From Hydrogenobacter sp. T-8 (GTDB taxonomy: Bacteria; Aquificota; Aquificia; Aquificales; Aquificaceae), in NCBI RefSeq assembly GCF_011006175.1, contig NZ_CP048795.1, positions 868,001-932,000 of the forward strand: a stretch of DNA of 64,000 nucleotides. Reading direction: 5' to 3'. The number at the start of each line of letters is the position of its first letter. Positions within the stretch are counted from its first letter, which is position 1. Under the pieces are notes generated by a model. It did not search any database, was not told the origin of the DNA, and saw only the letters and a list, made by a program, of their open reading frames with translations. Position numbers and translations under genes: made by a program. This document shows positions 1 to 64,000 of the stretch, in pieces.

Positions 1-758
1 TCCTTTAAAGGTAAAGGCTCTTCTTCCTCCTCTTGAGGCTTGGAAAGTCTTACTATTTCTGCGTTTGCTCCATAGCCACAGCTTTCACAGTAGGCAACTC
101 TTGCCTCTCCGTAGGGAGTTAGAGCAACAAACTCATGAGAGCTTATTCCACCTATAGCCCCCACGCTCGCTTCCACAAGCAGTGTCTTTAGCCTGAGTTT
201 TTTAAATATCCTATCGTAGGCAAACTTCATGCTTTCATAAGACATCATGGCGGAAAACTCATCTGGGTCAAAGGAGTAGGCATCCTTCATGATAAACTCC
301 CTTCCCCTTATAAGACCAAAGCGAGGTCTTTTTTCGTCTCTGAACTTGACCTGTATCTGGTAAAGAACCAAAGGAAGTTGTCTGTATGAGTTTACAAAGG
401 ACCTAACAAGGTCTGTTATTTCCTCCTCATGGGTTGGTCCAAGACAGTATTCCCTGCCATTTCTGTCCCTTAGGGTAAAAAGCTCTCTACCATACAAGTC
501 CCACCTTCCTGTTTCCTTCCAAAGCTCAGCAGGGTTCAATACGGTAAGCAAAACCTCCTGAGCTCCGCTCCTGTCCATTTCCTTGCGAACTATGTTTTCT
601 ATCTTTCTTAGAACTCTCACACCGGGTGGAGTAAGCTCATATATGCCTGCAGAGACCTGCTTGATAAAGCCAGCCTTCAGGAGTAGTTTATGCGATGGTG
701 CTTCTGCGTCCGCCGGGTCTTCCTTTGAAGTATACCAAAAATACTTGCTCCAACGCAT
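1..758 (-). CDS. proS: Proline--tRNA ligase, N-terminal part (cut by window edge)
   Basis: This class II aminoacyl-tRNA synthetase charges tRNA-Pro with proline. The visible 252 residues begin [20 protein letters not shown]. They contain the motif 2 region around [23 protein letters not shown], which binds ATP and the acceptor end, preceded by the [10 protein letters not shown] segment typical of bacterial ProRS. The visible sequence stops within the start of the insertion (editing) domain, so the C-terminal half lies outside the window. The start at 758 gives the canonical N-terminus. A TATAAT box lies 7 bases upstream, so the message may be leaderless. The gene runs in the same direction as the signalling genes upstream of it, but its own -10 box suggests separate transcription. 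Confidence 0.95.
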
Positions 759-765
759 TTTGCTA

Positions 766-771
766 ATTATA
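766..771 (-). promoter_or_regulatory. Putative -10 box of proS
   Basis: The minus strand reads TATAAT, ending 7 bases before the proS ATG. At the normal 6-8 base spacing from -10 to transcription start, the transcript would begin at or next to the start codon. No Shine-Dalgarno sequence is visible. No convincing -35 was identified. Confidence 0.5.
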
Positions 772-1674
772 TCACTTAAGCAGGTCCATAACCTTCTTGA
801 TGCTTACCCTCATCCTCTCAAAGGATTCCGCCAGCTTGCCTATCTCGTCTTCAGACTTTACCTCTATGGGTTCATCCACATTGCCTTTGGCGATTTCCTC
901 CGCCCTTCTTTGGAGCTCCTCCACGGGTTTGAAGACAAGCCTGTCCAGAGCTACCACAATAAATAGGGTTATTGCGAGGAATATGCTAAAGACAGCAAGA
1001 CCTCTGATAAGTCCATTGAGCTGAGCACGTAGCAGTATGGCTTCAAAGGGCACAGATACCATAACCGCACCCACCAGCTCACCCACCTTCCAGTTAGGGT
1101 CATACTGAGGGTTATACTTGGCAACAAGGCTCTTGGGCATGGCCTCCCTTGTGGAGTGGCACTGCATACATCCAGCCTCTGCTACCTTTCCAAAGGCATG
1201 AACAAAATATCTCTGTCCATTCATCTCTATGACGCCCACATACTCCTTTTGGTTTGTGGCTTTCATGAAGTTGATTATCTTTGCCTCTTCGGGTTTTGGG
1301 TTGTTTTTTGGATTTATAGGGTTGTAGGCTACTTGTCTTAGTTGAAAATCTGGCATCTTTTCGTTGACCATGTTGAAGATGGAAGCGGTGAAAAAGCTGG
1401 AAGACTGGGCTTCCAAGATAAAGTCCTCTTGAACACAACCCTTAGCCCTCGCAAGGAAATCAAAGATAAGGGGTCTAAGTGTCTTTCTCACATACTCTCT
1501 TGAGCTATCGCTGAAGGTTATGGCTGCGTTCACCTTCTCTTCTGTGGTATAGACTGCCTTGTCTACCTCCGTTTTGTAGGTGTAAATGCCTGTTGCAAAG
1601 CCTGCAATAGCACCAAAAAGCAAAATGGGAAGGCTTATCTTCCATCTGATGCTTTTGGGCAGAAATCTTCTCAT
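772..1674 (-). CDS. Membrane haem-binding sensor with HAMP domain (DUF3365-like)
   Basis: This 300-residue protein has an N-terminal membrane segment (about residues 11-32) and an extracytoplasmic domain of about 190 residues with one c-type haem site, CMQCH, at residues 169-173. A second membrane segment follows (about 222-243), then a HAMP linker (about 244-297). It resembles DUF3365/Tll0287-like haem sensor domains fused to HAMP. There is no kinase, cyclase or methyl-accepting output domain after HAMP, so any signal must pass to a partner. The ATG at 1674 was chosen because it forms an ATGA overlap with the upstream stop and sits 6 bases after AAGGAGGTG; a GTG at 1683 lies inside that ribosome site. 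It is the last gene of the roadblock-GTPase operon. Its role as redox or gas sensor is inferred. Confidence 0.8.
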
Positions 1675-2795
1675 GATAACCACCTCCTTGTTTTTTCTAT
1701 GAACCTCCTTGAATGTTTTTCATCGGGTATCTCCTCCGCAAGCCTTTGTATGAAATCTGGAAGCTTATCCTTCGGAAGCCTGTCTGGTGCAAGTCCCATT
1801 TTCTCAAAAACCCTCTTCCAAACAGCCACACCTATGGGACCGATTTCCTCCACAAAGGCATTCCTTATAGAGGAGAGTGTAGTGCTTGCTACAAAGCTCG
1901 TTTCTCTAACAGATAAGCTAAAATGCACATTTATAGGTCTGAGGTCTGTGTTCATTTCCAGGGTATAGAGGTTAATAAAGGGCACAGCTCCCTGAGGAAG
2001 ATGAGCGGTTTCTTTTTCTATATGTCCAAGCCTGTTTAATGCCTTAAAGATAACATAATTTCCCCTCATCAGGCTGAAAAAACGCATTCCTTCGGTTAAA
2101 AAAATCTCCACAAGAAGGTATGAAGTGCCATATTTTTTTATCAGCTCCTTAATGTCCTGCAAATTACCACCCTTCACGTTCCCTACCCTTTTAAGACTAT
2201 CAAGAGAAGCCAAAAAGTTCACAAACTCTGGCTCTGTTTGGAATACAGCCATGTAGGCATTACTTGGCTCTACCTGCAAGGTTGCCCCCTTTGACCAATT
2301 TTTACCGCTGATGAAAACTGGCTCTCCTCCAGAAAAGGCAATAAGGGGACCAAGCCCAGCCTCCTCACAGATTATCATATAGCCGTGCATTTGCATAAAC
2401 CTTATGTTTTCAAGAACCTTGTTGGGGTCCGCATGAGAAAGCTGGATGGGTGCTATAAGCTCATGACCGTAGGTGATAAAGTTGTACGGGCTTATTCTGT
2501 CCTTAAGGCATTCCAAAAAAGCAAAGACTTCAATGGGTGATGTGGTATAAAGAGACAAAAAGCCCCTCTCTTGGTAGGCTTTATATCCTTCCACCTCTAT
2601 CCTATTGCCAGCCCCATCTGAAAGGTATCTTATACCCGCCACTTCCCTCCCGCGCAGATAGAAGAGGTAGTCCTCCGCTTCCCAGTATGTTAGTTTCATA
2701 AAGCCTGTAAAGGACTTCTCCCTTATCTCCTCTTTCAAGGTATCAAACCTTATGGTGCTTATGTCTATGTCTTTATATAAGGGTGTTCCCCGCAT
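1671..2795 (-). CDS. Unknown protein, possible PATAN/DUF4388-like repeats, partner of MglA-like GTPase
   Basis: This 374-residue soluble protein is not firmly recognised. The N-terminus (about residues 25-55) has the 'G-x-hydrophobic ... hydrophobic-x-G' rhythm of PATAN/DUF4388 domains, and a similar stretch recurs around residues 135-160, GYMIICEEAGLGPLIAFSGG. The C-terminus has an EEIGPIGVAVWKRVF stretch. Such 'IGPI' helical domains are often appended to bacterial signalling proteins; this is a remembered resemblance, not a search result. It lies between the MglA-like GTPase (23-base overlap) and the HAMP-haem sensor (ATGA overlap), so the three are probably made together. A role as GTPase effector or adaptor is inference. 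Confidence 0.6.
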   Translation of the reverse strand: MRGTPLYKDIDISTIRFDTLKEEIREKSFTGFMKLTYWEAEDYLFYLRGREVAGIRYLSDGAGNRIEVEGYKAYQERGFLSLYTTSPIEVFAFLECLKDRISPYNFITYGHELIAPIQLSHADPNKVLENIRFMQMHGYMIICEEAGLGPLIAFSGGEPVFISGKNWSKGATLQVEPSNAYMAVFQTEPEFVNFLASLDSLKRVGNVKGGNLQDIKELIKKYGTSYLLVEIFLTEGMRFFSLMRGNYVIFKALNRLGHIEKETAHLPQGAVPFINLYTLEMNTDLRPINVHFSLSVRETSFVASTTLSSIRNAFVEEIGPIGVAVWKRVFEKMGLAPDRLPKDKLPDFIQRLAEEIPDEKHSRRFIEKTRRWLS

Positions 2796-3342
2796 ATTTT
2801 CTTACCAATATATTTTTTATGACCTTTTGAAAGGTTTCTAACACTCCCTCCCCTCTTATTGCCACCGCTGGCACATAGTCTGTAGCCCAGGGGTTGAAGC
2901 GCACCTGCATGTCCTCTATTTCCATGGCGTCAGGTAGGTCCCTTTTGTTATATTGAACCACCACGGGGAACCTAAGCAAGTCCTCTCCCTGTTCCTTTAG
3001 AACCGCTGCGGTCTCTCTCATTACAAGAAAGTTTATCTTTTCTCTCTCTTTTGAGCTATCCACCACAAAAACAAGCCCATCCACTCCCTTCATTATGACT
3101 TTCCTGAGGGGATGAAGCCTGAATTGACCAGGTGTTGTAAGTATCTTTAATTCAAATTCATATCCATCAATGTTTATGGAGCTTACAAACATTTCCACAA
3201 AAAGCGTCCTTTGTTCTTCAGTTTCCATAACCACCATATCACCTTTAGTTAAATTCTTTTCCCTTAGTATTTCATACAGCTTTTTTACGTTAGTGCTTTT
3301 GCCAGCCAAGCTGGAGCCAAAATAAACTATCTTAAGCCTCAT
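2773..3342 (-). CDS. MglA-like small Ras-family GTPase
   Basis: This 189-residue protein has the core motifs of a prokaryotic Ras-like GTPase: P-loop GSSLAGKST at residues 9-17, a G3 region TTPGQFR (MglA proteins have TxPGQ) and the base-recognition motif NKRD. In Myxococcus and Thermus, MglA marks a cell pole and is switched off by the roadblock protein MglB. Here a roadblock gene lies immediately upstream with an 11-base overlap, matching the MglB-MglA pairing. Downstream are an unknown adaptor-like protein and a haem sensor. The divergent flhA-flhF-flhG operon encodes flagellar polarity factors, so a link to pole definition or motility is plausible but inferred. Confidence 0.88.
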   Translation of the reverse strand: MRLKIVYFGSSLAGKSTNVKKLYEILREKNLTKGDMVVMETEEQRTLFVEMFVSSINIDGYEFELKILTTPGQFRLHPLRKVIMKGVDGLVFVVDSSKEREKINFLVMRETAAVLKEQGEDLLRFPVVVQYNKRDLPDAMEIEDMQVRFNPWATDYVPAVAIRGEGVLETFQKVIKNILVRKYAGNTLI

Positions 3343-3829
3343 AAGGACCCCCCAAAACTCTATTCAGTTTTTCCTCAAGCTCCTTTATATCTATTTTTAT
3401 CTGTTTTGATGGAACCATTTCCGCTTTTTCAAGGACTTCTTCAAGTTCCTCTCCAGCTTCTTTCAAAAAAAGCCTCACAGTGCCAAGAGCTACGCCCTTT
3501 CCAACTATAATACCGAGCAGGAACCTTGGTCGGATGTATTTTATGACCACATCCATGCTCTTACTTTCATACTGGAGAACTTCAAGGTCTTCCATCCTGA
3601 GGATTTTCCCCATCTCAACCGCAGCACCGAATATACCACTTATAAGAGTGGCTAAGAACTCCGTTTCCAAATCCTCCTCCTTCTGACCCTTTATGTCTAT
3701 TATCCTTCCCGCATCGTCGGTAAGTATTATCACGCTGGCGGAGGTCTTATTTAGTAAGTTTTGCAGGACCATCCGCAGACGCCTTTTGGTTTCTGGGTCT
3801 ATATCGTATTGAATTATATCAAGCTCCAT
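3332..3829 (-). CDS. Roadblock/LC7 domain protein (MglB-like)
   Basis: This 165-residue protein has the roadblock/LC7 alternation of amphipathic helices and strands. A long N-terminal helix is followed by [16 protein letters not shown], then a helix of small residues with [14 protein letters not shown], and strands [17 protein letters not shown]. Family members dimerise and act as GTPase-activating or scaffold partners of MglA-like GTPases. The C-terminus (about 120-165) is a charged helical extension. It is the first gene of its operon, and GGAGGGAGCT directly before the ATG may be its ribosome-binding site. Its promoter overlaps that of flhA on the other strand. Confidence 0.85.
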
Positions 3830-3859
3830 ATAGCTCCCTCCAGTTGGGATGATAGAGTA

Positions 3860-3866
3860 TATTATA
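3860..3866. promoter_or_regulatory. Overlapping divergent -10 boxes (flhA / roadblock operon)
   Basis: The sequence TATTATAG contains a plus-strand TATTAT (3860-3865), 6 bases before the flhA ATG. It overlaps a minus-strand TATAAT (3866-3861), 31 bases before the roadblock ATG. One polymerase footprint would cover both, so the flagellar and GTPase operons could compete for transcription. Confidence 0.45.
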
Positions 3867-3871
3867 GTCCT

Positions 3872-5908
3872 ATGATCAGGGAAGGGTGGGTTATTCTTGC
3901 CTTTGTGGTTATACTGGGTGCTATAGTCCTGCCCGTGCCCGCCCTTCTTCTTGACCTTCTATTGGCTCTTAGTATTACCTTTTCAATGACGGTTCTGGTG
4001 CTTACCACCTTCATAAAAGAGCCTCTTGAGCTTTCTGCCTTTCCTAGTATTCTGCTCCTTGGAACGCTTCTGAGGCTTTCTCTTAACATAGCTGCTGCGA
4101 GGAGAATACTCCTATACGGACACGAGGGAACCTCTGCCGCAGGGCATATCATAGAAGGCTTTGGCACTTTTGTGGTGGGTGGTGATGTGGTGGTGGGTCT
4201 TATTGTGTTTCTCATATTTATAGTTATAAACTTTGTAGTTATAACCAGAGGTGCGGAGAGGGTCTCCGAAGTGGCAGCGCGTTTTACCCTTGATGCAATG
4301 CCCGGAAAGCAAATGAGTATAGATGCAGACCTCAACGCAGGACTAATTACAGAAGAAGAGGCTAAAAAAAGAAGGGCTCAGCTTGAGCAAGAGGCAAGTT
4401 TCTTTGGTGCTATGGATGGTGCCAGCAAGTTTATAAGGGGAGATGCCATAGCAGCTTTGATAATACTCTTCCTTAGTCTTGTGGGCGGTCTTCTTGTGGG
4501 TTTGGTTTTTAAGGGTATGGGTTTCTCCGACGCTATAAGGACATACTCTCTCCTTACAGTGGGTGAGGGGCTTGCCAGCCAGATACCTGCCCTTATGCTT
4601 TCTACCTCTGCGGGTATAGTGGTCACCAAGTCCTCTTCAAGGGAGGAGATTGGCAGGGTGCTTTTCAAAGAGTTTTCAAAAGAGCCAAGGGTTTTTCTCT
4701 TTTCCTCTGCACTTCTTGTCTTTATGGGTTTAATACCGGGCTTTCCCAAACTTCCCTTCTTCTTCATGGCAGGTCTGCTCGGAGGGCTATACTATGCCCT
4801 AAGCAGGGCACTTAAGGAGGAAGAGCTGAAGAAACTTGAAGAGCTACTCAAAGAGCAGAAAAAAACACCTACGGAGAAGAGAGAAGAGGAGGTAATCACA
4901 CAGCCAGAAACCATAGCCCTTGAAATAGGTTATGGACTTATTCCCTATGTGGATGAATCTCAAGGGGGAGATGTGCCAGAGAGGATAAAGACCATAAGAA
5001 GACAGCTTGCAAGTGAATATGGCGTTGTTATACCTCTTGTGCATATAAGGGACAATCTAAGACTTAGACCTCACCAGTATCGCATACTCATAAGGGGTAT
5101 AGAGGTGGACTCTTATGAAATAGTGCCAGGGCACTGGCTTGCCATAGATTTGGGCAATGCCAGAGAGCCACTTCAAGGCATAGAGACCAAAGACCCATCC
5201 TTTAAGCTAAAAGCCTATTGGATAAGGGAAGACCAAAAGGAAAAAGCACAAAAGCTGGGATATATGGTGGTGGACATATCCACGGTTATGATAACTCACA
5301 TAAGCGAGACTATAAAGAAAAACTTGCATGAAATACTGGGAAGGGCGGAGGTTCTTGAGCTTGTAGAAAACCTCTCAAAGAAGTATCCAAAGGCAGTGCA
5401 GGGGCTTGTGCCTGATGTGGTGCCTGTCTCTGTGCTTCACAGGGTGCTTCAAAACCTTCTCAGAGAGGGCATACCCATCAATGACCTTCTTACCATCCTT
5501 GAAACCCTTGCGGACTACATAGACCAAACAAGAGACTCAGACCTTCTTACAGAGTATGTTCGTCAAAGGCTTGCCAAGAGAATAACAAGACTTTATTCCA
5601 CAAATGGAACCCTGTATGCCATGATACTGTCTCCAAAGGTAGAAACAAAGCTCACCGCCTTGGTGCAAGAGGGCAAGGAGGAGGAATTTTTAGACCTTCT
5701 TATAAATGGACTCTATCCGAAGCTCTCTCAGGAGGTCACAAAGTTTACCCAGTATCAGGCTATGCCCCTTCTTATAACCTCAAGCTCTATAAGGAGACAC
5801 ATAAGAAAGGTTCTTGAAAACTACATGCCAAACCTCATTGTGCTGTCTTATAATGAACTTGATAGGCAGTTAAACCTAAAGGTCATAGGTGTCATAGATG
5901 AAAATTAA
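3872..5908 (+). CDS. flhA: Flagellar biosynthesis protein FlhA
   Basis: FlhA is the major export-gate protein of the flagellar type III secretion system. This 678-residue protein has about eight membrane segments in its first half and the conserved loop around [16 protein letters not shown]. The FHIPEP-type region [17 protein letters not shown] follows, with [14 protein letters not shown] after it. A large cytoplasmic domain (about residue 340 to the end) docks export chaperones. The start at 3872 gives [10 protein letters not shown] and the usual family length; reading further upstream would add residues that overlap the divergent gene. The stop overlaps flhF by 11 bases, so the two are translationally coupled. 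Confidence 0.96.
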
Positions 5909-7004
5909 AAAGTTGGTGGTGGACTCTCTTCAGGAGGCGGTGGAGGAAGTGAGAAGCCTATATGGTTCAGAGGCGGTGATATTATCCACAAGGGTTATAA
6001 AGCAAAGGTTATTGCCCTTTTTACCCTTCCCTAAAAGGTCAAAACTTGAGATAACGGTGGGTATACCAGACAAAGAGGACTTTGGAGAGGAGCTAAGAAA
6101 AGAAGAAACCTTATACCAGGAGATAAACAGGCTAAAGGAAAACCTAAAAGAGGTTATGGAGCTTGTCAAAAGACAGAGGGTGGAAAAGGAGGAGATAAGG
6201 AGGGATGACCTTGAGGGAGAATATTCCCTCAGAGCCTTATACCTAATGAATAAGCTCATAAACAGAGGAGTTTCAAGGGATGTGGCGCAGAAGATAGTAG
6301 AATCCGCATGCGGATATGACTTTGAACTAAAAAGGCTTGACCTAAAAGGGGAAAACCTTGAGTCTCTCATAGAAGGCTTTAGCAAAAGTCTAAGGCTTGT
6401 GGAAAACTTTCCAGAAGAAGGCTTTAATGTGGTCGCCCTTTTGGGTCCAACAGGTGTGGGTAAAACCACCACCATAGCCAAGCTGGCGTATAACCTAAAG
6501 CAAAGAGGTAAAAGGGTTGGGCTAATAACCATAGATAGCTACAGGACGGGCGCGGTTCAACAGCTTCAAACCTATGCCAACATAATGGAGCTTCCCTTTA
6601 GAACTGCGGACACACCTTATAGACTTAGAGAATGTATAGGAGAACTTTCTTCTTTGGATATAGTGCTTGTGGATACCGGTGGTAGAAGTCAGTATAATGA
6701 GGTCAAGTTAAAGGAGCTTGCATCCTTCTTTACAAAGCTTCCAGCACTTAAGGCGTACATAACCCTAAGTGCCAACACAGAAGAAAGGGTTCAGTATGAG
6801 ATAATACAGAGCTTTAGCGTGGTAGAGCCTTCCGGTCTCATATTTACCAAATTGGACGAGACCAGCTACTTTGGGACTTTAGTCAATGTTGCCTACAGAA
6901 CCCAGATACCTATCCTATGCCTTACAACTGGTCAAAGGGTTCCCGAGGATATGATTATGGCAAGTTATGAATACTTGGCTAAGATATTCTTAGAGGTGCA
7001 GTAA
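5898..7004 (+). CDS. flhF: Flagellar biosynthesis GTPase FlhF
   Basis: FlhF is an SRP-type GTPase that helps place the flagellum, usually at a pole. The protein (368 residues) has a basic N-terminal domain, an N-domain helical bundle (about 110-170), P-loop [10 protein letters not shown] at 183-192, [11 protein letters not shown] (G2) and DTGGR at 259-263 (G3). The TKLDE motif follows near residue 317. These are the SIMIBI/SRP GTPase landmarks. It overlaps flhA by 11 bases and flhG by one base, in the standard flhA-flhF-flhG order of polarly flagellated bacteria. Confidence 0.96.
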
Positions 7005-7831
7005 TGGAGGCTCAGGCTCTTCATCTTATGAGAGTGGAAGGTAAAGAGAGGAAAACGGGATACATTGCGGTGGCAAGCGGAAAGGGTGGGGTTGGTAAAA
7101 CGCTGATAACCATAAATATGGGAAGGATAATAGGAAGGAATGGCAAGAGGGTGTTAATAGTTGACGGAGACCTTGGGCTTAGCAATGTGCATATAATGCT
7201 TGGGATAACTCCAGCAAAGAATTTGTATCACTTCTTTATGGGTGAAGTGTCCCTTGAAGAGGTAGTAGTTCCTGTGGAAGAAAACCTTGACTTTATCTCC
7301 AGCGGTAGTGGAGTCAGAGAGCTTGTAAACCTGCCACCTGCACAGCTCAGAAACCTCATATACAAACTACAAGAATACGCAGAGAAAAACTATGAGTGGG
7401 TGATATTTGACACACCACCAGGCATACATTCAGACACCACAGCCCTCGTTTCCTCTTCCCACATACCTGTAATAATAACCACTCCAGAGCCCACCGCTAT
7501 AGCGGACGCCTACGGGCTCATAAAGGTGCTAAACCAAGAGGAGAAGGTGAAAGAGTTTTATGTGCTTGTGAATAAGGTTAGTAGCGATGAGGAGAGCCTT
7601 AGGGTTTACGAGAGCATAAGGGTAGTGTGTGAAAAGTTCACATCCGCAGAGACCAAATACCTTGGAGGCATAAGGTATAACCCTAAAATGATAAGGAACA
7701 TAGTAAACCAAAATCCCTTCAGTGAGGATCTGACAAAGGACCTTACAAAGGCATTGCTTAGACTACCTCTTGATATAAAACCTTACGCTCCAAGTTTCTG
7801 GGAAAGACTATTATCAAAACTGAGGAGATAA
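7004..7831 (+). CDS. flhG: MinD-like ATPase FlhG (FleN), flagellar number regulator
   Basis: This 275-residue MinD/ParA-family ATPase has the deviant Walker A motif SGKGGVGKT at residues 25-33, with the signature lysine after SG. It also has VDGDLGLSNVHIMLG and a Walker B-like VIFDTPPG. In polar flagellates FlhG binds FlhF and limits flagellum number. Its N-terminus, EAQALHLMR, resembles the short DQAxxLR-type helix that stimulates FlhF GTPase. The C-terminus carries basic and hydrophobic residues that could form a membrane-targeting helix. Its ATG overlaps the flhF stop. Confidence 0.94.
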   Translation: MEAQALHLMRVEGKERKTGYIAVASGKGGVGKTLITINMGRIIGRNGKRVLIVDGDLGLSNVHIMLGITPAKNLYHFFMGEVSLEEVVVPVEENLDFISSGSGVRELVNLPPAQLRNLIYKLQEYAEKNYEWVIFDTPPGIHSDTTALVSSSHIPVIITTPEPTAIADAYGLIKVLNQEEKVKEFYVLVNKVSSDEESLRVYESIRVVCEKFTSAETKYLGGIRYNPKMIRNIVNQNPFSEDLTKDLTKALLRLPLDIKPYAPSFWERLLSKLRR

Positions 7832-7833
7832 GC

Positions 7834-8604
7834 ATGGTGCTGGGAATTATAGGCTACGGCAATATGGGAGAGAGCTTTGCTAAGGCTCTAATAGGTCATG
7901 TGGAGGTGCTTGTATACGATGTGAGTGAGGAGAAAAGGTCAAAGGCACTTTCTGAGGGTTTTGGGGTTGCTTCTGACCTTGAGTTTCTTCTAAAGAATTC
8001 CAATTGGCTTTTGGTGGCGGTAAAGCCAAAGGATGTGGAAAGGCTCTTAGAGAATTTAAGGGGAAAGCTTGACCGAAAGATTCTCATAAGTCTTGTGGCT
8101 GGGCTTTCTCTTGAGAGGATAAGGGAGCTTTCTGGAACTTCAAGGGTCATAAGGCTTATGCCAAACATAAACGCTCTTGTAGGAAAGGCGGTCATAGCCT
8201 TTGTTTGTGGTGAGGCTATAGAAGAAGGTGAAAGGGAAAAGTTCATATCTCTTTTTTCTCACTGTGGAAGTCTTTATGAACTTGAGGAAAGCCTTTTTGA
8301 CGCCTTTACCGCCCTTGCAGGCTCTGGTCCTGCCTTTGTCTTTAGCTTTATTCACGCTCTTTCTCTTGCTGGCGTGCTTGAGGGGTTTTCCTATGAGAAG
8401 GCAAAGGCTATAGCCATAGACATGGTGCTTGGCTCTTGTGAGCTACTCAAAAGGCTTGGTGGAAACCCAGAGGAGTGGATAACAAGGGTTGCCTCTCCCG
8501 GCGGGACGACCATAGAAGGTATAAAGGTGCTTGAAGAGAGAGGCTTTAAGGGCATAATAATGGAATGCGTGCGAAGGACCTCAGAGAAGGCAAAGAAACT
8601 CTAA
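7834..8604 (+). CDS. proC: Pyrroline-5-carboxylate reductase
   Basis: ProC reduces pyrroline-5-carboxylate to proline with NAD(P)H, the last step of proline synthesis. The 256-residue sequence has the N-terminal Rossmann motif GIIGYGNMGESFA, the VAVKP segment, RLMPNINALVGKA and the C-terminal family signature ALAGSGPAF with VASPGGTT. Length is normal. It starts 2 bases after flhG, so it may be expressed from the flagellar operon, and it overlaps pgeF by 40 bases. Confidence 0.96.
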   Translation: MVLGIIGYGNMGESFAKALIGHVEVLVYDVSEEKRSKALSEGFGVASDLEFLLKNSNWLLVAVKPKDVERLLENLRGKLDRKILISLVAGLSLERIRELSGTSRVIRLMPNINALVGKAVIAFVCGEAIEEGEREKFISLFSHCGSLYELEESLFDAFTALAGSGPAFVFSFIHALSLAGVLEGFSYEKAKAIAIDMVLGSCELLKRLGGNPEEWITRVASPGGTTIEGIKVLEERGFKGIIMECVRRTSEKAKKL

Positions 8605-9182
8605 TATTTTCCTTACAAAAAGGAAGGGCAAGGCTTGCCATAAAAAGGTGGCAAGAGGACAGCGATGTGCTAACTCTTAAGCAAGTGCATTCTGCGAGGG
8701 TCTATCTGCTCTCAGAGGCAGTTGAAGGTTTGGAGGGAGATGGCATAATAACCCAAACCCCTGGGTTAAAGATAGGTATTAGGACTGCGGACTGCGTGCC
8801 TCTTGCCTTTCTTGGAGAAAAAACTGTGGCGGTGGTGCATGCAGGCTGGAGAGGTCTAAGGGAAGGCATAATAGAAAAAACCCTTGAAATACTCTCAAGC
8901 CTTGAAAGACTTGAAAACTTCCTCGCCTTTGTGGGTCCCTCTGCGAGAGCCTGCTGTTATGAGGTGGGTGATGAGTTCAAAAATTACTTTGTGAGCCTAC
9001 ATTACAAAAGTGGCAGGCACTACATGGACACCCAAAGGGAGACCATCCTAAGGCTAAAAAAAGGCGGAATAGGACGGATTTTCCAGTATGGTGTATGCAC
9101 CATATGCCACCATAGCCTACCCTCATACAGAAGAGACAAAACGCAAGAGAGAATTTTAACCCTTGCGGAACTTGTTGCCTAA
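8565..9182 (+). CDS. pgeF: Peptidoglycan editing factor / multicopper-oxidase-like YfiH family
   Basis: This 205-residue YfiH/LACC1-family protein keeps the three metal-binding positions seen in the family: H in LKQVHSARV, C in RTADCVPLA and H in VVHAGWRG, followed by VGPSARACCYEVG. Family members hydrolyse purine nucleosides, and E. coli PgeF removes misincorporated L-Ser muropeptide precursors. It is somewhat shorter than the usual 230-250 residues, mainly at the N-terminus. The ATG at 8565 lies inside proC, giving a 40-base overlap; no better in-frame start follows before conserved sequence begins. Confidence 0.85.
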   Translation: MRAKDLREGKETLIFSLQKGRARLAIKRWQEDSDVLTLKQVHSARVYLLSEAVEGLEGDGIITQTPGLKIGIRTADCVPLAFLGEKTVAVVHAGWRGLREGIIEKTLEILSSLERLENFLAFVGPSARACCYEVGDEFKNYFVSLHYKSGRHYMDTQRETILRLKKGGIGRIFQYGVCTICHHSLPSYRRDKTQERILTLAELVA

Positions 9183-9212
9183 GAAGAGAAAAGGTTTAGA
9201 ATATTCTATGGT

Positions 9213-9611
9213 ATGGACTATATACTTGAAAGAAAAGTCAGAGAGCGTGCACCTGCATACTTTGGAAGGTATTTTAGAAGGGTAAAGGTGGTCCCTATAG
9301 AGGAGTGGTCAGAGAAATTGGAAGATGCTCTGGATGGTGGGCTCATAAGTGAGGAAGAAAGGAAAGACGCACTAAACCTTGATGCATTAATAAGGGTGAA
9401 ATCTGAAGATGGTAGAAACCTTCTTCTTGCAGTGGAAGTATCCCACACACTTGAGGACAAGGATGCAGATAGGGCTCTCAAAAGGGCTAATGTTATTGCA
9501 AGGGTATATGGCATAGAGACCATTCCTGTGGTAATTGGAGCATATGTTCCAGAAGGCTTGCAGGACAGACATCCAAAGGTGCTTGTAGTTCAGGTTTCAG
9601 ATGATAACTAA
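9213..9611 (+). CDS. Small protein with PD-(D/E)XK-like core, function unknown
   Basis: This 132-residue protein is not recognised as a named family. Residues about 67-85, LDALIRVKSEDGRNLLLAVE followed by VS, have the strand-turn-strand pattern of a PD-(D/E)XK nuclease core: D then E-x-S where E-x-K is normal. A helix with RALKRANVIARVYG follows, and then the strand TIPVVIGAYV. The N-terminus has a charged helical region. Without the lysine the fold may be catalytically inactive, or the lysine may have migrated. Its stop overlaps the ATG of the downstream methyltransferase by a few bases. Confidence 0.55.
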   Translation: MDYILERKVRERAPAYFGRYFRRVKVVPIEEWSEKLEDALDGGLISEEERKDALNLDALIRVKSEDGRNLLLAVEVSHTLEDKDADRALKRANVIARVYGIETIPVVIGAYVPEGLQDRHPKVLVVQVSDDN

Positions 9612-10254
9612 GAGAACAGTTGGAGAGGTTTTTTCCTCTGTAAGCAGAAAGTATGACTTTTTTCTAAACCTAATAACCTTCAGGAGAATAGAGCATTGGC
9701 AAAGAGACCTGTTGAGTATGCTAAGTCCAGAGGGTAACAGACTTGATGTTGGCACCGGCACGGGCGAAGTTCTTTTAAAGTCTCAAAACAAGGGCATGAG
9801 GGTAGGAATGGACCTGTCCCTTGAGATGCTAAAGCTGGCAAAGTCCAAGTGTAAGGTTTGTAAGTTTGTGGTAGCGGATGCAGAGAATATGCCTTTTAAA
9901 GACTCTTCCTTTGGCTCTATAACTCTATCCCTCGTATACAGGCATCTTTTAGATAGAAAAGCCTTTTTAAGAGAAGCCTACAGGATTTTGGAAAAGCACG
10001 GACAAATTGCTATGCTTGACATAAACCGCTTTAGTTTAACGCCTATTCTTATATTCCTCATGAAGTATCCACTAAAACCCTTGGGACTTCTCCTCTTTGG
10101 CAGAGAAAAGTGGGACTTTTTTATCCACTCTTTGGAAAACTCCTTGAGTATTGAGGAGGTGAAAAAGGAGTTTGAGGAGGAGGGCTTTGAGGTTCTGGAG
10201 GTCCAAAAAAGGCTTTTTGGACTTGTCTACCTTATCCTTTCCAGAAAGAGGTGA
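9601..10254 (+). CDS. UbiE/MenG-type quinone methyltransferase
   Basis: This 217-residue class I SAM-dependent methyltransferase has motif I LDVGTGTGEVLL at about residues 48-59, an acidic MGMDLS after strand 2, and VADAENMPFKDSSFGSITLS. The N-terminal VFSSVSRKYDFFLNLITF resembles the 'F..IA..YD..N...S' start of UbiE/MenG, which C-methylates demethylmenaquinone or its analogues. Aquificales use menathioquinone-type quinones, so the substrate could be such a precursor; this is inference. It overlaps the preceding gene by 11 bases and the following comEC reading frame. Confidence 0.8.
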   Translation: MITKRTVGEVFSSVSRKYDFFLNLITFRRIEHWQRDLLSMLSPEGNRLDVGTGTGEVLLKSQNKGMRVGMDLSLEMLKLAKSKCKVCKFVVADAENMPFKDSSFGSITLSLVYRHLLDRKAFLREAYRILEKHGQIAMLDINRFSLTPILIFLMKYPLKPLGLLLFGREKWDFFIHSLENSLSIEEVKKEFEEEGFEVLEVQKRLFGLVYLILSRKR

Positions 10255-11467
10255 GCTTTTACAGTTTTTGCTTTTTCTTTTTCTTTTAGCCTTTAGCCTT
10301 TGGAGGGTAGAGAGAGAAAACAGATATCTTTGGTTCAAGGACGAGGGTATTGTTTGGCTAAGGCTTGAGGGAGTGCCAATAGAAACAGACAGGGGCTTGA
10401 GGTTTAGGGCAAAGGTAGTGGGTGGAGACCTTCCAGACATATACGGTAGGACTGCCTTTGTAAACATATACGGTCTCAAAGACCTTCCGGCAGATTCCTT
10501 TAGCCTCTACGCACATGTGAAGGCGGAAGGCTCAGAGCTTTTCATCAGCGGTAGCTACAGGGACATAGAGGACATATTTTCTGAAAAGACCTTGAGGAAG
10601 TCCTACATAGACCGTGTTCAAGAGAGAATACAAGACCCGCAGGTGAGAGCCTTTGTGCTTACATACCTTCTTGGCGAAGCCCGTGAGAGCCTTCCTCAAG
10701 ACCTTCAGTATTACTTTACCAAAACGGGTCTTATTCACCTTCTTGTAATATCTGGCTTTCATGTGGGAATGGTTTTTCTCCTTCTTAGGTATCTCCTACC
10801 CTATCCTTACGGTTTGCTTTTGGGTGTTGTGGGTGTGAGCCTTTATGTGCTTTTGCTTGTTCCTAAGGAAGCTCCAGTTCTTAGGGCAGGGCTTATGCTT
10901 TCGCTTTGGGTCTTAGTGAGGCTTTCTGAAGGTAGACCAAACTCTCTTGGCATACTGCTCTTTTCTGGTTCTCTCTTGCTTTTGTATAGACCTGAGTTTT
11001 CCCAGTCCTTTTCCTTCTGGCTTTCCTTCTTTGCGGTCCTCTACATAATTCTTGGTCTTAGACTTTTGCCTTCGGAAGGCTCATGGGTATACAGAAACTT
11101 GGGACTACCCTTTGGAGTTTCTCTTTTTGCCTTTCTTGGAGTGTCTCCTCTATTGCTTTCCTTTACCCATACAAGTCTTGGCAGTGTGCTTTTTAGTCCC
11201 CTTGTGGGCTACATGCTACTTCCCTTTACCGCCTACGGAGTTTTGGAGCTTATCACCTTCTTTAGCCTTCCCACCCTTCCTTTGGAGCTCATGGGTAAGG
11301 CTGTCATACAGGTAGTGGAACTGCTTTCAGTTTTTGACTTAAGGGTAGGTTTTGACCTGTCTGTAGGAAGCTCCTTTGCAATAAGCACTCTTGGAGCTTT
11401 TCTGCTATACCTTTTGTCCCTTGTGTCTTGGCGACCAGTCTCCGAAAATATTGACATTTATACCTAA
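10172..11467 (+). CDS. comEC: ComEC/Rec2-family DNA-uptake channel (short form)
   Basis: The central segment VRAFVLTYLLGEARESLPQD followed by FTKTGLIHLLVISGFHVGM is the hallmark of the ComEC competence domain, which forms the inner-membrane channel for transforming DNA. About 8 hydrophobic segments follow. The protein (up to 431 residues) has no C-terminal metallo-beta-lactamase domain, and its N-terminal DUF4131/OB region is compact, so it is much shorter than the 700-800-residue Bacillus form. The start is uncertain: the TTG at 10172 overlaps the methyltransferase by 83 bases, and a later TTG near 10217 is possible. It ends about 65 bases before tnpB. Whether the transposon trimmed its 3' end is unclear. 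Confidence 0.85.
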   Translation: MRRRALRFWRSKKGFLDLSTLSFPERGELLQFLLFLFLLAFSLWRVERENRYLWFKDEGIVWLRLEGVPIETDRGLRFRAKVVGGDLPDIYGRTAFVNIYGLKDLPADSFSLYAHVKAEGSELFISGSYRDIEDIFSEKTLRKSYIDRVQERIQDPQVRAFVLTYLLGEARESLPQDLQYYFTKTGLIHLLVISGFHVGMVFLLLRYLLPYPYGLLLGVVGVSLYVLLLVPKEAPVLRAGLMLSLWVLVRLSEGRPNSLGILLFSGSLLLLYRPEFSQSFSFWLSFFAVLYIILGLRLLPSEGSWVYRNLGLPFGVSLFAFLGVSPLLLSFTHTSLGSVLFSPLVGYMLLPFTAYGVLELITFFSLPTLPLELMGKAVIQVVELLSVFDLRVGFDLSVGSSFAISTLGAFLLYLLSLVSWRPVSENIDIYT

Positions 11468-11520
11468 TAATGGTAATTTGTTGCTTGAATTGTTTCACAC
11501 ACAAACTCACAAACAAAAGC

Positions 11521-11526
11521 TATAAT
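11521..11526 (+). promoter_or_regulatory. Putative -10 box of tnpB
   Basis: TATAAT lies 6 bases before the tnpB ATG, the same spacing seen before several host genes in this window. No Shine-Dalgarno sequence is visible. Confidence 0.4.
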
Positions 11527-11532
11527 ATCCCT

Positions 11533-13014
11533 ATGTATAGGGCTATTGAAGTCTCTTGCCCTACCACAAAAAGAAAAAGCACCCTTATAGCTCATGTCCT
11601 AAAGCTATACAGAAAAACCGCTGAAATAATAGCAAACTTCCAGTGGTCTCTTTTCTTCAAAAATGGCTCTTTTAACAGAAAAGCTAATATAAAACACTTA
11701 AACTGCCCACTTTCAGAAAGGTTCAAGTCCACTATCCAATACCATGTGGTAGTCCCTACACTGGAAAGTTTTATTGCCAATGTCCAAGAAAGGTTCAAAG
11801 AGATAGTCCTTAGCTCTACTCTTCCTGAAAAGACAAAAAGAGTTCTCCTTTATATCAACTCCAGAGAGGAATGGCTTATTCCAAAAAGTGAGAAAGCCCT
11901 GTGGATAGATAAAGACAAAAACAAGCACGAGTATGAGATAGTCAAAGAAGAAAGAATGCTTGCTAAAAAGATATTCAAGCATATTCTCAAAAGCTGGAAA
12001 AAGCCAAGTTTTAGAGGTGTTTCTATGCTTTTAGACAGCAAGTGTGCCTTGCTGGAAAGACCAAAGAAAGCAAAAGGCTTTGACTTCTGGATAAGACTGT
12101 CAACTCATGAAAAGAGAAAGCCTATATATCTGCCTGTGAAACTTCATGAATACTTTGAGGAAAGAGGTGGAAAGCTAACAAGCATGGTTCAGATAGCAGA
12201 GGATGGCAAACTAAGGCTTGTGAAGGAGATAGAGAGGAAGGAGATAACTCTCAGTGGAGAGGTAGCTCTTGACTTTGGCATGGAGTGTTTTCTTGTTTCA
12301 GACAGAGGAGACCTCTTTGGCAGGAAGTTTTACAGCAAGGTCAGAGAGTATGCGGATAAGATAGACAGAATTCAAAGGGAGATGCAAAGGAGAGGAAAAA
12401 AGCCAACAGAGAGCAAGAGGTATTTAAGACTTCAACACAGGCTAAGTGAGTATGTGAAGAACGAGGTAAGGAGGGTAATAAACAGGGTTATAGAGCTATA
12501 CAGACCACGAAGGCTTGTGCTTGAGGACTTGAGAGGATTTCTGCAAAGGGTAATAAACAACTTCCCAAAATCAGTAAAGCGAGTGCTTATAAGGTTTGGG
12601 CTTGGGGAGATAAAGAAGAAGTTAGAGGAAGTGAGAGAGGAATATGGCATAGAGGTCGTGTATGTAAATCCTGCCTATAGTTCACAAGCATGCAGTAATT
12701 GTGGGTATGTAGACAAAGAGAATAGGAAGACAAGGAGTGAGTTTGAGTGTGAGCTATGCGATAAAAAGCTCCATGCGGATGTGAATGCAAGCAGGAATCT
12801 ACTTAGCCGTGCTAAGTGGAGCTTGCATTTACGCAGGATGGAGCAAGCCCTTATCAAGCAGGTAGAGGAGTTTATGGCTCGCCTGTTTGATGAGCGGTTT
12901 AAGTGTCTTTGGAGTAAGGCACTGGGATTGATTGAAAGAAATCCATACTTTCAGTCAGTCCCTAAACCCGAGGTGTGGATAAATGTCCCTAAAAGGGATA
13001 TTTGTCTAGGCTAA
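11533..13014 (+). CDS. tnpB: TnpB, RNA-guided nuclease of an IS200/IS605-family element
   Basis: TnpB (OrfB) proteins are omega/reRNA-guided DNA nucleases of IS200/IS605 transposons and ancestors of Cas12. The 493-residue protein has a complete RuvC triad, D247 (ALDFG), E331 (LEDLRG) and D416 (HADVNASRN), and the target-nucleic-acid-binding zinc finger C387/C390 and C406/C409. It should therefore be catalytically intact. It is longer than the roughly 400-residue typical form, with about 60 residues after the RuvC-III motif that coincide with strong RNA hairpins in the DNA. No TnpA transposase is present, so it is a solitary IS1341-type unit between comEC and murF. The ATG at 11533 was preferred because it follows a TATAAT box. 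Confidence 0.93.
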   Translation: MYRAIEVSCPTTKRKSTLIAHVLKLYRKTAEIIANFQWSLFFKNGSFNRKANIKHLNCPLSERFKSTIQYHVVVPTLESFIANVQERFKEIVLSSTLPEKTKRVLLYINSREEWLIPKSEKALWIDKDKNKHEYEIVKEERMLAKKIFKHILKSWKKPSFRGVSMLLDSKCALLERPKKAKGFDFWIRLSTHEKRKPIYLPVKLHEYFEERGGKLTSMVQIAEDGKLRLVKEIERKEITLSGEVALDFGMECFLVSDRGDLFGRKFYSKVREYADKIDRIQREMQRRGKKPTESKRYLRLQHRLSEYVKNEVRRVINRVIELYRPRRLVLEDLRGFLQRVINNFPKSVKRVLIRFGLGEIKKKLEEVREEYGIEVVYVNPAYSSQACSNCGYVDKENRKTRSEFECELCDKKLHADVNASRNLLSRAKWSLHLRRMEQALIKQVEEFMARLFDERFKCLWSKALGLIERNPYFQSVPKPEVWINVPKRDICLG

Positions 13015-13020
13015 GGGATA
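12802..13020 (+). ncRNA. Predicted omegaRNA/reRNA overlapping the 3' end of tnpB
   Basis: Five successive hairpins can be drawn on the plus strand. They are 12802-12807/12811-12816 (6 bp, triloop), 12821-12826/12843-12848 (6 bp), 12853-12862/12882-12891 (10 bp, one G-U), 12924-12938/12948-12962 (15 bp, two G-U, 9-base loop) and 12981-12989/12995-13003 (9 bp, one G-U). TnpB guide RNAs are known to arise from the 3' end of the tnpB message and the element's right end, with the guide taken from flanking DNA. The boundaries given here are my estimate. The guide would start within about 13004-13040, just before murF. Confidence 0.5.
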
Positions 13021-13025
13021 CTCTT

Positions 13026-13036
13026 TATAATATAAT
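13026..13036 (+). promoter_or_regulatory. Putative -10 boxes of murF
   Basis: Two overlapping TATAAT boxes (13026-13031 and 13031-13036) lie 8 and 3 bases before the murF ATG. The first would start transcription at or near the start codon. Confidence 0.45.
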
Positions 13037-13039
13037 TCC

Positions 13040-14356
13040 ATGACAACTTCCGAGCTTGCTAAGCTCATCAATGCCAAACATTTTGGAAAGCCTGCCTCTT
13101 TTAGTGGTTTTTCCATAGACAGCAGAGAGGTGCAAGAGGGTCAGCTGTTCGTGGCAACAAAGGGTAGGGTTCATGACGGGCATGACTATGCTCTGCAGGC
13201 AATTCAGAAAGGAGCAGTGGGGGTTATATGTGAGAGAGAGCTTGGACTACCTAAGGATACTCCTCAAATAGTGGTGGAAAGTTCCTTGGAAGCTTTAAGA
13301 AGGTTTGCAAGTTGGAAAAGGGAAAACTTCAAAGGAAAGGTAGTTGCCATAGCAGGGTCTGCGGGTAAAACTACCACGAAGGAACTTACCGCCTTTTTGC
13401 TTTCAAGGGTAGGGAAGGTTTGCAAAACGCCCAGAAACTACAACTCTCAAATCGGTGTTCCTCTTTCTATAGCTAACTTTGAAGGGGACTGTGATTTCTG
13501 GGTTGTAGAGATGGGTGCAAGCCAAAAGGGGGATGTTAAAAGGCTCGTGGAACTGGTAAAGCCACACATAAGGGCAATAACCGCCATAGGTGAGGAGCAT
13601 CTTGAGACCTTTGGATGCCTTGATGATGTGGTGCTTGGAAACGGCGAGGTATTCTACCAGATGCGAGAGGAAGACCGTGGCGTATGCCCTGCTTATGTAT
13701 CTCACTGCTACCATATACCCAGAAAGTTGGTCTTCGGAGATGGCAGGTTCAAAGCGGAAGACCTAAAGCTTTCCGAAGAGGGTGTTAGCTTTATAGTGGA
13801 CGGAGTGCAAGTCTTTATTCCAGTGCCAAGTCTTGCGATAGTAGAGAACGCCCTCTGTGCCCTTGCCATACTTGAGGCTTTGGGGATAGACTGGAAGGGT
13901 CTTTGTGGACACCTTGCAAACTTTCATCCAGTGGAAGGTCGCTTTCGTATCCTAAGGAAGAGAGAGATGACCCTGATAGACGATACTTATAACGCAAACC
14001 CTCCTTCCATGAGGATGGCTCTTAGAAGTTTGAGTTTTTTCAAAACTAAAAAAATTGCAGTCTTAGGTGACATGTTAGAGCTTGGAGCGGGCTCTGAGAA
14101 ATACCATAGGGAAGTGGGAAGACTTTGTGTGGAGCTAAGCATAGATGTGTGTCTTTTCTTGGGAGAGAATATGAGACATGCCTACGAAGAGTGCAAAAGG
14201 CTTAAGGAAGAGTGCTTTTTCTTTGAATCCCATGAGCAAATTCTTCATTGGCTTCTTGAGAATGTTCATGAAAAAGCGGTTATACTTTTTAAAGGTTCAA
14301 GAGGTATGAACATGGAAAAGTTGGTGGAGGGAACTCTTAATGGCAGACCTTGTTGA
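13040..14356 (+). CDS. murF: UDP-MurNAc-tripeptide--D-Ala-D-Ala ligase
   Basis: MurF adds D-Ala-D-Ala to the cytoplasmic UDP-MurNAc-tripeptide and completes the peptidoglycan precursor. The 438-residue protein shows the N-terminal substrate domain with FSIDSREVQEGQLFVA and ATP site GSAGKTTTKE. It also has the MurF-typical TPRNYNSQIGVPLS and VVEMGASQKGD, and the C-terminal domain with IDDTYNANPPSM and VLGDMLELG. No other mur genes are adjacent. The last 17 bases overlap the PilZ gene. Confidence 0.96.
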   Translation: MTTSELAKLINAKHFGKPASFSGFSIDSREVQEGQLFVATKGRVHDGHDYALQAIQKGAVGVICERELGLPKDTPQIVVESSLEALRRFASWKRENFKGKVVAIAGSAGKTTTKELTAFLLSRVGKVCKTPRNYNSQIGVPLSIANFEGDCDFWVVEMGASQKGDVKRLVELVKPHIRAITAIGEEHLETFGCLDDVVLGNGEVFYQMREEDRGVCPAYVSHCYHIPRKLVFGDGRFKAEDLKLSEEGVSFIVDGVQVFIPVPSLAIVENALCALAILEALGIDWKGLCGHLANFHPVEGRFRILRKREMTLIDDTYNANPPSMRMALRSLSFFKTKKIAVLGDMLELGAGSEKYHREVGRLCVELSIDVCLFLGENMRHAYEECKRLKEECFFFESHEQILHWLLENVHEKAVILFKGSRGMNMEKLVEGTLNGRPC

Positions 14357-14939
14357 TGTTTATAAGATACTTGAGGGTGGCGTCCTCTTCCATACAAGGC
14401 TTGAGAAACTCAAATATCAGGAAGGCAAGCTCTACTTAGGCATAACACCCCTCGTCAGAAGGCTAATATTGACTGGGGATGTAGTAAACCTTGGGTATAT
14501 GAACTTCATGCTGCCGGGAAGGGTTGTAGGTAAAAACGAGCATATCATAGTGGACATCTTCTACGCCGGCGAAGGGAGGCTTGGAGACAGAAGCAAACCA
14601 AGGGTCCCAGTTCAAAGGGACCAAACTTTTGTGGTTCTTCTTAAGATAGAGGGGGTCTTCCGTGCTTTTGCTCCTATTGATATATCGGAGGGTGGCTTTT
14701 CCATTGCGGTAACAGATGTATCTATTGTGCCTAACATGTTAAACAAAAGTTTAGACTTTAAAATTACGGGTAGGGAGGAGCTTTCTGGAGTATCTGGCAC
14801 TGCGAGGCTCGTGGGTATAATGGAGGAAAGCACATACAGTTCAAAGCTCGCATTTGAGATAGATGTTGATGATGCAAATTCCACAAAGATAAGGCTATAC
14901 GTTGTAAACACTATTAAGAGGTTGCTGAGTGGTGCTTGA
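14340..14939 (+). CDS. PilZ-domain protein, probable cyclic-di-GMP receptor
   Basis: This 199-residue protein has an N-terminal YcgR-like beta-rich region (about 1-80) followed by a PilZ domain. The c-di-GMP-binding signature is present: RxxxR at R84-R88 (RSKPR) and DxSxxG at D114-S116-G119 (DISEGG). It could act on motility or envelope functions. It is coupled to murF by a 17-base overlap, and the promoter of the efflux operon begins over its stop codon. The target is unknown. Confidence 0.8.
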   Translation: MADLVDVYKILEGGVLFHTRLEKLKYQEGKLYLGITPLVRRLILTGDVVNLGYMNFMLPGRVVGKNEHIIVDIFYAGEGRLGDRSKPRVPVQRDQTFVVLLKIEGVFRAFAPIDISEGGFSIAVTDVSIVPNMLNKSLDFKITGREELSGVSGTARLVGIMEESTYSSKLAFEIDVDDANSTKIRLYVVNTIKRLLSGA

Positions 14940-14963
14940 CATATTAGTATATAATGATATAAT
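14936..14963 (+). promoter_or_regulatory. Consensus sigma-70 promoter of the TolC-RND operon
   Basis: A perfect TTGACA (14936-14941) and a perfect TATAAT (14958-14963) are separated by 16 bases. The -35 box overlaps the PilZ stop codon. Transcription would start near 14970, leaving a leader of roughly 10 bases before the ATG at 14980. A second TATAAT lies at 14950-14955. Confidence 0.7.
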
Positions 14964-14979
14964 TATATTGTGATAAACC

Positions 14980-16290
14980 ATGAGAATAGTGGTTCTGTTG
15001 CTCACGATTTTTAGCTTGGCTTTGGCGAGAGAGGTTGAACTCAAAGAGGCTATAGAGCTTGCCCTTAGAAACAGCCCTCTCATAAAATCTGCCCAGAAGG
15101 ACCTTAAGGCTCAGGAGCTGGAGCTAAAAGCGGCAAAGGGTGCACTCTTCCCCAGAATAAAGGTGGAAGAAACCTTTACAAGAACTGATGTGCCAGCATA
15201 TGCCTTTATGAGCAAGCTCAATCAGGAAAGGATAACTATGCAGGACTTTGACCCTGCAAAACTGAACAATCCCAAAGCAATAAACAACTTTGAAACAAAG
15301 TTTACCCTTGAAGTTCCCATATGGCTCGGCGGTAAAGTGCAGTCCGCACAGAGGATGGCGGAGTACGAATACAGAGCTGTAAGTCTTGAGGCAGAAAGAA
15401 GGAAAGAAGAGGTTATAAGGCAAGTATACAACGCTTACATGGATGCGGTGCTTGCCAAAGAAAGCATAAAGGTTGCAAAGCAGGCGGTTGAGGATGCAAA
15501 AGAACATCTTAGGCTCGCGGAGCAGATGCATACAGTAGGTATGGCTTTGCTTTCTGACGTGCTAAGGGCGAGGGTATACCTCTCGAAGGCAGAAGAAAAC
15601 CTCCAAAAGGCAATGAGAGGCTATGATATTGCAAAAAGGGGACTTGAGGTTGTAGTGGGTGTCCCTCTTGGGGAGTTTGAGGTTCATGATATAGGACAAT
15701 GCCCTGAGGTGGATATAAAGGTTCTAAGAGAAAAGGTTCAAAACAGAAAAGACATAAAAGCCTTAGAAGAGAGGGTCAAGACCCTTGAGGAGGCTTTCAG
15801 GTTCACCCTTTCAGACAATCTACCCCAGGTTTTTGCCTTTGCCCAGTATTTCCTTAATTCAAAAGACTACCCTCTTGGTGCAGATGGAAAAGGCTATCTT
15901 GCGGGCATTGGAGTGTCTTGGACTTTTGATACGGGGCTTACAACCCTAAGAAGGGCTCAAGCAAACTTAGAGAGAAGGGCAAGCCTTCAAGAGAGGTTAA
16001 AGCTCCTCAAGGATTCTGCAGTCTTTGACCTTGATAGGTCTTACGCAGAGTATGAAAATGCACTTGACATGCTTAGGTCAGCGGAAGACAGAATAAGGGC
16101 GAGCCAAGAGGTTTTAAGGGTTATGGAGGTAAGATACAAGAATGGGCTTGCCAGAATGGTAGATATATTGGATGCACAAACAGAGCTTGACAGGGCAAGG
16201 ATAGAAAGGGTTCAGGCGATAAACGCCTGCAGTAAGGCGTATATGGATATTCTTTACAACGCAGGCTCTGTGGAGGAGGTAAAGAGATGA
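14980..16290 (+). CDS. TolC-family outer-membrane efflux protein
   Basis: The outer-membrane channel of a tripartite efflux pump. The 436-residue protein has a signal peptide, MRIVVLLLTIFSLALA, then the repeated TolC/OEP architecture: alternating beta segments and long coiled helices rich in A, E, K and L. The start VELKEAIELALRNSPLIKSA and the late YKNGLARMVDILDAQTELD are the usual landmarks of each half. It is the first gene of a three-gene efflux operon and overlaps the adaptor by 4 bases. Confidence 0.93.
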   Translation: MRIVVLLLTIFSLALAREVELKEAIELALRNSPLIKSAQKDLKAQELELKAAKGALFPRIKVEETFTRTDVPAYAFMSKLNQERITMQDFDPAKLNNPKAINNFETKFTLEVPIWLGGKVQSAQRMAEYEYRAVSLEAERRKEEVIRQVYNAYMDAVLAKESIKVAKQAVEDAKEHLRLAEQMHTVGMALLSDVLRARVYLSKAEENLQKAMRGYDIAKRGLEVVVGVPLGEFEVHDIGQCPEVDIKVLREKVQNRKDIKALEERVKTLEEAFRFTLSDNLPQVFAFAQYFLNSKDYPLGADGKGYLAGIGVSWTFDTGLTTLRRAQANLERRASLQERLKLLKDSAVFDLDRSYAEYENALDMLRSAEDRIRASQEVLRVMEVRYKNGLARMVDILDAQTELDRARIERVQAINACSKAYMDILYNAGSVEEVKR

Positions 16291-17405
16291 AAGGCTGGAT
16301 AAAGTATGCGGTCTTTGTTTTGATAATACTTGCCATGATAGTCTGGCTTGGGGGGTTTCTCACAAAGAAGGAAAAGCCTGGTGAATTGGCAAAAGAAGCA
16401 AAGGTTGTTGAAGGTCTCACTATAGGCACTACGGAAAAACTCTCGGAAGTTCTAAGCCCCTACACTGGTCAGATAGTGGCGGACAAGAGGGTGGATGTCT
16501 CCACAAGGATAATGGGAAAGATAAAAAGTGTTCTGGTCAAGGAAGGTGATAGTGTAAGAGCAGGTCAGCTCCTTGTAAGCATAGATGCAGAGGACATACA
16601 GGCTCAGACGGAGGCGGTCAATCATCAGATGGCTCAGGCGGAGCAAGCCCTCAGGTCTGCAATGGCAAACTACGAAGCGGTGAAGAAGACCTTTGAAAGG
16701 TATTCCACACTTCTGAAGGAAGGTGCTATAACTCAACAGGAATTTGACCAAGTAAAAGCCCAGTTTGAGTCCGCACAAGCACAGGTGGAACAGGCAAGGG
16801 CAGGAGTAAGGGCGGTCCAAAGCCAAAAACAAGCAATAGGGAGCAACCTAAAGTATGCCAACATAACCTCGCCCATTAACGGCTACGTGGTTCAAAAGAG
16901 TGTAGATGTAGGAGACCTTGCTGTGCCTGGTCATCCGCTCCTTGTGGTAGAAGCTCCCCCATACCTATTTGAAGCCTTTCTGCCAGAAAGGTTCGTGGGT
17001 AAAGTCAAGATGGGTCAAGAGTTTGAAGTGAGCGTGTCTGGACTTGGGAAGACCCTAAAGGGTAAAGTGGTAGAGGTTTCGCCCGCACTTGACCCTGCTA
17101 CGAGAACCTTTAGGGTTAAGGTAAGGTTAGAGAATGCGGAAGGGATAAAGAGCGGTATGTATGCAAGCCTTCTAATACCCGAAAAGGTTGATGTGATACT
17201 TGTTCCAGAAAATGCCATAGTAAGACGCTTTGATTTTACAGGTGTATGGGTGGTAAAGTCAGACAACACCTTAGAGTTGAGGTTTGTAAAACTGGGTGAA
17301 AGGAGAGGTGATAAAGTTGAGGTGCTGTCAGGTTTGAAGGAGGGTGAAAGGATAGTTATCCAAGGGATTGAAAGAGCCTGTGAAGGTTGTAGGGTAGGAG
17401 GCTGA
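16287..17405 (+). CDS. RND efflux periplasmic adaptor (membrane fusion protein)
   Basis: The adaptor links the inner-membrane pump to TolC. The 372-residue protein has an N-terminal membrane anchor (about 5-25) and a split biotinyl-lipoyl domain, with VDVSTRIMGKIKSVLVKEGD in its first half and ITSPINGYVVQKSVDVGD in its second. An alpha-helical hairpin (about 105-180) lies between them, followed by a beta-barrel domain (FEAFLPERFVGKVKMGQEF). It sits between tolC and the pump with 2-4-base junctions. The substrate class cannot be read from the sequence. Confidence 0.93.
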   Translation: MKGWIKYAVFVLIILAMIVWLGGFLTKKEKPGELAKEAKVVEGLTIGTTEKLSEVLSPYTGQIVADKRVDVSTRIMGKIKSVLVKEGDSVRAGQLLVSIDAEDIQAQTEAVNHQMAQAEQALRSAMANYEAVKKTFERYSTLLKEGAITQQEFDQVKAQFESAQAQVEQARAGVRAVQSQKQAIGSNLKYANITSPINGYVVQKSVDVGDLAVPGHPLLVVEAPPYLFEAFLPERFVGKVKMGQEFEVSVSGLGKTLKGKVVEVSPALDPATRTFRVKVRLENAEGIKSGMYASLLIPEKVDVILVPENAIVRRFDFTGVWVVKSDNTLELRFVKLGERRGDKVEVLSGLKEGERIVIQGIERACEGCRVGG

Positions 17406-17407
17406 GC

Positions 17408-20400
17408 ATGTATGGTTTTGCAGGAAGGCTCGCCAACTACTTTATAGACTCAAAGCTCACACCTATAATAATACTGGTTTCTCTTGCCTTGGGTCTCTTT
17501 GCGGTTATTACCACTCCAAAGGACGAGGAGCCACAGATAGTGGTTCCTATGATAGACATAATGATCTCCTACCCCGGTGCCACCCCAGAAGAGGTGGAAA
17601 GAAGGGTTGTAGCACCCCTTGAAAAGAAGTTGTGGGAGCTAAAAGATATTGAATACATATACTCCGCCAGCATGGAGGGTATGGCGGTTGTAACTGCACG
17701 CTTTTATGTGGGCACAAACCCAGTAAAGGCTCTTGTGGACCTAAACACAAAGATGATGTCCGCTATGGACTTGGCACCCCCTGGGGTTATCCTACCACCT
17801 CTCATAAAGCCCAAGTCTATAGATGATGTGCCCATACTTACCCTTACCCTTTGGGGCAAAAACTACGACCCGTACGACCTAAGGCGAATATCTGAAGCCC
17901 TTGAAAACGAGATAAAGAAGGTTCAAAACGTGGCGGATGTGTTCTTGGTTGGAGGAAGACCAAGACAGGTTCGCATAGTCCTTGACCCTCAGAGAATGGC
18001 GAGCTATGGGGTTTCTCCCCTTTATGTAGCCCAAGTCCTTCAATCCGCCAACGCTCAAGCCCTAAGTGGTAAGGTGGTCCAAGGGGGAAAAGAATATGTG
18101 GTAAGGACAGGAGAGTTTTTAAGGTCAAGGGAAGATGTGGAAAATATAGTGGTTGGTGTCTTCAATTCAAGACCAGTATATATGAAGGATATAGCAACTG
18201 TGGTGGATGGTCCCTCCGAAACAAAGGACTATGTCTTTATGGGCTTTGGACCTCAGTATAGGGAAAAGGGGATACAGGGTGTAAAGCCCGGGGAGCTATA
18301 CCCTGCTGTCACCATAGCGGTCTCTAAGAGGGTAGGAACCAATGCGGTGGAAGTAGCTAAAGAAGTTCTTGACCTTGTAGACCACCTAAAGGGGAAAATA
18401 ATTCCCAAAGACCTGAATGTGACCATAACAAGAAACTATGGAGAGACCGCAAAAGAAAAGGCGGATACCCTTATAAAGAAGCTCATAATAGCCACCTTCT
18501 CTGTGATACTTCTTATCGCAGTTGCCCTGGGCTTTAAGGAAGCCATAGTGGTAGGTATTGCGGTGCCTGTTACCCTTGCCATAGCCCTATTTCTCAGTCA
18601 AGTTTTTGGCTTTACTCTAAACAGGGTCACCCTCTTTGCCCTCATTTTTGCCATAGGTATTCTCGTGGATGACGCCATAGTGGTGGTGGAGAACGTGCAC
18701 CGCTGGTTTGAGCTAAAGTTGGCAAAAACTCCAAGAGAAGCTATTGTCAGAGCCACTGACGAAGTGGGAAATCCCACCATATTGGCAACCTTTACCGTCA
18801 TCGCAGCCCTCATGCCTATGGCTTTTGTGACAGGTCTTATGGGTCCCTACATGAGACCCATACCCATAAACGCCTCAGTTGCCATGTTCTTCTCTTTGCT
18901 TGTTGCCTTTATCATAACTCCATGGGCAAGCTACTTGCTTCTGAGAAAAAAGTTTGACCAAGAACATGAGAAGCACGAAATTGACATAAAGGAAACAGCC
19001 TTCTGGAAGGTTTATTCCCGTTTAATGGTTCCCCTGCTTACCAGTAAAGTTAAAAGATACGCCTTCTATGGTCTTACACTTACCCTTATGGGTCTGTCGG
19101 TGGGTCTTCTGCTTACCAAAGTGGTAGTGGTTAAGATGCTACCTTATGATAACAAAAGCGAGCTTCAGATAGTTATAGACATGCCAGAGGGCACAACTCT
19201 TGAGAAGACCCTTGAGGTGACAAAGGCTATAGGAGACTACATCTCAAGACAGTCCATAGTGACCGATTATCAGGTATATGTGGGAACAGCCTCACCCTTT
19301 AACTTCAACGGACTTGTAAGACACTATTATCTGCGTCAAGGTTCAAACCTTGCGGACATTCAGGTAAACCTCATAAACAAGGACAAACGTCAAGAGCAGT
19401 CTCATGATTTTGCAAAAAGGATAAGACCTGCGGTTCATGAAATAGCCCAAAAATACGGTGTCAAGTATGTAGCGGTGGTGGAAGTCCCACCAGGTCCGCC
19501 AGTGCTTTCTCCCATAGTGGCAGAAGTTTATGGTCCAGACCTAAAGACTCAGCAAGACTTCGCCAGAGAGGTGCTTAAGGTTTTCAAAGAGAGCAAAAGT
19601 GTAACAGATGAAGGCATATACCTTGAAGACCCTGCACCTCTGCTCAGGCTTGTAGTAAAAGAAGACAAGGCAAAACTTGCTGGATTTTCAAGACAAGAGA
19701 TAGTATACACATTACAAGCCCTCCTCGGAGGCTATCAGGCTGGCATAATACAAAACACAGACACAGAACATACTCCCATAATTGTTAGGTTTGACGAAAA
19801 ATACAGAACCCTTGAAACCTTGAAAATGCTCCAAATTCCCACAAAGGATGGCAAAAGAGTGCCACTATCGGAGATTGTGGAAGTAAAGGAAGACACCATA
19901 CCAACCACCATATACCGTAAGAACTTAAGACGCGTGGTGTATGTGATAGGCGACGTGGCGGGAAGAGAAGAAGCACCTTTCTATGGCATTCTTGATGTGA
20001 GGTCTCAGATAAAGAACTTACCGAACCCTTACGGAGAGGTGAAGGAGCTTTGGATGTCTCTGCCTCTTATAGAGGATGGTATTTATGTTAAGTGGGATGG
20101 AGAGATGCACATAACCCTTGAGGTCTTCAGAGACCTTGGTTTAGCCTTTGGCGTTGCCCTCTTTGTCATGTATGTCCTTATACTGGGCTGGTTTAAGGAC
20201 TTCAAGATACCAGGTATAATCATGGCACCCATACCCCTCACATTGGTTGGTATAATCCCAGGGCATCTTATAATGAACGCCTTCTTTACAGCCACATCTA
20301 TGATAGGCTTTATTGCCCTTGCGGGTATAATAGTGAGAAACTCCATCCTTTTGGTGGACTTTGCAGAAGAGAGGATAAAGGACGGAGTGCCACCTCACCT

Positions 20401-20650
20401 TGCAGTAGTAGAAGCAGGAGTAATAAGGACAAGACCTATTCTCCTTACCGCTATAGCGGTTATAGTGGGTGCCTTTGTTATAATCTTTGACCCCATTTTC
20501 AACGGTCTTGCCATATCTCTAATATTCGGAACCATAGGCTCTACAACCCTCACCCTTGTGCTTATACCTGTGATGTATTACGCAAGCAGGGTAAAGAAAA
20601 TGGAGACCCTGCCCACTGCGGAAGAGGTGCAAAGGGATATTCTCAGATAA
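17408..20650 (+). CDS. RND-family efflux transporter permease
   Basis: This 1080-residue inner-membrane proton antiporter has two repeats of six membrane helices and two large periplasmic loops. TM4 contains GILVDDAIVVVENVH, with the paired aspartates of the AcrB-type proton relay. The sequence YPGATPEEVERRVVAPLEKK is the standard porter-domain start. Similarity appears closer to general multidrug or organic-compound RND pumps than to CzcA metal pumps: the heavy-metal signature after TM4 is not obvious. It overlaps the convergent CBM48 gene by 8 bases. Confidence 0.94.
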   Translation: MYGFAGRLANYFIDSKLTPIIILVSLALGLFAVITTPKDEEPQIVVPMIDIMISYPGATPEEVERRVVAPLEKKLWELKDIEYIYSASMEGMAVVTARFYVGTNPVKALVDLNTKMMSAMDLAPPGVILPPLIKPKSIDDVPILTLTLWGKNYDPYDLRRISEALENEIKKVQNVADVFLVGGRPRQVRIVLDPQRMASYGVSPLYVAQVLQSANAQALSGKVVQGGKEYVVRTGEFLRSREDVENIVVGVFNSRPVYMKDIATVVDGPSETKDYVFMGFGPQYREKGIQGVKPGELYPAVTIAVSKRVGTNAVEVAKEVLDLVDHLKGKIIPKDLNVTITRNYGETAKEKADTLIKKLIIATFSVILLIAVALGFKEAIVVGIAVPVTLAIALFLSQVFGFTLNRVTLFALIFAIGILVDDAIVVVENVHRWFELKLAKTPREAIVRATDEVGNPTILATFTVIAALMPMAFVTGLMGPYMRPIPINASVAMFFSLLVAFIITPWASYLLLRKKFDQEHEKHEIDIKETAFWKVYSRLMVPLLTSKVKRYAFYGLTLTLMGLSVGLLLTKVVVVKMLPYDNKSELQIVIDMPEGTTLEKTLEVTKAIGDYISRQSIVTDYQVYVGTASPFNFNGLVRHYYLRQGSNLADIQVNLINKDKRQEQSHDFAKRIRPAVHEIAQKYGVKYVAVVEVPPGPPVLSPIVAEVYGPDLKTQQDFAREVLKVFKESKSVTDEGIYLEDPAPLLRLVVKEDKAKLAGFSRQEIVYTLQALLGGYQAGIIQNTDTEHTPIIVRFDEKYRTLETLKMLQIPTKDGKRVPLSEIVEVKEDTIPTTIYRKNLRRVVYVIGDVAGREEAPFYGILDVRSQIKNLPNPYGEVKELWMSLPLIEDGIYVKWDGEMHITLEVFRDLGLAFGVALFVMYVLILGWFKDFKIPGIIMAPIPLTLVGIIPGHLIMNAFFTATSMIGFIALAGIIVRNSILLVDFAEERIKDGVPPHLAVVEAGVIRTRPILLTAIAVIVGAFVIIFDPIFNGLAISLIFGTIGSTTLTLVLIPVMYYASRVKKMETLPTAEEVQRDILR

Positions 20651-20930
20651 TAATCAGGCTGTCTGTAGTGCCAAAGGGGTTAGGAACCTGCTGGTCTGCG
20701 GACAGCTCATTTTCCCAGTATTGTCCGTCAATAAGGTATTTAAACCGGTAGCTCCTGCCAGTCTTTAGTCTCTTGCTTATCCAAAAAGTCCCATCCTTTT
20801 TCCTGCGCATGGGCTCTGGTTTCCAATCGTTCCACTCACCTACAACCTCAACCCTTTGTGCATCATCCCTTTTTACATAGAAGCTCACCACGCATGTGTT
20901 TTTGCCTTCTTGATAGCTCTTCCTTATCAT
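20643..20930 (-). CDS. Stand-alone CBM48 / glycogen-binding-like domain protein
   Basis: This 95-residue protein is almost entirely one early-set beta-sandwich of the CBM48/AMPK glycogen-binding type. It has VEVVGEWNDWKPEPMRRKKD (compare 'V.GdFn.W....M.r..'), followed by GTFWISKRLKTGRSYRFKYLI and DGQYWENE and a C-terminal NPFGTTDSLI. Such domains usually sit at the N-terminus of branching enzymes or debranching amylases. Here there is no enzyme attached and no glycogen gene nearby. It may act as a free adaptor on glycogen. Confidence 0.82.
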   Translation of the reverse strand: MIRKSYQEGKNTCVVSFYVKRDDAQRVEVVGEWNDWKPEPMRRKKDGTFWISKRLKTGRSYRFKYLIDGQYWENELSADQQVPNPFGTTDSLIII

Positions 20931-21010
20931 TGGCCACCCCCCTGCGTAATTTATAATTCAGTTTAACCCATAAACCTTGCCTTCTGTTATAATAGACCCT
21001 TATCTGAAGG

Positions 21011-22492
21011 ATGAACCTAAGCCAAGAAGAGGTAAATAGACTATCAAGGGACTACAAGGTAATACCTCTATACGCAGAGTTTATGGCGGATACAGAGACG
21101 CCTCTTTCTGTTTATCTTAAGCTCAAAGAAGGTTGGAAGTATAGTTTGCTTTTGGAGAGTGCGGAGGGTGGAGTTAAATGGGGTAGGTATTCTTTCGTAA
21201 TACTTGCAAATACCTTCCATTACGCTTGGAAAAGTGGAATAGCATACCTATACGAAGGGGGAAGGGTTAAGCTCTTTGAAAAGAGAGACCCACTAAGACC
21301 AATAAAGCTCTTGCTTGAAGACTTTAAAGCCTATCATGACCCATCTCTTCCAAGGTTTTGGGGAGGCTTTGCAGGTTATGTGGGCTACGACATTATAAAG
21401 TGCTACGAGCCTATAGAGGATAAAAAGCCAGACACTCTTGAGGTTTTTGACCTTTTCTTTATCCTTAGTGATGTGGTGGTGGTGCATGACAACCTAAGCG
21501 GTAGTTTGAAGGTTATAGTGCCTTTGCATGCAGATAGGGACATATCAAGAGAATATGAAAGGGCAAAAGGGCTCATAGAAGACATAAAAGAGAGGATTTT
21601 CACTACTTGCGTCTATCCTATGCACTTTCCTCAGAGAGCTATAGACCTCAAAGAATGGCGTTCAAACTACACAAAAGAGGAGTTTATGAGTTTGGTAAAA
21701 AGGGCAAAGGAGTATGTGGAGCAGGGAGATATAGTGCAGGTGGTTTTGTCTCAAAGGTTTAGTAAGGTCTTTTCTGGAGAGCCAGAGGGCATATACAGGT
21801 CTTTGAGATTTCTAAACCCATCACCCTATATGTATTACATGGACTTTGGAGACCTAAAGGTAATAGGCTCTTCTCCAGAGGTCTTGGTAAGGCTTGAGGG
21901 GAGCAGGATAGAAACAAGACCCATAGCGGGGACAAGAAGGAGGGGAGAAACTCCCGAGGAGGACTTGGCTCTTGAGAGGGAGCTCCTGCAAGATGAGAAG
22001 GAAAGGGCGGAACACTTAATGCTTGTAGACCTGGCAAGAAACGATGTGGGACGCGTAAGCAAGCCAGGAAGCGTAAGGGTAGAGGGCTTTATGAGGGTAG
22101 AAAGGTATTCTCATGTTATGCATATGGTGAGCGATGTAATAGGTGAGCTAAAGGATGGTCTTTCTGCGGTGGACGTTTTGAAGGCTCTATTTCCTGCGGG
22201 GACAGTGTCTGGTGCACCCAAGGTTAGAGCCATGCAGATAATAGAGGAGCTTGAAAAGGAAAGAAGAAGCATATACGCAGGGGCGGTGGGTTATATATCC
22301 TTTGAAGGGAACATGGATATGGCAATAGCCATAAGAACTGCGGTGCTACTAAGAGACCAGGTTTTTCTCCAAGCAGGTGCAGGCATAGTGGCGGACTCTG
22401 ACCCAGAAAAGGAGTGGTTAGAAACTGTAAATAAGGCAAAAGCTCTTATGAAGGCTGTAGCTATGGCTGAGTCAATCCACGAACAAAGATAA
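21011..22492 (+). CDS. trpE: Anthranilate synthase component I
   Basis: TrpE converts chorismate and ammonia to anthranilate, the first step of tryptophan synthesis. The 493-residue protein has the N-terminal domain with the LLESAEGGVKWGRYSFV segment, which contributes to tryptophan feedback binding. The C-terminal chorismate-binding domain has IETRPIAGTRRRGETPEED, LFPAGTVSGAPKVRAMQII and GAGIVADSDPEKEW. It stands alone, away from trpD and trpG. A TATAAT (20988-20993) lies 17 bases upstream with GAAGGA before the ATG, so this gene appears to have a short leader. It overlaps the convergent gene by 21 bases. Confidence 0.95.
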   Translation: MNLSQEEVNRLSRDYKVIPLYAEFMADTETPLSVYLKLKEGWKYSLLLESAEGGVKWGRYSFVILANTFHYAWKSGIAYLYEGGRVKLFEKRDPLRPIKLLLEDFKAYHDPSLPRFWGGFAGYVGYDIIKCYEPIEDKKPDTLEVFDLFFILSDVVVVHDNLSGSLKVIVPLHADRDISREYERAKGLIEDIKERIFTTCVYPMHFPQRAIDLKEWRSNYTKEEFMSLVKRAKEYVEQGDIVQVVLSQRFSKVFSGEPEGIYRSLRFLNPSPYMYYMDFGDLKVIGSSPEVLVRLEGSRIETRPIAGTRRRGETPEEDLALERELLQDEKERAEHLMLVDLARNDVGRVSKPGSVRVEGFMRVERYSHVMHMVSDVIGELKDGLSAVDVLKALFPAGTVSGAPKVRAMQIIEELEKERRSIYAGAVGYISFEGNMDMAIAIRTAVLLRDQVFLQAGAGIVADSDPEKEWLETVNKAKALMKAVAMAESIHEQR

Positions 22493-23011
22493 ACTCTTTA
22501 TACCCTTCTCCTTGAAGAGTTCCCTTTTTATCATAGCCTTAAAAAGCTCTTGGTCTTGCTTAAAACTTGCAAACTTCTTCATAAGGATTGCTTTTTGCTC
22601 CCTGCTTAGTTCATCCCACAATTTTTTGGCTATTTCAGAAGAAAGGCTTTGTAGGATTTCCTCCGCACTTTGCATATCCTCTGGCATTTTTACTTGTATC
22701 TTTCTTCCTAAAATCTCTTCCGCAAGCCTTAGTTTTTTGAGAAACCTTTCCTTCCAGTCCAGACCTTGTGAAGTTTTCTTGATATAGAACCTTTTCAGTT
22801 TTTGTATCTGCTCAAAGCTCATAAAAAGTGGTAGCTTTGAGGCTCTATTTGGAGGATGGAAAAGAAAAAACCTTTTTATACCTTCTTTCACCACTTCAAG
22901 GGGGTAGCCTTCCTCTTCAAGAAACTTCAAAAACCACCTATCTCTTGGCGAAAGAAAAAAGTCTCCCTTTATCTGCAGTATAAAGTCCTTAAGTTCTCTG
23001 TAATAGCTCAT
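22472..23011 (-). CDS. Hypothetical helical protein downstream of trm1
   Basis: This 179-residue, lysine-rich, mostly helical protein has no recognised family. The N-terminus contains FLSPRDRWFLKFLEEEGYPL, which suggests a short winged-helix-like or helical bundle segment. The rest is amphipathic helix, with ILQSLSSEIAKKLWDELSRE in the middle. It overlaps trm1 by 23 bases on the same strand, so it is probably co-expressed with trm1 and hemE. The Trm1 link gives no clear function. Confidence 0.7.
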   Translation of the reverse strand: MSYYRELKDFILQIKGDFFLSPRDRWFLKFLEEEGYPLEVVKEGIKRFFLFHPPNRASKLPLFMSFEQIQKLKRFYIKKTSQGLDWKERFLKKLRLAEEILGRKIQVKMPEDMQSAEEILQSLSSEIAKKLWDELSREQKAILMKKFASFKQDQELFKAMIKRELFKEKGIKSLSLFVD

Positions 23012-24110
23012 GGGCTCTTTTTAGCACCTCTTCGTGGCTAAGTAATGTTCTAAAACCCTCGGGGCTAAAATGTGTTCTTGTGCCTTCAAAGACCTCTAAA
23101 AACCTTTCTATAGTGGGTGATTGTCCTATGCGAAAGGTTTTGCATATGGAAGAGATAGTATAAAAGCCCAAGGTTTGAGCTCTTGACTCATCTTTTATTC
23201 TTTTTAAGAGCTTATTGGTGTTTTCTGAGATTTCTACCATGCCTCTCGTTTCCCATAACCTTTGGACAAGCTCCTCATCCCAAAGGTTTCCAAGCCAAAG
23301 AGGTCCTGCAACCAAAAGTCTATTCTTGCAATGAGGGCACTCATGCCTTATGTTCTCCACCTGCACACCCTCTCTGTATAGACACCTATCGCAGTAGAGC
23401 AAAAAGCCTATTTGTCTTATAAGAGCGTTGGTCCTTTTTGGTCCTATGTCCTTTATGAAGAAGGCTCTCATATAGTGCCTGTAGGAATAGGAAAACACTG
23501 GCTTTAGAGCGTAGTCCATCTTTGCACCTTCTTCTACTACCTTTTTTATGAGGATGCGTAAGCCTACCTCGTGGTAAAACTCCGCACTGAGAAGGGGCTT
23601 TGAGCCATATCTTCTTTGACAGGTTTCTGGATATGTGCCAGAAAGCACAGAAGTATCTGTGGCACTTACAGCCAGCAAGCCATACCTTGCCAAAGGCAGT
23701 ATACCGCCTTCTAAGAAGGGCACGGGTGAGCCAAAGGGGTCTATATCCACATAGTGGCAGTTTCTGAGTTTTCTAAGAAGAAGGCTTGCATCTTCCTTGT
23801 ATACTTCCACTTTATCTTCTGGAATGTTATGAGACCTCAAAAGGTTCAGAAAGAACTCTACCGCAGAAGGGCTTATGTCATTGTATATGGCTTTTTTAAC
23901 CTTGTTGGTCTCAAGCAAAAACCTCATAAGCCTTATACCGCTTGCACCCATGGGGTCGCAGACTGTAAGGTCTTGGCTTGGCATGTTCAAGAGCATAAGA
24001 AGGCTTATGTCCCTGTTTTCCCTCATGTGTGGGTTATAAAAGACCTGCATCTTTGAAGAGACAACCTCTGGAAGCTCAATGTCCAAAAGGACCTTTCCCT
24101 CTCTTATCAT
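22989..24110 (-). CDS. trm1: tRNA (guanine-N2)-dimethyltransferase Trm1
   Basis: Trm1 methylates N2 of G26 in tRNA. It is widespread in archaea and eukaryotes but rare in bacteria; the Aquifex aeolicus enzyme is a known exception and also modifies G27. The 373-residue protein shows FYNPHMRENRDISLLML, the SAM site DPMGASGIRLMRFLLE and the catalytic DIDPFGSPVPFLE. A zinc-binding pair of CxxC motifs follows, CDRC and CPHC. It overlaps hemE by 4 bases. Confidence 0.93.
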   Translation of the reverse strand: MIREGKVLLDIELPEVVSSKMQVFYNPHMRENRDISLLMLLNMPSQDLTVCDPMGASGIRLMRFLLETNKVKKAIYNDISPSAVEFFLNLLRSHNIPEDKVEVYKEDASLLLRKLRNCHYVDIDPFGSPVPFLEGGILPLARYGLLAVSATDTSVLSGTYPETCQRRYGSKPLLSAEFYHEVGLRILIKKVVEEGAKMDYALKPVFSYSYRHYMRAFFIKDIGPKRTNALIRQIGFLLYCDRCLYREGVQVENIRHECPHCKNRLLVAGPLWLGNLWDEELVQRLWETRGMVEISENTNKLLKRIKDESRAQTLGFYTISSICKTFRIGQSPTIERFLEVFEGTRTHFSPEGFRTLLSHEEVLKRAHELLQRT

Positions 24111-25108
24111 GAGAGGCGATAGCCCTTTACCGTATCTACGAGAAGTTTTACTTTGCTTAGCTCCATATCTGGCATAAGACCATGTCCTAAGTTAAAAACA
24201 TACTTGGTCTTTCTTGGTATACATCTGAGAAACTCAAGGGTCTTTTTTTGAAGGCTTTCCTCATCACAGTAAAGAAGTGTAGGGTCAAGGTTTCCCTGAA
24301 AGGCTTTTGAGCTTTCTTTCATGGCAGAGACCATATCCACCGTCCAGTCTACAGAAAAAGCATCCACTGGCAAGTTTTCAAGGGCTCTTAAAAAAGAGCC
24401 AGAGCCTCTGAAAAAGTATATAACTGGTTTGTCTGTATGTTTTTTTAGCTCTTCAAAGAAGGGTTTTAGATAAGTGTAGACATACTCCTCAAAGTCTTCG
24501 TAAGAGAGGTGCATTGCCCAGCTATCAAAGACCTGCAAAAGGTCCGCACCAGCCCTTATTTGACCAATAAGGTATTCAAGTAAGTTTTCACAAAGCAGTT
24601 TCATAAGGTCCGCATATTGCTCTGAAGTCCACATAAAGAGCTTGGTCTTCTTAAAGTCCTTGCTTGAGCGTCCCTTTACCATATAAGACATAAGAGTAAA
24701 AGGAGCACCACTAAAGCCTATCACTGGCACATCTTTGACCTGAGCCTTTACCCTTCTTATGACCTCTCCCACAAACTCCACCTGAGAAAAGGATATTTTC
24801 CTTAAACTCTTTACACTTCCATCCCATTCAAGCCTTGGACCCTCACCCTCAAGAAACTCTACCTTAACGCCCATAGGCTCAAGGGGGACAAGGATATCGG
24901 AAAAGATTATCACCGCATCCACTTGGAGAAGCTCTACAGGTAAAAGGCTTACCCTACTTGCAAGGTTTACGTTTTTGCAAAAGCTGAGAAAATCCTTCTC
25001 TTTTTCTCTAAGCTCTCTATACTGGGGCATGTATCTACCTGCTTGACGCATAAGCCAAACAGGAAAGCGTGGGATTTTCTCTCCTTTAAGGCTTTTCAAA
25101 AGAAGCAT
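24107..25108 (-). CDS. hemE: Uroporphyrinogen decarboxylase
   Basis: HemE removes four carboxyl groups from uroporphyrinogen III to give coproporphyrinogen III in haem synthesis. The 333-residue protein carries the N-terminal signature FPVWLMRQAGRYMPQYRELR, FSDILVPLEPMG with the catalytic aspartate, and GFSGAPFTLMSYMVKG. The C-terminal NLGHGLMPDM is the second signature. It heads a hemE-trm1-hypothetical operon. Other haem genes in the window (hemB, hemC) lie far away. Confidence 0.96.
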   Translation of the reverse strand: MLLLKSLKGEKIPRFPVWLMRQAGRYMPQYRELREKEKDFLSFCKNVNLASRVSLLPVELLQVDAVIIFSDILVPLEPMGVKVEFLEGEGPRLEWDGSVKSLRKISFSQVEFVGEVIRRVKAQVKDVPVIGFSGAPFTLMSYMVKGRSSKDFKKTKLFMWTSEQYADLMKLLCENLLEYLIGQIRAGADLLQVFDSWAMHLSYEDFEEYVYTYLKPFFEELKKHTDKPVIYFFRGSGSFLRALENLPVDAFSVDWTVDMVSAMKESSKAFQGNLDPTLLYCDEESLQKKTLEFLRCIPRKTKYVFNLGHGLMPDMELSKVKLLVDTVKGYRLS

Positions 25109-25132
25109 GGTTTAATATCTTAGCATATTTTT

Positions 25133-25184
25133 CACCCCCGGGGGAGGGGGTGAGGGAGGAGGTGAGCCATGGGGTTGCTGGGGT
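25133..25184. other. G-rich intergenic element between hemE and dapF
   Basis: In an A/T-leaning intergenic region the plus strand switches to a G-rich run. CACCCCCGGGGG is followed by AGGGGGTG, GGG, AGG, AGG, GGGG and GGGG tracts. The opening CACCCCC pairs with GGGGGTG for a compact GC hairpin, and the G-tracts could form a quadruplex on the plus strand, though one loop would be long. It lies upstream of both divergent genes. Function unknown. Confidence 0.5.
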
Positions 25185-25190
25185 ATGAGA

Positions 25191-25196
25191 TATAAT
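25191..25196 (+). promoter_or_regulatory. Putative -10 box of dapF
   Basis: TATAAT lies 8 bases before the dapF ATG with no Shine-Dalgarno between, so transcription would begin on or next to the start codon. Confidence 0.5.
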
Positions 25197-25204
25197 AATA
25201 TAGC

Positions 25205-26050
25205 ATGAACTTTACAAAATTGCAAGGGTCTGGAAACGACTTTATAGTTATAGACAACAGAGATGGCAAGGTATACGAGCTTTTAAAGAGGCTTGAGCTT
25301 GATATAAAAGACTTTGTGATAGCACTCTGCAAGCAACACACGGGTATAGGTGCGGATGGGCTTATCCTTATAGAAGACCCTCAAGACCCAAAGAACCACT
25401 TCAAATGGCAGTTTTTTAACTCCGATGGCTCTGTGGCGGAGATGTGTGGCAACGGCTCTCGCTGTGCGGTAAGGTTTGCCTATGAGAAGGGTATAGTAGG
25501 CGAAGAAGTGCGTTTTGAGACCCTTGCGGGTGTGATAAAAGCGTGGGTCAAGGAAGGTGGAAAAAGAGTAAAGGTACAGCTTACAAGCCCAAAGGACCAC
25601 AGAGAGGTATCTTTGCAGGTAGATGGTCTCCATATTGAAGGTAGCTTTATAAACACGGGCGTGCCTCACTTTGTGGCAGTGGTGGAAAACCTGCAAGACC
25701 TAAATTTGGTAAAGCTGGGAAGGGCTATAAGGTTTCACAAAGAGTTTGAGCCTAAGGGCACGAATGTGAACTTTATAGAGAAGCTCTCAGACAAGGCTAT
25801 AAGGATAAGAACTTACGAAAGAGGTGTGGAAGGAGAGACCCTTGCCTGTGGAACTGGAGCAACCGCATCAGCCATAGTGGCTTATATGAAGGGTTTGGTA
25901 AAGGAAAAGCCTGTGGAAGTGCATACAAAGGGTGGTGAAATTCTCCGAATTGACTTTAGCGAGGGCTTAAGGGAAGTATTCCTTGAGGGTGCGGTCTGCA
26001 AGGTTTTTGAAGGCTTTTTCTCAGAAGAAGACCTGCTTTGCATGAGATAG
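25205..26050 (+). CDS. dapF: Diaminopimelate epimerase
   Basis: DapF interconverts LL- and meso-diaminopimelate for lysine and peptidoglycan synthesis, using two cysteines and no cofactor. The 281-residue protein has both catalytic cysteines, in AEMCGNGSRCAVRFAYEKG and LACGTGATASA. It also has the N-terminal KLQGSGNDFIVID and the DGLILIE strand. Length is normal. It starts a run of same-strand genes (ispH, dsb-like, kinase). Confidence 0.97.
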   Translation: MNFTKLQGSGNDFIVIDNRDGKVYELLKRLELDIKDFVIALCKQHTGIGADGLILIEDPQDPKNHFKWQFFNSDGSVAEMCGNGSRCAVRFAYEKGIVGEEVRFETLAGVIKAWVKEGGKRVKVQLTSPKDHREVSLQVDGLHIEGSFINTGVPHFVAVVENLQDLNLVKLGRAIRFHKEFEPKGTNVNFIEKLSDKAIRIRTYERGVEGETLACGTGATASAIVAYMKGLVKEKPVEVHTKGGEILRIDFSEGLREVFLEGAVCKVFEGFFSEEDLLCMR

Positions 26051-26090
26051 CTCACAGATAGGCACAATATAGGAGCTTATAATTCTACCT

Positions 26091-26951
26091 ATGGCACAGA
26101 TAATAGTGGCGGAGCATGCAGGTTTTTGTTTTGGAGTAAGAAGGGCTATAAACCTTGCGGAAGAGGCGGTAAAGGATACACATTTAGACAGAAAAGTCCT
26201 CAGCATGGGTCCCCTCATACACAACCCTCAGGAAGTTAAAAGACTTGAAGGCAAGGGTCTTATGCTTTTAGAAGATGAAAGCATGCTAGATGAAAACAGC
26301 ACGGTGATAGTGCGTTCTCATGGCATACCACCACAGAAGGAAAGGGAGCTCCTTTCAAAGGGTGTAAGGCTTGTGGACGCTACATGCCCCTTTGTAAAGG
26401 CGGTTCATGAGGCGGTGGTAAAGCTCTGCAAAGAGGGATACTTTGTGGTGCTTGTGGGAGAGAAAAACCATCCAGAAGTGATAGGCACTTTGGGATACCT
26501 ACAAGAGTGTGGTGGCAAAGGTGTGGTGGTGGAAAGCAAAGAAGACCTAAAGGCGGTTCTTGGAAAGGAAAAGGTTGGCATAGTGGCACAAACTACTCAA
26601 AACGAACAGTTTTTCAAAGAGGTGGTAGGTGAAATAGCCTTGTGGGCAAGGGAAGTAAAAGTGATAAACACCATATGCAACGCCACCTCTGAGCGTCAAG
26701 AGGATGTATACAAGCTTGCTCCACAAGTGGATGTGATGGTTATAGTAGGTGGGAAAAACAGCGGAAATACAAGAAGGCTTTATGAGATATCCAAATCTCT
26801 AAACTCCAACAGCTACCATATAGAAACACCAGAGGAGCTAAGAAGGGAATGGTTTGAAGGAGCTCAAAAAATAGGTCTTACCGCTGGTGCGTCAACCCCT
26901 GACTGGATAATACAGGCGGTGGTAGACAGGATAAAAGAGCTTATAATTTAA
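26091..26951 (+). CDS. ispH: 4-hydroxy-3-methylbut-2-enyl diphosphate reductase
   Basis: IspH makes IPP and DMAPP in the last step of the MEP isoprenoid pathway using a [4Fe-4S] cluster. The three cluster cysteines are visible in GFCFGVRRAI, DATCPFVKAVH and NTICNATSERQEDV. The histidines of PLIHNPQEV and KNHPEVIGTLGY bind the diphosphate. The protein is 286 residues, a normal length. A TATAAT box (26078-26083) lies 7 bases before the ATG. The Dsb-like gene follows after 3 bases. Confidence 0.97.
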   Translation: MAQIIVAEHAGFCFGVRRAINLAEEAVKDTHLDRKVLSMGPLIHNPQEVKRLEGKGLMLLEDESMLDENSTVIVRSHGIPPQKERELLSKGVRLVDATCPFVKAVHEAVVKLCKEGYFVVLVGEKNHPEVIGTLGYLQECGGKGVVVESKEDLKAVLGKEKVGIVAQTTQNEQFFKEVVGEIALWAREVKVINTICNATSERQEDVYKLAPQVDVMVIVGGKNSGNTRRLYEISKSLNSNSYHIETPEELRREWFEGAQKIGLTAGASTPDWIIQAVVDRIKELII

Positions 26952-26954
26952 ACC

Positions 26955-27452
26955 ATGAGGCTTTTATTAACTCTCTTGCTACTTTTGAAGCTAAGCCTTG
27001 CCCAAGACCTATACACAGAGTTTATAAGGTCTCAAGTTAAAGAAATACCCCTCAACAAGGCTATCGTGGTAGGTAAAGGGAAAAGGGAGCTTATAACCTT
27101 TATAAACCCTGACTGTGGACACTGCAGGAAAGAGTGGCAAGCCCTAAGACCTCACTTAGACAAGGTAAAGGTCTATGTTTTTCTTTTACCTTTTAGGAGC
27201 TTTCCAGAAAGCCACGCCAAGTCTTATTACATAGCCTGCTCAAAGGATAAACTAAAAGCACTTGATGAAGTCCTATCTGGAAAGTTTGACGGAAGAACTC
27301 CACAGGTAAAGGAGTGTCCTCTTGTTTATGAGCACATAAAGATAGCGGAAAAGTTAAATGTGCAAGGAACTCCATACAACATAATACTTGGGAGCTACAA
27401 GGTTATAGAAGGCTATAGCCCAGCTCTCTTGGAACATCTTGGCATTAGATGA
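26955..27452 (+). CDS. Periplasmic thioredoxin-fold protein (DsbC/DsbG-like)
   Basis: This 165-residue protein has a signal peptide, MRLLLTLLLLLKLSLAQ, and a thioredoxin fold with the active site DCGHCRK in the typical FINPDCGHC context. The cis-proline loop is GTPYNIIL. It lacks the N-terminal dimerisation domain of DsbC, so it is a minimal disulfide oxidoreductase or isomerase. Two additional cysteines (in YIACSKDK and VKECPLVY) could form a structural disulfide. It is coupled to the kinase gene by a 4-base overlap. Confidence 0.82.
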   Translation: MRLLLTLLLLLKLSLAQDLYTEFIRSQVKEIPLNKAIVVGKGKRELITFINPDCGHCRKEWQALRPHLDKVKVYVFLLPFRSFPESHAKSYYIACSKDKLKALDEVLSGKFDGRTPQVKECPLVYEHIKIAEKLNVQGTPYNIILGSYKVIEGYSPALLEHLGIR

Positions 27453-27991
27453 TAGTAGTGGTTATGGGTCTTTCTGGCTCTGGCAAATCCTTTCTTGCAA
27501 GCATACTCCACCAGGACTTTGGCTTTGAATGGCTAAGGAGCGACCTAATAAGAAAGGAGCTTGCTGGTATAAACCCTTATGAGAGTGCTAAATCTGGCTA
27601 CGGTGAAGGTATATATTCACAAGAATGGACAAAAAGAGTTTATGAGGAGATGATAAGAAGGGCTAAAGAATTGGTCTGTAGTGGTAAAAATGTAGTGCTT
27701 GATGCAACTTTCCTTCAGGATTGGCAAAGAGAACTGGTAAAGAAAAGCTTTCCAAATGCTATATTTCTGCTTGCTTATGCAGATGAACAGGTTGTGATTA
27801 AAAGACTTAGGGAAAGGCGCGACGTATCTGATGCGGACGTTGAGGTGTATTTAAAGCAAAAAGAAAATTTTGTCCCACCTTCCTATGCAATACCTATAGA
27901 TACAAACAAAAGCAGAGACGAACTTAAGGTTGTCCTGCAGGAGATACTCCAAAGGCTTGAGAGGAAAGACATTCAAGAGAACGCTCTATAG
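27449..27991 (+). CDS. P-loop kinase-like ATPase (AAA_33 type)
   Basis: This 180-residue protein has Walker A GLSGSGKS at residues 7-14. It continues RSDLIRKELAGI, the aspartate-containing strand of gluconate, nucleoside or zeta-type kinases, then NVVLDATFLQDWQRE (Walker B-like) and a lid-like RLRERR. The middle GIYSQEWTKRVYEEM is common in the AAA_33 family of small-molecule or RNA kinases. The substrate is unknown. Its last 68 bases overlap the convergent S41 protease gene. Confidence 0.75.
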   Translation: MIVVVMGLSGSGKSFLASILHQDFGFEWLRSDLIRKELAGINPYESAKSGYGEGIYSQEWTKRVYEEMIRRAKELVCSGKNVVLDATFLQDWQRELVKKSFPNAIFLLAYADEQVVIKRLRERRDVSDADVEVYLKQKENFVPPSYAIPIDTNKSRDELKVVLQEILQRLERKDIQENAL

Positions 27992-29033
27992 GGTTTTCCT
28001 TTTCCAGCTTGCAGTCAGGGTTTATACCCTTATCGGTAGTCACAAGCTCACCACTTGGAAGTTTCATCTCAAAGGTTATAAGCCTTAGCACATTACCGCA
28101 GGAGTCAAGGATATACATGTTGCTCCCTACATACTTGCCCACGGTGTTTTCCCCCACTATAACTGCACCCGCATACCTTCTAAGCAAAGTGGCTACCAGC
28201 TCCGAGGCGGAGGCGGTGTGTTTATTAACAAGCACAATAATCGGTTTATTAAAGCTCTGTCTGTTTGTGAACTGATAAACCCCTAAGTTCCTTCCTCTGC
28301 CCTCAAGGTAGAACATAACACCCTCACCCCCTATCAACATATCCACTATACTTTTGGCTACAGAGATAAGCCCACCACCGTTATCCCTTAGGTCAAGTAT
28401 AAGGACATCTATGTTGTTGGCGTTGAATTTTTCCATAACCTCCCTAAACTGCTCTACCGCAGGCTGTGTAAAGTTTACGAGTTTTATATATCCTATCTTT
28501 TTGTCTCCATGATCTATTATCCTCACCTCTTCTATTACGGGCACGGAGAATTCACCCTTTAAAACCTTTATCTCCATAAACAACCCTTCCCTTATTATTT
28601 CAAGGTTTATGATTCCTCCCTTTTCTACCTCTCTTATAACTCTCCTCCACTGGTTTTTGTCATTTACACCGTTTATGGCTAATATAAGGTCACCCTCTCT
28701 GACACCATGCTGTTCTGCGGGAGACTTGGGAAAAACCTTAACCACATAACCCTTGTCATCCCATCGCACACCCAAACCTATCATTTTTGAACTTGAATAC
28801 CAAAGCCTATCTTCCTCCTGTCTTGTTATAGAAGTCCAACGGTCACCTATCTTTCTTAGATGGTCTATTAGCTCCTGCTCACTTTTCCACTGACTATCCT
28901 TTATCCTATCCCACCAAAGATAATGCCTTTCCATGAGTGCGACAACTTTCTTTAAGAGTTCTTCCCTGGAGCAGTCTTCCCCTGCAAAGGATACATGCAG
29001 GAGCAAAAGCACAAGCAAAAAGGACATACCCAT
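27924..29033 (-). CDS. S41-family C-terminal processing peptidase with PDZ domain
   Basis: This 369-residue secreted protease has a signal peptide (MGMSFLLVLLLLHVSFAG), a helical N-terminal region and a PDZ domain (about 95-165, with VREGDLILAINGVN). The S41 catalytic domain follows, with IGYIKLVNFTQPAVEQF, DLRDNGGG and the nucleophile region KHTASASELVATLL. The general-base lysine is in GENTVGKY. Such CtpA-type proteases trim periplasmic proteins or peptidoglycan hydrolases. The extra cysteines near the C-terminus (DSCGN, PDCK) are unusual and may pair. Confidence 0.9.
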   Translation of the reverse strand: MGMSFLLVLLLLHVSFAGEDCSREELLKKVVALMERHYLWWDRIKDSQWKSEQELIDHLRKIGDRWTSITRQEEDRLWYSSSKMIGLGVRWDDKGYVVKVFPKSPAEQHGVREGDLILAINGVNDKNQWRRVIREVEKGGIINLEIIREGLFMEIKVLKGEFSVPVIEEVRIIDHGDKKIGYIKLVNFTQPAVEQFREVMEKFNANNIDVLILDLRDNGGGLISVAKSIVDMLIGGEGVMFYLEGRGRNLGVYQFTNRQSFNKPIIVLVNKHTASASELVATLLRRYAGAVIVGENTVGKYVGSNMYILDSCGNVLRLITFEMKLPSGELVTTDKGINPDCKLEKENPIERSLECLSSQAFGVSPAGQP

Positions 29034-29062
29034 GGAAGTTCAGCTAAAGAAATATAATTCTG

Positions 29063-29090
29063 TTGACAAAAACTTCAAGGGTTATAACTT
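29063..29090 (+). promoter_or_regulatory. Probable promoter of the oxidoreductase operon
   Basis: A perfect TTGACA -35 (29063-29068) is followed by TAACTT at 16 bases, or TATAAC at 14 bases, as possible -10 boxes. The leader then contains the strong ribosome site AGGAGG before the first gene of the operon at 29127. Confidence 0.55.
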
Positions 29091-29126
29091 ATAAACACCT
29101 ACTATTAACTTTTTAGGAGGCAAGGC

Positions 29127-29357
29127 ATGTACTATGTGGCTGAGGTCATAAACGAAGAGTGCAGTAAGTACAACTGCAAGCAGTGCACCCTCTTTTGTCC
29201 TGAGCCCAACACCCTTATGTATACTGATGAGGAGCATCATGCCTTCGTGGTGCAAGAACGGTGCAAGGGCTGTGCCTTGTGTGTCTATGTCTGCGTAAAT
29301 CTCTTAAAGAGAAACGCCATCCACATGGTCATGCCGGAAGTGCATGCGGAGAAGTAA
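29127..29357 (+). CDS. Ferredoxin-like small subunit of 2-oxoacid:ferredoxin oxidoreductase
   Basis: This 76-residue protein has two cysteine clusters suited to two [4Fe-4S] centres: CSKYNCKQCTLFCPEP and CKGCALCVYVC. It corresponds to the small iron-sulfur (delta/epsilon-type) subunit of the five-subunit Aquificales pyruvate or 2-oxoglutarate oxidoreductases, which pass electrons between TPP-bound intermediate and ferredoxin in the reductive TCA cycle. It opens the operon, and a Uma2 gene follows after 3 bases. Whether it should be named D or E depends on the subunit scheme, so no symbol is given. Confidence 0.82.
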   Translation: MYYVAEVINEECSKYNCKQCTLFCPEPNTLMYTDEEHHAFVVQERCKGCALCVYVCVNLLKRNAIHMVMPEVHAEK

Positions 29358-29360
29358 GGC

Positions 29361-29903
29361 ATGGCAGTAAGGGAAAAGCTCTGGACTTATGAGGATTATT
29401 TCCAGCTTGAGGATGAAAAAAGGTATGAGATAATTGACGGAGAGCTCCTTGAAATGCCAGCACCAAGCCTAAGGCATCAGAAGGTTATTTGGAATCTTGC
29501 CTATGTCTTTAGAAGATATCAAGAGAAAAAAAAACGCGGAGATTTCTATCTTGCTCCAGTGGATGTGGTTCTTTCTCAAGAGCATGTGGTTCAGCCAGAC
29601 CTTGTCTTTGTCTCAAAGGATAGGCTTTCTATAGCAAGGGATAAAGGTATATTTGGTGCTCCAGACCTCGTAGTGGAAGTGGTCTCTCCATCTACCTTTA
29701 AAAGGGATACAGAGGACAAGAGAAGGCTATACGCCAAGCATGGCATAAAGGAGTATTGGCTTGTGTTTCCAGAGGAGAGGGTGGTGGAAGTACTTACCTT
29801 GAAGGGAGATGAGTATGAAGTATTCTCCCACGCCTTTGAAAGCGGAAAGGTTTGTTCAAAACTTCTTGAAGATTTTTGTCTAAATTTAGAAGAAATTTTT
29901 TAA
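29361..29903 (+). CDS. Uma2/DUF820-family nuclease-fold protein (copy 1)
   Basis: This 180-residue protein has the Uma2 family layout: N-terminal WTYEDYFQLEDEKRYEIIDG, then EMPAPSLRHQ, then the PD-(D/E)XK core. The core has D80 (QPD), P101-D102 and E106 (PDLVVEVVSPS), K120 and YAKHGIKEYWLV. Members are abundant in cyanobacteria and Aquificales; their natural target is unknown and the restriction-like fold is the only guide. It lies between two oxidoreductase subunit genes with 3- and 11-base junctions on the same strand, so it must be cotranscribed with them. Confidence 0.88.
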   Translation: MAVREKLWTYEDYFQLEDEKRYEIIDGELLEMPAPSLRHQKVIWNLAYVFRRYQEKKKRGDFYLAPVDVVLSQEHVVQPDLVFVSKDRLSIARDKGIFGAPDLVVEVVSPSTFKRDTEDKRRLYAKHGIKEYWLVFPEERVVEVLTLKGDEYEVFSHAFESGKVCSKLLEDFCLNLEEIF

Positions 29904-29914
29904 GGAGGTAAACT

Positions 29915-30484
29915 ATGGCAATACTTGGACCGTCAGGCTTTTCACCCTATCCTGTGGCTGTTTATGAGGGTATTTTGAATCCTCCACCGGGCAAGGCTCT
30001 AATGTTTAACGAGATCGTAGAAGAAGAGCTTGCTATGAGAGAAGCTGCGAAGGCAATGCTCACAAGACCTAACCCCACCATATTCCCAGGTCCTCAGGTT
30101 CTTTATGCTTGGAACGAGGAGGCAAAGGAAAAGGCAAGGTTAGTAAAGAAGATGGCACAGGTTCTTGGTGCAAAGATTATTCCCATGTATGACTACAGAC
30201 CTAAATATCCCAAAATAAACCCAGCGGTGGAAATAAACCCTAACCATCCAAACCTTACCATATGGCACAACAAGATAAAGGCGTGCATATTCGTAGGCGT
30301 GCATTGCCACTATGCCAATGTAGCTCTCAAGATAATAAGGGCTGAAACGGACTGCTTTACCATAGCCATGTGCGGTATGGCAGGGCATGAAGATGCTATG
30401 ATAACACTCAGAGACCAGCATATAGAAGAGATGGAAAAGTTCATAAATATCGCAGAGGAGGTAAAGAGGGAGCTAGGAAAATGA
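29915..30484 (+). CDS. Oxidoreductase accessory subunit (CO dehydrogenase beta subunit-like family)
   Basis: This 189-residue protein belongs to the family annotated as 'CO dehydrogenase beta subunit-like' that accompanies Aquificales 2-oxoacid oxidoreductases. It starts MAILGPSGFSPYPVAVYEGI and contains VGVHCHYANVALKIIRAETD and IAMCGMAGHEDAMITLRDQH. Its only cysteines are in VHCHYA, DCFTIA, AMCGM and IKACIF, too dispersed for a ferredoxin. Its fixed place in the operon supports a role as a fifth subunit, not catalysis of CO chemistry. A strong AAGGAGG precedes the ATG. It is coupled to the next Uma2 gene by 4 bases. Confidence 0.75.
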   Translation: MAILGPSGFSPYPVAVYEGILNPPPGKALMFNEIVEEELAMREAAKAMLTRPNPTIFPGPQVLYAWNEEAKEKARLVKKMAQVLGAKIIPMYDYRPKYPKINPAVEINPNHPNLTIWHNKIKACIFVGVHCHYANVALKIIRAETDCFTIAMCGMAGHEDAMITLRDQHIEEMEKFINIAEEVKRELGK

Positions 30485-31023
30485 AAACCCGGGAAAGGCT
30501 TTGGACTTATGAGGACTACCTAAGCCTTGAGGAAGAAAAGAGGTATGAGATAATCAATGGAGAGCTTTTTGAAATGCCAGCACCCAGTGTTAGACATCAG
30601 GAAATTCTAAAAAGGCTTGTGAGGCTCTTTCAGATAGTAGAGGATAAAAAGCTGGGGCTTTACTATTTCTCACCAATAGACGTGGTGCTTTCAGAGAAGG
30701 ACGTTCTCCAGCCAGACCTTGTGGTAGTGCTTAAGGAGAATTTGTCCATAGTTCAAGAGAGGGGCATCTTTGGCGTTCCAGACCTTGTGGTGGAAATTGT
30801 CTCTGCCAGCTCCTACAAAAGGGACACAGAGGACAAAAAAAGGCTATATGCAAACTATGGTGTAAAGGAATACTGGCTTGTGCTTCCAGAGCTAAGGCTC
30901 ATTGAAGTGCTTACCCTTCAAGAGGGTGAATACAGAGCTTTTTCCTTTGCCTGTGAAAGGGGCAAGGTGTGTTCAAAGGTGGTTGAGGGTTTGTGTGTGG
31001 AGTTGGAAGGAGTGCTACCATGA
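30481..31023 (+). CDS. Uma2/DUF820-family nuclease-fold protein (copy 2)
   Basis: This 180-residue Uma2 protein has the core motifs D79 (QPD), PDLVVEIVSASS and GVKEYWLV. It starts inside the stop of the preceding subunit gene (ATGA). Residues 66-166 are identical to copy 3, while residues about 41-64 differ strongly. Part of residues 1-40 is also closely similar to copy 3. The gene is intact, which argues against recent decay. Confidence 0.88.
   Translation: MKTRERLWTYEDYLSLEEEKRYEIINGELFEMPAPSVRHQEILKRLVRLFQIVEDKKLGLYYFSPIDVVLSEKDVLQPDLVVVLKENLSIVQERGIFGVPDLVVEIVSASSYKRDTEDKKRLYANYGVKEYWLVLPELRLIEVLTLQEGEYRAFSFACERGKVCSKVVEGLCVELEGVLP
30676..30978 (+). repeat. 303-base direct repeat shared by Uma2 copies 2 and 3 (first copy)
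   Basis: This stretch, codons 66-166 of copy 2, repeats at 31215-31517 in copy 3 at the same codon positions. I count ten base differences, all in silent positions, so the encoded 101 residues are identical. The flanks diverge abruptly on both sides. Such a mosaic is best explained by duplication with later gene conversion or recombination. Confidence 0.9.
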
Positions 31024-31562
31024 TAGCAGAGAAGGTCTGGACTTATGAAGACTATCTAAGCCTTGATGAAGAAAAGAGGTATGAGATAATTGACGGGGAG
31101 CTATTTGAAATGCCAGCACCCAGCGTTAGACATCAAGAGATATCTGGTAGGTTGTATGTGAAACTTTTCAACTACATAGTGGAGAGCTCTCTTGGGATAG
31201 TCCTTTACGCTCCTATAGACGTGGTGCTTTCAGAGAAGGACGTTCTCCAGCCAGACCTTGTGGTGGTGCTTAAGGAGAATTTGTCCATAGTTCAAGAAAG
31301 AGGTATCTTTGGCGTTCCAGACCTTGTGGTGGAAATTGTCTCTGCCAGCTCCTACAAAAGGGACACAGAGGACAAAAAAAGGCTATATGCAAACTATGGT
31401 GTAAAGGAATACTGGCTTGTGCTTCCAGAGCTAAGGCTCATTGAAGTGCTTACCCTTCAAGAGGGTGAATACAGGGCTTTCTCCTTCGCCTGTGAAAGGG
31501 GCAAGGTTTGCTCAAAACTGGCTGATGGTTTGTGCATAGACCTTGAGGAGGTCTTTCGGTGA
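31020..31562 (+). CDS. Uma2/DUF820-family nuclease-fold protein (copy 3)
   Basis: This tandem paralogue of copy 2 is also 180 residues. The ATG at 31020 overlaps the copy 2 stop (ATGA); an earlier in-frame start would only add residues inside copy 2. It shares the WTYEDYLSLDEEKRYEIIDG N-terminus and an identical 101-residue core with copy 2, but has a different segment at about 40-64 (SGRLYVKLFNYIVESS) and a different last 14 residues. It ends 66 bases before porA, whose leader carries AGGAGGTAAGG. Confidence 0.88.
   Translation: MIAEKVWTYEDYLSLDEEKRYEIIDGELFEMPAPSVRHQEISGRLYVKLFNYIVESSLGIVLYAPIDVVLSEKDVLQPDLVVVLKENLSIVQERGIFGVPDLVVEIVSASSYKRDTEDKKRLYANYGVKEYWLVLPELRLIEVLTLQEGEYRAFSFACERGKVCSKLADGLCIDLEEVFR
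31215..31517 (+). repeat. 303-base direct repeat shared by Uma2 copies 2 and 3 (second copy)
   Basis: Partner of the repeat at 30676-30978, offset by exactly 539 bases, which equals the distance between the two start codons. See that entry for the comparison. Confidence 0.9.
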
Positions 31563-31628
31563 TAAAAATCAGCTTGCTTATCGCCACCTTTTATAAATTT
31601 AAAACAAACTTCTATAGGAGGTAAGGTC

Positions 31629-32834
31629 ATGCAGACATCTACCGAGACGGTCATATACAACAGGGCAGGACAGAGGGTGGTTTCACCTGACTACCTTCTT
31701 TTTGAAGCTCCAAGGACGAAGCATTTCATGACAGGCTCAGAGGCAGTAAAGGAGGCGGTAAAGAGGGCTTCAGTAGACGCCTCTGTGTCCTACCCAATAA
31801 CACCCCAGTCTGAGGCGGCGCACCTCATCGGTGAGCTTTGGGTTGAGGGCTATGTGGGTGTATACTTTAGAGGCGAATCTGAGTTTGGCGTTATGTCAGA
31901 AATAGCGGGATGCGCCATGGCGGGTGCAAGGACAATAACCACTACCTCTGGACCTGGAACTCTTAGGGCTTTTGAAAACTTCCCCATGTGGGCGGGGACA
32001 AGAATACCCGTCCAGCTTGTCCTTATGGCAAGAGGTGTAAACTCTCCCCTTTCTATACAACCTGACAACCTTGAGGTGGGTTTCCTGCTTGATACTGGTT
32101 GTATGATATGGTATGCGGAAAACGCACAAGACCTTTTTGATATGATACTGGCAGGCTTTGTGGTAGCAGAACAGCCAGATGTGCATGTCCCAGTTATAAC
32201 TGTGGTGGACGGCTTTTTTGTTTCTCATACACGTGAAGCAGTTATGCTCCCACCAGATGATATAGCCCTTCCACCCTACAATCCTTACAAAGCACCCATG
32301 CCTGTTATAGACGCAGAAGTGCCACCAGGAAGATTTCTCAGAGACCCATTTGTGATGAAGTCCAACTACATCTCCTATGCAACCCATGCCAGCTGGCAGT
32401 GGGAAGTGAGGTCCGCCATTGAAAGGTCAAGACCCTACGCAAAGCACTATCTCAGAGGTCTCGTAGAGGAGTTTGGAGACCCCTCCGCAGAGCTTGTCTT
32501 TGTAGCTTGTGGCACTGCGGCTGCTCAATCAAAGGAGGCGGTCAGACTTCTTGAAGAAGAGGGCATAAAGGCAAGGGTTATCAAGCTAAAAACCATAAGA
32601 CCTTTCCCCATAGAAGAGTTAAGGCAGGCAGTAAAGGGTGCTAAATACATCTTTGTGCCAGAGTTTAACGTGGTAGGATGGCTTGAAAGAGAGGTAAGAA
32701 GATATCTTTACGGACACTCTGACGCAGAGGTTATAGGTGCACCAAGGGTAGCCGGTGGAATGACCATGCCCGCGGAGGTTATAGTCAAAGAAGTTCTTAA
32801 ACTTACAGGAAAGGAGGTAAAACATGTCATATAA
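31629..32834 (+). CDS. porA: 2-oxoacid:ferredoxin oxidoreductase alpha subunit
   Basis: The alpha subunit contributes the TPP-pyrimidine-side domain I and domain II. The 401-residue protein begins its core with HFMTGSEAVKEAVKRASVD, then SYPITPQSEAAHLIGELW and TTSGPGTLRAFENFPMWAG, all typical of pyruvate or 2-oxoglutarate oxidoreductase alpha chains. A C-terminal transketolase-C-like domain is seen around VFVACGTAAAQSKEAVRLLE. Order small FeS - accessory - A - B - G resembles the por operon of Hydrogenobacter (porEDABG) more than for (forDABGE), so pyruvate is the likelier substrate. That assignment is inference. Confidence 0.88.
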   Translation: MQTSTETVIYNRAGQRVVSPDYLLFEAPRTKHFMTGSEAVKEAVKRASVDASVSYPITPQSEAAHLIGELWVEGYVGVYFRGESEFGVMSEIAGCAMAGARTITTTSGPGTLRAFENFPMWAGTRIPVQLVLMARGVNSPLSIQPDNLEVGFLLDTGCMIWYAENAQDLFDMILAGFVVAEQPDVHVPVITVVDGFFVSHTREAVMLPPDDIALPPYNPYKAPMPVIDAEVPPGRFLRDPFVMKSNYISYATHASWQWEVRSAIERSRPYAKHYLRGLVEEFGDPSAELVFVACGTAAAQSKEAVRLLEEEGIKARVIKLKTIRPFPIEELRQAVKGAKYIFVPEFNVVGWLEREVRRYLYGHSDAEVIGAPRVAGGMTMPAEVIVKEVLKLTGKEVKHVI

Positions 32835-33684
32835 GATTTACGAAATAAACGAAGAGTTTTTGGATGTTATGCCTCAGGAAATAAAAGACCTTCAGTTTAA
32901 GGCTACCTGGGGCAACCCCAAGAGGGGTGTTATGGACCTTCCTTATTCAAAGGAGTTAATAGAGGAGCATTCTCTGTGTGCGGGATGCCCTGAGTCCATG
33001 GCTCTCAGGTATATCCTCGCCTCTTTGCCAAACCCCGAGGACACCATAATAGTCAACTCTACAGGATGCACCTCTTTGGTCTTCCCCCACATAGCCCTTC
33101 ATACGGTCCACTCCCTCTTTGGAAACCAGAATGCGGTAGCCTCTGGCATAAAGAGAGTGCTTGAGTGGAGGTTTCCCGACAAGGTCAAGGATGTGGTAGT
33201 GCTTGCTGGAGATGGTGCCACAGTGGACATAGGTCTTGACTGCACCCTTCAGTCCTTCTTTAGGCAAGAGAAGATAACCACCATATGCTTTGACAACGAG
33301 GTCTATGCCAACACAGGCGGTCAAGAGAGCGGTTTGACGGTAAAAGGTCATGTCTTTAAGATGGCACCAAAGGGCAAGCAGTGGGACAAAGTCCCCATGT
33401 GGCAACTTGCCATAGACTCAGGATGCCACTATGTGGCAAGGCTTACCGTGTCCTCTCCCAAAAGGGTAGAAACGGTCATAAAGAAAGCCATATACGTGGC
33501 AAGAGAAGTAGGACCCACATATGTGCATCTTTATACTCCTTGTATTCTTGAAATAGGTCTCAACTCTGATGACGGTCTTGATGAGATGAGGCAAAGGGAC
33601 AAGGAAAGGTTTGCCTTCTTTGAGTATGTTTCTGAACCTGCAAAAGAGGTCATTGAACGCAAGAAAGAGGAGGGCTTGCTATGA
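32824..33684 (+). CDS. porB: 2-oxoacid:ferredoxin oxidoreductase beta subunit
   Basis: The beta subunit binds TPP pyrophosphate and the proximal iron-sulfur cluster. The 286-residue protein has CAGCPESMALRY, a cluster motif, NSTGCTS, and the TPP/Mg motif GDGATVDIGLD. FDNEVYANTGGQESGLT follows, with a later cysteine in YTPCILEIG. Together these give the cysteines expected of a [4Fe-4S] beta subunit. It overlaps porA by 11 bases and porG by 4. Confidence 0.92.
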   Translation: MSYKIYEINEEFLDVMPQEIKDLQFKATWGNPKRGVMDLPYSKELIEEHSLCAGCPESMALRYILASLPNPEDTIIVNSTGCTSLVFPHIALHTVHSLFGNQNAVASGIKRVLEWRFPDKVKDVVVLAGDGATVDIGLDCTLQSFFRQEKITTICFDNEVYANTGGQESGLTVKGHVFKMAPKGKQWDKVPMWQLAIDSGCHYVARLTVSSPKRVETVIKKAIYVAREVGPTYVHLYTPCILEIGLNSDDGLDEMRQRDKERFAFFEYVSEPAKEVIERKKEEGLL

Positions 33685-34394
33685 TGAGGAGAAGGGTAAA
33701 CATTCGTATGCCAGCCCTTGGAGGTCAAGGTGCAGTTACCGCTGCACACATAATAGCCACAGCGGCGGACTACGAGGGCTACTATGCGGTTTCTAACCCC
33801 TTCTTTGGTGCGGAAAAGAGGATGGCACCAGCGGAGAGCTATGCACGCATAGGAATGGAGCCCATCTACGACAGAGGCGAAGTGGTCTATCCGGATGTTA
33901 TCATGGTCTTTCACCCTCAAGTCATCACCATGGGTAAATCCTACACCATGCCCTTCTACTCTGGCATAAAGAGAAAAGGTCTTATCATCATAAACACAGA
34001 GGAAGACCTACTTACCGACGAGGACAAAGAAAGACTTGAAGAGCTTGAGGTAAAAGTATTTAACTTCCCAGCTACCAAGTTTGCTATAGACATAGCAGGC
34101 ACAGAGCTTTCCACCAATATGGCTATGATAGGTGCCCTCTTTGGTGCTATAGGCGCGGTTGGCGTTGAGGCTATAGAAGAGGGTATAAAGTCAAGGTTTC
34201 TCAAGAAATTTGTAGCCTCTGGTGGAACTGCTTCTTTGGACTCTGCTCTTGAGAGGAAGTTCAAGAAAAAGCTAGAGCTAATAGAGAAAAACCTCAACAC
34301 CGCAAAGGCTGCATATGAGCTTGCTCAAAGGTGGGCACAAGAGCAGGGGCTTGAGCCTTTCCTTCCTCCCCCACCCAAAAAGGTAGCAGTGTAA
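33681..34394 (+). CDS. porG: 2-oxoacid:ferredoxin oxidoreductase gamma subunit
   Basis: The gamma subunit (237 residues) completes the ABG catalytic core. It begins NIRMPALGGQGAVTAAHIIA, the standard gamma-chain Rossmann-like start. It continues FFGAEKRMAPAESYARIG, which contacts CoA/TPP, and then STNMAMIGALFGAIG. The C-terminus is a helical extension ending in PPPPKK. It is the last gene of the operon and is followed 6 bases later by a GC hairpin. Confidence 0.92.
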   Translation: MMRRRVNIRMPALGGQGAVTAAHIIATAADYEGYYAVSNPFFGAEKRMAPAESYARIGMEPIYDRGEVVYPDVIMVFHPQVITMGKSYTMPFYSGIKRKGLIIINTEEDLLTDEDKERLEELEVKVFNFPATKFAIDIAGTELSTNMAMIGALFGAIGAVGVEAIEEGIKSRFLKKFVASGGTASLDSALERKFKKKLELIEKNLNTAKAAYELAQRWAQEQGLEPFLPPPPKKVAV

Positions 34395-34400
34395 AACCTT

Positions 34401-34415
34401 GGGGGCTTTGCCCCC
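34401..34415 (+). terminator. GC hairpin after the oxidoreductase operon
   Basis: GGGGGC-TTT-GCCCCC forms a 6-bp stem with a 3-base loop, 6 bases after the porG stop. There is no U-run after it on the plus strand, so it is a weak or factor-assisted terminator, or an mRNA 3'-end stabiliser. Confidence 0.6.
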
Positions 34416-34461
34416 CCTGTAAAAACTTGATATAGTAATAGCTAAGGTATAAAATTTAAGC

Positions 34462-35283
34462 ATGGGGTGGATGGGAACGTTTTTAAGACTGGTTTTCTTA
34501 GGTTCCTTAATAGTGTCTACACCGTCTTTTTCATGCCCTGAGGGCTTGCCAAAGTTGTCTTGGAGCTATGAAGTTTCTCGCAAGAAGGGGAAGGAATACA
34601 GAAGGGTGGATATAGAAATAGTAAAGTCAGAAAGAGTAAGCACTGTTATACCAGACAACAGATTGTCTTACAAAACATCTGTTAGTCCCGATGGTTTTAT
34701 AAGGGTGGAAGTGCTTAACAACAGCAATGAAACGATAAAAGATGTAATAATATCTCAGAGGTTTGAAGGTGTCTTTGAAGGATTAGTAAGAGCAAGACGC
34801 ATACTATCCAGAAGCCCACTTATAGTAGAAGACTTTATTACTGCTCCCTATAATATGGAAGAGGGTAAGCTCTATATAGGCATTCCAATTTTGCACGCAG
34901 GTGAACAACTACAACTTGAATACAGTGTGAAAGCTTCAATTATATACAGACCAAAGCTCGTCTCCCCTGTGGTCAAGAAGGAAGAGGTTCGTGAAAGAGT
35001 TGTTAAGAGCTATACCTTTTACTTCCCCTTGGGTAAGACAAAGCTGAATGATTTGATTGTTGAAAGACTGATAATGGAGATAAGCCTACTACCTTCTGGT
35101 GAGGACTATAGAATAAGGGTAAAGGGCTATGCGGATTCGGCTGGTAGCCTTCCTGTAAACGAGAGGATAGCAAAAGAGAGGGCAATGAATTTAATAAGTC
35201 TTATTACGAGTAGAAGTCTCGCCTGCCTTGAAAAGCACCATTACGCTGAAAGCCTTACGGGCACACCCCTTGAAGCCAAGTAA
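34462..35283 (+). CDS. Secreted protein with OmpA-like C-terminal domain
   Basis: This 273-residue protein has a signal peptide ([20 protein letters not shown]) and a beta-rich middle that resembles DUF11-like repeats ([20 protein letters not shown]). The C-terminal part resembles the OmpA peptidoglycan-binding fold: [16 protein letters not shown], then [22 protein letters not shown]. The OmpA domain is short at the end, lacking the usual last strand-helix, so binding may be altered. A TATAAA lies 8 bases before the ATG. Its 3' end overlaps hisF by 43 bases on the opposite strand. Confidence 0.65.
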
Positions 35284-36002
35284 GCCTTCAGCTCTGGTAT
35301 GCTTATTTCCTTAAAATGGAAAAGCGAAGCCGCAAGACAAGCATCCGCTCCACCGAGGGTAAAGCCCTCATAAAAATGCTCCATTGAGCCTGCTCCACCC
35401 GAGGCTATCACCGGTATGTTTACAGCTTCAGAAGCGAATCTTGTAAGTTCTATATCGTAGCCGGACTTGGTGCCATCCCTGTCCATGGAAGTTAACAGTA
35501 TCTCACCCGCTCCAAGACTTTCTACTCTCTTTGCCCACTCAATGACATCGAGCCCAGTGGGAGTTCTACCACCGTGTATGTAGACTTCCCAGCTGTTTCC
35601 CTTTCTCTTTGCATCTATGGCAACCACAATACACTGAGAGCCAAACCTCTTTGCACCCTCGTAGATGAGCTGAGGGTTTTTCACCGCAGAGGTGTTTATT
35701 GAAACCTTGTCCGCACCAGCTTCTAAGAGTTTCCTCATATCCTCAAGGTTTGATATACCACCACCTACGGTAAAAGGCATGAAAACCTCTTCTGCTACCC
35801 TCTTTACCACCTCAAGGGTTATCTTTCTGTCTTCTGCAGAGGCGGTTATATCAAGAAAGACCAGCTCATCCGCTCCTTGTTCTTCGTAAACCTTTGCCAC
35901 CTCCACTGGGTCGCCTGCGTCCACAAGGTTTAAAAACCTCACCCCTTTTACCACCCTTCCCTTATCAACGTCAAGACAGGGTATTATCCTCTTCGCTAAC
36001 AT
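35241..36002 (-). CDS. hisF: Imidazole glycerol phosphate synthase cyclase subunit
   Basis: HisF closes the imidazole ring in histidine synthesis with HisH and releases AICAR. The 253-residue beta/alpha barrel starts [20 protein letters not shown]. The catalytic aspartates are in PCLDVDKG and [15 protein letters not shown], with phosphate loops [10 protein letters not shown] and [12 protein letters not shown]. The ATG at 36002 was chosen because it gives the canonical N-terminus and lies one base after the mutL stop. Longer readings would extend into mutL. Confidence 0.97.
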
Positions 36003-36003
36003 C

Positions 36004-37284
36004 TTAGCCTCTCTGGAGCTTTTTGTAGATATCGCCAAGATATATCCGGTAGTATATGGGTCTGCCATGAGGGCACACTTCCTTATTCTCAAAGGAAAGC
36101 CACAGGTTTAAAAGCTCCTTTGCCCTCTTTTGGTCAAGTCTGTCTCCTGCCTTTATGGAAGACCTACAAGCCTTGTCCTCTTCCATCTTAAGAACCTCGT
36201 AATTATACCTTTCTGAAAGCAAATGCTGGTCAAAGAAATAGAGATAATCTCCCAGCTTAGCCACAATTAGCGTGTTATCTATTATACCAATAAGCTCTGG
36301 CTCTGTTTGGTATTCCGCCTTTTTTTGAGATAACAAGGCAGGCATGTGTTTGTGCCTTGTTTCCAGAGCAGACTTTATGAGGTTTTTTACATTACCTTCT
36401 TTGAGAATTTTCACCTCTGTCTTCTTTGGATGGACGTTTACATCCAAAAGGTATGGAGGCACTCGCACATAACAAAGCACTAAACCAGTCTTTCCCAAAG
36501 TCCTTCTAACATACTCAGAGAGGCTTTTGTTTTGCACTGGTCTACCATTTATAAAAAGGAAAAGCTCTTTTCCCTCTCTGTTTAAGGGAAGTAGTAAGTC
36601 AACTTTAAAGGATTGCTCTTCTTTTGTTATATGCTCCAACTTAACTTGAAAAACTTCTTCCGCCCGTTCCTTTATGTCTATAGCAGGCTTAAGATGGTAT
36701 ATATCTTTCCCCTCTGCCCTTAAGCGAAAGGCAGTTTTTGGGTTTGCCAAGGCAAGAGCTTTAAAGACTTTGTATATTTTTCTTCTCTCTGTGTCTTCTT
36801 TTCCAAGGAAGGCGCTTCTCACAGGCGCATTATAAAAGAGGTCATAAACCTCTACATGCGTTCCCACAGGCATACCAACGAGTTTTTCACTTACCACCTT
36901 TCCACCTTCAACTTTTAGCTCTTTACCTACCTCTTCTTGGAAAAACCTTGACCTAAGAACCATCTTACTTACAAGACTGATAGCGTGAAGGGCTTCACCC
37001 CTAAAGCCATAGGTGGAAAGGCTTTGAAGGTCTTCAAGGGTTCTTAGTTTACTCGTTGCTCCGCTCATTACCGCTTTACTTATATCTTCTGAGGGTATTC
37101 CTATGCCATTATCCCGCACGCTTATATACCTCTTGCCGCCCTTTATTACTTCCACATCGACAAAGGTAGCACCTGCATCAAGAGAGTTTTCCATAAGCTC
37201 TTTGACGCATTCCGCAGGACCTTCTATAACCTCTCCAGAGGATATGCGGTTTTTCACCTCTTCTGGCAGAAGATTTATACGCAT
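36004..37284 (-). CDS. mutL: DNA mismatch repair endonuclease MutL (short form)
   Basis: The N-terminal GHKL ATPase is clear: [44 protein letters not shown] and the HVNPKKTEV-like [12 protein letters not shown]. The C-terminal domain has [12 protein letters not shown] at about residues 359-370, matching the DQHA(X)2E(X)4E nuclease motif with L for A, and the zinc-site CPHGRP. At 426 residues it nearly lacks the linker between domains, as in Aquifex MutL. It probably nicks DNA without MutH. Confidence 0.95.
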
Positions 37285-37375
37285 AAGAATATAAGATATG
37301 CTTATTTATGCCTTAAACATCTCTAATTGCTTTTGGATAAACATTTGTTATCTTATTTAACAAGGAGGTGGAAAA

Positions 37376-37843
37376 ATGGTAAGGTACTTTCTAATCATTT
37401 TCACTCTCTTGTTTCTTGCTTTTGCTCAAGAGGATGATGTGCTTATAAAAACACCTCTTACGAAACGTCTTGAAGAATTCAATGTAAGCATAGGTATAGT
37501 TAGCGTTGACGAGCTCAAAAAAACCTTCCCGAGAGCTTACAGTCTGTTAGAGAAGCACAATGGCGTACCAGCAAAGCATGATACTCACCATCTTGCAGTG
37601 GCTATTTGGAAAAAGGAAGGTGACAAGATAGTCTACCTCTCTAACTTTAAGGTTGAGGCAGAAGTTAGGTCTCCCATACTAAGAGCTCAGAAGAAGGAGC
37701 TTCACAAGTATCCTCATACACATGGCGACAACTTTGGAGGATGGTTTCAGATGGAAGAAAAGGGGCTTTATTCAATAAACATTTACATAAAGGACGAAAA
37801 GGGAAAAACCCGGAAGGTTAACTACGACTACATGCTCCAGTAA
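37376..37843 (+). CDS. Secreted hypothetical protein, histidine-rich
   Basis: This 155-residue protein has a signal peptide (MVRYFLIIFTLLFLAFAQ) and a single beta-rich domain. Histidines cluster in KHDTHHLAVAIW and LHKYPHTHGDNFGGWF, so a metal-binding role is possible. The final GLYSINIYIKDEKGKTRKV resembles the end of FixH- or YtkA-like periplasmic domains. The family is not firmly recognised. A strong ribosome site, AAGGAGGTGG, precedes the ATG. Confidence 0.6.
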   Translation: MVRYFLIIFTLLFLAFAQEDDVLIKTPLTKRLEEFNVSIGIVSVDELKKTFPRAYSLLEKHNGVPAKHDTHHLAVAIWKKEGDKIVYLSNFKVEAEVRSPILRAQKKELHKYPHTHGDNFGGWFQMEEKGLYSINIYIKDEKGKTRKVNYDYMLQ

Positions 37844-37913
37844 TCCTACAAGGCTGAGCTTTCTCACAGTAAACTCTTAGCAAGAACTTAACTTTATACA
37901 TAGGAGGAATACT

Positions 37914-39854
37914 ATGCCCAACAGACTTATAAGCTCAAAGAGCCCATACCTTCAGAAGTCTGCCTATCAGCCAGTAGATTGGTATGAGTGGTCAGAGGAA
38001 GCCTTCCAGAGGGCAAGGGAAGAGGATAAGCCCATACTGCTCTCCATAGGCGGTGTGTGGTGCCACTGGTGTCATGTAATGGCTCATGAGAGCTTTGAAG
38101 ACCCAGAGATAGCCAGAATAATAAACGAGAACTTTATTCCCATCAAGGTAGATAGGGATGAGCGTCCCGATGTGGACAGAAGGTATCAGGAGGTAGTTAT
38201 AGCCCTCACCAACTCCGGAGGATGGCCCCTAACGGTATTTTTAACCCCGGAGGGTAAAGCCTTCTTTGGAGGTACCTATTTCCCACCCAATGACCGCTGG
38301 GGAAGGCCGGGCTTTAAAAGCCTGCTCTTAAGGATAGCCCAGCTCTGGAAGGAAGACAGACAACGGGTCCTTAGGTCTGCAGAGAGCATATATGAAAGCC
38401 TCATAAACTACAGCAGGCAGAGCTTTAAGGACCCAGTGGAGGAAGACCTGCTCCAGCAAGGCATATCCACCCTCCTTGCCAGCATAGACTACCAATGGGG
38501 AGGCATAGGAGCCGCTCCCAAGTTTCACCATGCCAAAGCCTTTGAACTGCTTATACATCACCACCACTTTGCTCCATCACCCCTCCTACAAAGAGCCATA
38601 ATGAGTTCCTTGGATGCCATGGCAAAGGGTGGCGTATACGACCATCTTCTTGGGGGCTTTTTTAGGTATTCCACCGACGAAAAATGGCACATACCACACT
38701 TTGAGAAGATGCTATATGACAATGCAGAGCTTTTGAGCCTGTATTCCATAGCCTACAAGGTTTTTGGAAGGGACCTATACAGAAAAACCGCAGAAGGTAT
38801 AGTAAACTATTATAGGCTCTATGGCTACGACCCTGAGGGCGGCTTTTATGCCTCTCAGGATGCGGACATAGGAGTGCTCGACGAGGGAGGATATTACACC
38901 TTTACCCGGAAAGAAATTGAGAGCCTCTTGAGCCCTGAGGAGCTAAGGGTGTTTAGCCTTCACTTTGGTCTGGCGGATATGCCACACGAGCCAGAAAAAA
39001 AGGTGCTATACATAAACATAGAAGAGGAAGAGGTTGCAAGGGTAACAGGAGCGGAGCTTGAGGAGGTGAAAAGGCTTTTGGGCTCAGCCAAGGCTAAACT
39101 CCTCCAACACAGACAAAAGAGGGAAATGCCCTACATAGACAAAACAGTCTACACAAACTGGAACGCCCTTATGATATGTGCCTTGTGTGAATACTGGAAG
39201 GTCTTCTCAGACAGCTGGGCTTTAGACACTGCAAGGCGGAGCGCCCAGAGGATTTTGGAAGAATACTACAAAGAGGGTGCCCTTTTGCACAAGGAGGGTG
39301 TGGAAGGCTTTTCTGAGGACTATATTTTCCTTGCGGGTGCCCTTCTTTCCCTTTTTGAACTTACACAAGAGAAGAGGTATCTTGAGCTCTCAGGAGAGAT
39401 AATGAGGAAGGCTTTGGAGCTTTTCTGGGATGAGGAGGGCTGGGGTTTTTATGATACTGCAAAAACCGGTAATGGGCTTTTAAACATAAGGCTTAAGAAC
39501 CTTCAGGACACACCCACCCAGTCGGTAAACGGCTATGCACCCTATGTGCTTCTCTTGCTTGGCACTCTGACCGGTGATGGCAGGTTTATTGACTATGCGG
39601 AGAAAACCCTACAGGCTTTTTCAAGGTTTGTAAGGGAAGTGCCTATGGTGTCTCATTCTTACCTTATTAGCCTTTACTCCTATCTGAAGGGTATATACAA
39701 GGTAGAGACAAGAGACTATTTTGAGCAAGCTCTGAAGCTCTTTAGACCCTTTAAGTTTGTCCTTAGGTCTGAGGTGGAAGGGTTGATAATATGCGAGGGG
39801 CAAACCTGCCAGCGGTTTGACAGTCTTAATGAAATCTTAACAAAAGCGCACTAA
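37914..39854 (+). CDS. Thioredoxin-domain DUF255 / YyaL-like protein
   Basis: This 646-residue protein has an N-terminal thioredoxin-fold DUF255 domain (about 1-165) with active-site-like [18 protein letters not shown] and [21 protein letters not shown] long alpha/alpha-barrel domain (about 190-620) of the N-acylglucosamine-epimerase-like type follows, with [12 protein letters not shown] and [12 protein letters not shown]. The family includes spermatogenesis-associated protein 20; its biochemical role is unknown. AGGAGG precedes the ATG. Confidence 0.9.
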
Positions 39855-39881
39855 AATTATATACAAAAGGAGGTGCTAAGG

Positions 39882-40262
39882 ATGCTGATAAGCTACGAAA
39901 CCAGCAAGGGTGTTGATGAAGTAAAGCAAGCCATTGAAGAGAAGGCAAAGGAGAAGGGCTTTGGAGTTATGGCGGTTCATGAAGTTTCAAAGGTCTTGGA
40001 AAATAAGGGTGTGCCCATAAGCTACAAGTGTGTAATAGTTGAAGTCTGTTCTCCAAAGCATGCAAGCAAAGTGCTCTCCACAGACCCTTACATATCCACC
40101 GCCATGCCCTGCAGGATAGCCATCTTTGAAGAAAATGGTAAAACGGTAGTGAGCACCATGGCTCCCACTGAAATGCTCTCCATGTTTGAAAGACCAGAAC
40201 TGGAAGATATCGCACAAGAGGTAGAAGAGCTCATGGAGCAGATAATGGAGGAGTGCCTATGA
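39882..40262 (+). CDS. DUF302-family protein
   Basis: This 126-residue protein is of the DUF302 family: SYETSKGVDEVKQAIEEKAK, FGVMAVHEVS, VEVCSPKHASKVLSTDP and MPCRIAIFEENGKTVVS. The family is small and soluble with no settled function; some members bind metals or small ligands. The ATG at 39882 was chosen because AAAAGGAGGTG ends 6 bases before it; a GTG at 39873 overlaps that site. It overlaps the next small gene by 4 bases. Confidence 0.85.
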   Translation: MLISYETSKGVDEVKQAIEEKAKEKGFGVMAVHEVSKVLENKGVPISYKCVIVEVCSPKHASKVLSTDPYISTAMPCRIAIFEENGKTVVSTMAPTEMLSMFERPELEDIAQEVEELMEQIMEECL

Positions 40263-40435
40263 AGGTGCTTAGTGTAAAGGACAAGAAGGTGGCAAGAAGG
40301 TTAACAGACAGACTTCTAAAAAAGGGTCTTGTGGTTGCACAGGCGGAGAAGGAAGAGGACCTAAAAAAGGACTTATCCAAGAAGGCGGACGTGGTTATCT
40401 TGTTTTCAGAGGGTGTATCCAAAACTCTTGACTAA
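40259..40435 (+). CDS. Small hypothetical protein
   Basis: This 58-residue charged protein begins MKVLSVKDKKVARRLTDRLL. It starts in an ATGA overlap with the DUF302 gene and ends 30 bases inside the convergent era gene. The beta-alpha pattern resembles a tiny regulator, perhaps half of a Rossmann-like fold (ADVVILFSEG). No family was recognised. Confidence 0.55.
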   Translation: MKVLSVKDKKVARRLTDRLLKKGLVVAQAEKEEDLKKDLSKKADVVILFSEGVSKTLD

Positions 40436-41311
40436 TTCTGGTCTCTTCTTCCAGTCTGGCTTTACCCTTACAAAAAGCTCAAGGTAGACCTTCCTGCCTG
40501 TTATAAGCTCTAACTCTTCTCTTGCCATCTTGCCTATGGACTTTAGTCTCTGCCCGCCTTTTCCTATGATTATAGGCTTGTAGTTCTCCCTATCTACTAC
40601 AATGTCCGCCTTTATGACAAGGACGCTTGGGTCGTGCTTTCCTTCAGAAACTTCCGTTATAAGCACCGCCACGCCCTGAGGGATTTCTTGGTGAACCTTT
40701 AGCAAGACCTTTTCCCTTATTATCTCTGCAGCCATAAGCCTAAAGGGTAGGTCTGTGACCATCTCCTCGGGAAATAGTGGCTCACCCTCTGGAAGGTATT
40801 TTATTATGGTCTTGAGAAGCTCATCTATGTTATAGCCCTTTAAGGCACTTATGGGTATTATCTCTTTTATTTGCGGATACTCCTTTGAAAGCTCTTCTGC
40901 AAGAGGTAAGAGATTTTCTACACCCCCTACCTTGTCCACCTTGTTTATAAGGAGGAAAACAGGTTTGTTTTCCGCATAGGGCTTTATGTATTTTTCAAAG
41001 ACTTGTCTATCGTCATCCCTGAAGCCGTCCTCCGCATCTATCATAAAGAGTATAAGGTCCGCATCCTCTAAGGAAGTGCTTGCGGTCTGCACCATAGCCT
41101 CTCCCAGTGCATCCCTTGGTCTGTATATGCCAGGGGTATCTAAAAAAACTATCTGTGCCTGCTCTGGTATGTTTTTCACACCAAGCACCCTTATGCGTGT
41201 AGTCCCTGGCTTTGGAGAGATAATAGAAACCTTCGTGCCTAATATTTGGTTCAGAAGCGTGGATTTGCCCACATTCGGTTTGCCTACGATAGCTACATAT
41301 CCTACCTTCAT
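40406..41311 (-). CDS. era: Era GTPase
   Basis: Era binds 16S rRNA near its 3' end and GTP, and assists 30S maturation. The 301-residue protein has P-loop GKPNVGKSTLLNQILG, FLDTPGIYRPRDALGEAM and INKVDKVGG. The C-terminal KH domain carries IIGKGGQRLKSIGKMAREEL and FVRVKPDWKKRPE. The ATG at 41311 was chosen to start MKVGYVAIVG; an upstream TTG adds one residue. Confidence 0.97.
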   Translation of the reverse strand: MKVGYVAIVGKPNVGKSTLLNQILGTKVSIISPKPGTTRIRVLGVKNIPEQAQIVFLDTPGIYRPRDALGEAMVQTASTSLEDADLILFMIDAEDGFRDDDRQVFEKYIKPYAENKPVFLLINKVDKVGGVENLLPLAEELSKEYPQIKEIIPISALKGYNIDELLKTIIKYLPEGEPLFPEEMVTDLPFRLMAAEIIREKVLLKVHQEIPQGVAVLITEVSEGKHDPSVLVIKADIVVDRENYKPIIIGKGGQRLKSIGKMAREELELITGRKVYLELFVRVKPDWKKRPELVKSFGYTL

Positions 41312-41319
41312 CAAAGTTA

Positions 41320-42045
41320 TTATAAGCCAAGCTCTGCAATAATTAAAAGCACTATTCCAAGTAAGACTACCGCAAAAGAAGCACCAGAGGCGTAAACCTT
41401 TGAAGGAAGCCTTTTAGCTAAAAGTCCACCCGTTAGTGTTCCAAAAACAAGCCCTGCAAGACCCATAGCTATAAACCGCCAGTCAAGAGAAAGTAGGTCA
41501 AGGTTTTGATAAAAGCTAAGCCTTATGAGTATATTGGAAGTAAAGTAGAGGTTAAGCATAAGCCTTATGGAGTAGGGGTCAAAAAGGTGCTGACTAAGGA
41601 AAACGAGGGGTGGCGGTCCTCCCATACCCATAAGCCCTGCAAAAAGACCACCAAGAAAACCCACAGGAAAAGCCATATGTCTACCAAGCCTAACTTTTAA
41701 AAGCCCCCTCTGGACCAGCAGGTTATAAACTCCCAAAGCGAGGATAAAAGCTCCTATGGTGAGTTTTAGGGTCTTTGTGTCTGCCTTGTCCAAAAGATAT
41801 GCACCCAAGAATATTCCTGGCACTGAACCCGCTATTAGAGAAAAAAGTAGCTTTGTCTCTATTTTTCCCTTCCTGTTTTGATACAGAAGGCTGAGAGTTC
41901 CAAAGAGGTTGAAAATGGCAGAGGACACAACCACCATCTTGGGGTCATACAACATGGAAAGAATACCTATTATGAATATCCCAGCTCCAAAACCTGTTAT
42001 AGATTGAAAAAACCAAGCAAAGGAGACCACAAAAAAGGGTATCAT
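41320..42045 (-). CDS. TauE/SafE-family membrane permease
   Basis: This 241-residue protein has about seven hydrophobic segments. It shows the two conserved halves of the sulfite/sulfonate exporter family: SITGFGAGIFIIGIL and GFLGGLFAGLMGMGGPPPLVFL. It could export or import sulfur oxyanions or organic sulfur anions, which fits a sulfur-oxidising lifestyle, but the substrate is unproved. It is coupled to the upstream helical gene by 4 bases and lies 8 bases before era. Confidence 0.85.
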   Translation of the reverse strand: MIPFFVVSFAWFFQSITGFGAGIFIIGILSMLYDPKMVVVSSAIFNLFGTLSLLYQNRKGKIETKLLFSLIAGSVPGIFLGAYLLDKADTKTLKLTIGAFILALGVYNLLVQRGLLKVRLGRHMAFPVGFLGGLFAGLMGMGGPPPLVFLSQHLFDPYSIRLMLNLYFTSNILIRLSFYQNLDLLSLDWRFIAMGLAGLVFGTLTGGLLAKRLPSKVYASGASFAVVLLGIVLLIIAELGL

Positions 42046-42497
42046 TTACCAAAAATTGACTTTATAAAGTTTATAAACCCTCCAAACCTTCTCTTAAACT
42101 CCATGCGTAGGTTTTCTACCCATTCACCTATTCTGCCAGAGGTTTTTGAAAGAAGGGACTTATCTTTTATGTGGTCTGTGAAGAGAAACTCTTTTAACAC
42201 TTCGTTGGTCTCCTCAAGAGCCCTTATAAGGCGTTTTAGCTCCTCTTTGTTTTCAAAGTTTGCCTTGTTTATGGCTTGCTCAAGGCTTTTGAGTATACCC
42301 TCAAGGGCACTATCAAAGCTCGCATTCCTCGCCTGTGTGTCTGTGGGAAACTGGTTTATAAGTTCTACCAGTTTTGACTTTAGCCTAAAGCGGTATTCAG
42401 AAAGCAAGGAGGGAAAGGGTTCCTTTGAAGGCATGTCTTGGAAAAACTCCTCCACTATTAGGACAACCCTTTCCTCTATGCTGTATATCCTATCCAT
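42042..42497 (-). CDS. Hypothetical coiled-coil protein
   Basis: This 151-residue, almost wholly helical protein starts MDRIYSIEERVVLIVEEFFQ. It has coiled-coil heptads through LEGILKSLEQAINKANFENK and a terminal hydrophobic FGGFINFIKSIFGK. It sits between the FBP aldolase/phosphatase gene (one-base overlap) and the permease gene (4-base overlap). No family was recognised. Confidence 0.6.
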   Translation of the reverse strand: MDRIYSIEERVVLIVEEFFQDMPSKEPFPSLLSEYRFRLKSKLVELINQFPTDTQARNASFDSALEGILKSLEQAINKANFENKEELKRLIRALEETNEVLKEFLFTDHIKDKSLLSKTSGRIGEWVENLRMEFKRRFGGFINFIKSIFGK

Positions 42498-43642
42498 TAG
42501 TCCGTCTCCGTGTGGTGTTCCTCACCAGTTGGGGCTTTTTTGCCTTCCTCCAAGTCATAGAAACGGTCTTCAAGTTTTTTAAGTATTTTAGGCAGTGTGG
42601 TGTATTCCATCTCTTCTGAGGGCAGTCTATGAGGTTCAAATATCCCTTGACGCCTGAGGATGTCTGCGATTATCTGGGCTTGTTCTCTTGCCTTGTCAAA
42701 GGCTGGGTCATCAAAGAGGTCTCTGGGACCTATAAGTTTGCCGTTGGCTATCTGATATCCTGCGGCGATAACCCTTGGAGGTCCGTCAAACCTTGAAGGA
42801 GTGGCATACTTGAAGGATACGGGCATAAGGGGTCCATTGTGAGAACCTCTCATCCAACCCTCCACTATCCAAGGTCTCGCAAAAGGCTCAAGTATTTCAC
42901 CTATGGCGGGAAAACCGGACTGAGACCTCACTATCATAACAGGGTCATCTTTGCCTACATACTTGCCTGCGATTAAGGAAAGCCTTTGTGTGGATGCAAC
43001 CGCAGCTATCTCCCCGTCAGAGTTTCTCCAGACGCTTTTTACCGCATAGCGCTCCACACTTCCAATAAGGGCAAGAAGGTCATACAGCTCCGCTGGTGTA
43101 GAGAGCTTTACCGCCTTGCCTGTAAAAGTATCAAGCACCTCAAAGGTAAAGCCATCATGCATTTTGGGGTCTATAACAAGACCTGCACAGACCATGGGGT
43201 CAGCAAACATCTCATAAAGGGGCAAGCTCCATGCACTGGGTGCGGTCTTGTCCGCAAAGAAGACTATTACAGGTTCAGAGGGTCTTTCTTCAAACTCCAT
43301 CTCCGCCACACCAGGACCCATACCCTTCACATTGCCAGAAAAGGTATCAGAAAGTAGGTCTTGACCCGCACCGTAGAGCTTGAGCCTTTTGGCTACCTGT
43401 GTTCCCTCTTCAAAAGCTCTCCATGCTATACCATGCACAAGTTCACTGTCCACACCATGCTGGTGGGTCATCACAAGAGCAATATCATCGCCACAAACAA
43501 GCACTTGACAGTCAATAAGGTTTCCCTTTTGGACTTCCTTTAATCCTATTTCTTTTACCTTTTCCACCACCTCAGGATGTGCGGAAGAGTGCCCCACATA
43601 ACCCCCTATGTCTGCCTTTATTACACTCAAAGTTATTTTCAT
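42497..43642 (-). CDS. fbp: Fructose-1,6-bisphosphate aldolase/phosphatase (archaeal type)
   Basis: This bifunctional enzyme condenses triose phosphates and dephosphorylates FBP to fructose 6-phosphate, making gluconeogenesis unidirectional. It is typical of thermophilic archaea and deep-branching thermophilic bacteria. The 381-residue protein starts MKITLSVIKADIGGYVGHSS with the DIGGYVGH metal and substrate motif. GDDIALVMTHQHG and VEGWMRGSHNGPLMPVSF with FDGPPRV follow. The downstream genes (helical protein, permease) overlap it in one operon. It complements reductive TCA carbon fixation in this organism. Confidence 0.95.
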   Translation of the reverse strand: MKITLSVIKADIGGYVGHSSAHPEVVEKVKEIGLKEVQKGNLIDCQVLVCGDDIALVMTHQHGVDSELVHGIAWRAFEEGTQVAKRLKLYGAGQDLLSDTFSGNVKGMGPGVAEMEFEERPSEPVIVFFADKTAPSAWSLPLYEMFADPMVCAGLVIDPKMHDGFTFEVLDTFTGKAVKLSTPAELYDLLALIGSVERYAVKSVWRNSDGEIAAVASTQRLSLIAGKYVGKDDPVMIVRSQSGFPAIGEILEPFARPWIVEGWMRGSHNGPLMPVSFKYATPSRFDGPPRVIAAGYQIANGKLIGPRDLFDDPAFDKAREQAQIIADILRRQGIFEPHRLPSEEMEYTTLPKILKKLEDRFYDLEEGKKAPTGEEHHTETD

Positions 43643-43684
43643 GACTACCTCCTTTGTGCTTTGCTTTTTATATTATAACATCTC

Positions 43685-45292
43685 ATGAAGCTCTTTATAG
43701 TGGAGAGCCCTACAAAGGCAAAAACCATAGCCAAGTATTTAGGGGAAGGTTGGATAGTTAGAGCTACTCTGGGTCATATAAAGGACCTGCCAGAGGACAG
43801 GCTTGGTGTAGATGAGGAGACTTTAAAGCCAACCTTTGTATGGGTAAGGGGTAAAAGAGCGCTTATGGAGAAGTTAAAGGCTCTGGCTCGCAAGGCAGAG
43901 TCCATATACATAGGCACAGACCCGGACAGAGAAGGAGAAGCCATAGCCTACTTTATCTATAAGGAGCTTGAAAACCTTAAAAAGCCCATAAGTAGAGTAG
44001 TTTTCTATGAGGTTACTCCTCAAGGTATAAGGTCCGCCATACAAAAGCCTACCACTATAAACCAAAACCTTGTAAAGGCACAGTTTGCCAGAAGGGTGCT
44101 TGACAGGCTCATAGGTTATAAGCTCTCTCCCTATCTGTGGAGAGCCCTCAGCAGAAATACCCTCTCGGTGGGAAGGGTTCAATCTCCTGCTCTAAGGCTC
44201 ATAGTGGAAAGAGAAAGGGAGATAATGGCTTTTAGAAAAAAGGAATACTACTACATAAAGGTGGTCTTTGAAAAGGATGGTGTGGAGTTTTCCGCCTTTT
44301 GGGACTATAGGTTTGAAAAGCCAGAAAATGCCAAGCCCTACCTTGAAAAGTTAAAATCTGCCCTTTTTGAGGTCCTAAGCTATGAAGAGAAAGAAGAAAA
44401 ACATGAACCTCCAAAGCCCTTTATAACTTCAAGTCTTCAGACAGTAGCCAGTGGGGTTTTAAAGGTTGGTGTGGAGCAAGTGCAAAAGATGGCTCAAAAA
44501 CTCTACGAAGAGGGGTATATCACTTATCCAAGGACGGACAGCTATAGGATGAACCCACAGAAGGCAGAGGAGTTTATGAAATACATTGAAAAGACTTATA
44601 GAAGGGAATATGTGGGTAGGCTAAGGAAGTTCAAGGAAAAGGAGCTCTCTCAGGGTGCTCATGAATGTATAAGACCCACAGCACTAAAGGTCCCGCCTCT
44701 TAAGGGAAAGGAGTTAGACCTTTATATGCTTATACTAAAGAGAACCCTTGCAAGCCTTTCAAGCCCTGCGGTCTTTCTCAAAAAGAAGGCGGTTATAGTG
44801 CCCATATACGAGAAAAGGAAGGGTGAAGATATGAGGTTTTTAGCTAAAGGTTCAGAGCTTGTCTTTGATGGATATTTGAGAATTTACCCAGAGGAACAGG
44901 AGATTGTGAAACTACCACCTTTGAAAAAGGGAGAGGTTCTAAAGCCTAAGAAGATACTCCTTGAAAAGAGGCAAACTCAACCACCATCAAGATACACAGA
45001 GGGCTCTCTGGTTAAAAAACTTGAAGAGCTTGGCATAGGTAGACCTTCCACCTATGCGGTTATAGTAAAAACCCTAAAAGAGCGAGGCTATGTGGTAGAG
45101 GAGAAGGGACACCTAAAGCCCACTGAAATAGCCTTTGAGGTGGCGGACTTTTTGCAGGAAAACTTCCCAAAGGTAATAGACTATGCCTTTACAAGCCAGA
45201 TGGAGGGGGGTCTTGACAAGGTGGAAGAGGGTCAAAGGGACTGGCGTGAGGTGGTAAGAGAGTTTTTCTCACAAGTTCAATCGGGGCTATAA
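43685..45292 (+). CDS. topA: DNA topoisomerase I (short form)
   Basis: Type IA topoisomerase that relaxes negative supercoils. The 535-residue protein has the Toprim domain (MKLFIVESPTKAKTIAKYLG, YIGTDPDREGEAIAY) and the active-site tyrosine in LYEEGYITYPRTDSYRM. SLQTVASGVLKVGVEQVQKM and ELGIGRPSTYAVIVKTLKERGY belong to the cleavage-strand domains. It lacks the C-terminal zinc-ribbon repeats of E. coli TopA. TATAAC and TATTAT boxes lie 5-8 bases before the ATG. Confidence 0.95.
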   Translation: MKLFIVESPTKAKTIAKYLGEGWIVRATLGHIKDLPEDRLGVDEETLKPTFVWVRGKRALMEKLKALARKAESIYIGTDPDREGEAIAYFIYKELENLKKPISRVVFYEVTPQGIRSAIQKPTTINQNLVKAQFARRVLDRLIGYKLSPYLWRALSRNTLSVGRVQSPALRLIVEREREIMAFRKKEYYYIKVVFEKDGVEFSAFWDYRFEKPENAKPYLEKLKSALFEVLSYEEKEEKHEPPKPFITSSLQTVASGVLKVGVEQVQKMAQKLYEEGYITYPRTDSYRMNPQKAEEFMKYIEKTYRREYVGRLRKFKEKELSQGAHECIRPTALKVPPLKGKELDLYMLILKRTLASLSSPAVFLKKKAVIVPIYEKRKGEDMRFLAKGSELVFDGYLRIYPEEQEIVKLPPLKKGEVLKPKKILLEKRQTQPPSRYTEGSLVKKLEELGIGRPSTYAVIVKTLKERGYVVEEKGHLKPTEIAFEVADFLQENFPKVIDYAFTSQMEGGLDKVEEGQRDWREVVREFFSQVQSGL

Positions 45293-45305
45293 TTTATAGT
45301 TTCAG

Positions 45306-46295
45306 ATGGATACCATTCTTGATAAGTTCAAGGGCGTTATTCTTGGTAGTGCCATAGGCGATGCCATTGGCAAAAGTCTTGAGGATGTGCCTTTGGCAGA
45401 TGTGCTTGAGTTTTATGGTGGCAAGGTAAAAGGCTTTGTAGAGCCACATCCTCTTAGTCCTTCCGTGGGTCTTGAGCCAGAAAAAACTTCTGATGAGACC
45501 ACCATAAGTGTGCTACTGGCTCAAAGTATAGTGGAGAAAAAATTCTTAGACCCTTACCACTTTTTTGAAAAGCTCAGAGAGTGGGCGAGTAAAGAAGAAA
45601 GCCACAGATATCCAGACCCTGCACTGATTACTGCCATAGACCTTATATCCTCTGGAGTAGGTCTTGAGGATACGGGGCTTGTATCTTCCTCTGTGGAGGG
45701 AGTGCTTAGATGTGCTATAACTGGGCTTTTCCACTATTACAATCCACATCTTGCAGTTGAGGCTGGCAGGCTTGTAAGCCTAATTACACACAGAAGCAAG
45801 GAGATATACGATGCCAGTGCCTTGGTTTCTGCCCTTGTTAGCTATCTTGTGCTTGAGAGCTTTGACCTAAGAAACCCAGTGGAGAGGTTTGCACTCCTTG
45901 AAAGCCTTAAAAACTTTCTCAAATATGACAAAAGCAAAAGATACCTTGACAGCGTGAAAAAACTCTTAGAAGAGGAAGCAGACACAGAGAAAGCCATAGA
46001 GCTTATAGGAAACTCCACCTATGTTTTTGAAGCCCTACCCCTTGCCCTTTTTATCTTCTTAAGACATGTGGACGACCCTATACAAGCCTTCTGGGAAGGA
46101 GTAAACGCCTGCGGTATGGTGGGAGGGGACACGGACGCTATAGGATACCTTGTGGGGTCTTTTGTAGGTGCATACGCTGGGCTTTGGGCTTTCCCCTTGG
46201 AACTTCTTGAAAATTTGGAAAACTACGAGTATTATATTCTTTTGGCAGAAAAACTTTATGATACTACCATGGAATTTCTTGAAAGGAGGAGATGA
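45306..46295 (+). CDS. ADP-ribosylglycohydrolase-family protein
   Basis: This 329-residue protein belongs to the ARH/DraG family: GVILGSAIGDAIGKSLEDV at the start, TSDETTISVLLAQSI (the magnesium-binding acidic segment) and CGMVGGDTDAIGYLVGSFVGA near the end. Family enzymes remove ADP-ribose from arginine or other targets; DraG-like members control nitrogenase, but no nif gene is present here. The GDTD metal motif is intact. It is followed 3 bases later by hfq. Confidence 0.85.
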   Translation: MDTILDKFKGVILGSAIGDAIGKSLEDVPLADVLEFYGGKVKGFVEPHPLSPSVGLEPEKTSDETTISVLLAQSIVEKKFLDPYHFFEKLREWASKEESHRYPDPALITAIDLISSGVGLEDTGLVSSSVEGVLRCAITGLFHYYNPHLAVEAGRLVSLITHRSKEIYDASALVSALVSYLVLESFDLRNPVERFALLESLKNFLKYDKSKRYLDSVKKLLEEEADTEKAIELIGNSTYVFEALPLALFIFLRHVDDPIQAFWEGVNACGMVGGDTDAIGYLVGSFVGAYAGLWAFPLELLENLENYEYYILLAEKLYDTTMEFLERRR

Positions 46296-46298
46296 GAT

Positions 46299-46541
46299 AT
46301 GGCTTACAAACTTCAAGAAGCCTTTTTAAACACCGCAAGGAAAAGAAGGGTAAAGGTTACCATCTATCTTCTTAACGGCGTAAGGCTTCAGGGAAGGATA
46401 AGGTCTTTTGACCTCTATACCATTCTTATAGAGGATGGGCGTCAGCAAACGCTTGTTTACAAGCATGCCATAACCACCATAATACCCTCAGAGAGGATGG
46501 AAATAGAGTTTGAAGAAGAAGGAGTGCCAGGGGCTGTATAG
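46299..46541 (+). CDS. hfq: RNA-binding protein Hfq
   Basis: Hfq is a hexameric Sm-like RNA chaperone for small RNAs and mRNAs. The 80-residue protein has the N-terminal LQEAFLNTARKRR, Sm1 VTIYLLNGVRLQGRIRSFD and Sm2 YKHAITTIIPS, the bacterial Sm2 signature. It is compact, with a short acidic C-tail (EFEEEG). Its stop codon falls within the hairpin that separates it from the convergent ferredoxin gene. Confidence 0.96.
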   Translation: MAYKLQEAFLNTARKRRVKVTIYLLNGVRLQGRIRSFDLYTILIEDGRQQTLVYKHAITTIIPSERMEIEFEEEGVPGAV

Positions 46542-46545
46542 CCCC
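46530..46545. terminator. Hairpin shared between hfq and the ferredoxin gene
   Basis: GGGGCT-GTAT-AGCCCC, a 6-bp stem with a 4-base loop, overlaps the hfq stop codon. It could help end transcription in both directions. No U-run was seen. Confidence 0.5.
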
Positions 46546-46551
46546 CTATCC

Positions 46552-46884
46552 TTAGAACATACCTGGAGGTTTACCCTTAGAAACCACAAGCCTTTCTACT
46601 GGTTGACCACCCTTTAGATGGCTTTGAACTATCTCATCCACATCTGAAGGCTTTACATTTCCATACCATACCCCATCAGGGTAGACCACAATCGTAGGTC
46701 CGAGACCGCAGGGTCCAAGACAGCCTGTGGGAGTCACCGCAGTGCTCATAAAAAGCTCTGGGTCCATTTGCAGTTTTTCCATGAGCTTCATGTATATATC
46801 CCTTCCGCCCTTCTCCGCACAAGAACCCATGGGATGACCAGGTGGTCTTTGGTTTACGCAGACAAAAACATGCCTAAACTCCAT
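46552..46884 (-). CDS. Thioredoxin-like [2Fe-2S] ferredoxin
   Basis: This 110-residue protein has four cluster cysteines: C9 and C22 in CVNQRPPGHPMGSC and two in GCLGPCGLGPT. It matches the thioredoxin-fold [2Fe-2S] ferredoxin first characterised in Azotobacter, Clostridium and Aquifex. The PDGVWYGNVKPSDVDEIVQ end is characteristic. It probably carries low-potential electrons, with the partner unknown. AGGAGG precedes the ATG. Confidence 0.93.
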   Translation of the reverse strand: MEFRHVFVCVNQRPPGHPMGSCAEKGGRDIYMKLMEKLQMDPELFMSTAVTPTGCLGPCGLGPTIVVYPDGVWYGNVKPSDVDEIVQSHLKGGQPVERLVVSKGKPPGMF

Positions 46885-46965
46885 AGGATACCTCCTTGAA
46901 AAGTTTTGAAAGAATTCTACCAGAGAGTTTGAAAATTTTGTATGAGACTAATCACTTTTTAAGGA

Positions 46966-46984
46966 GGGGAGGAAGAGCCTCCCC
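46966..46984 (-). terminator. Hairpin after the FadL-like porin gene
   Basis: On the minus strand GGGGAGG-CTCTT-CCTCCCC forms a 7-bp stem with a 5-base loop, 8 bases after the porin stop, followed by TCCTT. It is a probable weak intrinsic terminator. Confidence 0.6.
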
Positions 46985-46992
46985 AGAGGAGT

Positions 46993-48237
46993 TTAGAACT
47001 TCCAGTTGAGACCTATGGCTATGGCGTTTTGGGCGTTTTGGGCTTCCACGAGGAAAGCTCCTGAAGGGTCTGTTGCCTTTACCTTCTTGTTGAAGGCATG
47101 CTTGTAAGCAAGGTCTATTCCAAAGGTTTTTGTAAACTCATATCCAAGACCGAGGGTTATGTGATGTTCTGTTATCGCTGGGAAGCCTATAAGGTTAAAC
47201 CATGCTATATTAAAGTCACTAAAGGGTGCAGAGAAGTTGGGTATACTGTTGGCATTCATGGGATTCTTAGCTCCGCCCCTTATGGGAGACTTTCCATAGT
47301 TATAACCTGCTCTCAAAGCCAGCTTTTCTGTAGGCTTATACTCACCACCAAGGGCTATAACCCACTGGTCTTTCCATTGGAAGTGCTTGTAGCCCTTTGC
47401 GTTCTTCCAGTTTATCCATCTTATGTCCATACCTACCTTGAAGTTGTTCATAGGCTTTACACCAAGACCAAAGGCAAGCTCTTGAGGCTGAGTGAGTTTT
47501 AGGTCTTCAAACCTTCCATCATTATTGCTGTCAAAGACCCTTTTGTAGGTCATAGAAACAGGGCTCTGGTAAGTTATACCTGCATACACAAAGTTTCCCA
47601 TGTTGTAGGCTAAGCCAAGCTGAAAGCCTATTCCATAGGTCTGAGACTGTCCACCCCCAGCATTCCAACAGTTTGTAGTCATTGGCTGACACATGTTTGC
47701 TCCCATATCAAGTGAGCCATAAGCCAAGTGAAGAGCACCTGAAACAGATATGGCGTTATTCACTTTGTACGAAAGGGCTGGTATAACCCGCATAAACTGG
47801 AGGGTCGTATGCATGTTGGCAAGTCTTTGGTCCTTGTTTCTGTAGTCCACACCCATCCCTGAGACACCAAAGGCACCTATACCAAAGCTCAGGTTATTAT
47901 TAATCTGTTGCACTATACCAACTTCCGGGACAACAAACATATCCGCCTCACTAGTAGCAGAGGCTGGAGGGTTCATAGGACCCATGGGAGTTACGTTAGT
48001 TTTTGCCTTAACCTCAGGCATAAAGAGTATTCCACCAAAGCTTAGGTTAAAGCCCTTATACTGGCTCATCCAAGCAGGGTTTCTAAAGATAGAGTCCGTA
48101 GGTCCTACTGGCATACCCACACCTATACCACCCATACCCCTTGAGGCTGGAGATACACCTATTAGGTTATCCCCGTTTGTAGCAAAAGAGAGCCCCGCAA
48201 TTCCTAACAAGGCAGTTAAAGCAATAGCCTTTTTCAT
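46993..48237 (-). CDS. OmpP1/FadL/TodX-family outer-membrane protein
   Basis: This 414-residue beta-barrel protein has a signal peptide (MKKAIALTALLGIAGLSFA). The FadL-type N-terminal hatch segment ATNGDNLIGVSPASRGMGGI follows, and the barrel runs through YAGITYQSPVSMTYKRVFDS to the terminal aromatic residue (GLNWKF). Family members take up hydrophobic compounds, such as fatty acids or toluene. Here the ligand is unknown. A GGGAGGT ribosome site precedes the ATG in a 110-base intergenic leader. Confidence 0.9.
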   Translation of the reverse strand: MKKAIALTALLGIAGLSFATNGDNLIGVSPASRGMGGIGVGMPVGPTDSIFRNPAWMSQYKGFNLSFGGILFMPEVKAKTNVTPMGPMNPPASATSEADMFVVPEVGIVQQINNNLSFGIGAFGVSGMGVDYRNKDQRLANMHTTLQFMRVIPALSYKVNNAISVSGALHLAYGSLDMGANMCQPMTTNCWNAGGGQSQTYGIGFQLGLAYNMGNFVYAGITYQSPVSMTYKRVFDSNNDGRFEDLKLTQPQELAFGLGVKPMNNFKVGMDIRWINWKNAKGYKHFQWKDQWVIALGGEYKPTEKLALRAGYNYGKSPIRGGAKNPMNANSIPNFSAPFSDFNIAWFNLIGFPAITEHHITLGLGYEFTKTFGIDLAYKHAFNKKVKATDPSGAFLVEAQNAQNAIAIGLNWKF

Positions 48238-48355
48238 AGCCTTTACCTCCCTTCAAAGGTTTTCTCTCACATTTTATTCCTCATAACAGTAAACTTGCAA
48301 TTCAAAGGACTTATAAGGTTTTAAGCCTGTGTTATATAAGAATTTCAGTATATTC

Positions 48356-49087
48356 CTATAAGTTTTCAATCAAGACAGCCCTATTTTGCAAACACTCTAT
48401 AAGTTTTTCTATGCCTTCCCTCCTTACAAAATACACCCTTCCACCCAAAGGAACACCGTATTCCTTCATAGGTTTTATTCTCACATATCCCAAGTTTTTA
48501 CCTGCAATGTAGCCTGTTATGTAATCTGGGTCATCGCTCCAGCATAGCTCCGCTATAACTCCGCAATGTATATTCTTTGTAGCAAGGGCAAGGGCATCAA
48601 GAAGTCTTTCAAGGTATGGCTTTTTTAATCCTCTTTCTCTCAAGACCCTCTTGACCTCTTGCCTGTCTTTCCAGTCCACCCTTACGGTTCTTATGCCTCT
48701 TTCCTTGTCTGGCTCAAGCCGTTCACCTGTATGAATATCCATTAGCACCGCACCTCTCATATTCCCACCCTTTGGGTTTGCTCCTCTCTTTAAGGTCTCA
48801 AGTGCCTTCAGGGCTATCTCCTCTGGAATGCCTTCCTTCGATAGGCTTTTTATGGCAAAGTTATGGGCTTCTTCTACGCTTTTAAAGTCATAGCTGTATA
48901 TGGTAAGTGCCTTTGGAATTGTGGTTATCTCTTCCACCCTTTCAAGGGTTATAACCATCTTGTCATAAGCCTTGGGTCTTTTGATAAGTTCCTTTATAGT
49001 CTTTTGAAGGGCGTCAGGTTTTATAAGCCTTTCCGCACCAGATATGTGCTGTCCCTTTAACTCCGCTCTCATACGAAGGCTAAGCAT
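48356..49087 (-). CDS. bioW: 6-carboxyhexanoate--CoA ligase (pimeloyl-CoA synthetase)
   Basis: BioW activates pimelate to pimeloyl-CoA to start biotin synthesis, with proofreading by pyrophosphohydrolysis. The 243-residue protein starts MLSLRMRAELKGQHISGAER, the BioW signature, and has RGAVLMDIHTGERLEPDKER and YIAGKNLGYVRIKPMKEYG near the end. The Aquifex aeolicus BioW is structurally known. It ends a GT2-GT2-bioW run by an 8-base overlap and no other bio genes are adjacent. Confidence 0.95.
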   Translation of the reverse strand: MLSLRMRAELKGQHISGAERLIKPDALQKTIKELIKRPKAYDKMVITLERVEEITTIPKALTIYSYDFKSVEEAHNFAIKSLSKEGIPEEIALKALETLKRGANPKGGNMRGAVLMDIHTGERLEPDKERGIRTVRVDWKDRQEVKRVLRERGLKKPYLERLLDALALATKNIHCGVIAELCWSDDPDYITGYIAGKNLGYVRIKPMKEYGVPLGGRVYFVRREGIEKLIECLQNRAVLIENL

Positions 49088-49928
49088 AGCTTTTCCAAAA
49101 CCTAAAGCCTCTTTTTAGAATTGTAAGCAAGTTTCTACCAGAAAGCAAAAGCTTTGGCTTTTTTGGAAGTGAAGAAAGCACCAACTTCCAGCCTTCTTTG
49201 AGGTTTCCAAACCTCATACACACATCTCCCACATGAAAAAGAAAATATGGCAAGTATTCCTCTGGAATTTTATCTCTGTAAAACCTGTAAACCGCCATAG
49301 TGCCTTCATAAAGCCTGATGCTTTTGCTACTTCTTTTCCCATGCTCTCTTATTTTTACCGTGTTAGTATCGCAAATTTCTACCTTTAGACCTTTAAGCAC
49401 CGCCCTAAGGAAGATTTCCCAGTCCTCTCTAAGCATGAATTGGTCTTTGTATCCTAAAAAGCTCTCTTTTCTGAATGCGGTAGCGGATGGGTAGCCTACC
49501 ATTCCAGAAAACACCAAAATTTTGTAGTCCTTTGGTATCTTTTTTCTTGAAACTCTCAGAATTTTACCCTCCGAGTTTACAAGGGTTCTCGGAAAACTAT
49601 AAACCATATCCGCAACCTTTAAAGCGCCCATTAGTTTCTCCACATGGTTTTTTTCCCAGAGGTCATCATGGTCAAGGAAAAAGACATATTCACCCCTTGC
49701 CAAGCTAACTCCAAGGTTTCTTGAGTAGCACCTTTCCATGTTCTTTGGGTTGCGATGGTAATGCACCCAGCGAGAAAATTCACTCTTTACTACCTGCTCT
49801 GTTCTATCCGTTGACGCATCGTCTATAACTATTATTTCGTCAACCTTTAGGCTCTGCTCCAGCACTGACTGTATGGCTTGTGCTATGTATTGCTCTCCGT
49901 TATAGACGGGTATGACCACACTTACCAT
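49080..49928 (-). CDS. Family 2 glycosyltransferase
   Basis: This 282-residue GT-A-fold glycosyltransferase has VSVVIPVYNGEQYIAQAIQS, IIVIDDASTDRT and the DxD-like FFLDHDDLWEKNHVE. No membrane segment is seen. It probably adds sugar to a cell-surface polymer or lipid. It overlaps the preceding glycosyltransferase by 7 bases and bioW by 8. Confidence 0.9.
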   Translation of the reverse strand: MVSVVIPVYNGEQYIAQAIQSVLEQSLKVDEIIVIDDASTDRTEQVVKSEFSRWVHYHRNPKNMERCYSRNLGVSLARGEYVFFLDHDDLWEKNHVEKLMGALKVADMVYSFPRTLVNSEGKILRVSRKKIPKDYKILVFSGMVGYPSATAFRKESFLGYKDQFMLREDWEIFLRAVLKGLKVEICDTNTVKIREHGKRSSKSIRLYEGTMAVYRFYRDKIPEEYLPYFLFHVGDVCMRFGNLKEGWKLVLSSLPKKPKLLLSGRNLLTILKRGFRFWKSYA

Positions 49929-50677
49929 AACTTGGAAACCTTTTCCTTTAACTCAAGCTCGTAGAGAAACTTATACTTAAGGAAGGTGTAAAAGAAGGCA
50001 GAAAGGGCAACCATAAAGCCTCTTAGACCATCAAGAAAACCCAATTGGACAAAGTATACCTTAATAAAATGCCAAAGAGGATTGAATATTAGCTTATATA
50101 ACCTGAACCTTTTGCCTTCACTTTTCATAATTTCCGCCATTGTGTATGCATAGTGTACCGTTTTTAAATACTGGTCTTTTAGACTTTTGTATGAATAATG
50201 ATAGAGGTCTCCCTTTAATCTTCCTACACTACCACTAAATATAGCCCTTTCGTGGAGTAATCCTTCAAACCTTACCTTTCCTTTACGAAAAAGCCTAATC
50301 CTCCACTCGGGATACCATGCGTGTTTTAAAAAATCTCCCAAGTAATAAGTCCGTCTGCTAACCATATAAATATCATGCTTTGGGTTTTTGATTACCTGTC
50401 CTATGCTTTCCCTTAGCTCTTTGGAAACTTCCTCATCCGCATCAAGCACAAACACCCAATCTCCAGAACATAGACCTATGCCGTAGTTTAGTTGGTCTGG
50501 GTATCCTTTCCATTCCCTAAAAAAAACCTTTGCCCCCAGCTCTTTGGCAATTTCCACAGTTCTATCCGTTGAGCCAGAGTCTACCACAATAACCTCATCC
50601 GCAAGCCCCTGCACGCTCTTTATGGCTCTTTCTATGTTTTTCTCCTCGTTTTTTGTGCGAATTAAGACAGACAACAT
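49922..50677 (-). CDS. Family 2 glycosyltransferase (WaaE/KdtX-like)
   Basis: This 251-residue protein has LSVLIRTKNEEKNIERAIKS and VIVVDSGSTDRTVEIAK, with the metal-binding VFVLDADEEVS. A later region typical of WaaE/KdtX LPS-core glucosyltransferases, WRIRLFRKGKVRFEGLLHER, follows, then a hydrophobic C-terminal half. It probably builds the LPS core. It is the first gene of its operon, and its promoter overlaps that of infB. Confidence 0.88.
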   Translation of the reverse strand: MLSVLIRTKNEEKNIERAIKSVQGLADEVIVVDSGSTDRTVEIAKELGAKVFFREWKGYPDQLNYGIGLCSGDWVFVLDADEEVSKELRESIGQVIKNPKHDIYMVSRRTYYLGDFLKHAWYPEWRIRLFRKGKVRFEGLLHERAIFSGSVGRLKGDLYHYSYKSLKDQYLKTVHYAYTMAEIMKSEGKRFRLYKLIFNPLWHFIKVYFVQLGFLDGLRGFMVALSAFFYTFLKYKFLYELELKEKVSKLW

Positions 50678-50684
50678 TTTAGGC

Positions 50685-50696
50685 TTATAATTATAA
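50685..50696. promoter_or_regulatory. Palindromic divergent -10 element (infB / glycosyltransferase)
   Basis: TTATAATTATAA is a perfect 12-base palindrome containing TATAAT on both strands. The plus-strand box (50686-50691) ends 8 bases before the infB ATG. The minus-strand box (50695-50690) ends 12 bases before the glycosyltransferase ATG. Only one polymerase could occupy it at a time. Confidence 0.5.
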
Positions 50697-50699
50697 ACT

Positions 50700-53024
50700 A
50701 TGGGAAAATTAAGGGTTCAAGATGTGGCAAAGGAGCTTGGTGTTCCAGTCAAAGAGGTGAGAGAGGTTCTCAAAGAATGGGGTATAGATAAGGGGAATTT
50801 TGCCTACCTTAACGAGGAAGAGCTTCAGATAGTTTACGACCATTTTTCTGTTCCCAAAGAAAAGCCGGTAGAAAATGGAAGCAAAGCAGTAGCAAAAGAG
50901 GAGACCGTAGTAGTTTCTGAGCAGTCCAAAGAAGAAAAGCAAAAAGAGGAAAAAACCGAGCCAAAAAGAGAAGAGAAAAGATACAGAGACCAAAGGGATA
51001 AGAGATACCATGAAAAAGCAAGACAGCCAGCAAGGGAAGCACCACCTCCAAAGCGAGAGAGGGCGGAGGAAAGGGAGAGACCAAGAAGGGCAGAGGAAAG
51101 AAGACCCTTCCCAGCAAGGGTTCCTGCACCACCACCTATGCCTCCAACTCGCGAGCAAAGGGTAGAAGAAAAACCTCAAAAACCACAACCAAAGGAAAAA
51201 CTCAGTAAAAGTGAAGAGCAAATGCTTAAAAAACTCCAACAGCCAGTGAAAAAGGAAAAGAAGGAAGAAAAGGAAGAGGAAATTAAGATAGTTCAAATTC
51301 CTGAGGTGATAACAGTAAGAGAGCTTGCAGACCTTTTGAGGACACCTCCAAACCAGATAATGGCGGAGCTTCTCAAGAGAGGAATACTTGCTACCATAAA
51401 CCAAACAGTTCCTTCAGAAGTAGCACTTCAAGTAGCGGAAGCCCTTGGATTCCTTGCGGAGATAAAGTCGGAGGAAATAAAGGAAGAAGAGGAGACAGAG
51501 GTCTCTGAAGAAGGTGGAGAACCAAGACCTCCAGTGGTAGTAGTTATGGGACATGTGGACCACGGGAAAACTACCCTTTTGGATACCATAAGAAAGACAA
51601 GGGTTGCGGAGAGAGAAAAGGGTGGAATAACCCAGCATATTGGTGCGTCGGTGGTGGAGATGTCAGACGGAAGGAGGATAACCTTCTTGGACACACCGGG
51701 TCATGAAGCCTTTACTTCCTTAAGGGCAAGGGGAGCTCAGGTTACAGACATAGCGGTTTTGGTGGTTGCTGCGGACGATGGCGTCATGCCACAAACTGTG
51801 GAAGCCATAAACCACGCCAAAGCCTTTAACGTGCCTATAATCGTAGCGGTCAATAAGATAGACAAGCCTGGGGCTGACCCTCAAAGGGTAAGGAGAGAGC
51901 TTTCTGAACTTGGACTAATACCAGAAGAGTGGGGTGGAGATACAGTGTTTGTGGATGTTTCTGCCAAGACGGGGCAGAATGTGGAGACCTTGCTTGAATA
52001 CATACTCTTGGTGGCAGACCTGCTTGAGCTAAAAGCCAATCCAAACAAGCCAGCAAAGGGGACAATAATAGAATCTAAACTTGACAAGCAGAGGGGCGTG
52101 GTGGCAACAGTTCTGGTACAAGAGGGAACTCTTAAACTTGGTGATATCTTTGTGGCGGGAACTACCTATGGGCGTGTTAGGGCTATGTTTGACGATAAGG
52201 GCAGGAAGGTCAAAGAAGCAGGACCTTCTATGCCCGTTGAGGTGTTGGGCTTTGAAGAGCTTCCCATGGCAGGAGACCAGCTCAAAGTGGTTGAGGATGA
52301 AAGAAAAGCCAAACAGATAGCGGAGCAGAGAAAACTCAAAAAGGAGCAGATGGAAAAGGTAGCAAAGGGCTTTGTGCTTGAGGAGGTCTTTAAAAAGATA
52401 CAAGAAGGGGAACTAAAGGAGCTAAGGCTCATACTAAAAACGGATACACTTGGCTCTTTGGAAGCTCTGAAGAAGTCTTTCTCTGAGCTTTCCACACCTG
52501 AGGTCTCTGTAAGAATAATACATGGGGATGTGGGTGGCATAACAGAAAACGATGTTATGCTTGCTAAGGCGAGTGGTGCGGTTATAATCGGCTTTAACAC
52601 GCGTCCAGACATAAAGGCAAGGGAAACTGCGGAAGCGGAGAAGGTAGATATAAGGCTCTATGGAATCATATACGAGGCTATAGAGGATGTGAAAAAGGCA
52701 CTTAAGGGTATGCTAAAGCCTGTGGAAAGAGAAGTGGTTCACGGCACTGCGGAGGTAAGAGCAACCTTCAAGATAAAGGGTGTGGGCACCGTTGCTGGAT
52801 GCTATGTGCTTGATGGAAAGATACTCAGAAATGCAAAAGCAAGGCTCGTGAGAAACGGCGTTGTGGTCTTTGACGGTAAGATAGAAAGCCTAAAAAGATA
52901 CAAGGAAGATGTGCAGGAAGTGGCTAAGGGCTTTGAATGTGGAATAAAGCTGAAGGACTACAATGACGTGAAGGTAGGTGATATCATAGAATGCTACGAA
53001 GTGAAGTTAGAAAAGCCTCAATAA
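50700..53024 (+). CDS. infB: Translation initiation factor IF-2
   Basis: IF-2 brings initiator tRNA to the ribosome. The 774-residue protein has an N-terminal IF2N motif ([20 protein letters not shown]) and a long Lys/Glu/Arg-rich linker (about 55-195). A second IF2N repeat ([19 protein letters not shown]) precedes the GTPase domain with [28 protein letters not shown] and NKIDKPGAD. The C-terminal domains bind fMet-tRNA. The expanded basic linker may be a thermophile feature. It overlaps queE by 34 bases. Confidence 0.97.
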
Positions 53025-53638
53025 GCGTCAATGAAATATACCCAAGCATACAAGGAGAAGGGCTTTTGGTGGGGACACCAAGCCTTTTTATTAGACTTCA
53101 AGGTTGTAATCTCAGATGCCCTTGGTGCGACCAGCCTTCCGCTTTAGCCTTTAGAGAAACTTCTATAGGTTTAGAGGAACTTCTAAAAGAAGTTGATAAG
53201 TATCCTCACAGACATGTAGTTATAACGGGCGGAGAACCTTTTACAGAAGAATCTCTACCCTTGCTTGTGGAGGACCTCCTAAAAAGAGATAAGTCTGTTC
53301 AGATAGAGACAAATGGTACACTGTGGCAGGACGCTATAGGAGAGCTTGCACCACAAATTCATATAACCTGCTCTCCAAAGGCTGTTGCAGGCTGGTTTGT
53401 GCATCCAAAGATAAGACAGTATGCAAAGGAGCTAAAGTTTGTGGTAGACCAAGAGCTAAGCCTTGACGTGCTTCTTAAGTTTTCTGATTTTCTCCAAAGA
53501 GGGGTGGTAGTGCTACAGCCAGAGGGTAATAAGAAGGTCTTTCTACAAAAAGCCCTTGAGATGCAGTTAAGGCTTTTGGAGATGGGTTATCAAGTTAGGG
53601 TAATTCCGCAGGTGCATAAGTTTCTTGGGCTGAAGTGA
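52991..53638 (+). CDS. queE: 7-carboxy-7-deazaguanine synthase (QueE)
   Basis: This radical SAM enzyme makes 7-carboxy-7-deazaguanine for queuosine or archaeosine synthesis. The 215-residue protein has [20 protein letters not shown], the cluster motif [10 protein letters not shown] and VITGGEPF. The ATG at 52991 was chosen because the downstream codons before the conserved [11 protein letters not shown] contain no other start. The 34-base overlap with infB suggests coupling. It ends 44 bases inside the convergent amidase gene. Confidence 0.93.
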
Positions 53639-54815
53639 GCTTTTGTGTGGTAGGGAAGAAGTATTCTACAATTGCAAGATATAATGCCCTTGCGAAGCTA
53701 TCCTGAAAATCCTTGTCAGACATCATCAAAGCTTCTTGCGGGTTTGTCATAAATCCCACCTCCACAAGGACAGAAGGTATGCCGGGGGTTTTAAGCACAG
53801 CAAAGCCTGCCCTTTGGATACCCCTAAAATGCACATCCCTGCCAAGCTCTCTCCTTACTACTTTAGCAATTCTATTTCCAAAGACTACACTCTCATTAAG
53901 CGTCACATCCATGGCAAGGTCTGCCAGCACTGCCCTTGCGGATGTGGGTATATCATCTCTTCCGAAAACAAGGCTTGCATAATTTTGATTGCTAACTATC
54001 TGCTGACGGCGTCTTTGTGCCGCTTCTGAAGATATGGCAAAGATAGTTGTCCCTCTTGCCTCTGGAGACCTCTGAGGATGGGCGTCTGCATGTATGCTTA
54101 TAAAGAGGTCTGCCCTGTTTCTTAAGGCTATGTTCGCCCTTTCCTGAAGAGGCACAAAGGTGTCATCCTTGCGTGTCATTATAACTTTAAACCTTCCATC
54201 TTTTTCAAGGTAATCCGTAATCCTTTTAGCAATAGCAAGCACCACATCCTTTTCTTTTATTTGCATAAAACCTATAGCCCCTGGATCGTGTCCTCCATGC
54301 CCTGGGTCAATCACTACAACTCTTCTTTGAGTTATCACCTGCCCTCTTCTTACCTCATTAACCACTCTCTCGCCAGAAGGAGCCATGTTAGTGTGACGCA
54401 GTATTCTTACAAATACAGGGTCTATTATCTCTATAAGTTCATCCCTTTCCTCCACCTTTGCAACCGCCCTTTCTATATATGTCCCCGTGTATACATCTAT
54501 AACTATCCTGAATGGCTCTTGCAGAGAAAAGGCTTTTATGTCTTGAAAGTTTCTCTCAAAAACCAACCTCGTACCCCAATGATGCTTACCAATACGACCT
54601 TGCATGTTTGCGGGAAGGTTTATATTGACATCCTCCATAATATCCACCACAACCCTCTTTGGGTTTTCAAGGGTGTAGACTTTGTAGTTTACGCTTTTGT
54701 CCAACTGGAGAACTATACGCTCCTTTTCTGGATACTTTCCTACCCTAACAACAGCCTTCTGAGAAAAGGCAAAGCTCATAAACAAACTAAAAATTACCAA
54801 AATCCTCAGGAACAT
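53595..54815 (-). CDS. amiC: N-acetylmuramoyl-L-alanine amidase with AMIN domain
   Basis: This 406-residue secreted zinc amidase has a signal peptide (MFLRILVIFSLFMSFAFSQ) and an AMIN domain (about 20-120, NYKVYTLENPKRVVVDIM), which targets septal peptidoglycan. The Amidase_3 domain has VVIDPGHGGHDPGAIGF (first Zn His), LFISIHADAHPQRSPEARGT and VLVEVGFMTNPQEA (catalytic Glu). It acts in cell separation in the periplasm. It overlaps the upstream ATPase by 29 bases. Confidence 0.95.
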   Translation of the reverse strand: MFLRILVIFSLFMSFAFSQKAVVRVGKYPEKERIVLQLDKSVNYKVYTLENPKRVVVDIMEDVNINLPANMQGRIGKHHWGTRLVFERNFQDIKAFSLQEPFRIVIDVYTGTYIERAVAKVEERDELIEIIDPVFVRILRHTNMAPSGERVVNEVRRGQVITQRRVVVIDPGHGGHDPGAIGFMQIKEKDVVLAIAKRITDYLEKDGRFKVIMTRKDDTFVPLQERANIALRNRADLFISIHADAHPQRSPEARGTTIFAISSEAAQRRRQQIVSNQNYASLVFGRDDIPTSARAVLADLAMDVTLNESVVFGNRIAKVVRRELGRDVHFRGIQRAGFAVLKTPGIPSVLVEVGFMTNPQEALMMSDKDFQDSFARALYLAIVEYFFPTTQKLTSAQETYAPAELP

Positions 54816-56436
54816 GGACCTCCTCCTCCACTTCAGAATACCTTGTTGCCCATGCGGGCTTTGGAAATCTCACAATCATAGGGTTTGGTATGTCAGGCTG
54901 GTATAGAATCATACTGCCCTTCTTGAGCATTATGGCTCTCTGTTTGAAGTTCCCTGTAAGATACTCGTATTCCTTGCTAAGCACCTCGCTGGAGTCCATT
55001 CTACCCAGCACTTTAAGGGCTGAGTTTGCCACCACCCTTTTTTCTACCTCGCTGGCGGTTTGCTGAGCACCTATGAGTATAACTCCCAAGCTCCTACCTC
55101 TTTCTGCAATATCCAGCACCACGTCCTTTATAGGGCTCCAGCCCTCCTTTGGTGCATACTTGTTTAGTTCGTCAAGAACCACGAAAACTTTAGGATAGGG
55201 CTTGCCTATGTTTTCTTTTTCTTTGAAGACCTTCTTGAGTATGGCTCCCACCACAAACATCTTGCCTATGCTGTGAAGACCGCTTATGTCCACCACAGAT
55301 AGCCTGTTGTCCTCCCATCTGGGCGGGCTTGATAAGCCTCTTATGAGCCTTCCCACGTGCATACAAGCCCTGCTGAACCTTCTAAAGAAGGCATAGGCGG
55401 TCTGGGTTTGAGCATCCCCAAACCAGCTCCTGTATAGTTCAGATCCCTTATTCTGCTCCTTGTCCCTTATGGCTTCTTCAAGCCTTTCTTCAAGGTCTTT
55501 AAGGCTCTCTATATCCCTTGAAAAGTCGTCCAGAAGCCTCCCGGGCGGACTGTTTTGTGCAAGGGCGTAGAGCTTGTTGGCTATCCTGTCTATCACGTAG
55601 TGTATATTGGAAACGCCTTCCTCACCCTCGGTGAACATAAACCTTATAAGCCCTTCCTCTGCAAATTCCCTTATACTCCAGTAAAAGGGGACCACATTCT
55701 TGTCCAACCGCTCGCAGTCTGGCGTGTGCGGGTCGTGGTAAGAGGGTGGCACATAGAACTTCACATCCCTAAAGGGCTCAGCCCTTAGCCCCATAGCTTC
55801 ATAGACCTTATGGCTTTCCTCATCAAGGTTTTTGTTTCTCTTATCAAGCCAGAGAAGGTCCTTGCCCTTGACGTTGAAGATTATCCCATGCACCTTGTCC
55901 CTGTCCCCAGCCTTTTCAAGGATAGAGTAGAGGAGAAAAAGAGCGTAAGAGGTTTTTGTGGCTATGCCAGACATGCCCGATATACTCACATGGGCACCCT
56001 CCAAGCCGTTTATAAAGTGGTAGTTCACATAGACCACATTACCGTTTCTATCCAAGCCTGCGGGAATCTTCTCCTTCATCTGGTCATAGTAGAGGGCTCT
56101 TTCAAACTCCTTGCCCTTTGCCTTGTAGACCGCATCCCCGGGAGAGGGTGGTGCAAAAACCTCTGGCTCTATTCTTGTCACATTAACCCTTGCCACATAG
56201 GCTATGTTTACAGGAATTATACCCTTGCTAACCAAATGTGCGTCGTAGACAAACTCTGCACCTTCCAGGAACTTTTGAACTTCGTTAACTATGCCATAAT
56301 ACTTGACCCTTTGACCCCCCACCTGGCTGTCCACATAAAGCACATCGTCCAGCTGGACCACCTGACCCTCCTCCACCCCAACCCAAAACTCAAGGGGACT
56401 AATGGGCTTTGTGCCGAGAACTATACCCACCCTCAT
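54787..56436 (-). CDS. HerA-like ATPase (DUF87) with unusual Walker A
   Basis: This 549-residue HerA/FtsK-type ATPase has an N-terminal HAS-barrel-like region (about 1-110). The nucleotide site is ISGMSGIATKTSYALFLL, where the Walker A Lys-Thr/Ser core remains but the loop is atypical. Walker B is KVFVVLDELNKYAP, followed by DIAERGRSLGVILIGAQQTA. In archaea HerA pairs with NurA in DNA end resection; here no NurA is in the window. Downstream overlap with amiC may suggest envelope or division-linked DNA work, but that is inference. Confidence 0.82.
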   Translation of the reverse strand: MRVGIVLGTKPISPLEFWVGVEEGQVVQLDDVLYVDSQVGGQRVKYYGIVNEVQKFLEGAEFVYDAHLVSKGIIPVNIAYVARVNVTRIEPEVFAPPSPGDAVYKAKGKEFERALYYDQMKEKIPAGLDRNGNVVYVNYHFINGLEGAHVSISGMSGIATKTSYALFLLYSILEKAGDRDKVHGIIFNVKGKDLLWLDKRNKNLDEESHKVYEAMGLRAEPFRDVKFYVPPSYHDPHTPDCERLDKNVVPFYWSIREFAEEGLIRFMFTEGEEGVSNIHYVIDRIANKLYALAQNSPPGRLLDDFSRDIESLKDLEERLEEAIRDKEQNKGSELYRSWFGDAQTQTAYAFFRRFSRACMHVGRLIRGLSSPPRWEDNRLSVVDISGLHSIGKMFVVGAILKKVFKEKENIGKPYPKVFVVLDELNKYAPKEGWSPIKDVVLDIAERGRSLGVILIGAQQTASEVEKRVVANSALKVLGRMDSSEVLSKEYEYLTGNFKQRAIMLKKGSMILYQPDIPNPMIVRFPKPAWATRYSEVEEEVHVPEDFGNF

Positions 56437-56460
56437 GCATAAAAATATAACACTTTCACA

Positions 56461-56532
56461 AGCGGGCGATGGGATTTGAACCCACGACCTTCTGCTTGGG
56501 AAGCAGACGCTCTACCCCTGAGCTACGCCCGC
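56461..56532 (-). tRNA. tRNA-Gly(CCC)
   Basis: The minus strand folds as a full cloverleaf of 72 bases. It has a 7-bp acceptor stem GCGGGCG/CGCCCGC, a D-arm GCTC/GAGC, a 5-bp anticodon stem TCTGC/GCAGA around loop TTCCCAA (anticodon CCC) and a T-arm GTGGG/CCCAT around TTCAAAT (one G-T wobble). The discriminator base is T, as usual for bacterial tRNA-Gly. The 3' CCA is not encoded. The 5' end lies 19 bases from the hemB start codon on the other strand. Confidence 0.97.
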
Positions 56533-56536
56533 TTGA

Positions 56537-56550
56537 TATATATTATATTC
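56537..56550. promoter_or_regulatory. Shared divergent promoter core (tRNA-Gly / hemB)
   Basis: The 19-base gap between the tRNA 5' end and the hemB ATG contains TATATATTATATT. The minus-strand TATAAT (56547-56542) is 9 bases before the mature tRNA start. The plus-strand TATTAT (56541-56546) ends 5 bases before the hemB ATG. The tRNA -35 region would lie inside hemB codons (TTAGCT at 56570-56565, 17-base spacer). Confidence 0.5.
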
Positions 56551-56551
56551 C

Positions 56552-57535
56552 ATGGAGTTTCCAAAGCTAAGACCAAGAAGACTAAGAAGGAACGAAAATA
56601 TACGCAGGCTTGTGAGAGAGACCAAGCTAACCCTTGACGACCTTATATACCCCATCTTTGTGCGATATGGTCAAGGCATTGTGGAAGAAGTCCCAAGCAT
56701 GCCCGGGGTTTATCGCTACAGCCTTGACAAGGTAGTGGATGCAGTAAAAGAGGTAAGAGACCTTGGTATACCTGCCATAATACTCTTTGGCATACCAGAG
56801 CACAAGGATGAAGTAGGCTCAGACACTTGGAGTGATGAGGGCATTATACAAAGGGCTCTAAGGCTCATAAAGAAGGAAGTGCCAGATATGTATCTTATAA
56901 CGGATGTATGCTTTTGTGAGTATACAACGCACGGGCACTGTGGGGTGCTGTGTGATGGAGATGTTCACAACGACCTGACCCTTGAAAACCTCAAAAAGCA
57001 GGCTATATCGCATGCCAAAAATGGTGCGGACATGCTTGCACCCTCTGGCATGATGGATGGGATGGTAAAGGCTATAAGGGAGGCTTTAGACTCTTCTGGC
57101 TTTGAAAACATTCCCATAATGGCATATTCTGCTAAGTATGCCTCTGCCTTTTATGGACCCTTTAGAGAAATAGCTGAATCCGCACCAGCCTTTGGCGACA
57201 GAAGAAGCTACCAGATGGACCCAGCAAACTCAAGAGAAGCTATTAAAGAGATACTCTTGGATGTGCAAGAGGGTGCGGACATTGTGATGGTAAAACCTGC
57301 ACTTGCATACCTTGACATAATATCAAAGGTAAAAGAGCTTACACTTTTGCCCGTGTGTGCTTACAACGTGAGCGGTGAATATGCCATGATAAAGGCAGGT
57401 GGTAGGCTTGGCTGGATAGATGAAAAGAGGGTGATGATAGAAACCTTGCTTTCCATAAAGCGTGCGGGTGCGGACATGATAATCACCTACTTTGCCAGGG
57501 ATGTGGCAAGGCTCATAAACAGTGGAGAAGTTTGA
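56552..57535 (+). CDS. hemB: Porphobilinogen synthase
   Basis: HemB condenses two 5-aminolevulinate molecules to porphobilinogen. The 327-residue protein has the metal-binding [20 protein letters not shown] (a CxC...C site typical of the zinc-type). The Schiff-base lysines are in [15 protein letters not shown] and [13 protein letters not shown], and the magnesium-associated region is near RSYQMDPAN. The first codons start [19 protein letters not shown]. The Uma2 gene at 57535 starts inside its stop codon. Confidence 0.96.
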
Positions 57536-58053
57536 TGGGCTTGGTTGAAAGGTATCCAGTAAGATACACAGTGGAGGACTGGAAACATTGGCAGGGAGAC
57601 TGGGAGCTGGTGGAAGGAGTTCCCTACGCCATGGCCTCGCCAAGACCCATAAACCAAAGGCTTTTAATCTTAGTGGCCTTGCTTTTAGAGGGAATACTCA
57701 GAGATAGATGTCCAGATTGTATGGTTTGCGCAGAGCTTGATTGGTATATTTCTTATGACACAGTTATAAGACCAGACCTTATGGTGCTTTGTGGAGAAAT
57801 TCCAGAAAGGGTAGAAAGCCCACCGCAGATGGTTGTAGAAATAGTTTCGCCTTACAGCAGGCAGATGGATGAGGGGCTAAAGTTTGAGCTGTGTGAAAGA
57901 GAAGGTGTGAAATACTTTGTGCTTGTGTATCCAGAAGAGAAAAGAGTGAAGGTCTTTGAGCTCGCTAAAGGTAAATACAGGGAGAAAAGGGACAGAGGCT
58001 TCAGCTTTGGAGAATGTAAGGTAGAAATAAAGCTTGAGGAGGCTTTGATATGA
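57535..58053 (+). CDS. Uma2/DUF820-family nuclease-fold protein (copy 4)
   Basis: This 172-residue Uma2 protein is more distant from copies 1-3. It has YTVEDWKHWQGDWELVEGVP, AMASPRPINQR, the core aspartate in VIRPDLMVL, and PQMVVEIVSPYSRQMDEGLK with VKYFVLVYPEEKRVKV. Its ATG overlaps the hemB stop, and the 109-residue hypothetical overlaps its end by 4 bases. A haem gene fronting a Uma2 gene repeats the pattern of Uma2 in a metabolic operon. Confidence 0.85.
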   Translation: MGLVERYPVRYTVEDWKHWQGDWELVEGVPYAMASPRPINQRLLILVALLLEGILRDRCPDCMVCAELDWYISYDTVIRPDLMVLCGEIPERVESPPQMVVEIVSPYSRQMDEGLKFELCEREGVKYFVLVYPEEKRVKVFELAKGKYREKRDRGFSFGECKVEIKLEEALI

Positions 58054-58379
58054 GGTTCTATGGCATACCTTTTGAGGATAGGGTGCTTGAAATAGTAGAG
58101 AGGATAACAGATGGTGAATGGCTTTATGAAGAGAATGGCAATAGGGAAGAGCTGTCCGCAGAGGAAGTTAAGAAAAAACTCCTTGAGCTGGTCAATATGG
58201 TAAAGAGTTGGAAGCAAGAAAGTAGGCATATACCCGCAGGCACAACTTTCTTTTTTGTAAGCACTCCAGACAACCCTCAAGCTATAAAGGTCTATGACCT
58301 ATCTTCTCTTGGATGTTCCTCAAGTCTTAGCCCCGCAAGGTGGAAGGTCTACAAAAAGGAGTTTGAAGGTCAGCTTTGA
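58050..58379 (+). CDS. Hypothetical protein following Uma2 copy 4
   Basis: This 109-residue protein begins [20 protein letters not shown]. It has a charged middle and an end [20 protein letters not shown]. No family was recognised. It overlaps copy 4 by 4 bases and hemC by 10 bases on the opposite strand. The link with the Uma2 gene may be functional, or simply positional. Confidence 0.6.
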
Positions 58380-59290
58380 TGGTATATTTCCTCAAGTATC
58401 TCTTTGCCACCCTCTTCTAAGAGCCTCCTGGCAAGTTTTTTGCCTACTTGCTCCGCTTGATGGAGGTCTCCTTCTTCTATTCCCTCTAAAAACTTCCTTC
58501 CTTCAAGGTCGGAAATAAAGGCTTTTAGCTTTAATTTCTCGCTCTCAATCCATGCATAGGCACCTATGGGCACTTGGCAACCACCTTGAAGTTCTCTCAG
58601 AAAAGCTCTTTCACACTCCGCCCTAATACGACTTTCTCTATGGTCAAGAAAGGCTATAGCCTCATACACCCTCTGGTCTTCTTGTCTTATCTCTATGGCG
58701 AGACTTCCTTGACCCACTGCAGGAATAAAGTCTTCCAAGACCTCGCTTACCCTTTCCTCAAAGCCCATTCTCTTAACACCTGCGTAAGCAAGCACTATGG
58801 CGTCATAAAGTCCTTCCTCCAGTTTTCTGAGCCTCGTGTCCACATTTCCGCGAAGGGGCTCTACCCTCAAGTCTGGTCTTTTTCTCTTTATCTGAACCTG
58901 TCTCCTCAAAGAGGAAGTGCCTACCTTTGCACCCTCTGGAAGCTCTTGAAATCCTCTTCCATCCCTTGATATGAGCACATCAAAAGGCTCTTCCCTCTCT
59001 GTTATAGCTCCAAGAGTGAGACCCTCTGGCAGAACCATTGGCACATCCTTTAAAGAGTGAACCGCAAGGTCTATATCTCCTCTCAGAAGTGCCTCCTCTA
59101 TCTCTTTTACAAAAAGTCCTTTGCCTCCTATTTTTGCCAAAGGAGCGTCAAGGATTTTATCGCCGGTGGTAGTGATAAGCACAAGCTCCACGCTGTAGCC
59201 TCTGCCCTCAAGCCTCTCCTTTACATAGTTTGCCTGCCAAAGAGCCAACTTGCTCTTTCGTGTGCCTATGCGAAGTGTATTCTTACTCAT
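58370..59290 (-). CDS. hemC: Porphobilinogen deaminase (hydroxymethylbilane synthase)
   Basis: HemC polymerises four porphobilinogens to hydroxymethylbilane. The 306-residue protein starts [20 protein letters not shown]. It has [11 protein letters not shown] with the catalytic aspartate and [14 protein letters not shown], whose cysteine holds the dipyrromethane cofactor. The ATG at 59290 was chosen because it gives the canonical start; an extension upstream would overlap the restriction gene further. It overlaps the endonuclease by 8 bases. Confidence 0.96.
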
Positions 59291-59972
59291 CCTTGTCAAC
59301 CCTACCAAGTTTTTCTATTATCCTTCTAAACTTTTCAAAAGGCATGACTTTCTCACTTTCTTCAATCCGCTCTGTGGTTATTACGAAAGCTCCGTCCATA
59401 TCCACTTCAACGATAGCCCTACCCTTTTTTGCAAACCTTTTTCTTGAGAGGTCCTTATCTTCATCAAGTGTTATAAAAAAAACTTTTATATTTTGCGTGA
59501 GTTTTGATTGTTTCAACTTCAAAGACCAATAACCTGTTTGAGCTATTCTTTCCCTTAAGGTAGCTTTTACGGATATTATCGCTAAAGCTCTGCAATTCTT
59601 ATTGTATATAACTAAATCAGCATCTGGAACATGCATCCCAAACTCACCATAATCAACAAGTATACTCCTTTTCACCATGCATAGACACTCATCTAACACT
59701 ATACCACTTAACTTTGAACCACTTATTATATTTAAACCATGTTTTTTAACTTCAGAACTTATAACTTCCACTATCAACTCTTCAAGAAGCCTCCCTTTGA
59801 ATGCTTTCCAGCTTTGCTCTGCGTCTTTTATACCAAACTTGGTTATTTCCCCAGAGAACTCTTGCCTTATGGTTTCAAGAATATTAGAAAGGTTTTCTAT
59901 GCCCTTTAGTTTTACATCTTCTATAGCTTTCAATTTTAATGTTTCAAGGAAAAACTTTTTACTATCTTTCAT
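59283..59972 (-). CDS. Putative type II restriction endonuclease (BsaWI-like)
   Basis: This 229-residue protein has a PD-(D/E)XK core: P116-D117-A-D119, then S134-V-K136 in [17 protein letters not shown]. The 'SxK-x-TLRER' string followed by aromatic and basic residues is shared by several type II enzymes of the BsaWI type; I rely on memory for that. A conserved-looking glutamate pair (E64-E65) lies in a helix before the core. It lies directly after a methyltransferase gene with an 11-base overlap, the standard arrangement of a restriction-modification pair. The recognition site cannot be read. Confidence 0.72.
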
Positions 59973-61149
59973 AGAAATTCCACCTTATTTTCGTCCCTTT
60001 CTTTTTAACACTCTCATCTTTTCCAACTATTATGAGGTATTTAAAACCTCTTAGATAGAAGTTATGCTGTAAAGCCTTGCTATGCCAAAAGGGGGTATTT
60101 GAAGCTTGATTTCTGCGAACCACACAAACCACATCAACAGGGGAAAAATATTTTGTAAGTCTTTCGTATATCTTAAAGCCCACTGGAATATATTCCCCCT
60201 TTGCCCATTGGTCACCTATTAACCAAGCCAATACTTTGCCTTTTTTGAGTATTCTATAACATTCCTGCATTACTTTTTCAAGCTCCTCGTAAAACTCTTC
60301 AGAACTTGCAGGTATATGACCTATATTTAAGGGATGGTCGTTATATTTGATGTTGTCTCCGTATGGCGAGTCTACAAACACTAAATCCACCGTTTCATCC
60401 TTCAGAGGTATGTTTCTGGCATCCGCCTGTATTATATCTTTTCTCGTTGGCACTATATCAAAGGCTACAACCCTTCTCCTCTCTTCAAGGCACACATCTA
60501 TCGTAGTCCCAGAACCTGCCATAGGGTCGCATACTATCTCACCAGGTTCAGTGTATCTCCATATGAGGTTATAAATAATGAAGGCTGGAGTAACGCCAGG
60601 GTATTTATTATTACCCTTTTTGGTATATCCGTAACTTTGGTATGGATAGTCCCACAAGGTAGTTGTCATCATTGGGGGTATGTATTTGTCATCTACTATT
60701 TCTTCCTTGCGAAACCTATTTATTGCTCTTCCCTCAAGGATATTCTTTATCAGAAGTGCCCCCTTCTCTGTCAGTATATCTCTCCACGAGATGTTAAGAC
60801 TTCTAAAGATTGAACTTGCCTTTTCAACTTTTTTTATGGTTTGTGTTGTTTCAAAGCGTATATAGTAAGGGTATCTACCTTCAAAGATTGGAATATCTTT
60901 ATCATATCCAGGTTCGCCTTTTGCAGTAAAAGTGCCATAAAGAACATCTTTGTCAAGATTATACAGAAAAATAAAATCGCCTTCTTTAACTGCGAATAAC
61001 TTATTTGCGTAATTTTTCCCAGTCAAGATTATCCTATTAGACAATAGTGTTTCCTCGCTCTTGTCAGTGCAAGCAAAGATAAAACCATGTCTAACAAAAT
61101 GCTTTTTTACTTCACTTTTTTCTACCCCCACCGAGCTTAGGAAACCCAT
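59962..61149 (-). CDS. DNA methyltransferase with N-terminal EVE/DCD-like region
   Basis: This 395-residue protein has SAM-motif I CDPMAGSGTT (208-216) and catalytic motif IV VDSPYGDN (260-263, a DPPY variant), so it is a probable N4-cytosine or N6-adenine methylase. Residues about 15-110 resemble PUA/EVE or DCD domains, which read modified bases or RNA: FVRHGFIFACTDKSEETLLS and GDFIFLYNLDKDVLYGTFTA. The ATG at 61149 was chosen because it is the first in frame after the aspS stop; the longer reading would run into aspS. Only 5 bases separate it from aspS. Confidence 0.78.
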   Translation of the reverse strand: MGFLSSVGVEKSEVKKHFVRHGFIFACTDKSEETLLSNRIILTGKNYANKLFAVKEGDFIFLYNLDKDVLYGTFTAKGEPGYDKDIPIFEGRYPYYIRFETTQTIKKVEKASSIFRSLNISWRDILTEKGALLIKNILEGRAINRFRKEEIVDDKYIPPMMTTTLWDYPYQSYGYTKKGNNKYPGVTPAFIIYNLIWRYTEPGEIVCDPMAGSGTTIDVCLEERRRVVAFDIVPTRKDIIQADARNIPLKDETVDLVFVDSPYGDNIKYNDHPLNIGHIPASSEEFYEELEKVMQECYRILKKGKVLAWLIGDQWAKGEYIPVGFKIYERLTKYFSPVDVVCVVRRNQASNTPFWHSKALQHNFYLRGFKYLIIVGKDESVKKKGTKIRWNFYER

Positions 61150-61154
61150 TTCCT

Positions 61155-62951
61155 CTAACCTTCCACCACCCTTATATGAAGCTCCTTGAGCTGTTTTGGC
61201 TCCACATAGTCTGGTGCACCAGTGAGAGGGCATATGCCCTTTTGAGTCTTCGGAAAGGCTATCACATCCCTTATAGAGTCCAAGCCTCTCATTATGGCAA
61301 TTAGCCTGTCCAGTCCAAAGGCAAGTCCACCATGTGGTGGTGCTCCAAAGCGTAGTGCGTCAAGTAGAAAACCAAACTTCTCCCTTGCCTCCATCTCTGG
61401 TATCTCCAAAAGCTTAAAGACAAGTTCCTGAAGGTCTTTCCTATGTATACGAATAGAACCTCCTCCCACCTCGTATCCGTTTATCACAAGGTCGTAAGCC
61501 CTAGCCCTTACAGAATGAACAAGCCTCTTTTTCTCCTCCAACTCCTGCACCTGTAGAGCCCTTTCAAGAAGCGGAATATCCTCCTCTCTGGGTGAAGTGA
61601 AGGGGTGGTGCAAGGAGACAAACCTTTTCTCCTCCTCATCCCATTCCATGAGAGGAAAGCCCACCACCCAAAATATATCAAACTTGCTAGTGTCTATAAG
61701 GTTGTATTTCTTGCCTATGTGAAGCCTTAGATTTCCAAGAATACGGTAGACCACTTCCCTTTTGTCCGCGGAGAAAAATATCACATCACCTGGCTCAGCC
61801 CTTAGCTTTTGTAGAAGCTCTCTGGTCTCTTCCTCAGAGAAAAACTTTACTATTGGTGAGTTTAGTTTGTCTTCTTCTACCTTTATCCAAGCAAGACCCT
61901 TTGCTCCAAGGCTTTGCACAAACTGGGTAAGCTCATCTATCTCTTTCCTTGAGAGGTTTGAGCCTTTGAAGTTTATAGCCTTTACCACTCCACCAGATTC
62001 TATGGCTTGACGAAACACTTTAAACTCTGTATTTTTAAAGACCTGTGTGAGGTCCACAAGCTCAAGCCCAAACCTACGGTCCGGCTTGTCCGAGCCATAA
62101 GTTTCCATGGCATACTCGTAGGATATGCGGTCAAAGGGGAGCTTTAGCTCAACGCCAAGAAGCTCCTTAAAGAGGCTATATATAAGCCTTTCGCTAAAAG
62201 CCATAACATCCTCTTCTTCTACAAAGGACATTTCAAAGTCTATCTGGGTAAATTCAGGCTGACGGTCTGCGCGCAGGTCCTCGTCCCTCAAACATTTAAC
62301 TATCTGAAAATACCTATCAAAACCTGCAACCATAAGCACTTGCTTAAAGAGCTGTGGAGACTGAGGAAGGGCGTAAAACTTGCCCGGATGTAACCTTGAG
62401 GGAACAAGAAAGTCCCTTGCACCCTCTGGGGTGGACTTGGTAAGAAAGGGTGTCTCTATTTCCACAAAGCCTTCTTCAAGGAAAACCTTCCTTATTACCT
62501 GATAGGCTCTATGCCTAAAGAGAAGGTTTTCCTTCATGCTCTCCCTTCTTAGGTCCAAGTAGCGATATTTGAGTTTTGTCTCCTCCGAAAGGTGTGTCTC
62601 TTCGTCAATGGGAAAGGGTAAGGTTTCTGAGGTGTTGAGAATTTCAAGCTCTTCAATTACCACTTCGTAGTCTCCCGTCTTTAGCTTTGGGTTTTCTGTG
62701 CCCGGGGGTCTTTTCCTAACAGTGCCACGCAGGGAAACCACATACTCTGACCTGAGCCTATCCGCAAGCTCATACACCTCAGGGTTTGTTTTTTCTTCCA
62801 CCACACACTGGATTAGACCCTCTCTATCTCTGAGGTCTATAAAGATTACTCCTCCGTGGTTTCTTATGCGATGAACCCAGCCGTTTAAAATAACCTCCTT
62901 TCCGAGGTCTTGTTCGCTGATGTGTCCGCAGTATCTTGTTCTTTTTAGCAT
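61155..62951 (-). CDS. aspS: Aspartate--tRNA ligase
   Basis: Class II synthetase for tRNA-Asp. The 598-residue protein has an OB-fold anticodon domain (MLKRTRYCGHISEQDLGKEV to about 110). The bacterial-type catalytic domain has QSPQLFKQVLMVAGFDRYFQ, CLRDEDLRADRQPEFTQID and GLAFGLDRLIAIMRG. A GAD domain is inserted. In many bacteria lacking AsnRS it also charges tRNA-Asn; that cannot be settled from this window. A minus-strand TATAAT box (62963-62958) is 6 bases before the ATG. The restriction-modification genes follow it. Confidence 0.96.
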   Translation of the reverse strand: MLKRTRYCGHISEQDLGKEVILNGWVHRIRNHGGVIFIDLRDREGLIQCVVEEKTNPEVYELADRLRSEYVVSLRGTVRKRPPGTENPKLKTGDYEVVIEELEILNTSETLPFPIDEETHLSEETKLKYRYLDLRRESMKENLLFRHRAYQVIRKVFLEEGFVEIETPFLTKSTPEGARDFLVPSRLHPGKFYALPQSPQLFKQVLMVAGFDRYFQIVKCLRDEDLRADRQPEFTQIDFEMSFVEEEDVMAFSERLIYSLFKELLGVELKLPFDRISYEYAMETYGSDKPDRRFGLELVDLTQVFKNTEFKVFRQAIESGGVVKAINFKGSNLSRKEIDELTQFVQSLGAKGLAWIKVEEDKLNSPIVKFFSEEETRELLQKLRAEPGDVIFFSADKREVVYRILGNLRLHIGKKYNLIDTSKFDIFWVVGFPLMEWDEEEKRFVSLHHPFTSPREEDIPLLERALQVQELEEKKRLVHSVRARAYDLVINGYEVGGGSIRIHRKDLQELVFKLLEIPEMEAREKFGFLLDALRFGAPPHGGLAFGLDRLIAIMRGLDSIRDVIAFPKTQKGICPLTGAPDYVEPKQLKELHIRVVEG

Positions 62952-62957
62952 ATTTAA

Positions 62958-62963
62958 ATTATA
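62958..62963 (-). promoter_or_regulatory. Putative -10 box of aspS
   Basis: The minus strand reads TATAAT, ending 6 bases before the aspS ATG. No Shine-Dalgarno is visible, so a leaderless transcript is suspected. Confidence 0.45.
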
Positions 62964-63008
62964 GAAAATCCCTTCTTTGCATGCTTTAAGATGGTAGAAT
63001 ATAAGGTG

Positions 63009-63221
63009 ATGAAGGTAAGAGTTCTTATCCTTCCCAAGAAAGGACTTCTTGACCCAGAAGGCAGGGCGGTAAAAGAGATGCTCCTTGACGGCGGTTTTGA
63101 TGTAAAGGACGTAAAGGTGGGAAAGGTTGTGGAGCTTGAGGTGGGAGAAGGCACAGACATAAAAGCCCTTGTGGAAAGGTATCTTGTAAATCCCTTAGTT
63201 GAGGAGTATGTAATAGAATGA
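63009..63221 (+). CDS. purS: Phosphoribosylformylglycinamidine synthase subunit PurS
   Basis: PurS is the small bridging subunit of the three-part PurSQL enzyme of purine synthesis. The 70-residue protein reads MKVRVLILPKKGLLDPEGRA, GFDVKDVKVGKVVELEVGE and YLVNPLVEEYVIE, all normal for PurS. The ATG at 63009 was preferred because a TAGAAT box ends 8 bases before it and it matches the usual start; an in-frame ATG at 62991 would add six residues. It overlaps purQ by 4 bases. Confidence 0.92.
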   Translation: MKVRVLILPKKGLLDPEGRAVKEMLLDGGFDVKDVKVGKVVELEVGEGTDIKALVERYLVNPLVEEYVIE

Positions 63222-63898
63222 AGTTTGCGGTCTGCGTATTCCCAGGTTCTAACTGTGATTATGATACTTACTATGTGATAAGAGACTTGCTTGGGCAGGA
63301 TGTGAGCTTTGTAGACCACAATACAAAAAGGCTCAATGGTTTTGACTGTGTGGTCCTCCCGGGTGGTTTTTCCTTTGGTGATTATCTGAGGGCTGGAGTG
63401 CTTGCCAGCAAGACTCCCCTGGGTAATGCTATAGTGGAATACGCACAGCAAGGGGGTCTTGTGCTTGGTATATGCAACGGCTTTCAGATCCTTACAGAAC
63501 TTCACCTACTGCCGGGTGTTTTACTCAGGAATGAGAACATGACCTTTCTGTGTAGAGATGTCTACCTTAGGATTGAAAACAATTCCCTGCCCTTTACCAG
63601 AAGGTTTGAAAAGGATGAGGTTATAAGGCTTCCTATAGCTCATGGGGAAGGGAGGTATTATGTGCCAGAGGAGGACCTAAGGGTCATGGAAGAAAGGGGG
63701 CAGGTGGTTCTAAGGTATTGCGATGAAAATGGTAATATAAACCCTTCCGCTAATCCCAATGGCTCATCGCACAACATAGCGGGGGTTTGCAACAAAGAGG
63801 GTAATGTCTTTGGTCTTATGCCCCACCCAGAAAGAGCCTGTGAAGACATACTTGGCTACCGAGACGGCATAATACTCTGGCATTCTCTTGTCGCTTAA
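63218..63898 (+). CDS. purQ: Phosphoribosylformylglycinamidine synthase subunit PurQ
   Basis: PurQ is the glutaminase subunit that delivers ammonia to PurL. The 226-residue protein starts MKFAVCVFPGSNCDYDTYYV. It has VVLPGGFSFGDYLRAGVLAS, the nucleophile GICNGFQIL and the His/Glu pair in MPHPERACE. It overlaps purS by 4 bases; purL is not in the window. Confidence 0.97.
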   Translation: MKFAVCVFPGSNCDYDTYYVIRDLLGQDVSFVDHNTKRLNGFDCVVLPGGFSFGDYLRAGVLASKTPLGNAIVEYAQQGGLVLGICNGFQILTELHLLPGVLLRNENMTFLCRDVYLRIENNSLPFTRRFEKDEVIRLPIAHGEGRYYVPEEDLRVMEERGQVVLRYCDENGNINPSANPNGSSHNIAGVCNKEGNVFGLMPHPERACEDILGYRDGIILWHSLVA

Positions 63899-63901
63899 GG
63901 C

Positions 63902-63907
63902 TATAAT
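63902..63907 (+). promoter_or_regulatory. Putative -10 box of the MlaD-like gene
   Basis: TATAAT ends 6 bases before the ATG at 63914, overlapping the end of purQ. No Shine-Dalgarno is visible. Confidence 0.45.
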
Positions 63908-63913
63908 TTAAGC

Positions 63914-64000
63914 ATGAGGTTTTCCAACGAAACCAAGGTAGGTTTTCTCGTGATTGTTTTTTCCCTTGGCTTTGCCTTTCTTATACTTACCTTTGGAGAG
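63914..64000 (+). CDS. MlaD/MCE-domain protein, N-terminus only (cut by window edge)
   Basis: Only 29 residues are visible, MRFSNETKVGFLVIVFSLGF and onward. The polar start with 'KVG' leading into one membrane segment is typical of MlaD-type MCE proteins of phospholipid transport across the envelope. With so little sequence the call is tentative. Confidence 0.5.
   Translation, partial: MRFSNETKVGFLVIVFSLGFAFLILTFGE

Follow-up and report, generated by a model that had tools for sequence, protein, structure and literature searches.

Uma2 nuclease-like genes recur at operon junctions in the Aquificaceae and differ between tandem copies in a helix α1 cassette

Genes of the Uma2 nuclease family occupy recurrent operon junctions across the Aquificaceae, and where they stand in tandem the copies are near-identical save for a cassette of about 60 nt that encodes helix α1, with flanks up to 96% identical. 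Both the recurrence of these junctions across the family and the helix that differs between tandem copies, apparently swapped as a block, are new here. The window analysed here, 64,000 nt of the genome of Hydrogenobacter sp. T-8, contains three intact Uma2 genes of 180 aa each inside a five-subunit pyruvate:ferredoxin oxidoreductase (POR) operon.

The order, strand and coordinates given for these genes in a preliminary description were all confirmed. The operon lies on the + strand and begins with the small FeS subunit D (29127–29357, 76 aa; epsilon/Fd in Aquifex), which matches Pfam Fer4_10/Fer4_21 and, weakly, NCBIfam PorD_KorD, and whose ortholog sits upstream of E in the POR loci of relatives. 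Uma2-1 (29361–29903; PF05685, 3.2e-36) fills the D–E junction and is followed by the accessory subunit E (29915–30484, 189 aa; PF02552 CO_dh, 4.3e-58), an ACDS-epsilon-like protein known as POR-delta in Aquifex (PMC10052474). The E–A junction holds Uma2-2 (30481–31023; PF05685, 2.3e-34), Uma2-3 (31020–31562; PF05685, 1e-33) and a porA leader (31563–31628), ahead of the genes for the alpha (A, 31629–32834; PF01855, 5.5e-65), beta (B, 32824–33684; PF02775 and PorB models) and gamma (G, 33681–34394; PF01558, 6e-41) subunits. From D through G the spacings are, in order, 3, 11, −4, −4, 66, −11 and −4 nt. The ATGA junctions that had been taken as a mark of precise insertion do join E to Uma2-2 and Uma2-2 to Uma2-3, but spacers of 3, 11 and 66 nt, respectively, separate D from Uma2-1, Uma2-1 from E and Uma2-3 from A.

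The three proteins score 117–125 bits against PF05685 (curated cut-off 27), which was the only Pfam family matched at E 1e-3; none was assigned to the Rpn/YhgA family. A PD-EXX-K active site with a migrated lysine is present (D80, E106, K120), the motif being that described previously for Uma2 (PMC551604), and all 91 aligned Uma2 copies retain D80, P101, E106 and K120 unchanged. The Uma2 fold was confirmed by matches to 6okh (Z 28.5), 9y1l (21.7), 1wdj (20.6) and 3ot2 (20.0); type IIG nuclease domains are also structurally related, and NucC is a weak match. All three proteins also match the PADLOC model PDC-S03 (best model 3e-42 to 1e-46, including 2.4e-43), which is a predicted single-gene defence candidate rather than a proven system; the literature searched held no experimental test of it. 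The POR Uma2 genes have no adjacent antitoxin gene, their neighbours being POR subunits or other Uma2 genes, and the host operons are metabolic rather than part of a defence island.

A fourth Uma2 gene of the window, missed by the preliminary description, lies at 57535–58053 (+) between HemB (which ends at 57535) and a gene for a 109-aa protein (which starts at 58050), and overlaps both neighbours, by TGATG and ATGA. The same site also carries Uma2 in two relatives (G010 and G012). In all, 17 Uma2 genes were counted in the genome, and the operon junctions that they occupy form a recurrent set: among them are those of POR, of two Complex I operons and of a molybdo-oxidoreductase, and those at HemB, SerA, ArgG and PurH. 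Uma2 clades are mostly site-specific, and some single clades span unlinked sites (SerA/Tpx; ArgG/IMPase/HemB). Close co-directional neighbours on both sides were found for 81/115 Uma2 genes versus 134/328 other genes (Fisher p = 4e-8), where the background genes were drawn from the same loci and ORF calling was naive. Because it recurs in related genomes and shows this excess of close neighbours, we do not regard the arrangement as chance.

The preliminary description had proposed comparing the operon across the Aquificaceae, and the result cuts both ways: occupancy varies, but the E–A copy tracks its hosts. Copy number at both POR junctions is 0, 1 or 2 and differs between close relatives, and many Aquificaceae POR operons have no Uma2 gene at all. 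A tree of the E–A copies with α1 masked repeats the main host splits across the family, with the exception of one locus (L074). At synonymous sites, Uma2 genes have mostly diverged about as much as the genes that flank them, and the pS of the POR copies is similar to that of their flanks; the copies at the ArgG and PurH sites are more diverged than some of theirs. Outside α1, pN is well below pS, which indicates purifying selection. Alignment of occupied and empty junctions showed that the insert at E–A is essentially the ORF alone: the start of the 66 nt porA leader (TAAAAATCA) is the spacer that relatives with an empty site carry right after the E stop codon (L018 versus L021/L086). No terminal inverted repeats bracket the POR Uma2 genes, and apart from the stop codon there is no target-site duplication. 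Inspection by eye of unlinked Uma2 junctions showed no target motif in common. The possibility that these genes are insertion sequences was rejected, as no IS borders were found.

The suggestion of recent, precise insertion is therefore mostly unsupported. The wider idea of a selfish family that inserts at stop–start junctions retains its dispersal over such junctions, its variable copy number and its ORF-only insert, but loses the recent date. The E–A Uma2 gene is old, mirrors the host tree and was probably lost repeatedly, and the D–E copies are a local duplication within one genus. Uma2 relics are not claimed for the E–A gap of G004 or for the 75–87-nt D–E gaps of two other relatives, G005 and G009, because the signals were no better than in shuffled sequence; the only significant relic signal was the start of a second copy following the IMPase-site Uma2 of G010.

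The cassettes of the three POR copies lie at 29486–29548 (Uma2-1), 30606–30665 (Uma2-2) and 31142–31204 (Uma2-3), all on the + strand. That of Uma2-1 is the gap left by a repeat finder between families D2 and D1, a variable block flanked by two conserved repeat blocks. Uma2-2 and Uma2-3 differ from each other in the cassette while the 300 nt downstream are 96% identical, and near-identical versions of the Uma2-3 cassette occur in relatives G003 and G013. The variable segment coincides with a helix at residues 37–57 in an AlphaFold model of Uma2-1 (pLDDT 93.5). Across 48 tandem pairs, identity falls to 0.31–0.35 at residues 43–60, versus about 0.6–0.9 elsewhere; the cassettes are often unrelated between tandem copies, with alleles common to different loci and species. 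Similar-flank pairs tend toward either near-identical or very different α1 helices, and two tandem pairs of G003 have identical ones. Synonymous sites behave likewise: α1 pS exceeds flank pS in 20/26 arrays (p = 1e-4), and is 0.78 against a flank pS of 0.10 in the Nuo1 copies of G013. Because α1 synonymous sites also exceed those of the flanks, relaxed constraint was rejected as the sole cause, and point hypermutation was rejected because the helices of several orthologous copies show little or no change from one species to another. The α1 effect is weaker among the 19 Uma2 genes of a cyanobacterial plasmid (mean identity 0.52 versus 0.81). That plasmid set also has a second identity dip near residues 87–98.

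Predicted Shine–Dalgarno energies were −6.6 to −8.9 kcal/mol for the Uma2 genes and −10.2 to −13.3 kcal/mol for the subunits, the weakest site being that of Uma2-1 (−6.6). Promoter-like sites in the POR operon numbered 11, somewhat above the shuffled mean of 6.1 (sd 2.8), and 3/11 fall at the same spot within each of the three Uma2 genes; a terminator scan gave no excess.

Our preferred explanation, to which we give slightly less than an even chance, is that the Uma2 proteins, long resident in the operon, are standing nucleases that serve in intracellular conflict at weak expression, with a private partner specificity that α1 would set. One Uma2 gene probably already occupied the E–A junction in an ancestor of the Aquificaceae; within this genus it was copied to the D–E junction and tandem-duplicated, and other lineages lost it. 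Ribosome sites weaker than those of the subunits, together with the ATGA overlaps, make low but steady synthesis of the POR Uma2 proteins probable. Recombination may homogenize both ends of tandem copies and leave, or exchange, the α1 cassette. To judge from hydrophobic patterns, the cassette alters a partly hydrophobic, probably exposed helix face, so α1 most likely sets the protein partner, probably the protein itself, giving private homodimers or partners by analogy with the dimerization helix of Rpn. The proteins would most likely act in conflict with foreign DNA inside the cell, and not in the metabolism of pyruvate. It is conceivable, though on balance doubtful, that the arrays form a diversity-generating nuclease system in essential operons, in which α1 is swapped by recombination and the operon protects the genes from loss. 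The genome would then hold a repertoire of nucleases that share one catalytic core and differ in the partner or target they recognize.

Ranked second, and in our judgement unlikely, is a homing-like selfish nuclease that cuts at empty junctions, or in conserved genes next to them, and is copied into the break as it is repaired, thereby reaching stop–start junctions in operons that are well conserved. Proliferation of Uma2 within genomes and a homing idea have been published by Feder and Bujnicki (PMC551604), and the differing occupancy of the same junction in close relatives, the ORF-only insert and the clades that span unlinked sites all fit such a process. However, vertical inheritance at the POR E–A junction (L074 apart) rather than horizontal spread, divergence mostly like that of flanking genes and the lack of a motif visible by eye at unlinked junctions speak against it, and it leaves the α1-specific difference between neighbours unexplained. 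We think it improbable that Uma2 has an operon-tied housekeeping role, acting on polycistronic mRNA or locus DNA to tune subunit balance, or sensing metabolic state. The use of the same subunit junctions throughout the family and the purifying selection outside α1 would suit such a role, and cotranscription has a precedent in the hox operon of Synechocystis, where sll1222 (DUF820/Uma2) is reported to belong to a single octacistronic transcript (PMC3933540) and, as here, lies between redox-enzyme subunit genes (PMC4963859), although this case is cyanobacterial, single-copy and in another enzyme. Many relatives, however, lack Uma2 at the POR operon, as would not be expected of a conserved subunit, and the sites include unrelated host genes (SerA, PurH, HemB, Tpx).

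The preliminary description had held that five-subunit enzymes of this type in Hydrogenobacter are known to lack such inserts; the Hydrogenobacter loci examined are indeed empty, but the statement overlooks aq_1194 of Aquifex aeolicus, a Uma2 gene in the PFOR cluster (PMC10052474). It is numbered between delta (aq_1192, E here) and A (aq_1195), and is one copy against three copies at two junctions here. In A. aeolicus, mass spectrometry did not find its protein in the activity band or complex of PFOR (PMC10052474), which contradicts the view of Uma2 as an oxidoreductase component and weighs against a housekeeping role. Just as improbable is that α1 is a DNA-recognition helix and the tandem copies a specificity repertoire comparable to exchangeable target-recognition domains. 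Only what α1 contacts sets this reading apart from partner specificity; a mosaic helix on a conserved catalytic core and the restriction nuclease domains among the structural kin would agree with it, but hydrophobic or aromatic residues, rather than basic ones, often occupy its variable positions.

A parallel to a partner-setting α1 is found in the Rpn (YhgA-like) PD-(D/E)XK nucleases, whose hypervariable helix is a dimerization helix and of which at least one is anti-phage (PMC10327210). There, the number of four-residue repeats varies in a C-terminal domain, whereas in Uma2, a separate family, the whole helix is replaced near the N-terminus. In membership, fold, active site, tandem copies and proliferation the genes described here resemble the published Uma2 family (DUF820, COG4636), for which insertion was reported as virtually random, with no recurrent neighbours (PMC551604); here the junctions recur across a family, and α1 is a hypervariable cassette.

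Structures are available for Uma2, a very large family, but it has no known function, and its placement had been described as random. Our findings offer two handles on that function, namely the partner choice of each helix allele and the effect of removing an array. If α1 sets specificity, Uma2 would be the second PD-(D/E)XK family after Rpn in which a single interface is diversified on a conserved nuclease core, and the retention of tandem Uma2 copies would be explained.

The pyruvate:ferredoxin oxidoreductase (POR) operon carries the order D-Uma2-E-Uma2-Uma2-A-B-G on a single strand, exactly as the preliminary description had claimed for a five-subunit 2-oxoacid:ferredoxin oxidoreductase. 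The three Uma2 genes (29361-29903 at the D-E junction, and 30481-31023 and 31020-31562 at the E-A junction; + strand) each encode a protein of 180 aa that scores far beyond the Pfam cut-off in a profile search. A similar cluster encodes the pyruvate enzyme of Aquifex aeolicus, whose delta subunit is the CO-dehydrogenase-like protein. One Uma2 gene, aq_1194, was already on record there, and its product was absent from the enzyme complex.

The genome contains 17 Uma2 genes, many of them at operon junctions. Copies lie between NuoCD and NuoH in both Complex I operons; the first also has Uma2 after NuoH, ahead of a gene that would be NuoI from its position but gave no Pfam hit at the cut-off applied. 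A tandem triplet separates subunits A and B of a molybdoenzyme of the DMSO reductase type. Others follow SerA, precede ArgG, or separate PurH from a MoaD/ThiS-like gene and an inositol monophosphatase from a universal stress protein. The fourth copy of the window (57535-58053) overlaps HemB on one side (TGATG) and a 109-aa gene on the other (ATGA), a position also filled in two related genomes (G010 and G012). The same junctions reappear in related genomes with 0-5 copies each, and Uma2 clades mostly track site, two being spread over several unlinked sites. These junctions are recurrent, whereas the published account of the family describes neighbours that do not recur and insertion that is virtually random (PMC551604). 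A precedent for Uma2 lodged among subunit genes is the hox operon of cyanobacteria (PMC4963859, PMC3933540). On a plasmid of Pseudanabaena PCC 7367 (L222, 13702-17876), a Uma2 run lies within a phycobilisome gene cluster, one copy being broken by an IS630 element. Elsewhere, a small gene pair resembling HEPN/MNT by eye (L168, 7390-8092; L180, 1734-2424) is found near the Uma2 array that follows a thiol peroxidase gene.

Comparison of the POR loci of relatives showed that each junction holds 0, 1 or 2 Uma2 genes, the D-E junction being filled only in the window's own genus and the E-A junction in both main Aquificaceae branches. The preliminary description's reading of precise insertion, taken as a recent event, was mostly not supported, as inheritance at POR is mainly vertical. 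E-A occupancy requires at least eight changes on the POR-subunit tree. When helix alpha1 is masked, the tree of E-A Uma2 genes splits the same two branches and regains several of the same terminal groups, one locus (L074) being the clear exception. The D-E copies are nested among E-A copies within one POR clade, so that local copying across the E gene would be their simplest origin. An empty E-A allele from a Hydrogenobacter locus reads E-TGA then TAAAAATCATGC, and an occupied allele ATGA-[Uma2 genes]-TGA then TAAAAATCAGC; the difference is essentially the ORFs. Two relatives (L049 and L055) have D-E spacers of 75-87 nt, in which a test for a Uma2 relic was not significant. The POR operon of a contig labelled Sulfurihydrogenibium yellowstonense (L060) groups inside Hydrogenobacter, through transfer or contamination, and a MAG labelled Acidobacteria J001 (L050), probably wrongly, carries an Aquificaceae POR operon. 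A 36-nt AT-rich stretch (78% similar), ending AGGAGGTAA, is common to the end of the first Uma2 gene (29876-29911) and the porA leader (31589-31624), and reflects either chance or a recombination footprint.

Outside alpha1, Uma2 is under purifying selection. Synonymous divergence is similar to that of flanking genes at the POR, Nuo, Psr and IMPase sites, exceeds that of some flanking genes at the ArgG site, and exceeds that of PurH at the PurH site. Ribosome sites of the three POR Uma2 genes (-6.6 to -8.9 kcal/mol) are weaker than those of the POR subunits (-10.2 to -13.3 kcal/mol), and expression of these Uma2 genes is probably low and constant. Family-wide, later tandem copies (second on) have stronger sites than first copies (medians -9.6 and -6.9), showing that weak initiation is not universal in Uma2.

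Helix alpha1 is mosaic. In tandem pairs (n=48), identity is 0.31-0.35 over residues 43-60 and ~0.6-0.9 elsewhere, with pS 0.72 and pN 0.46 inside alpha1 versus 0.50 and 0.12 outside; the pS of alpha1 was higher than that of the flanks in 20 of 26 arrays (one pair per array; Wilcoxon p = 1e-4). Because synonymous sites in alpha1 have also diverged, relaxed constraint as the lone cause was ruled out. The clearest tandem pair differs at few codons save one block of ~24 codons. A repeat finder matched the two E-A copies along 300 nt on the downstream side (96% identity) and 113 nt on the upstream side (87%), and recovered two conserved blocks from the window's three POR copies, the alpha1 segment between them being unmatched. 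Pairs with similar flanks mostly have helices that are near-identical or largely different, and similar alleles of the helix are found across loci and across species. Similar-flank pairs shared a helix in 2/34 cases within a genome versus 24/71 between genomes (p = 0.0015), the latter figure being inflated by orthology and the pairs dependent on each other. The same effect, weaker, was seen among 19 Uma2 genes of a cyanobacterial plasmid. Structure prediction (pLDDT 93.5) places residues 37-57 in one helix. Across the clades compared, a hydrophobic residue stands at positions 46 and 50 without exception, and positions 44, 47, 48, 51 and 54 are highly variable and often hydrophobic or aromatic, a pattern which, at the level of sequence, points to a face that contacts protein rather than DNA.

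Earlier work described Uma2 as a likely solo toxin that occurs in paralogue cassettes (PMC2701414), and among database labels the closest is PDC-S03, a candidate defence system of one gene. A homing role, put forward in 2005, ranks second among the readings of Uma2 function and a metabolic role third. In function, the closest parallel is Rpn, a nuclease of the PD-(D/E)XK type that has anti-phage activity and dimerises through a hypervariable helix (PMC10327210). Uma2 combines a nuclease fold with an intact active site, the catalytic residues D80, E106 and K120 being invariant across 91 aligned copies, and we infer that alpha1 determines the choice of partner in this family.

Follow-up and report, generated by a model that had tools for sequence, protein, structure and literature searches.

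A sharply bounded variable segment in tandem, operon-embedded Uma2 genes of Hydrogenobacter sp. T-8 and its possible role in recognition

Introduction

How can two adjacent genes encode an identical core of about 100 residues and still differ at most positions of the segment lying directly before it? This question is raised by two tandem genes, here named B and C, in the window, which is the whole analyzed stretch of 64,000 nucleotides of the genome of Hydrogenobacter sp. T-8 (contig NZ_CP048795.1, positions 868,001 to 932,000). Both belong to Uma2, which has been presented as a PD-(D/E)XK family rich in paralogues and proposed to be selfish (PMC551604), and also as paralogue cassettes that are possible solo toxins (PMC2701414); tandem cassettes of Uma2 paralogues are already described in these two papers. 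In what follows, the variable segment, residues 41–64, is referred to as V, residues 1–40 as N, residues 65–150 as the core, and the residues beyond the core as the tail.

Results

Genes A, B, and C in the for operon

The coordinates of B and C, of a third paralogue (A), and of their segments are given in Table 1. The three proteins match the Uma2 family (PF05685, COG4636, DUF820) with scores far above the Pfam gathering cut-off of 27 bits (116.7–124.8), and they share with it the predicted fold and the D, E, and K of the PD-EXX-K site, which in B are D79, E105, and K119. The order of the genes is ferredoxin - A - forE - B - C - forA - forB - forG, and this gene order is kept in relatives. At the forE/B and B/C junctions, 4-nt ATGA overlaps can be read in the sequence. 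The genome, which is a single contig of 1.8 Mb, has 17 Uma2 copies, and the number ranges from 0 to 27 per genome within its genus. A Uma2 gene, aq_1194, is also present in the PFOR cluster of Aquifex aeolicus, and its product was reportedly absent from the enzyme complex (PMC10052474).

There is no cognate methyltransferase beside A, B, and C, as would be expected for a type II restriction-modification system, the neighbors being subunits of the 2-oxoacid:ferredoxin oxidoreductase. Likewise, no antitoxin gene adjoins the Uma2 copies, whose neighbors are metabolic genes or further Uma2 genes, an arrangement that differs from that of a toxin-antitoxin pair. The PDC-S03 models of PADLOC (candidate phage defense) match A, B, and C, with the best E-value (1.4e-46) for C, but this is a candidate label only, and B and C are in a metabolic operon and not in a defense island.

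Table 1. Features of the for operon and its Uma2 genes, in window coordinates
Feature	Position	Strand	Length	Remarks
Ferredoxin-type subunit of the host operon	29127..29357	+		Weak Fer4 and PorD_KorD matches
Uma2 gene A, third paralogue, between ferredoxin and forE	29361..29903	+	180 aa	PF05685, 124.8 bits
V segment of A	29481..29555	+		Type shared with G001_1601672, 92% identical
forE-like subunit (CO_dh, PF02552)	29915..30484	+		196 bits; stop overlaps the start of B
Uma2 gene B, first copy after forE	30481..31023	+	180 aa	PF05685, 118.8 bits
V segment of B	30601..30672	+	codons 41–64	Alignment, column profile, and secondary structure of the model
B codons 96–151, recent conversion tract	30766..30933	+		Every base as in C
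B codons 167–180, unconverted position-specific end	30979..31020	+		42/42 with the first slot gene of G002, 25/42 with C
Uma2 gene C	31020..31562	+	180 aa	Start within the ATGA ending B; PF05685, 116.7 bits
V segment of C	31137..31211	+	25 codons after His-Gln	Type shared with the forE-forA slot genes of G001 and G002
C codons 96–151, partner of the tract in B	31305..31472	+		168/168 and synonymous run test
forA, forB, forG (2-oxoacid:ferredoxin oxidoreductase alpha, beta, gamma)	31629..34394	+		NCBIfam PorA/PorB/PorC-type matches

Identical and divergent blocks of B and C

The count in the preliminary description is exact: codons 66–166 of B and C encode the same residues with ten silent differences in 303 bases. 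When codon 65 is included, the codon alignment has 91 identical and 11 synonymous codons and no replacement, the eleventh synonymous difference being that of codon 65. Residues 41–64 are mostly different, as had been noted (3 identical codons, 6 synonymous, 15 replacements, and one 1-codon gap), and so are the final 14 residues, which have 8 replacements. The first ~7 residues, on which the preliminary description is silent, differ as well, and codons 1–40 as a whole are moderately diverged (6 replacements, 8 synonymous). The DNA identity is 58% for codons 1–12, 89% for codons 13–40, and 47% for V; it is 95% for codons 65–95, 100% (168/168) for codons 96–151, 87% for codons 152–166, and 60% for codons 167–180. 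These block identities place breakpoints near codons 12, 40, 64, and 166, in agreement with the earlier reading of recombination or gene conversion. Of the 146 degenerate codons with identical amino acids in B and C, 29 have a silent difference, and 55 consecutive codons of this kind (codons 96–151) have none (p ~1e-5 by permutation). This synonymous-only run test was used instead of a run test over all family-polymorphic sites, which is confounded by regional rate differences.

Most genomes of the genus, as well as members of four other genera, have a Uma2 gene in the forE-forA slot; in others the slot is empty. The final 14 codons of B are the same (42/42) as those of the first slot gene of the relative G002 and only 60% identical to those of C, and the first 12 codons of C are 91% identical to the second slot gene of G002, compared with 67% for the first. 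Between the two slot copies of G002 itself, codons 41–166 are identical, codons 13–40 are 96% identical, and the ends are 61% and 69% identical; V is identical in two tandem pairs of this genome, a draft of about 100 contigs, on whose assembly the identical tandem tracts rest. Since these copies are identical through V, conversion in G002 carried V, and because two tandem pairs share V, distinct V segments are not obligatory. In the genome of B and C (G000), conversion left V unlike (47%). In the other slot of G002, the second gene (G002_DE2) has the N-terminus of the second gene of G001 (36/36), but its V and core equal those of the first gene in the same slot of G002 (100%).

These patterns indicate that tandem copies donate to one another, with V being either carried or spared, and that the differing last 14 residues of B and C are unconverted ends bound to their position. 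For the origin of the B/C pair there are two routes: the core of C was copied onto B, or a B-type V entered a C-type copy. Either is recombination. The preliminary description regarded the catalytic block as the converted unit; the conversion stands, but the unit is not strictly this block, as the tract in G002 spans roughly codons 13–166, with V included. In the ferredoxin-forE slot, the differing block of the pair G001_1602218/1601672 (L050, L058) continues beyond V as far as about codon 95, and exchanged blocks that exceed V in length therefore also occur.

V is the most divergent segment in many Uma2 pairs

The sample comprises 147 Uma2 genes from the 34 Aquificaceae genomes with Uma2 among 64 searched, many of the relatives being drafts, and 136 long genes were sorted into eight backbone subfamilies (S1–S8). 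For the same-subfamily pairs within one Aquificaceae genome (n=109), the mean identity is 80% in N, 34% in V, 76% in the core, and 60% in the tail. The per-column difference rate is 0.00 at H39, rises sharply at residue 41 to values of 0.33–0.90 over residues 41–64, and drops at residue 65 (0.07 at P65, 0.01 at D67). The 24-residue window of lowest similarity is centered on V in 29 of 31 close within-genome Aquificaceae pairs. Pairs within arrays are non-independent, and one-per-array counts are given for the key figures; when each genome and subfamily contributes a single pair, the minimum falls on V in 12 of 13 (p 3e-11). An alignment artefact is ruled out as the cause of the V divergence, as the boundaries are gap-poor, the H39 and P65/D67 flanks are invariant, and independent alignments agree.

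The same profile is seen in arrays of WOR-3, Leptospiraceae, Dehalococcoidia, Caldilineaceae, and others (62 pairs), with mean identities of 0.79 in N, 0.35 in V, 0.71 in the core, and 0.66 in the tail; outside Aquificota, the window of lowest similarity coincides with V in 48 of 60 pairs. Genes 2 and 3 of a Leptospiraceae array (L163) differ at 24 of 26 codons in V versus 6 of 158 elsewhere, and in a Dehalococcoidia array (L168) these counts are 19 of 25 and 11 of 169. Two outcomes that would speak against a mosaic were named in the preliminary description, namely residues 41–64 varying no more than the rest across the family, or many unrelated paralogue pairs sharing the pattern without breakpoints. 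Neither is found, and V varies far more than the remainder of the gene in each Uma2 subfamily of the genus, as it also does in other phyla. In the synonymous run test, p < 0.01 is obtained for 19 of the 94 pairs of copies that share a genome in this genus, so conversion between Uma2 copies is common.

Separate and old genealogy of V

The median dS of 27 close pairs with unlike V is 1.75 in V versus 0.44 in N and core, a Nei-Gojobori estimate that is rough over 24 codons. The safer figure is the count at codons with identical amino acids: in V-different pairs, silent differences are found at 57% of these codons in V, where saturation is 58%, and at 20% in N, 19% in the core, and 14% in the tail. 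In 26 same-V pairs, the silent difference in V is 9%, and V is if anything more conserved than its flanks. The identity of V is nearly bimodal, being at least 0.8 in 26 close pairs (dS < 0.6) and below 0.6 in 27, with three in between. As the silent sites of V are saturated and those of the flanks are not, V is better described as an old block, with a genealogy separate from that of its flanks, than as a fast-mutating stretch, and its excess of differences points to block replacement by old alleles rather than to rapid point mutation.

The trees of V and the core differ. The V DNA tree rejects a clade of B and C (p 0.003) and joins B to the forE-forA slot gene of G011 (96/95), whereas the core tree groups B and C with the slot genes of G001 and G002 on short branches and does not reject B with C (p 0.42). 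In a second subfamily, V rejects a pair that is near in the core (p 2e-4), and the flanks reject a pair formed by V (p 0.03). The V tree has 75 columns and little signal, and in it A and G001_1601672 are not cleanly joined (p 0.07 when held together). Of 72 genes of the genus that possess a paralogue, 59 find the closest V in another genome and 5 in their own genome, with 8 ties. The dN/dS values of 21 same-V pairs across species are 0.16 for V, 0.155 for N, 0.11 for the core, and 0.22 for the tail, the pairs having been picked by a V identity of at least 0.7, a choice that lowers dN. With this caveat, the V types look to be under purifying selection. It was proposed earlier that V is free, or pressed, to diversify; V indeed varies most, but "free" does not fit a dN/dS of V types across species (~0.16) that is like that of the rest of the gene.

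The catalytic D79 and K119 are present in 136 of 136 aligned copies and E105 in 135, with an alignment gap in the remaining one, and there is therefore no sign of decay. This also rules out a catalytically dead paralogue acting as antitoxin, as every copy retains the catalytic D and K. The V segments of B and C each occur once in their own genome, with no second copy, and within the genus they are essentially confined to Uma2 genes. A silent reservoir of V cassettes, or the template of a diversity-generating retroelement, is rejected by this single-copy state. Sharing of V between backbone subfamilies is likewise rejected; the highest cross-subfamily V identity is 0.60, so the reassortment of V seems confined within subfamilies. 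Nor is V tied to the operon or insertion site, as the forE-forA slot bears several V types across species. Among 50,697 phage records, a single one carries Uma2.

Predicted structure and composition of V

The AlphaFold2 model of B, calculated with an alignment of 80 rows, has a pLDDT of 94.5 and a pTM of 0.90. In this model, V is predicted to form most of the first core helix (37–55), a turn, and the next strand (59–63). The closest solved Uma2 structures are 6okh (Z 28.4, rmsd 1.2 over 174), 9y1l (21.3), 1wdj (20.1), and 3ot2 (19.7), and the predicted fold is the PD-(D/E)XK fold of Uma2; the match with type IIG enzymes is weaker (DrdV, Z 8.6). The entropy along V follows the helical period of 100 degrees. 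Positions 42, 46, 49, and 53 stay hydrophobic, and hypervariability is seen at positions 47, 48, and 52, where hydrophobic residues are nevertheless frequent, a periodicity that would suit a variable binding face. H39, directly before V, is a proposed active-site or substrate-binding residue (PMC551604). V is net positive in five subfamilies (S1–S3, S6, and S7), although acidic character prevails in N and in most cores; V itself has a neutral or acidic character in S4, S5, and S8. The copies of these last three subfamilies have a mean of two cysteines in V and often an Asn replacing the conserved His39. An S4 gene in the window, at 57532-58053 (+) and of another subfamily than B and C, begins in the stop region of hemB.

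Discussion

B and C are members of an operon-embedded array of Uma2 PD-(D/E)XK genes whose copies recombine with one another. Conversion tracts overwrite mid-gene parts, and the first ~12 and last ~14 codons remain position-specific, as positional orthologues show. The V segments are old and fall into discrete types, which are found again in other species and nearly always differ between the copies of one genome. It is proposed, with a probability of about 0.55 for the explanation as a whole, that V serves for recognition in a predicted enzyme whose other parts are interchangeable, in line with the specificity region suggested in the preliminary description, and that different V types are retained together by selection as a repertoire. 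For the ligand of V, our guess puts a protein surface somewhat ahead, with a nucleic-acid target as a close second. Such a surface could be used for self-pairing, each copy forming its own oligomer, or could be that of an inhibitor or trigger partner. The guess is made because hydrophobic residues are frequent at the hypervariable positions 47, 48, and 52 and because several V types are combined with a single working core; against it counts that V is the most positive part of an acidic protein in several subfamilies, which suits nucleic-acid binding better. A wider and more tentative proposal is that the Uma2 arrays of many phyla are the repertoire of one nuclease, with bodies shared by gene conversion and with distinct, selected 24-residue recognition elements, as a compact multi-specificity system. 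If true, a multi-specificity recognition system would be hidden within core metabolic operons, with V reassorted by recombination.

Several other explanations of V have to be weighed. It is possible, although we consider it rather doubtful, that V sets a nucleic-acid target, so that every copy would cut or nick its own sequence or structure in DNA or RNA and the array would be the set of specificities, in the manner of the target-recognition domains of type I restriction enzymes. The conserved active site, the PD-(D/E)XK fold, the start of V directly after the proposed substrate-binding residue H39 (PMC551604), and the positive V of S1–S3, S6, and S7 next to acidic N regions and cores all agree with such a role, but the net charge of V is zero or negative in S4, S5, and S8, and B and C are without a neighboring methyltransferase that would shield the host from a sequence-specific cutter. 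That V is a weakly constrained surface helix, which diverged neutrally while conversion homogenized the rest, is improbable. Exposed helix faces do vary in many proteins, and the amphipathic pattern, with conserved buried residues 42, 46, 49, and 53, is what a constraint by the fold only would give; the dN/dS of 0.16 in same-V pairs across species, the nearly bimodal identity of V, which is not constraint-free at similar distances, and the occurrence of V as the minimum window in three or more phyla are difficult to reconcile with neutral drift.

Positive selection on point mutations, making V hypervariable with no exchange of V blocks, accounts for V having the highest replacement rate between paralogues (pN 0.48 versus 0.08 in the core). 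It hardly accounts for silent sites that are saturated in V and not in the flanks, for the conflict of the V and core trees, or for G002_DE2, which has its neighbor's V and core on its own N-terminus, and this explanation is very improbable. A selfish element, with Uma2 spreading and persisting by lodging in core operons and with V diversity averting cross-inhibition of sisters or finding new targets, is conceivable but on balance unlikely. Uma2 is proposed to be selfish (PMC551604), its copy number varies widely within one genus, and copies lie inside the for operon, two nuo operons, a DmsC-type oxidoreductase operon, and other core operons, with many 4-nt overlaps; on the other hand, the forE-forA slot, filled in five genera and empty in others, looks more like long residence and loss than like active spread, and the several V types found in this one slot imply that V does not specify the insertion site.

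Returning to V as a recognition element, known systems with some likeness to it can be named. In type I HsdS subunits, a constant body carries exchangeable, sharply bounded specificity segments, alike in outline to V. The HsdS domains are far larger and are known DNA readers, whereas V has ~24 residues inside a nuclease, and HsdS is no relative. By analogy, the nearest counterpart of the V pattern appears to be Rpn of E. coli, which is also a PD-(D/E)XK nuclease and likewise combines a conserved core with a region of high variability; Rpn is anti-phage, and its variable region is a dimerization interface (PMC10327210). Unlike in Uma2, the variable part of Rpn is a C-terminal domain that is separately translated as an antitoxin. 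The Uma2 box, residues 41–64 of 180, is not such a C-terminal domain, and V is predicted to be an internal helix and strand of the nuclease fold. Discrete V types crossing species, a conversion mosaic, or a residue 41–64 box were not found in the consulted passages of some of the open-access papers that name Uma2. Within this scope, what appears novel beyond the known Uma2 arrays is a sharply bounded, type-conserved, swappable segment in a large and little-studied family. V indicates where the specificity of Uma2 probably lies, tandem pairs sharing nearly the whole protein with unlike V are natural experiments, and a V repertoire would give a reason for genomes to retain many Uma2 copies.

Uma2 genes are also reported as accessory genes in Microcystis type III CRISPR loci (PMC11855584), and a DUF820 (Uma2) gene is reported within the hox hydrogenase operon of Synechocystis (PMC4963859). 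In the laboratory strain LL1686 of Thermoanaerobacterium saccharolyticum, 20 clustered variants at 37-45% frequency are reported in one Uma2 gene, Tsac_2318 (PMC6997586); these could be due to gene conversion from a paralogue or to mis-mapped reads.

The placement of Uma2 was described as virtually random by Feder and Bujnicki (PMC551604). By inspection, the placement in this genome looks biased to core operons. Two copies are interspersed in the order nuoCD-Uma2-nuoH-Uma2-nuoI (G000:C1:302500-304573) and another in a second nuoD-Uma2-nuoH (1632600-1633136) (L016, L017, L009), with several 4-nt overlaps. Three copies are upstream of an iron-sulfur/DmsC-type oxidoreductase pair, and more are found after serA (two), before argG (two), after hemB (one), and after purH (one). 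Elsewhere in the window, a 514-aa ORF at 11470-13014 (+) is by eye TnpB/IS605 OrfB-like, with zinc-finger-like C-x-x-C motifs near its end. At 59283-61233 (-), two overlapping ORFs, by eye a DNA methyltransferase (59962-61233) and a possible restriction nuclease (59283-59972), look like a candidate restriction-modification pair.
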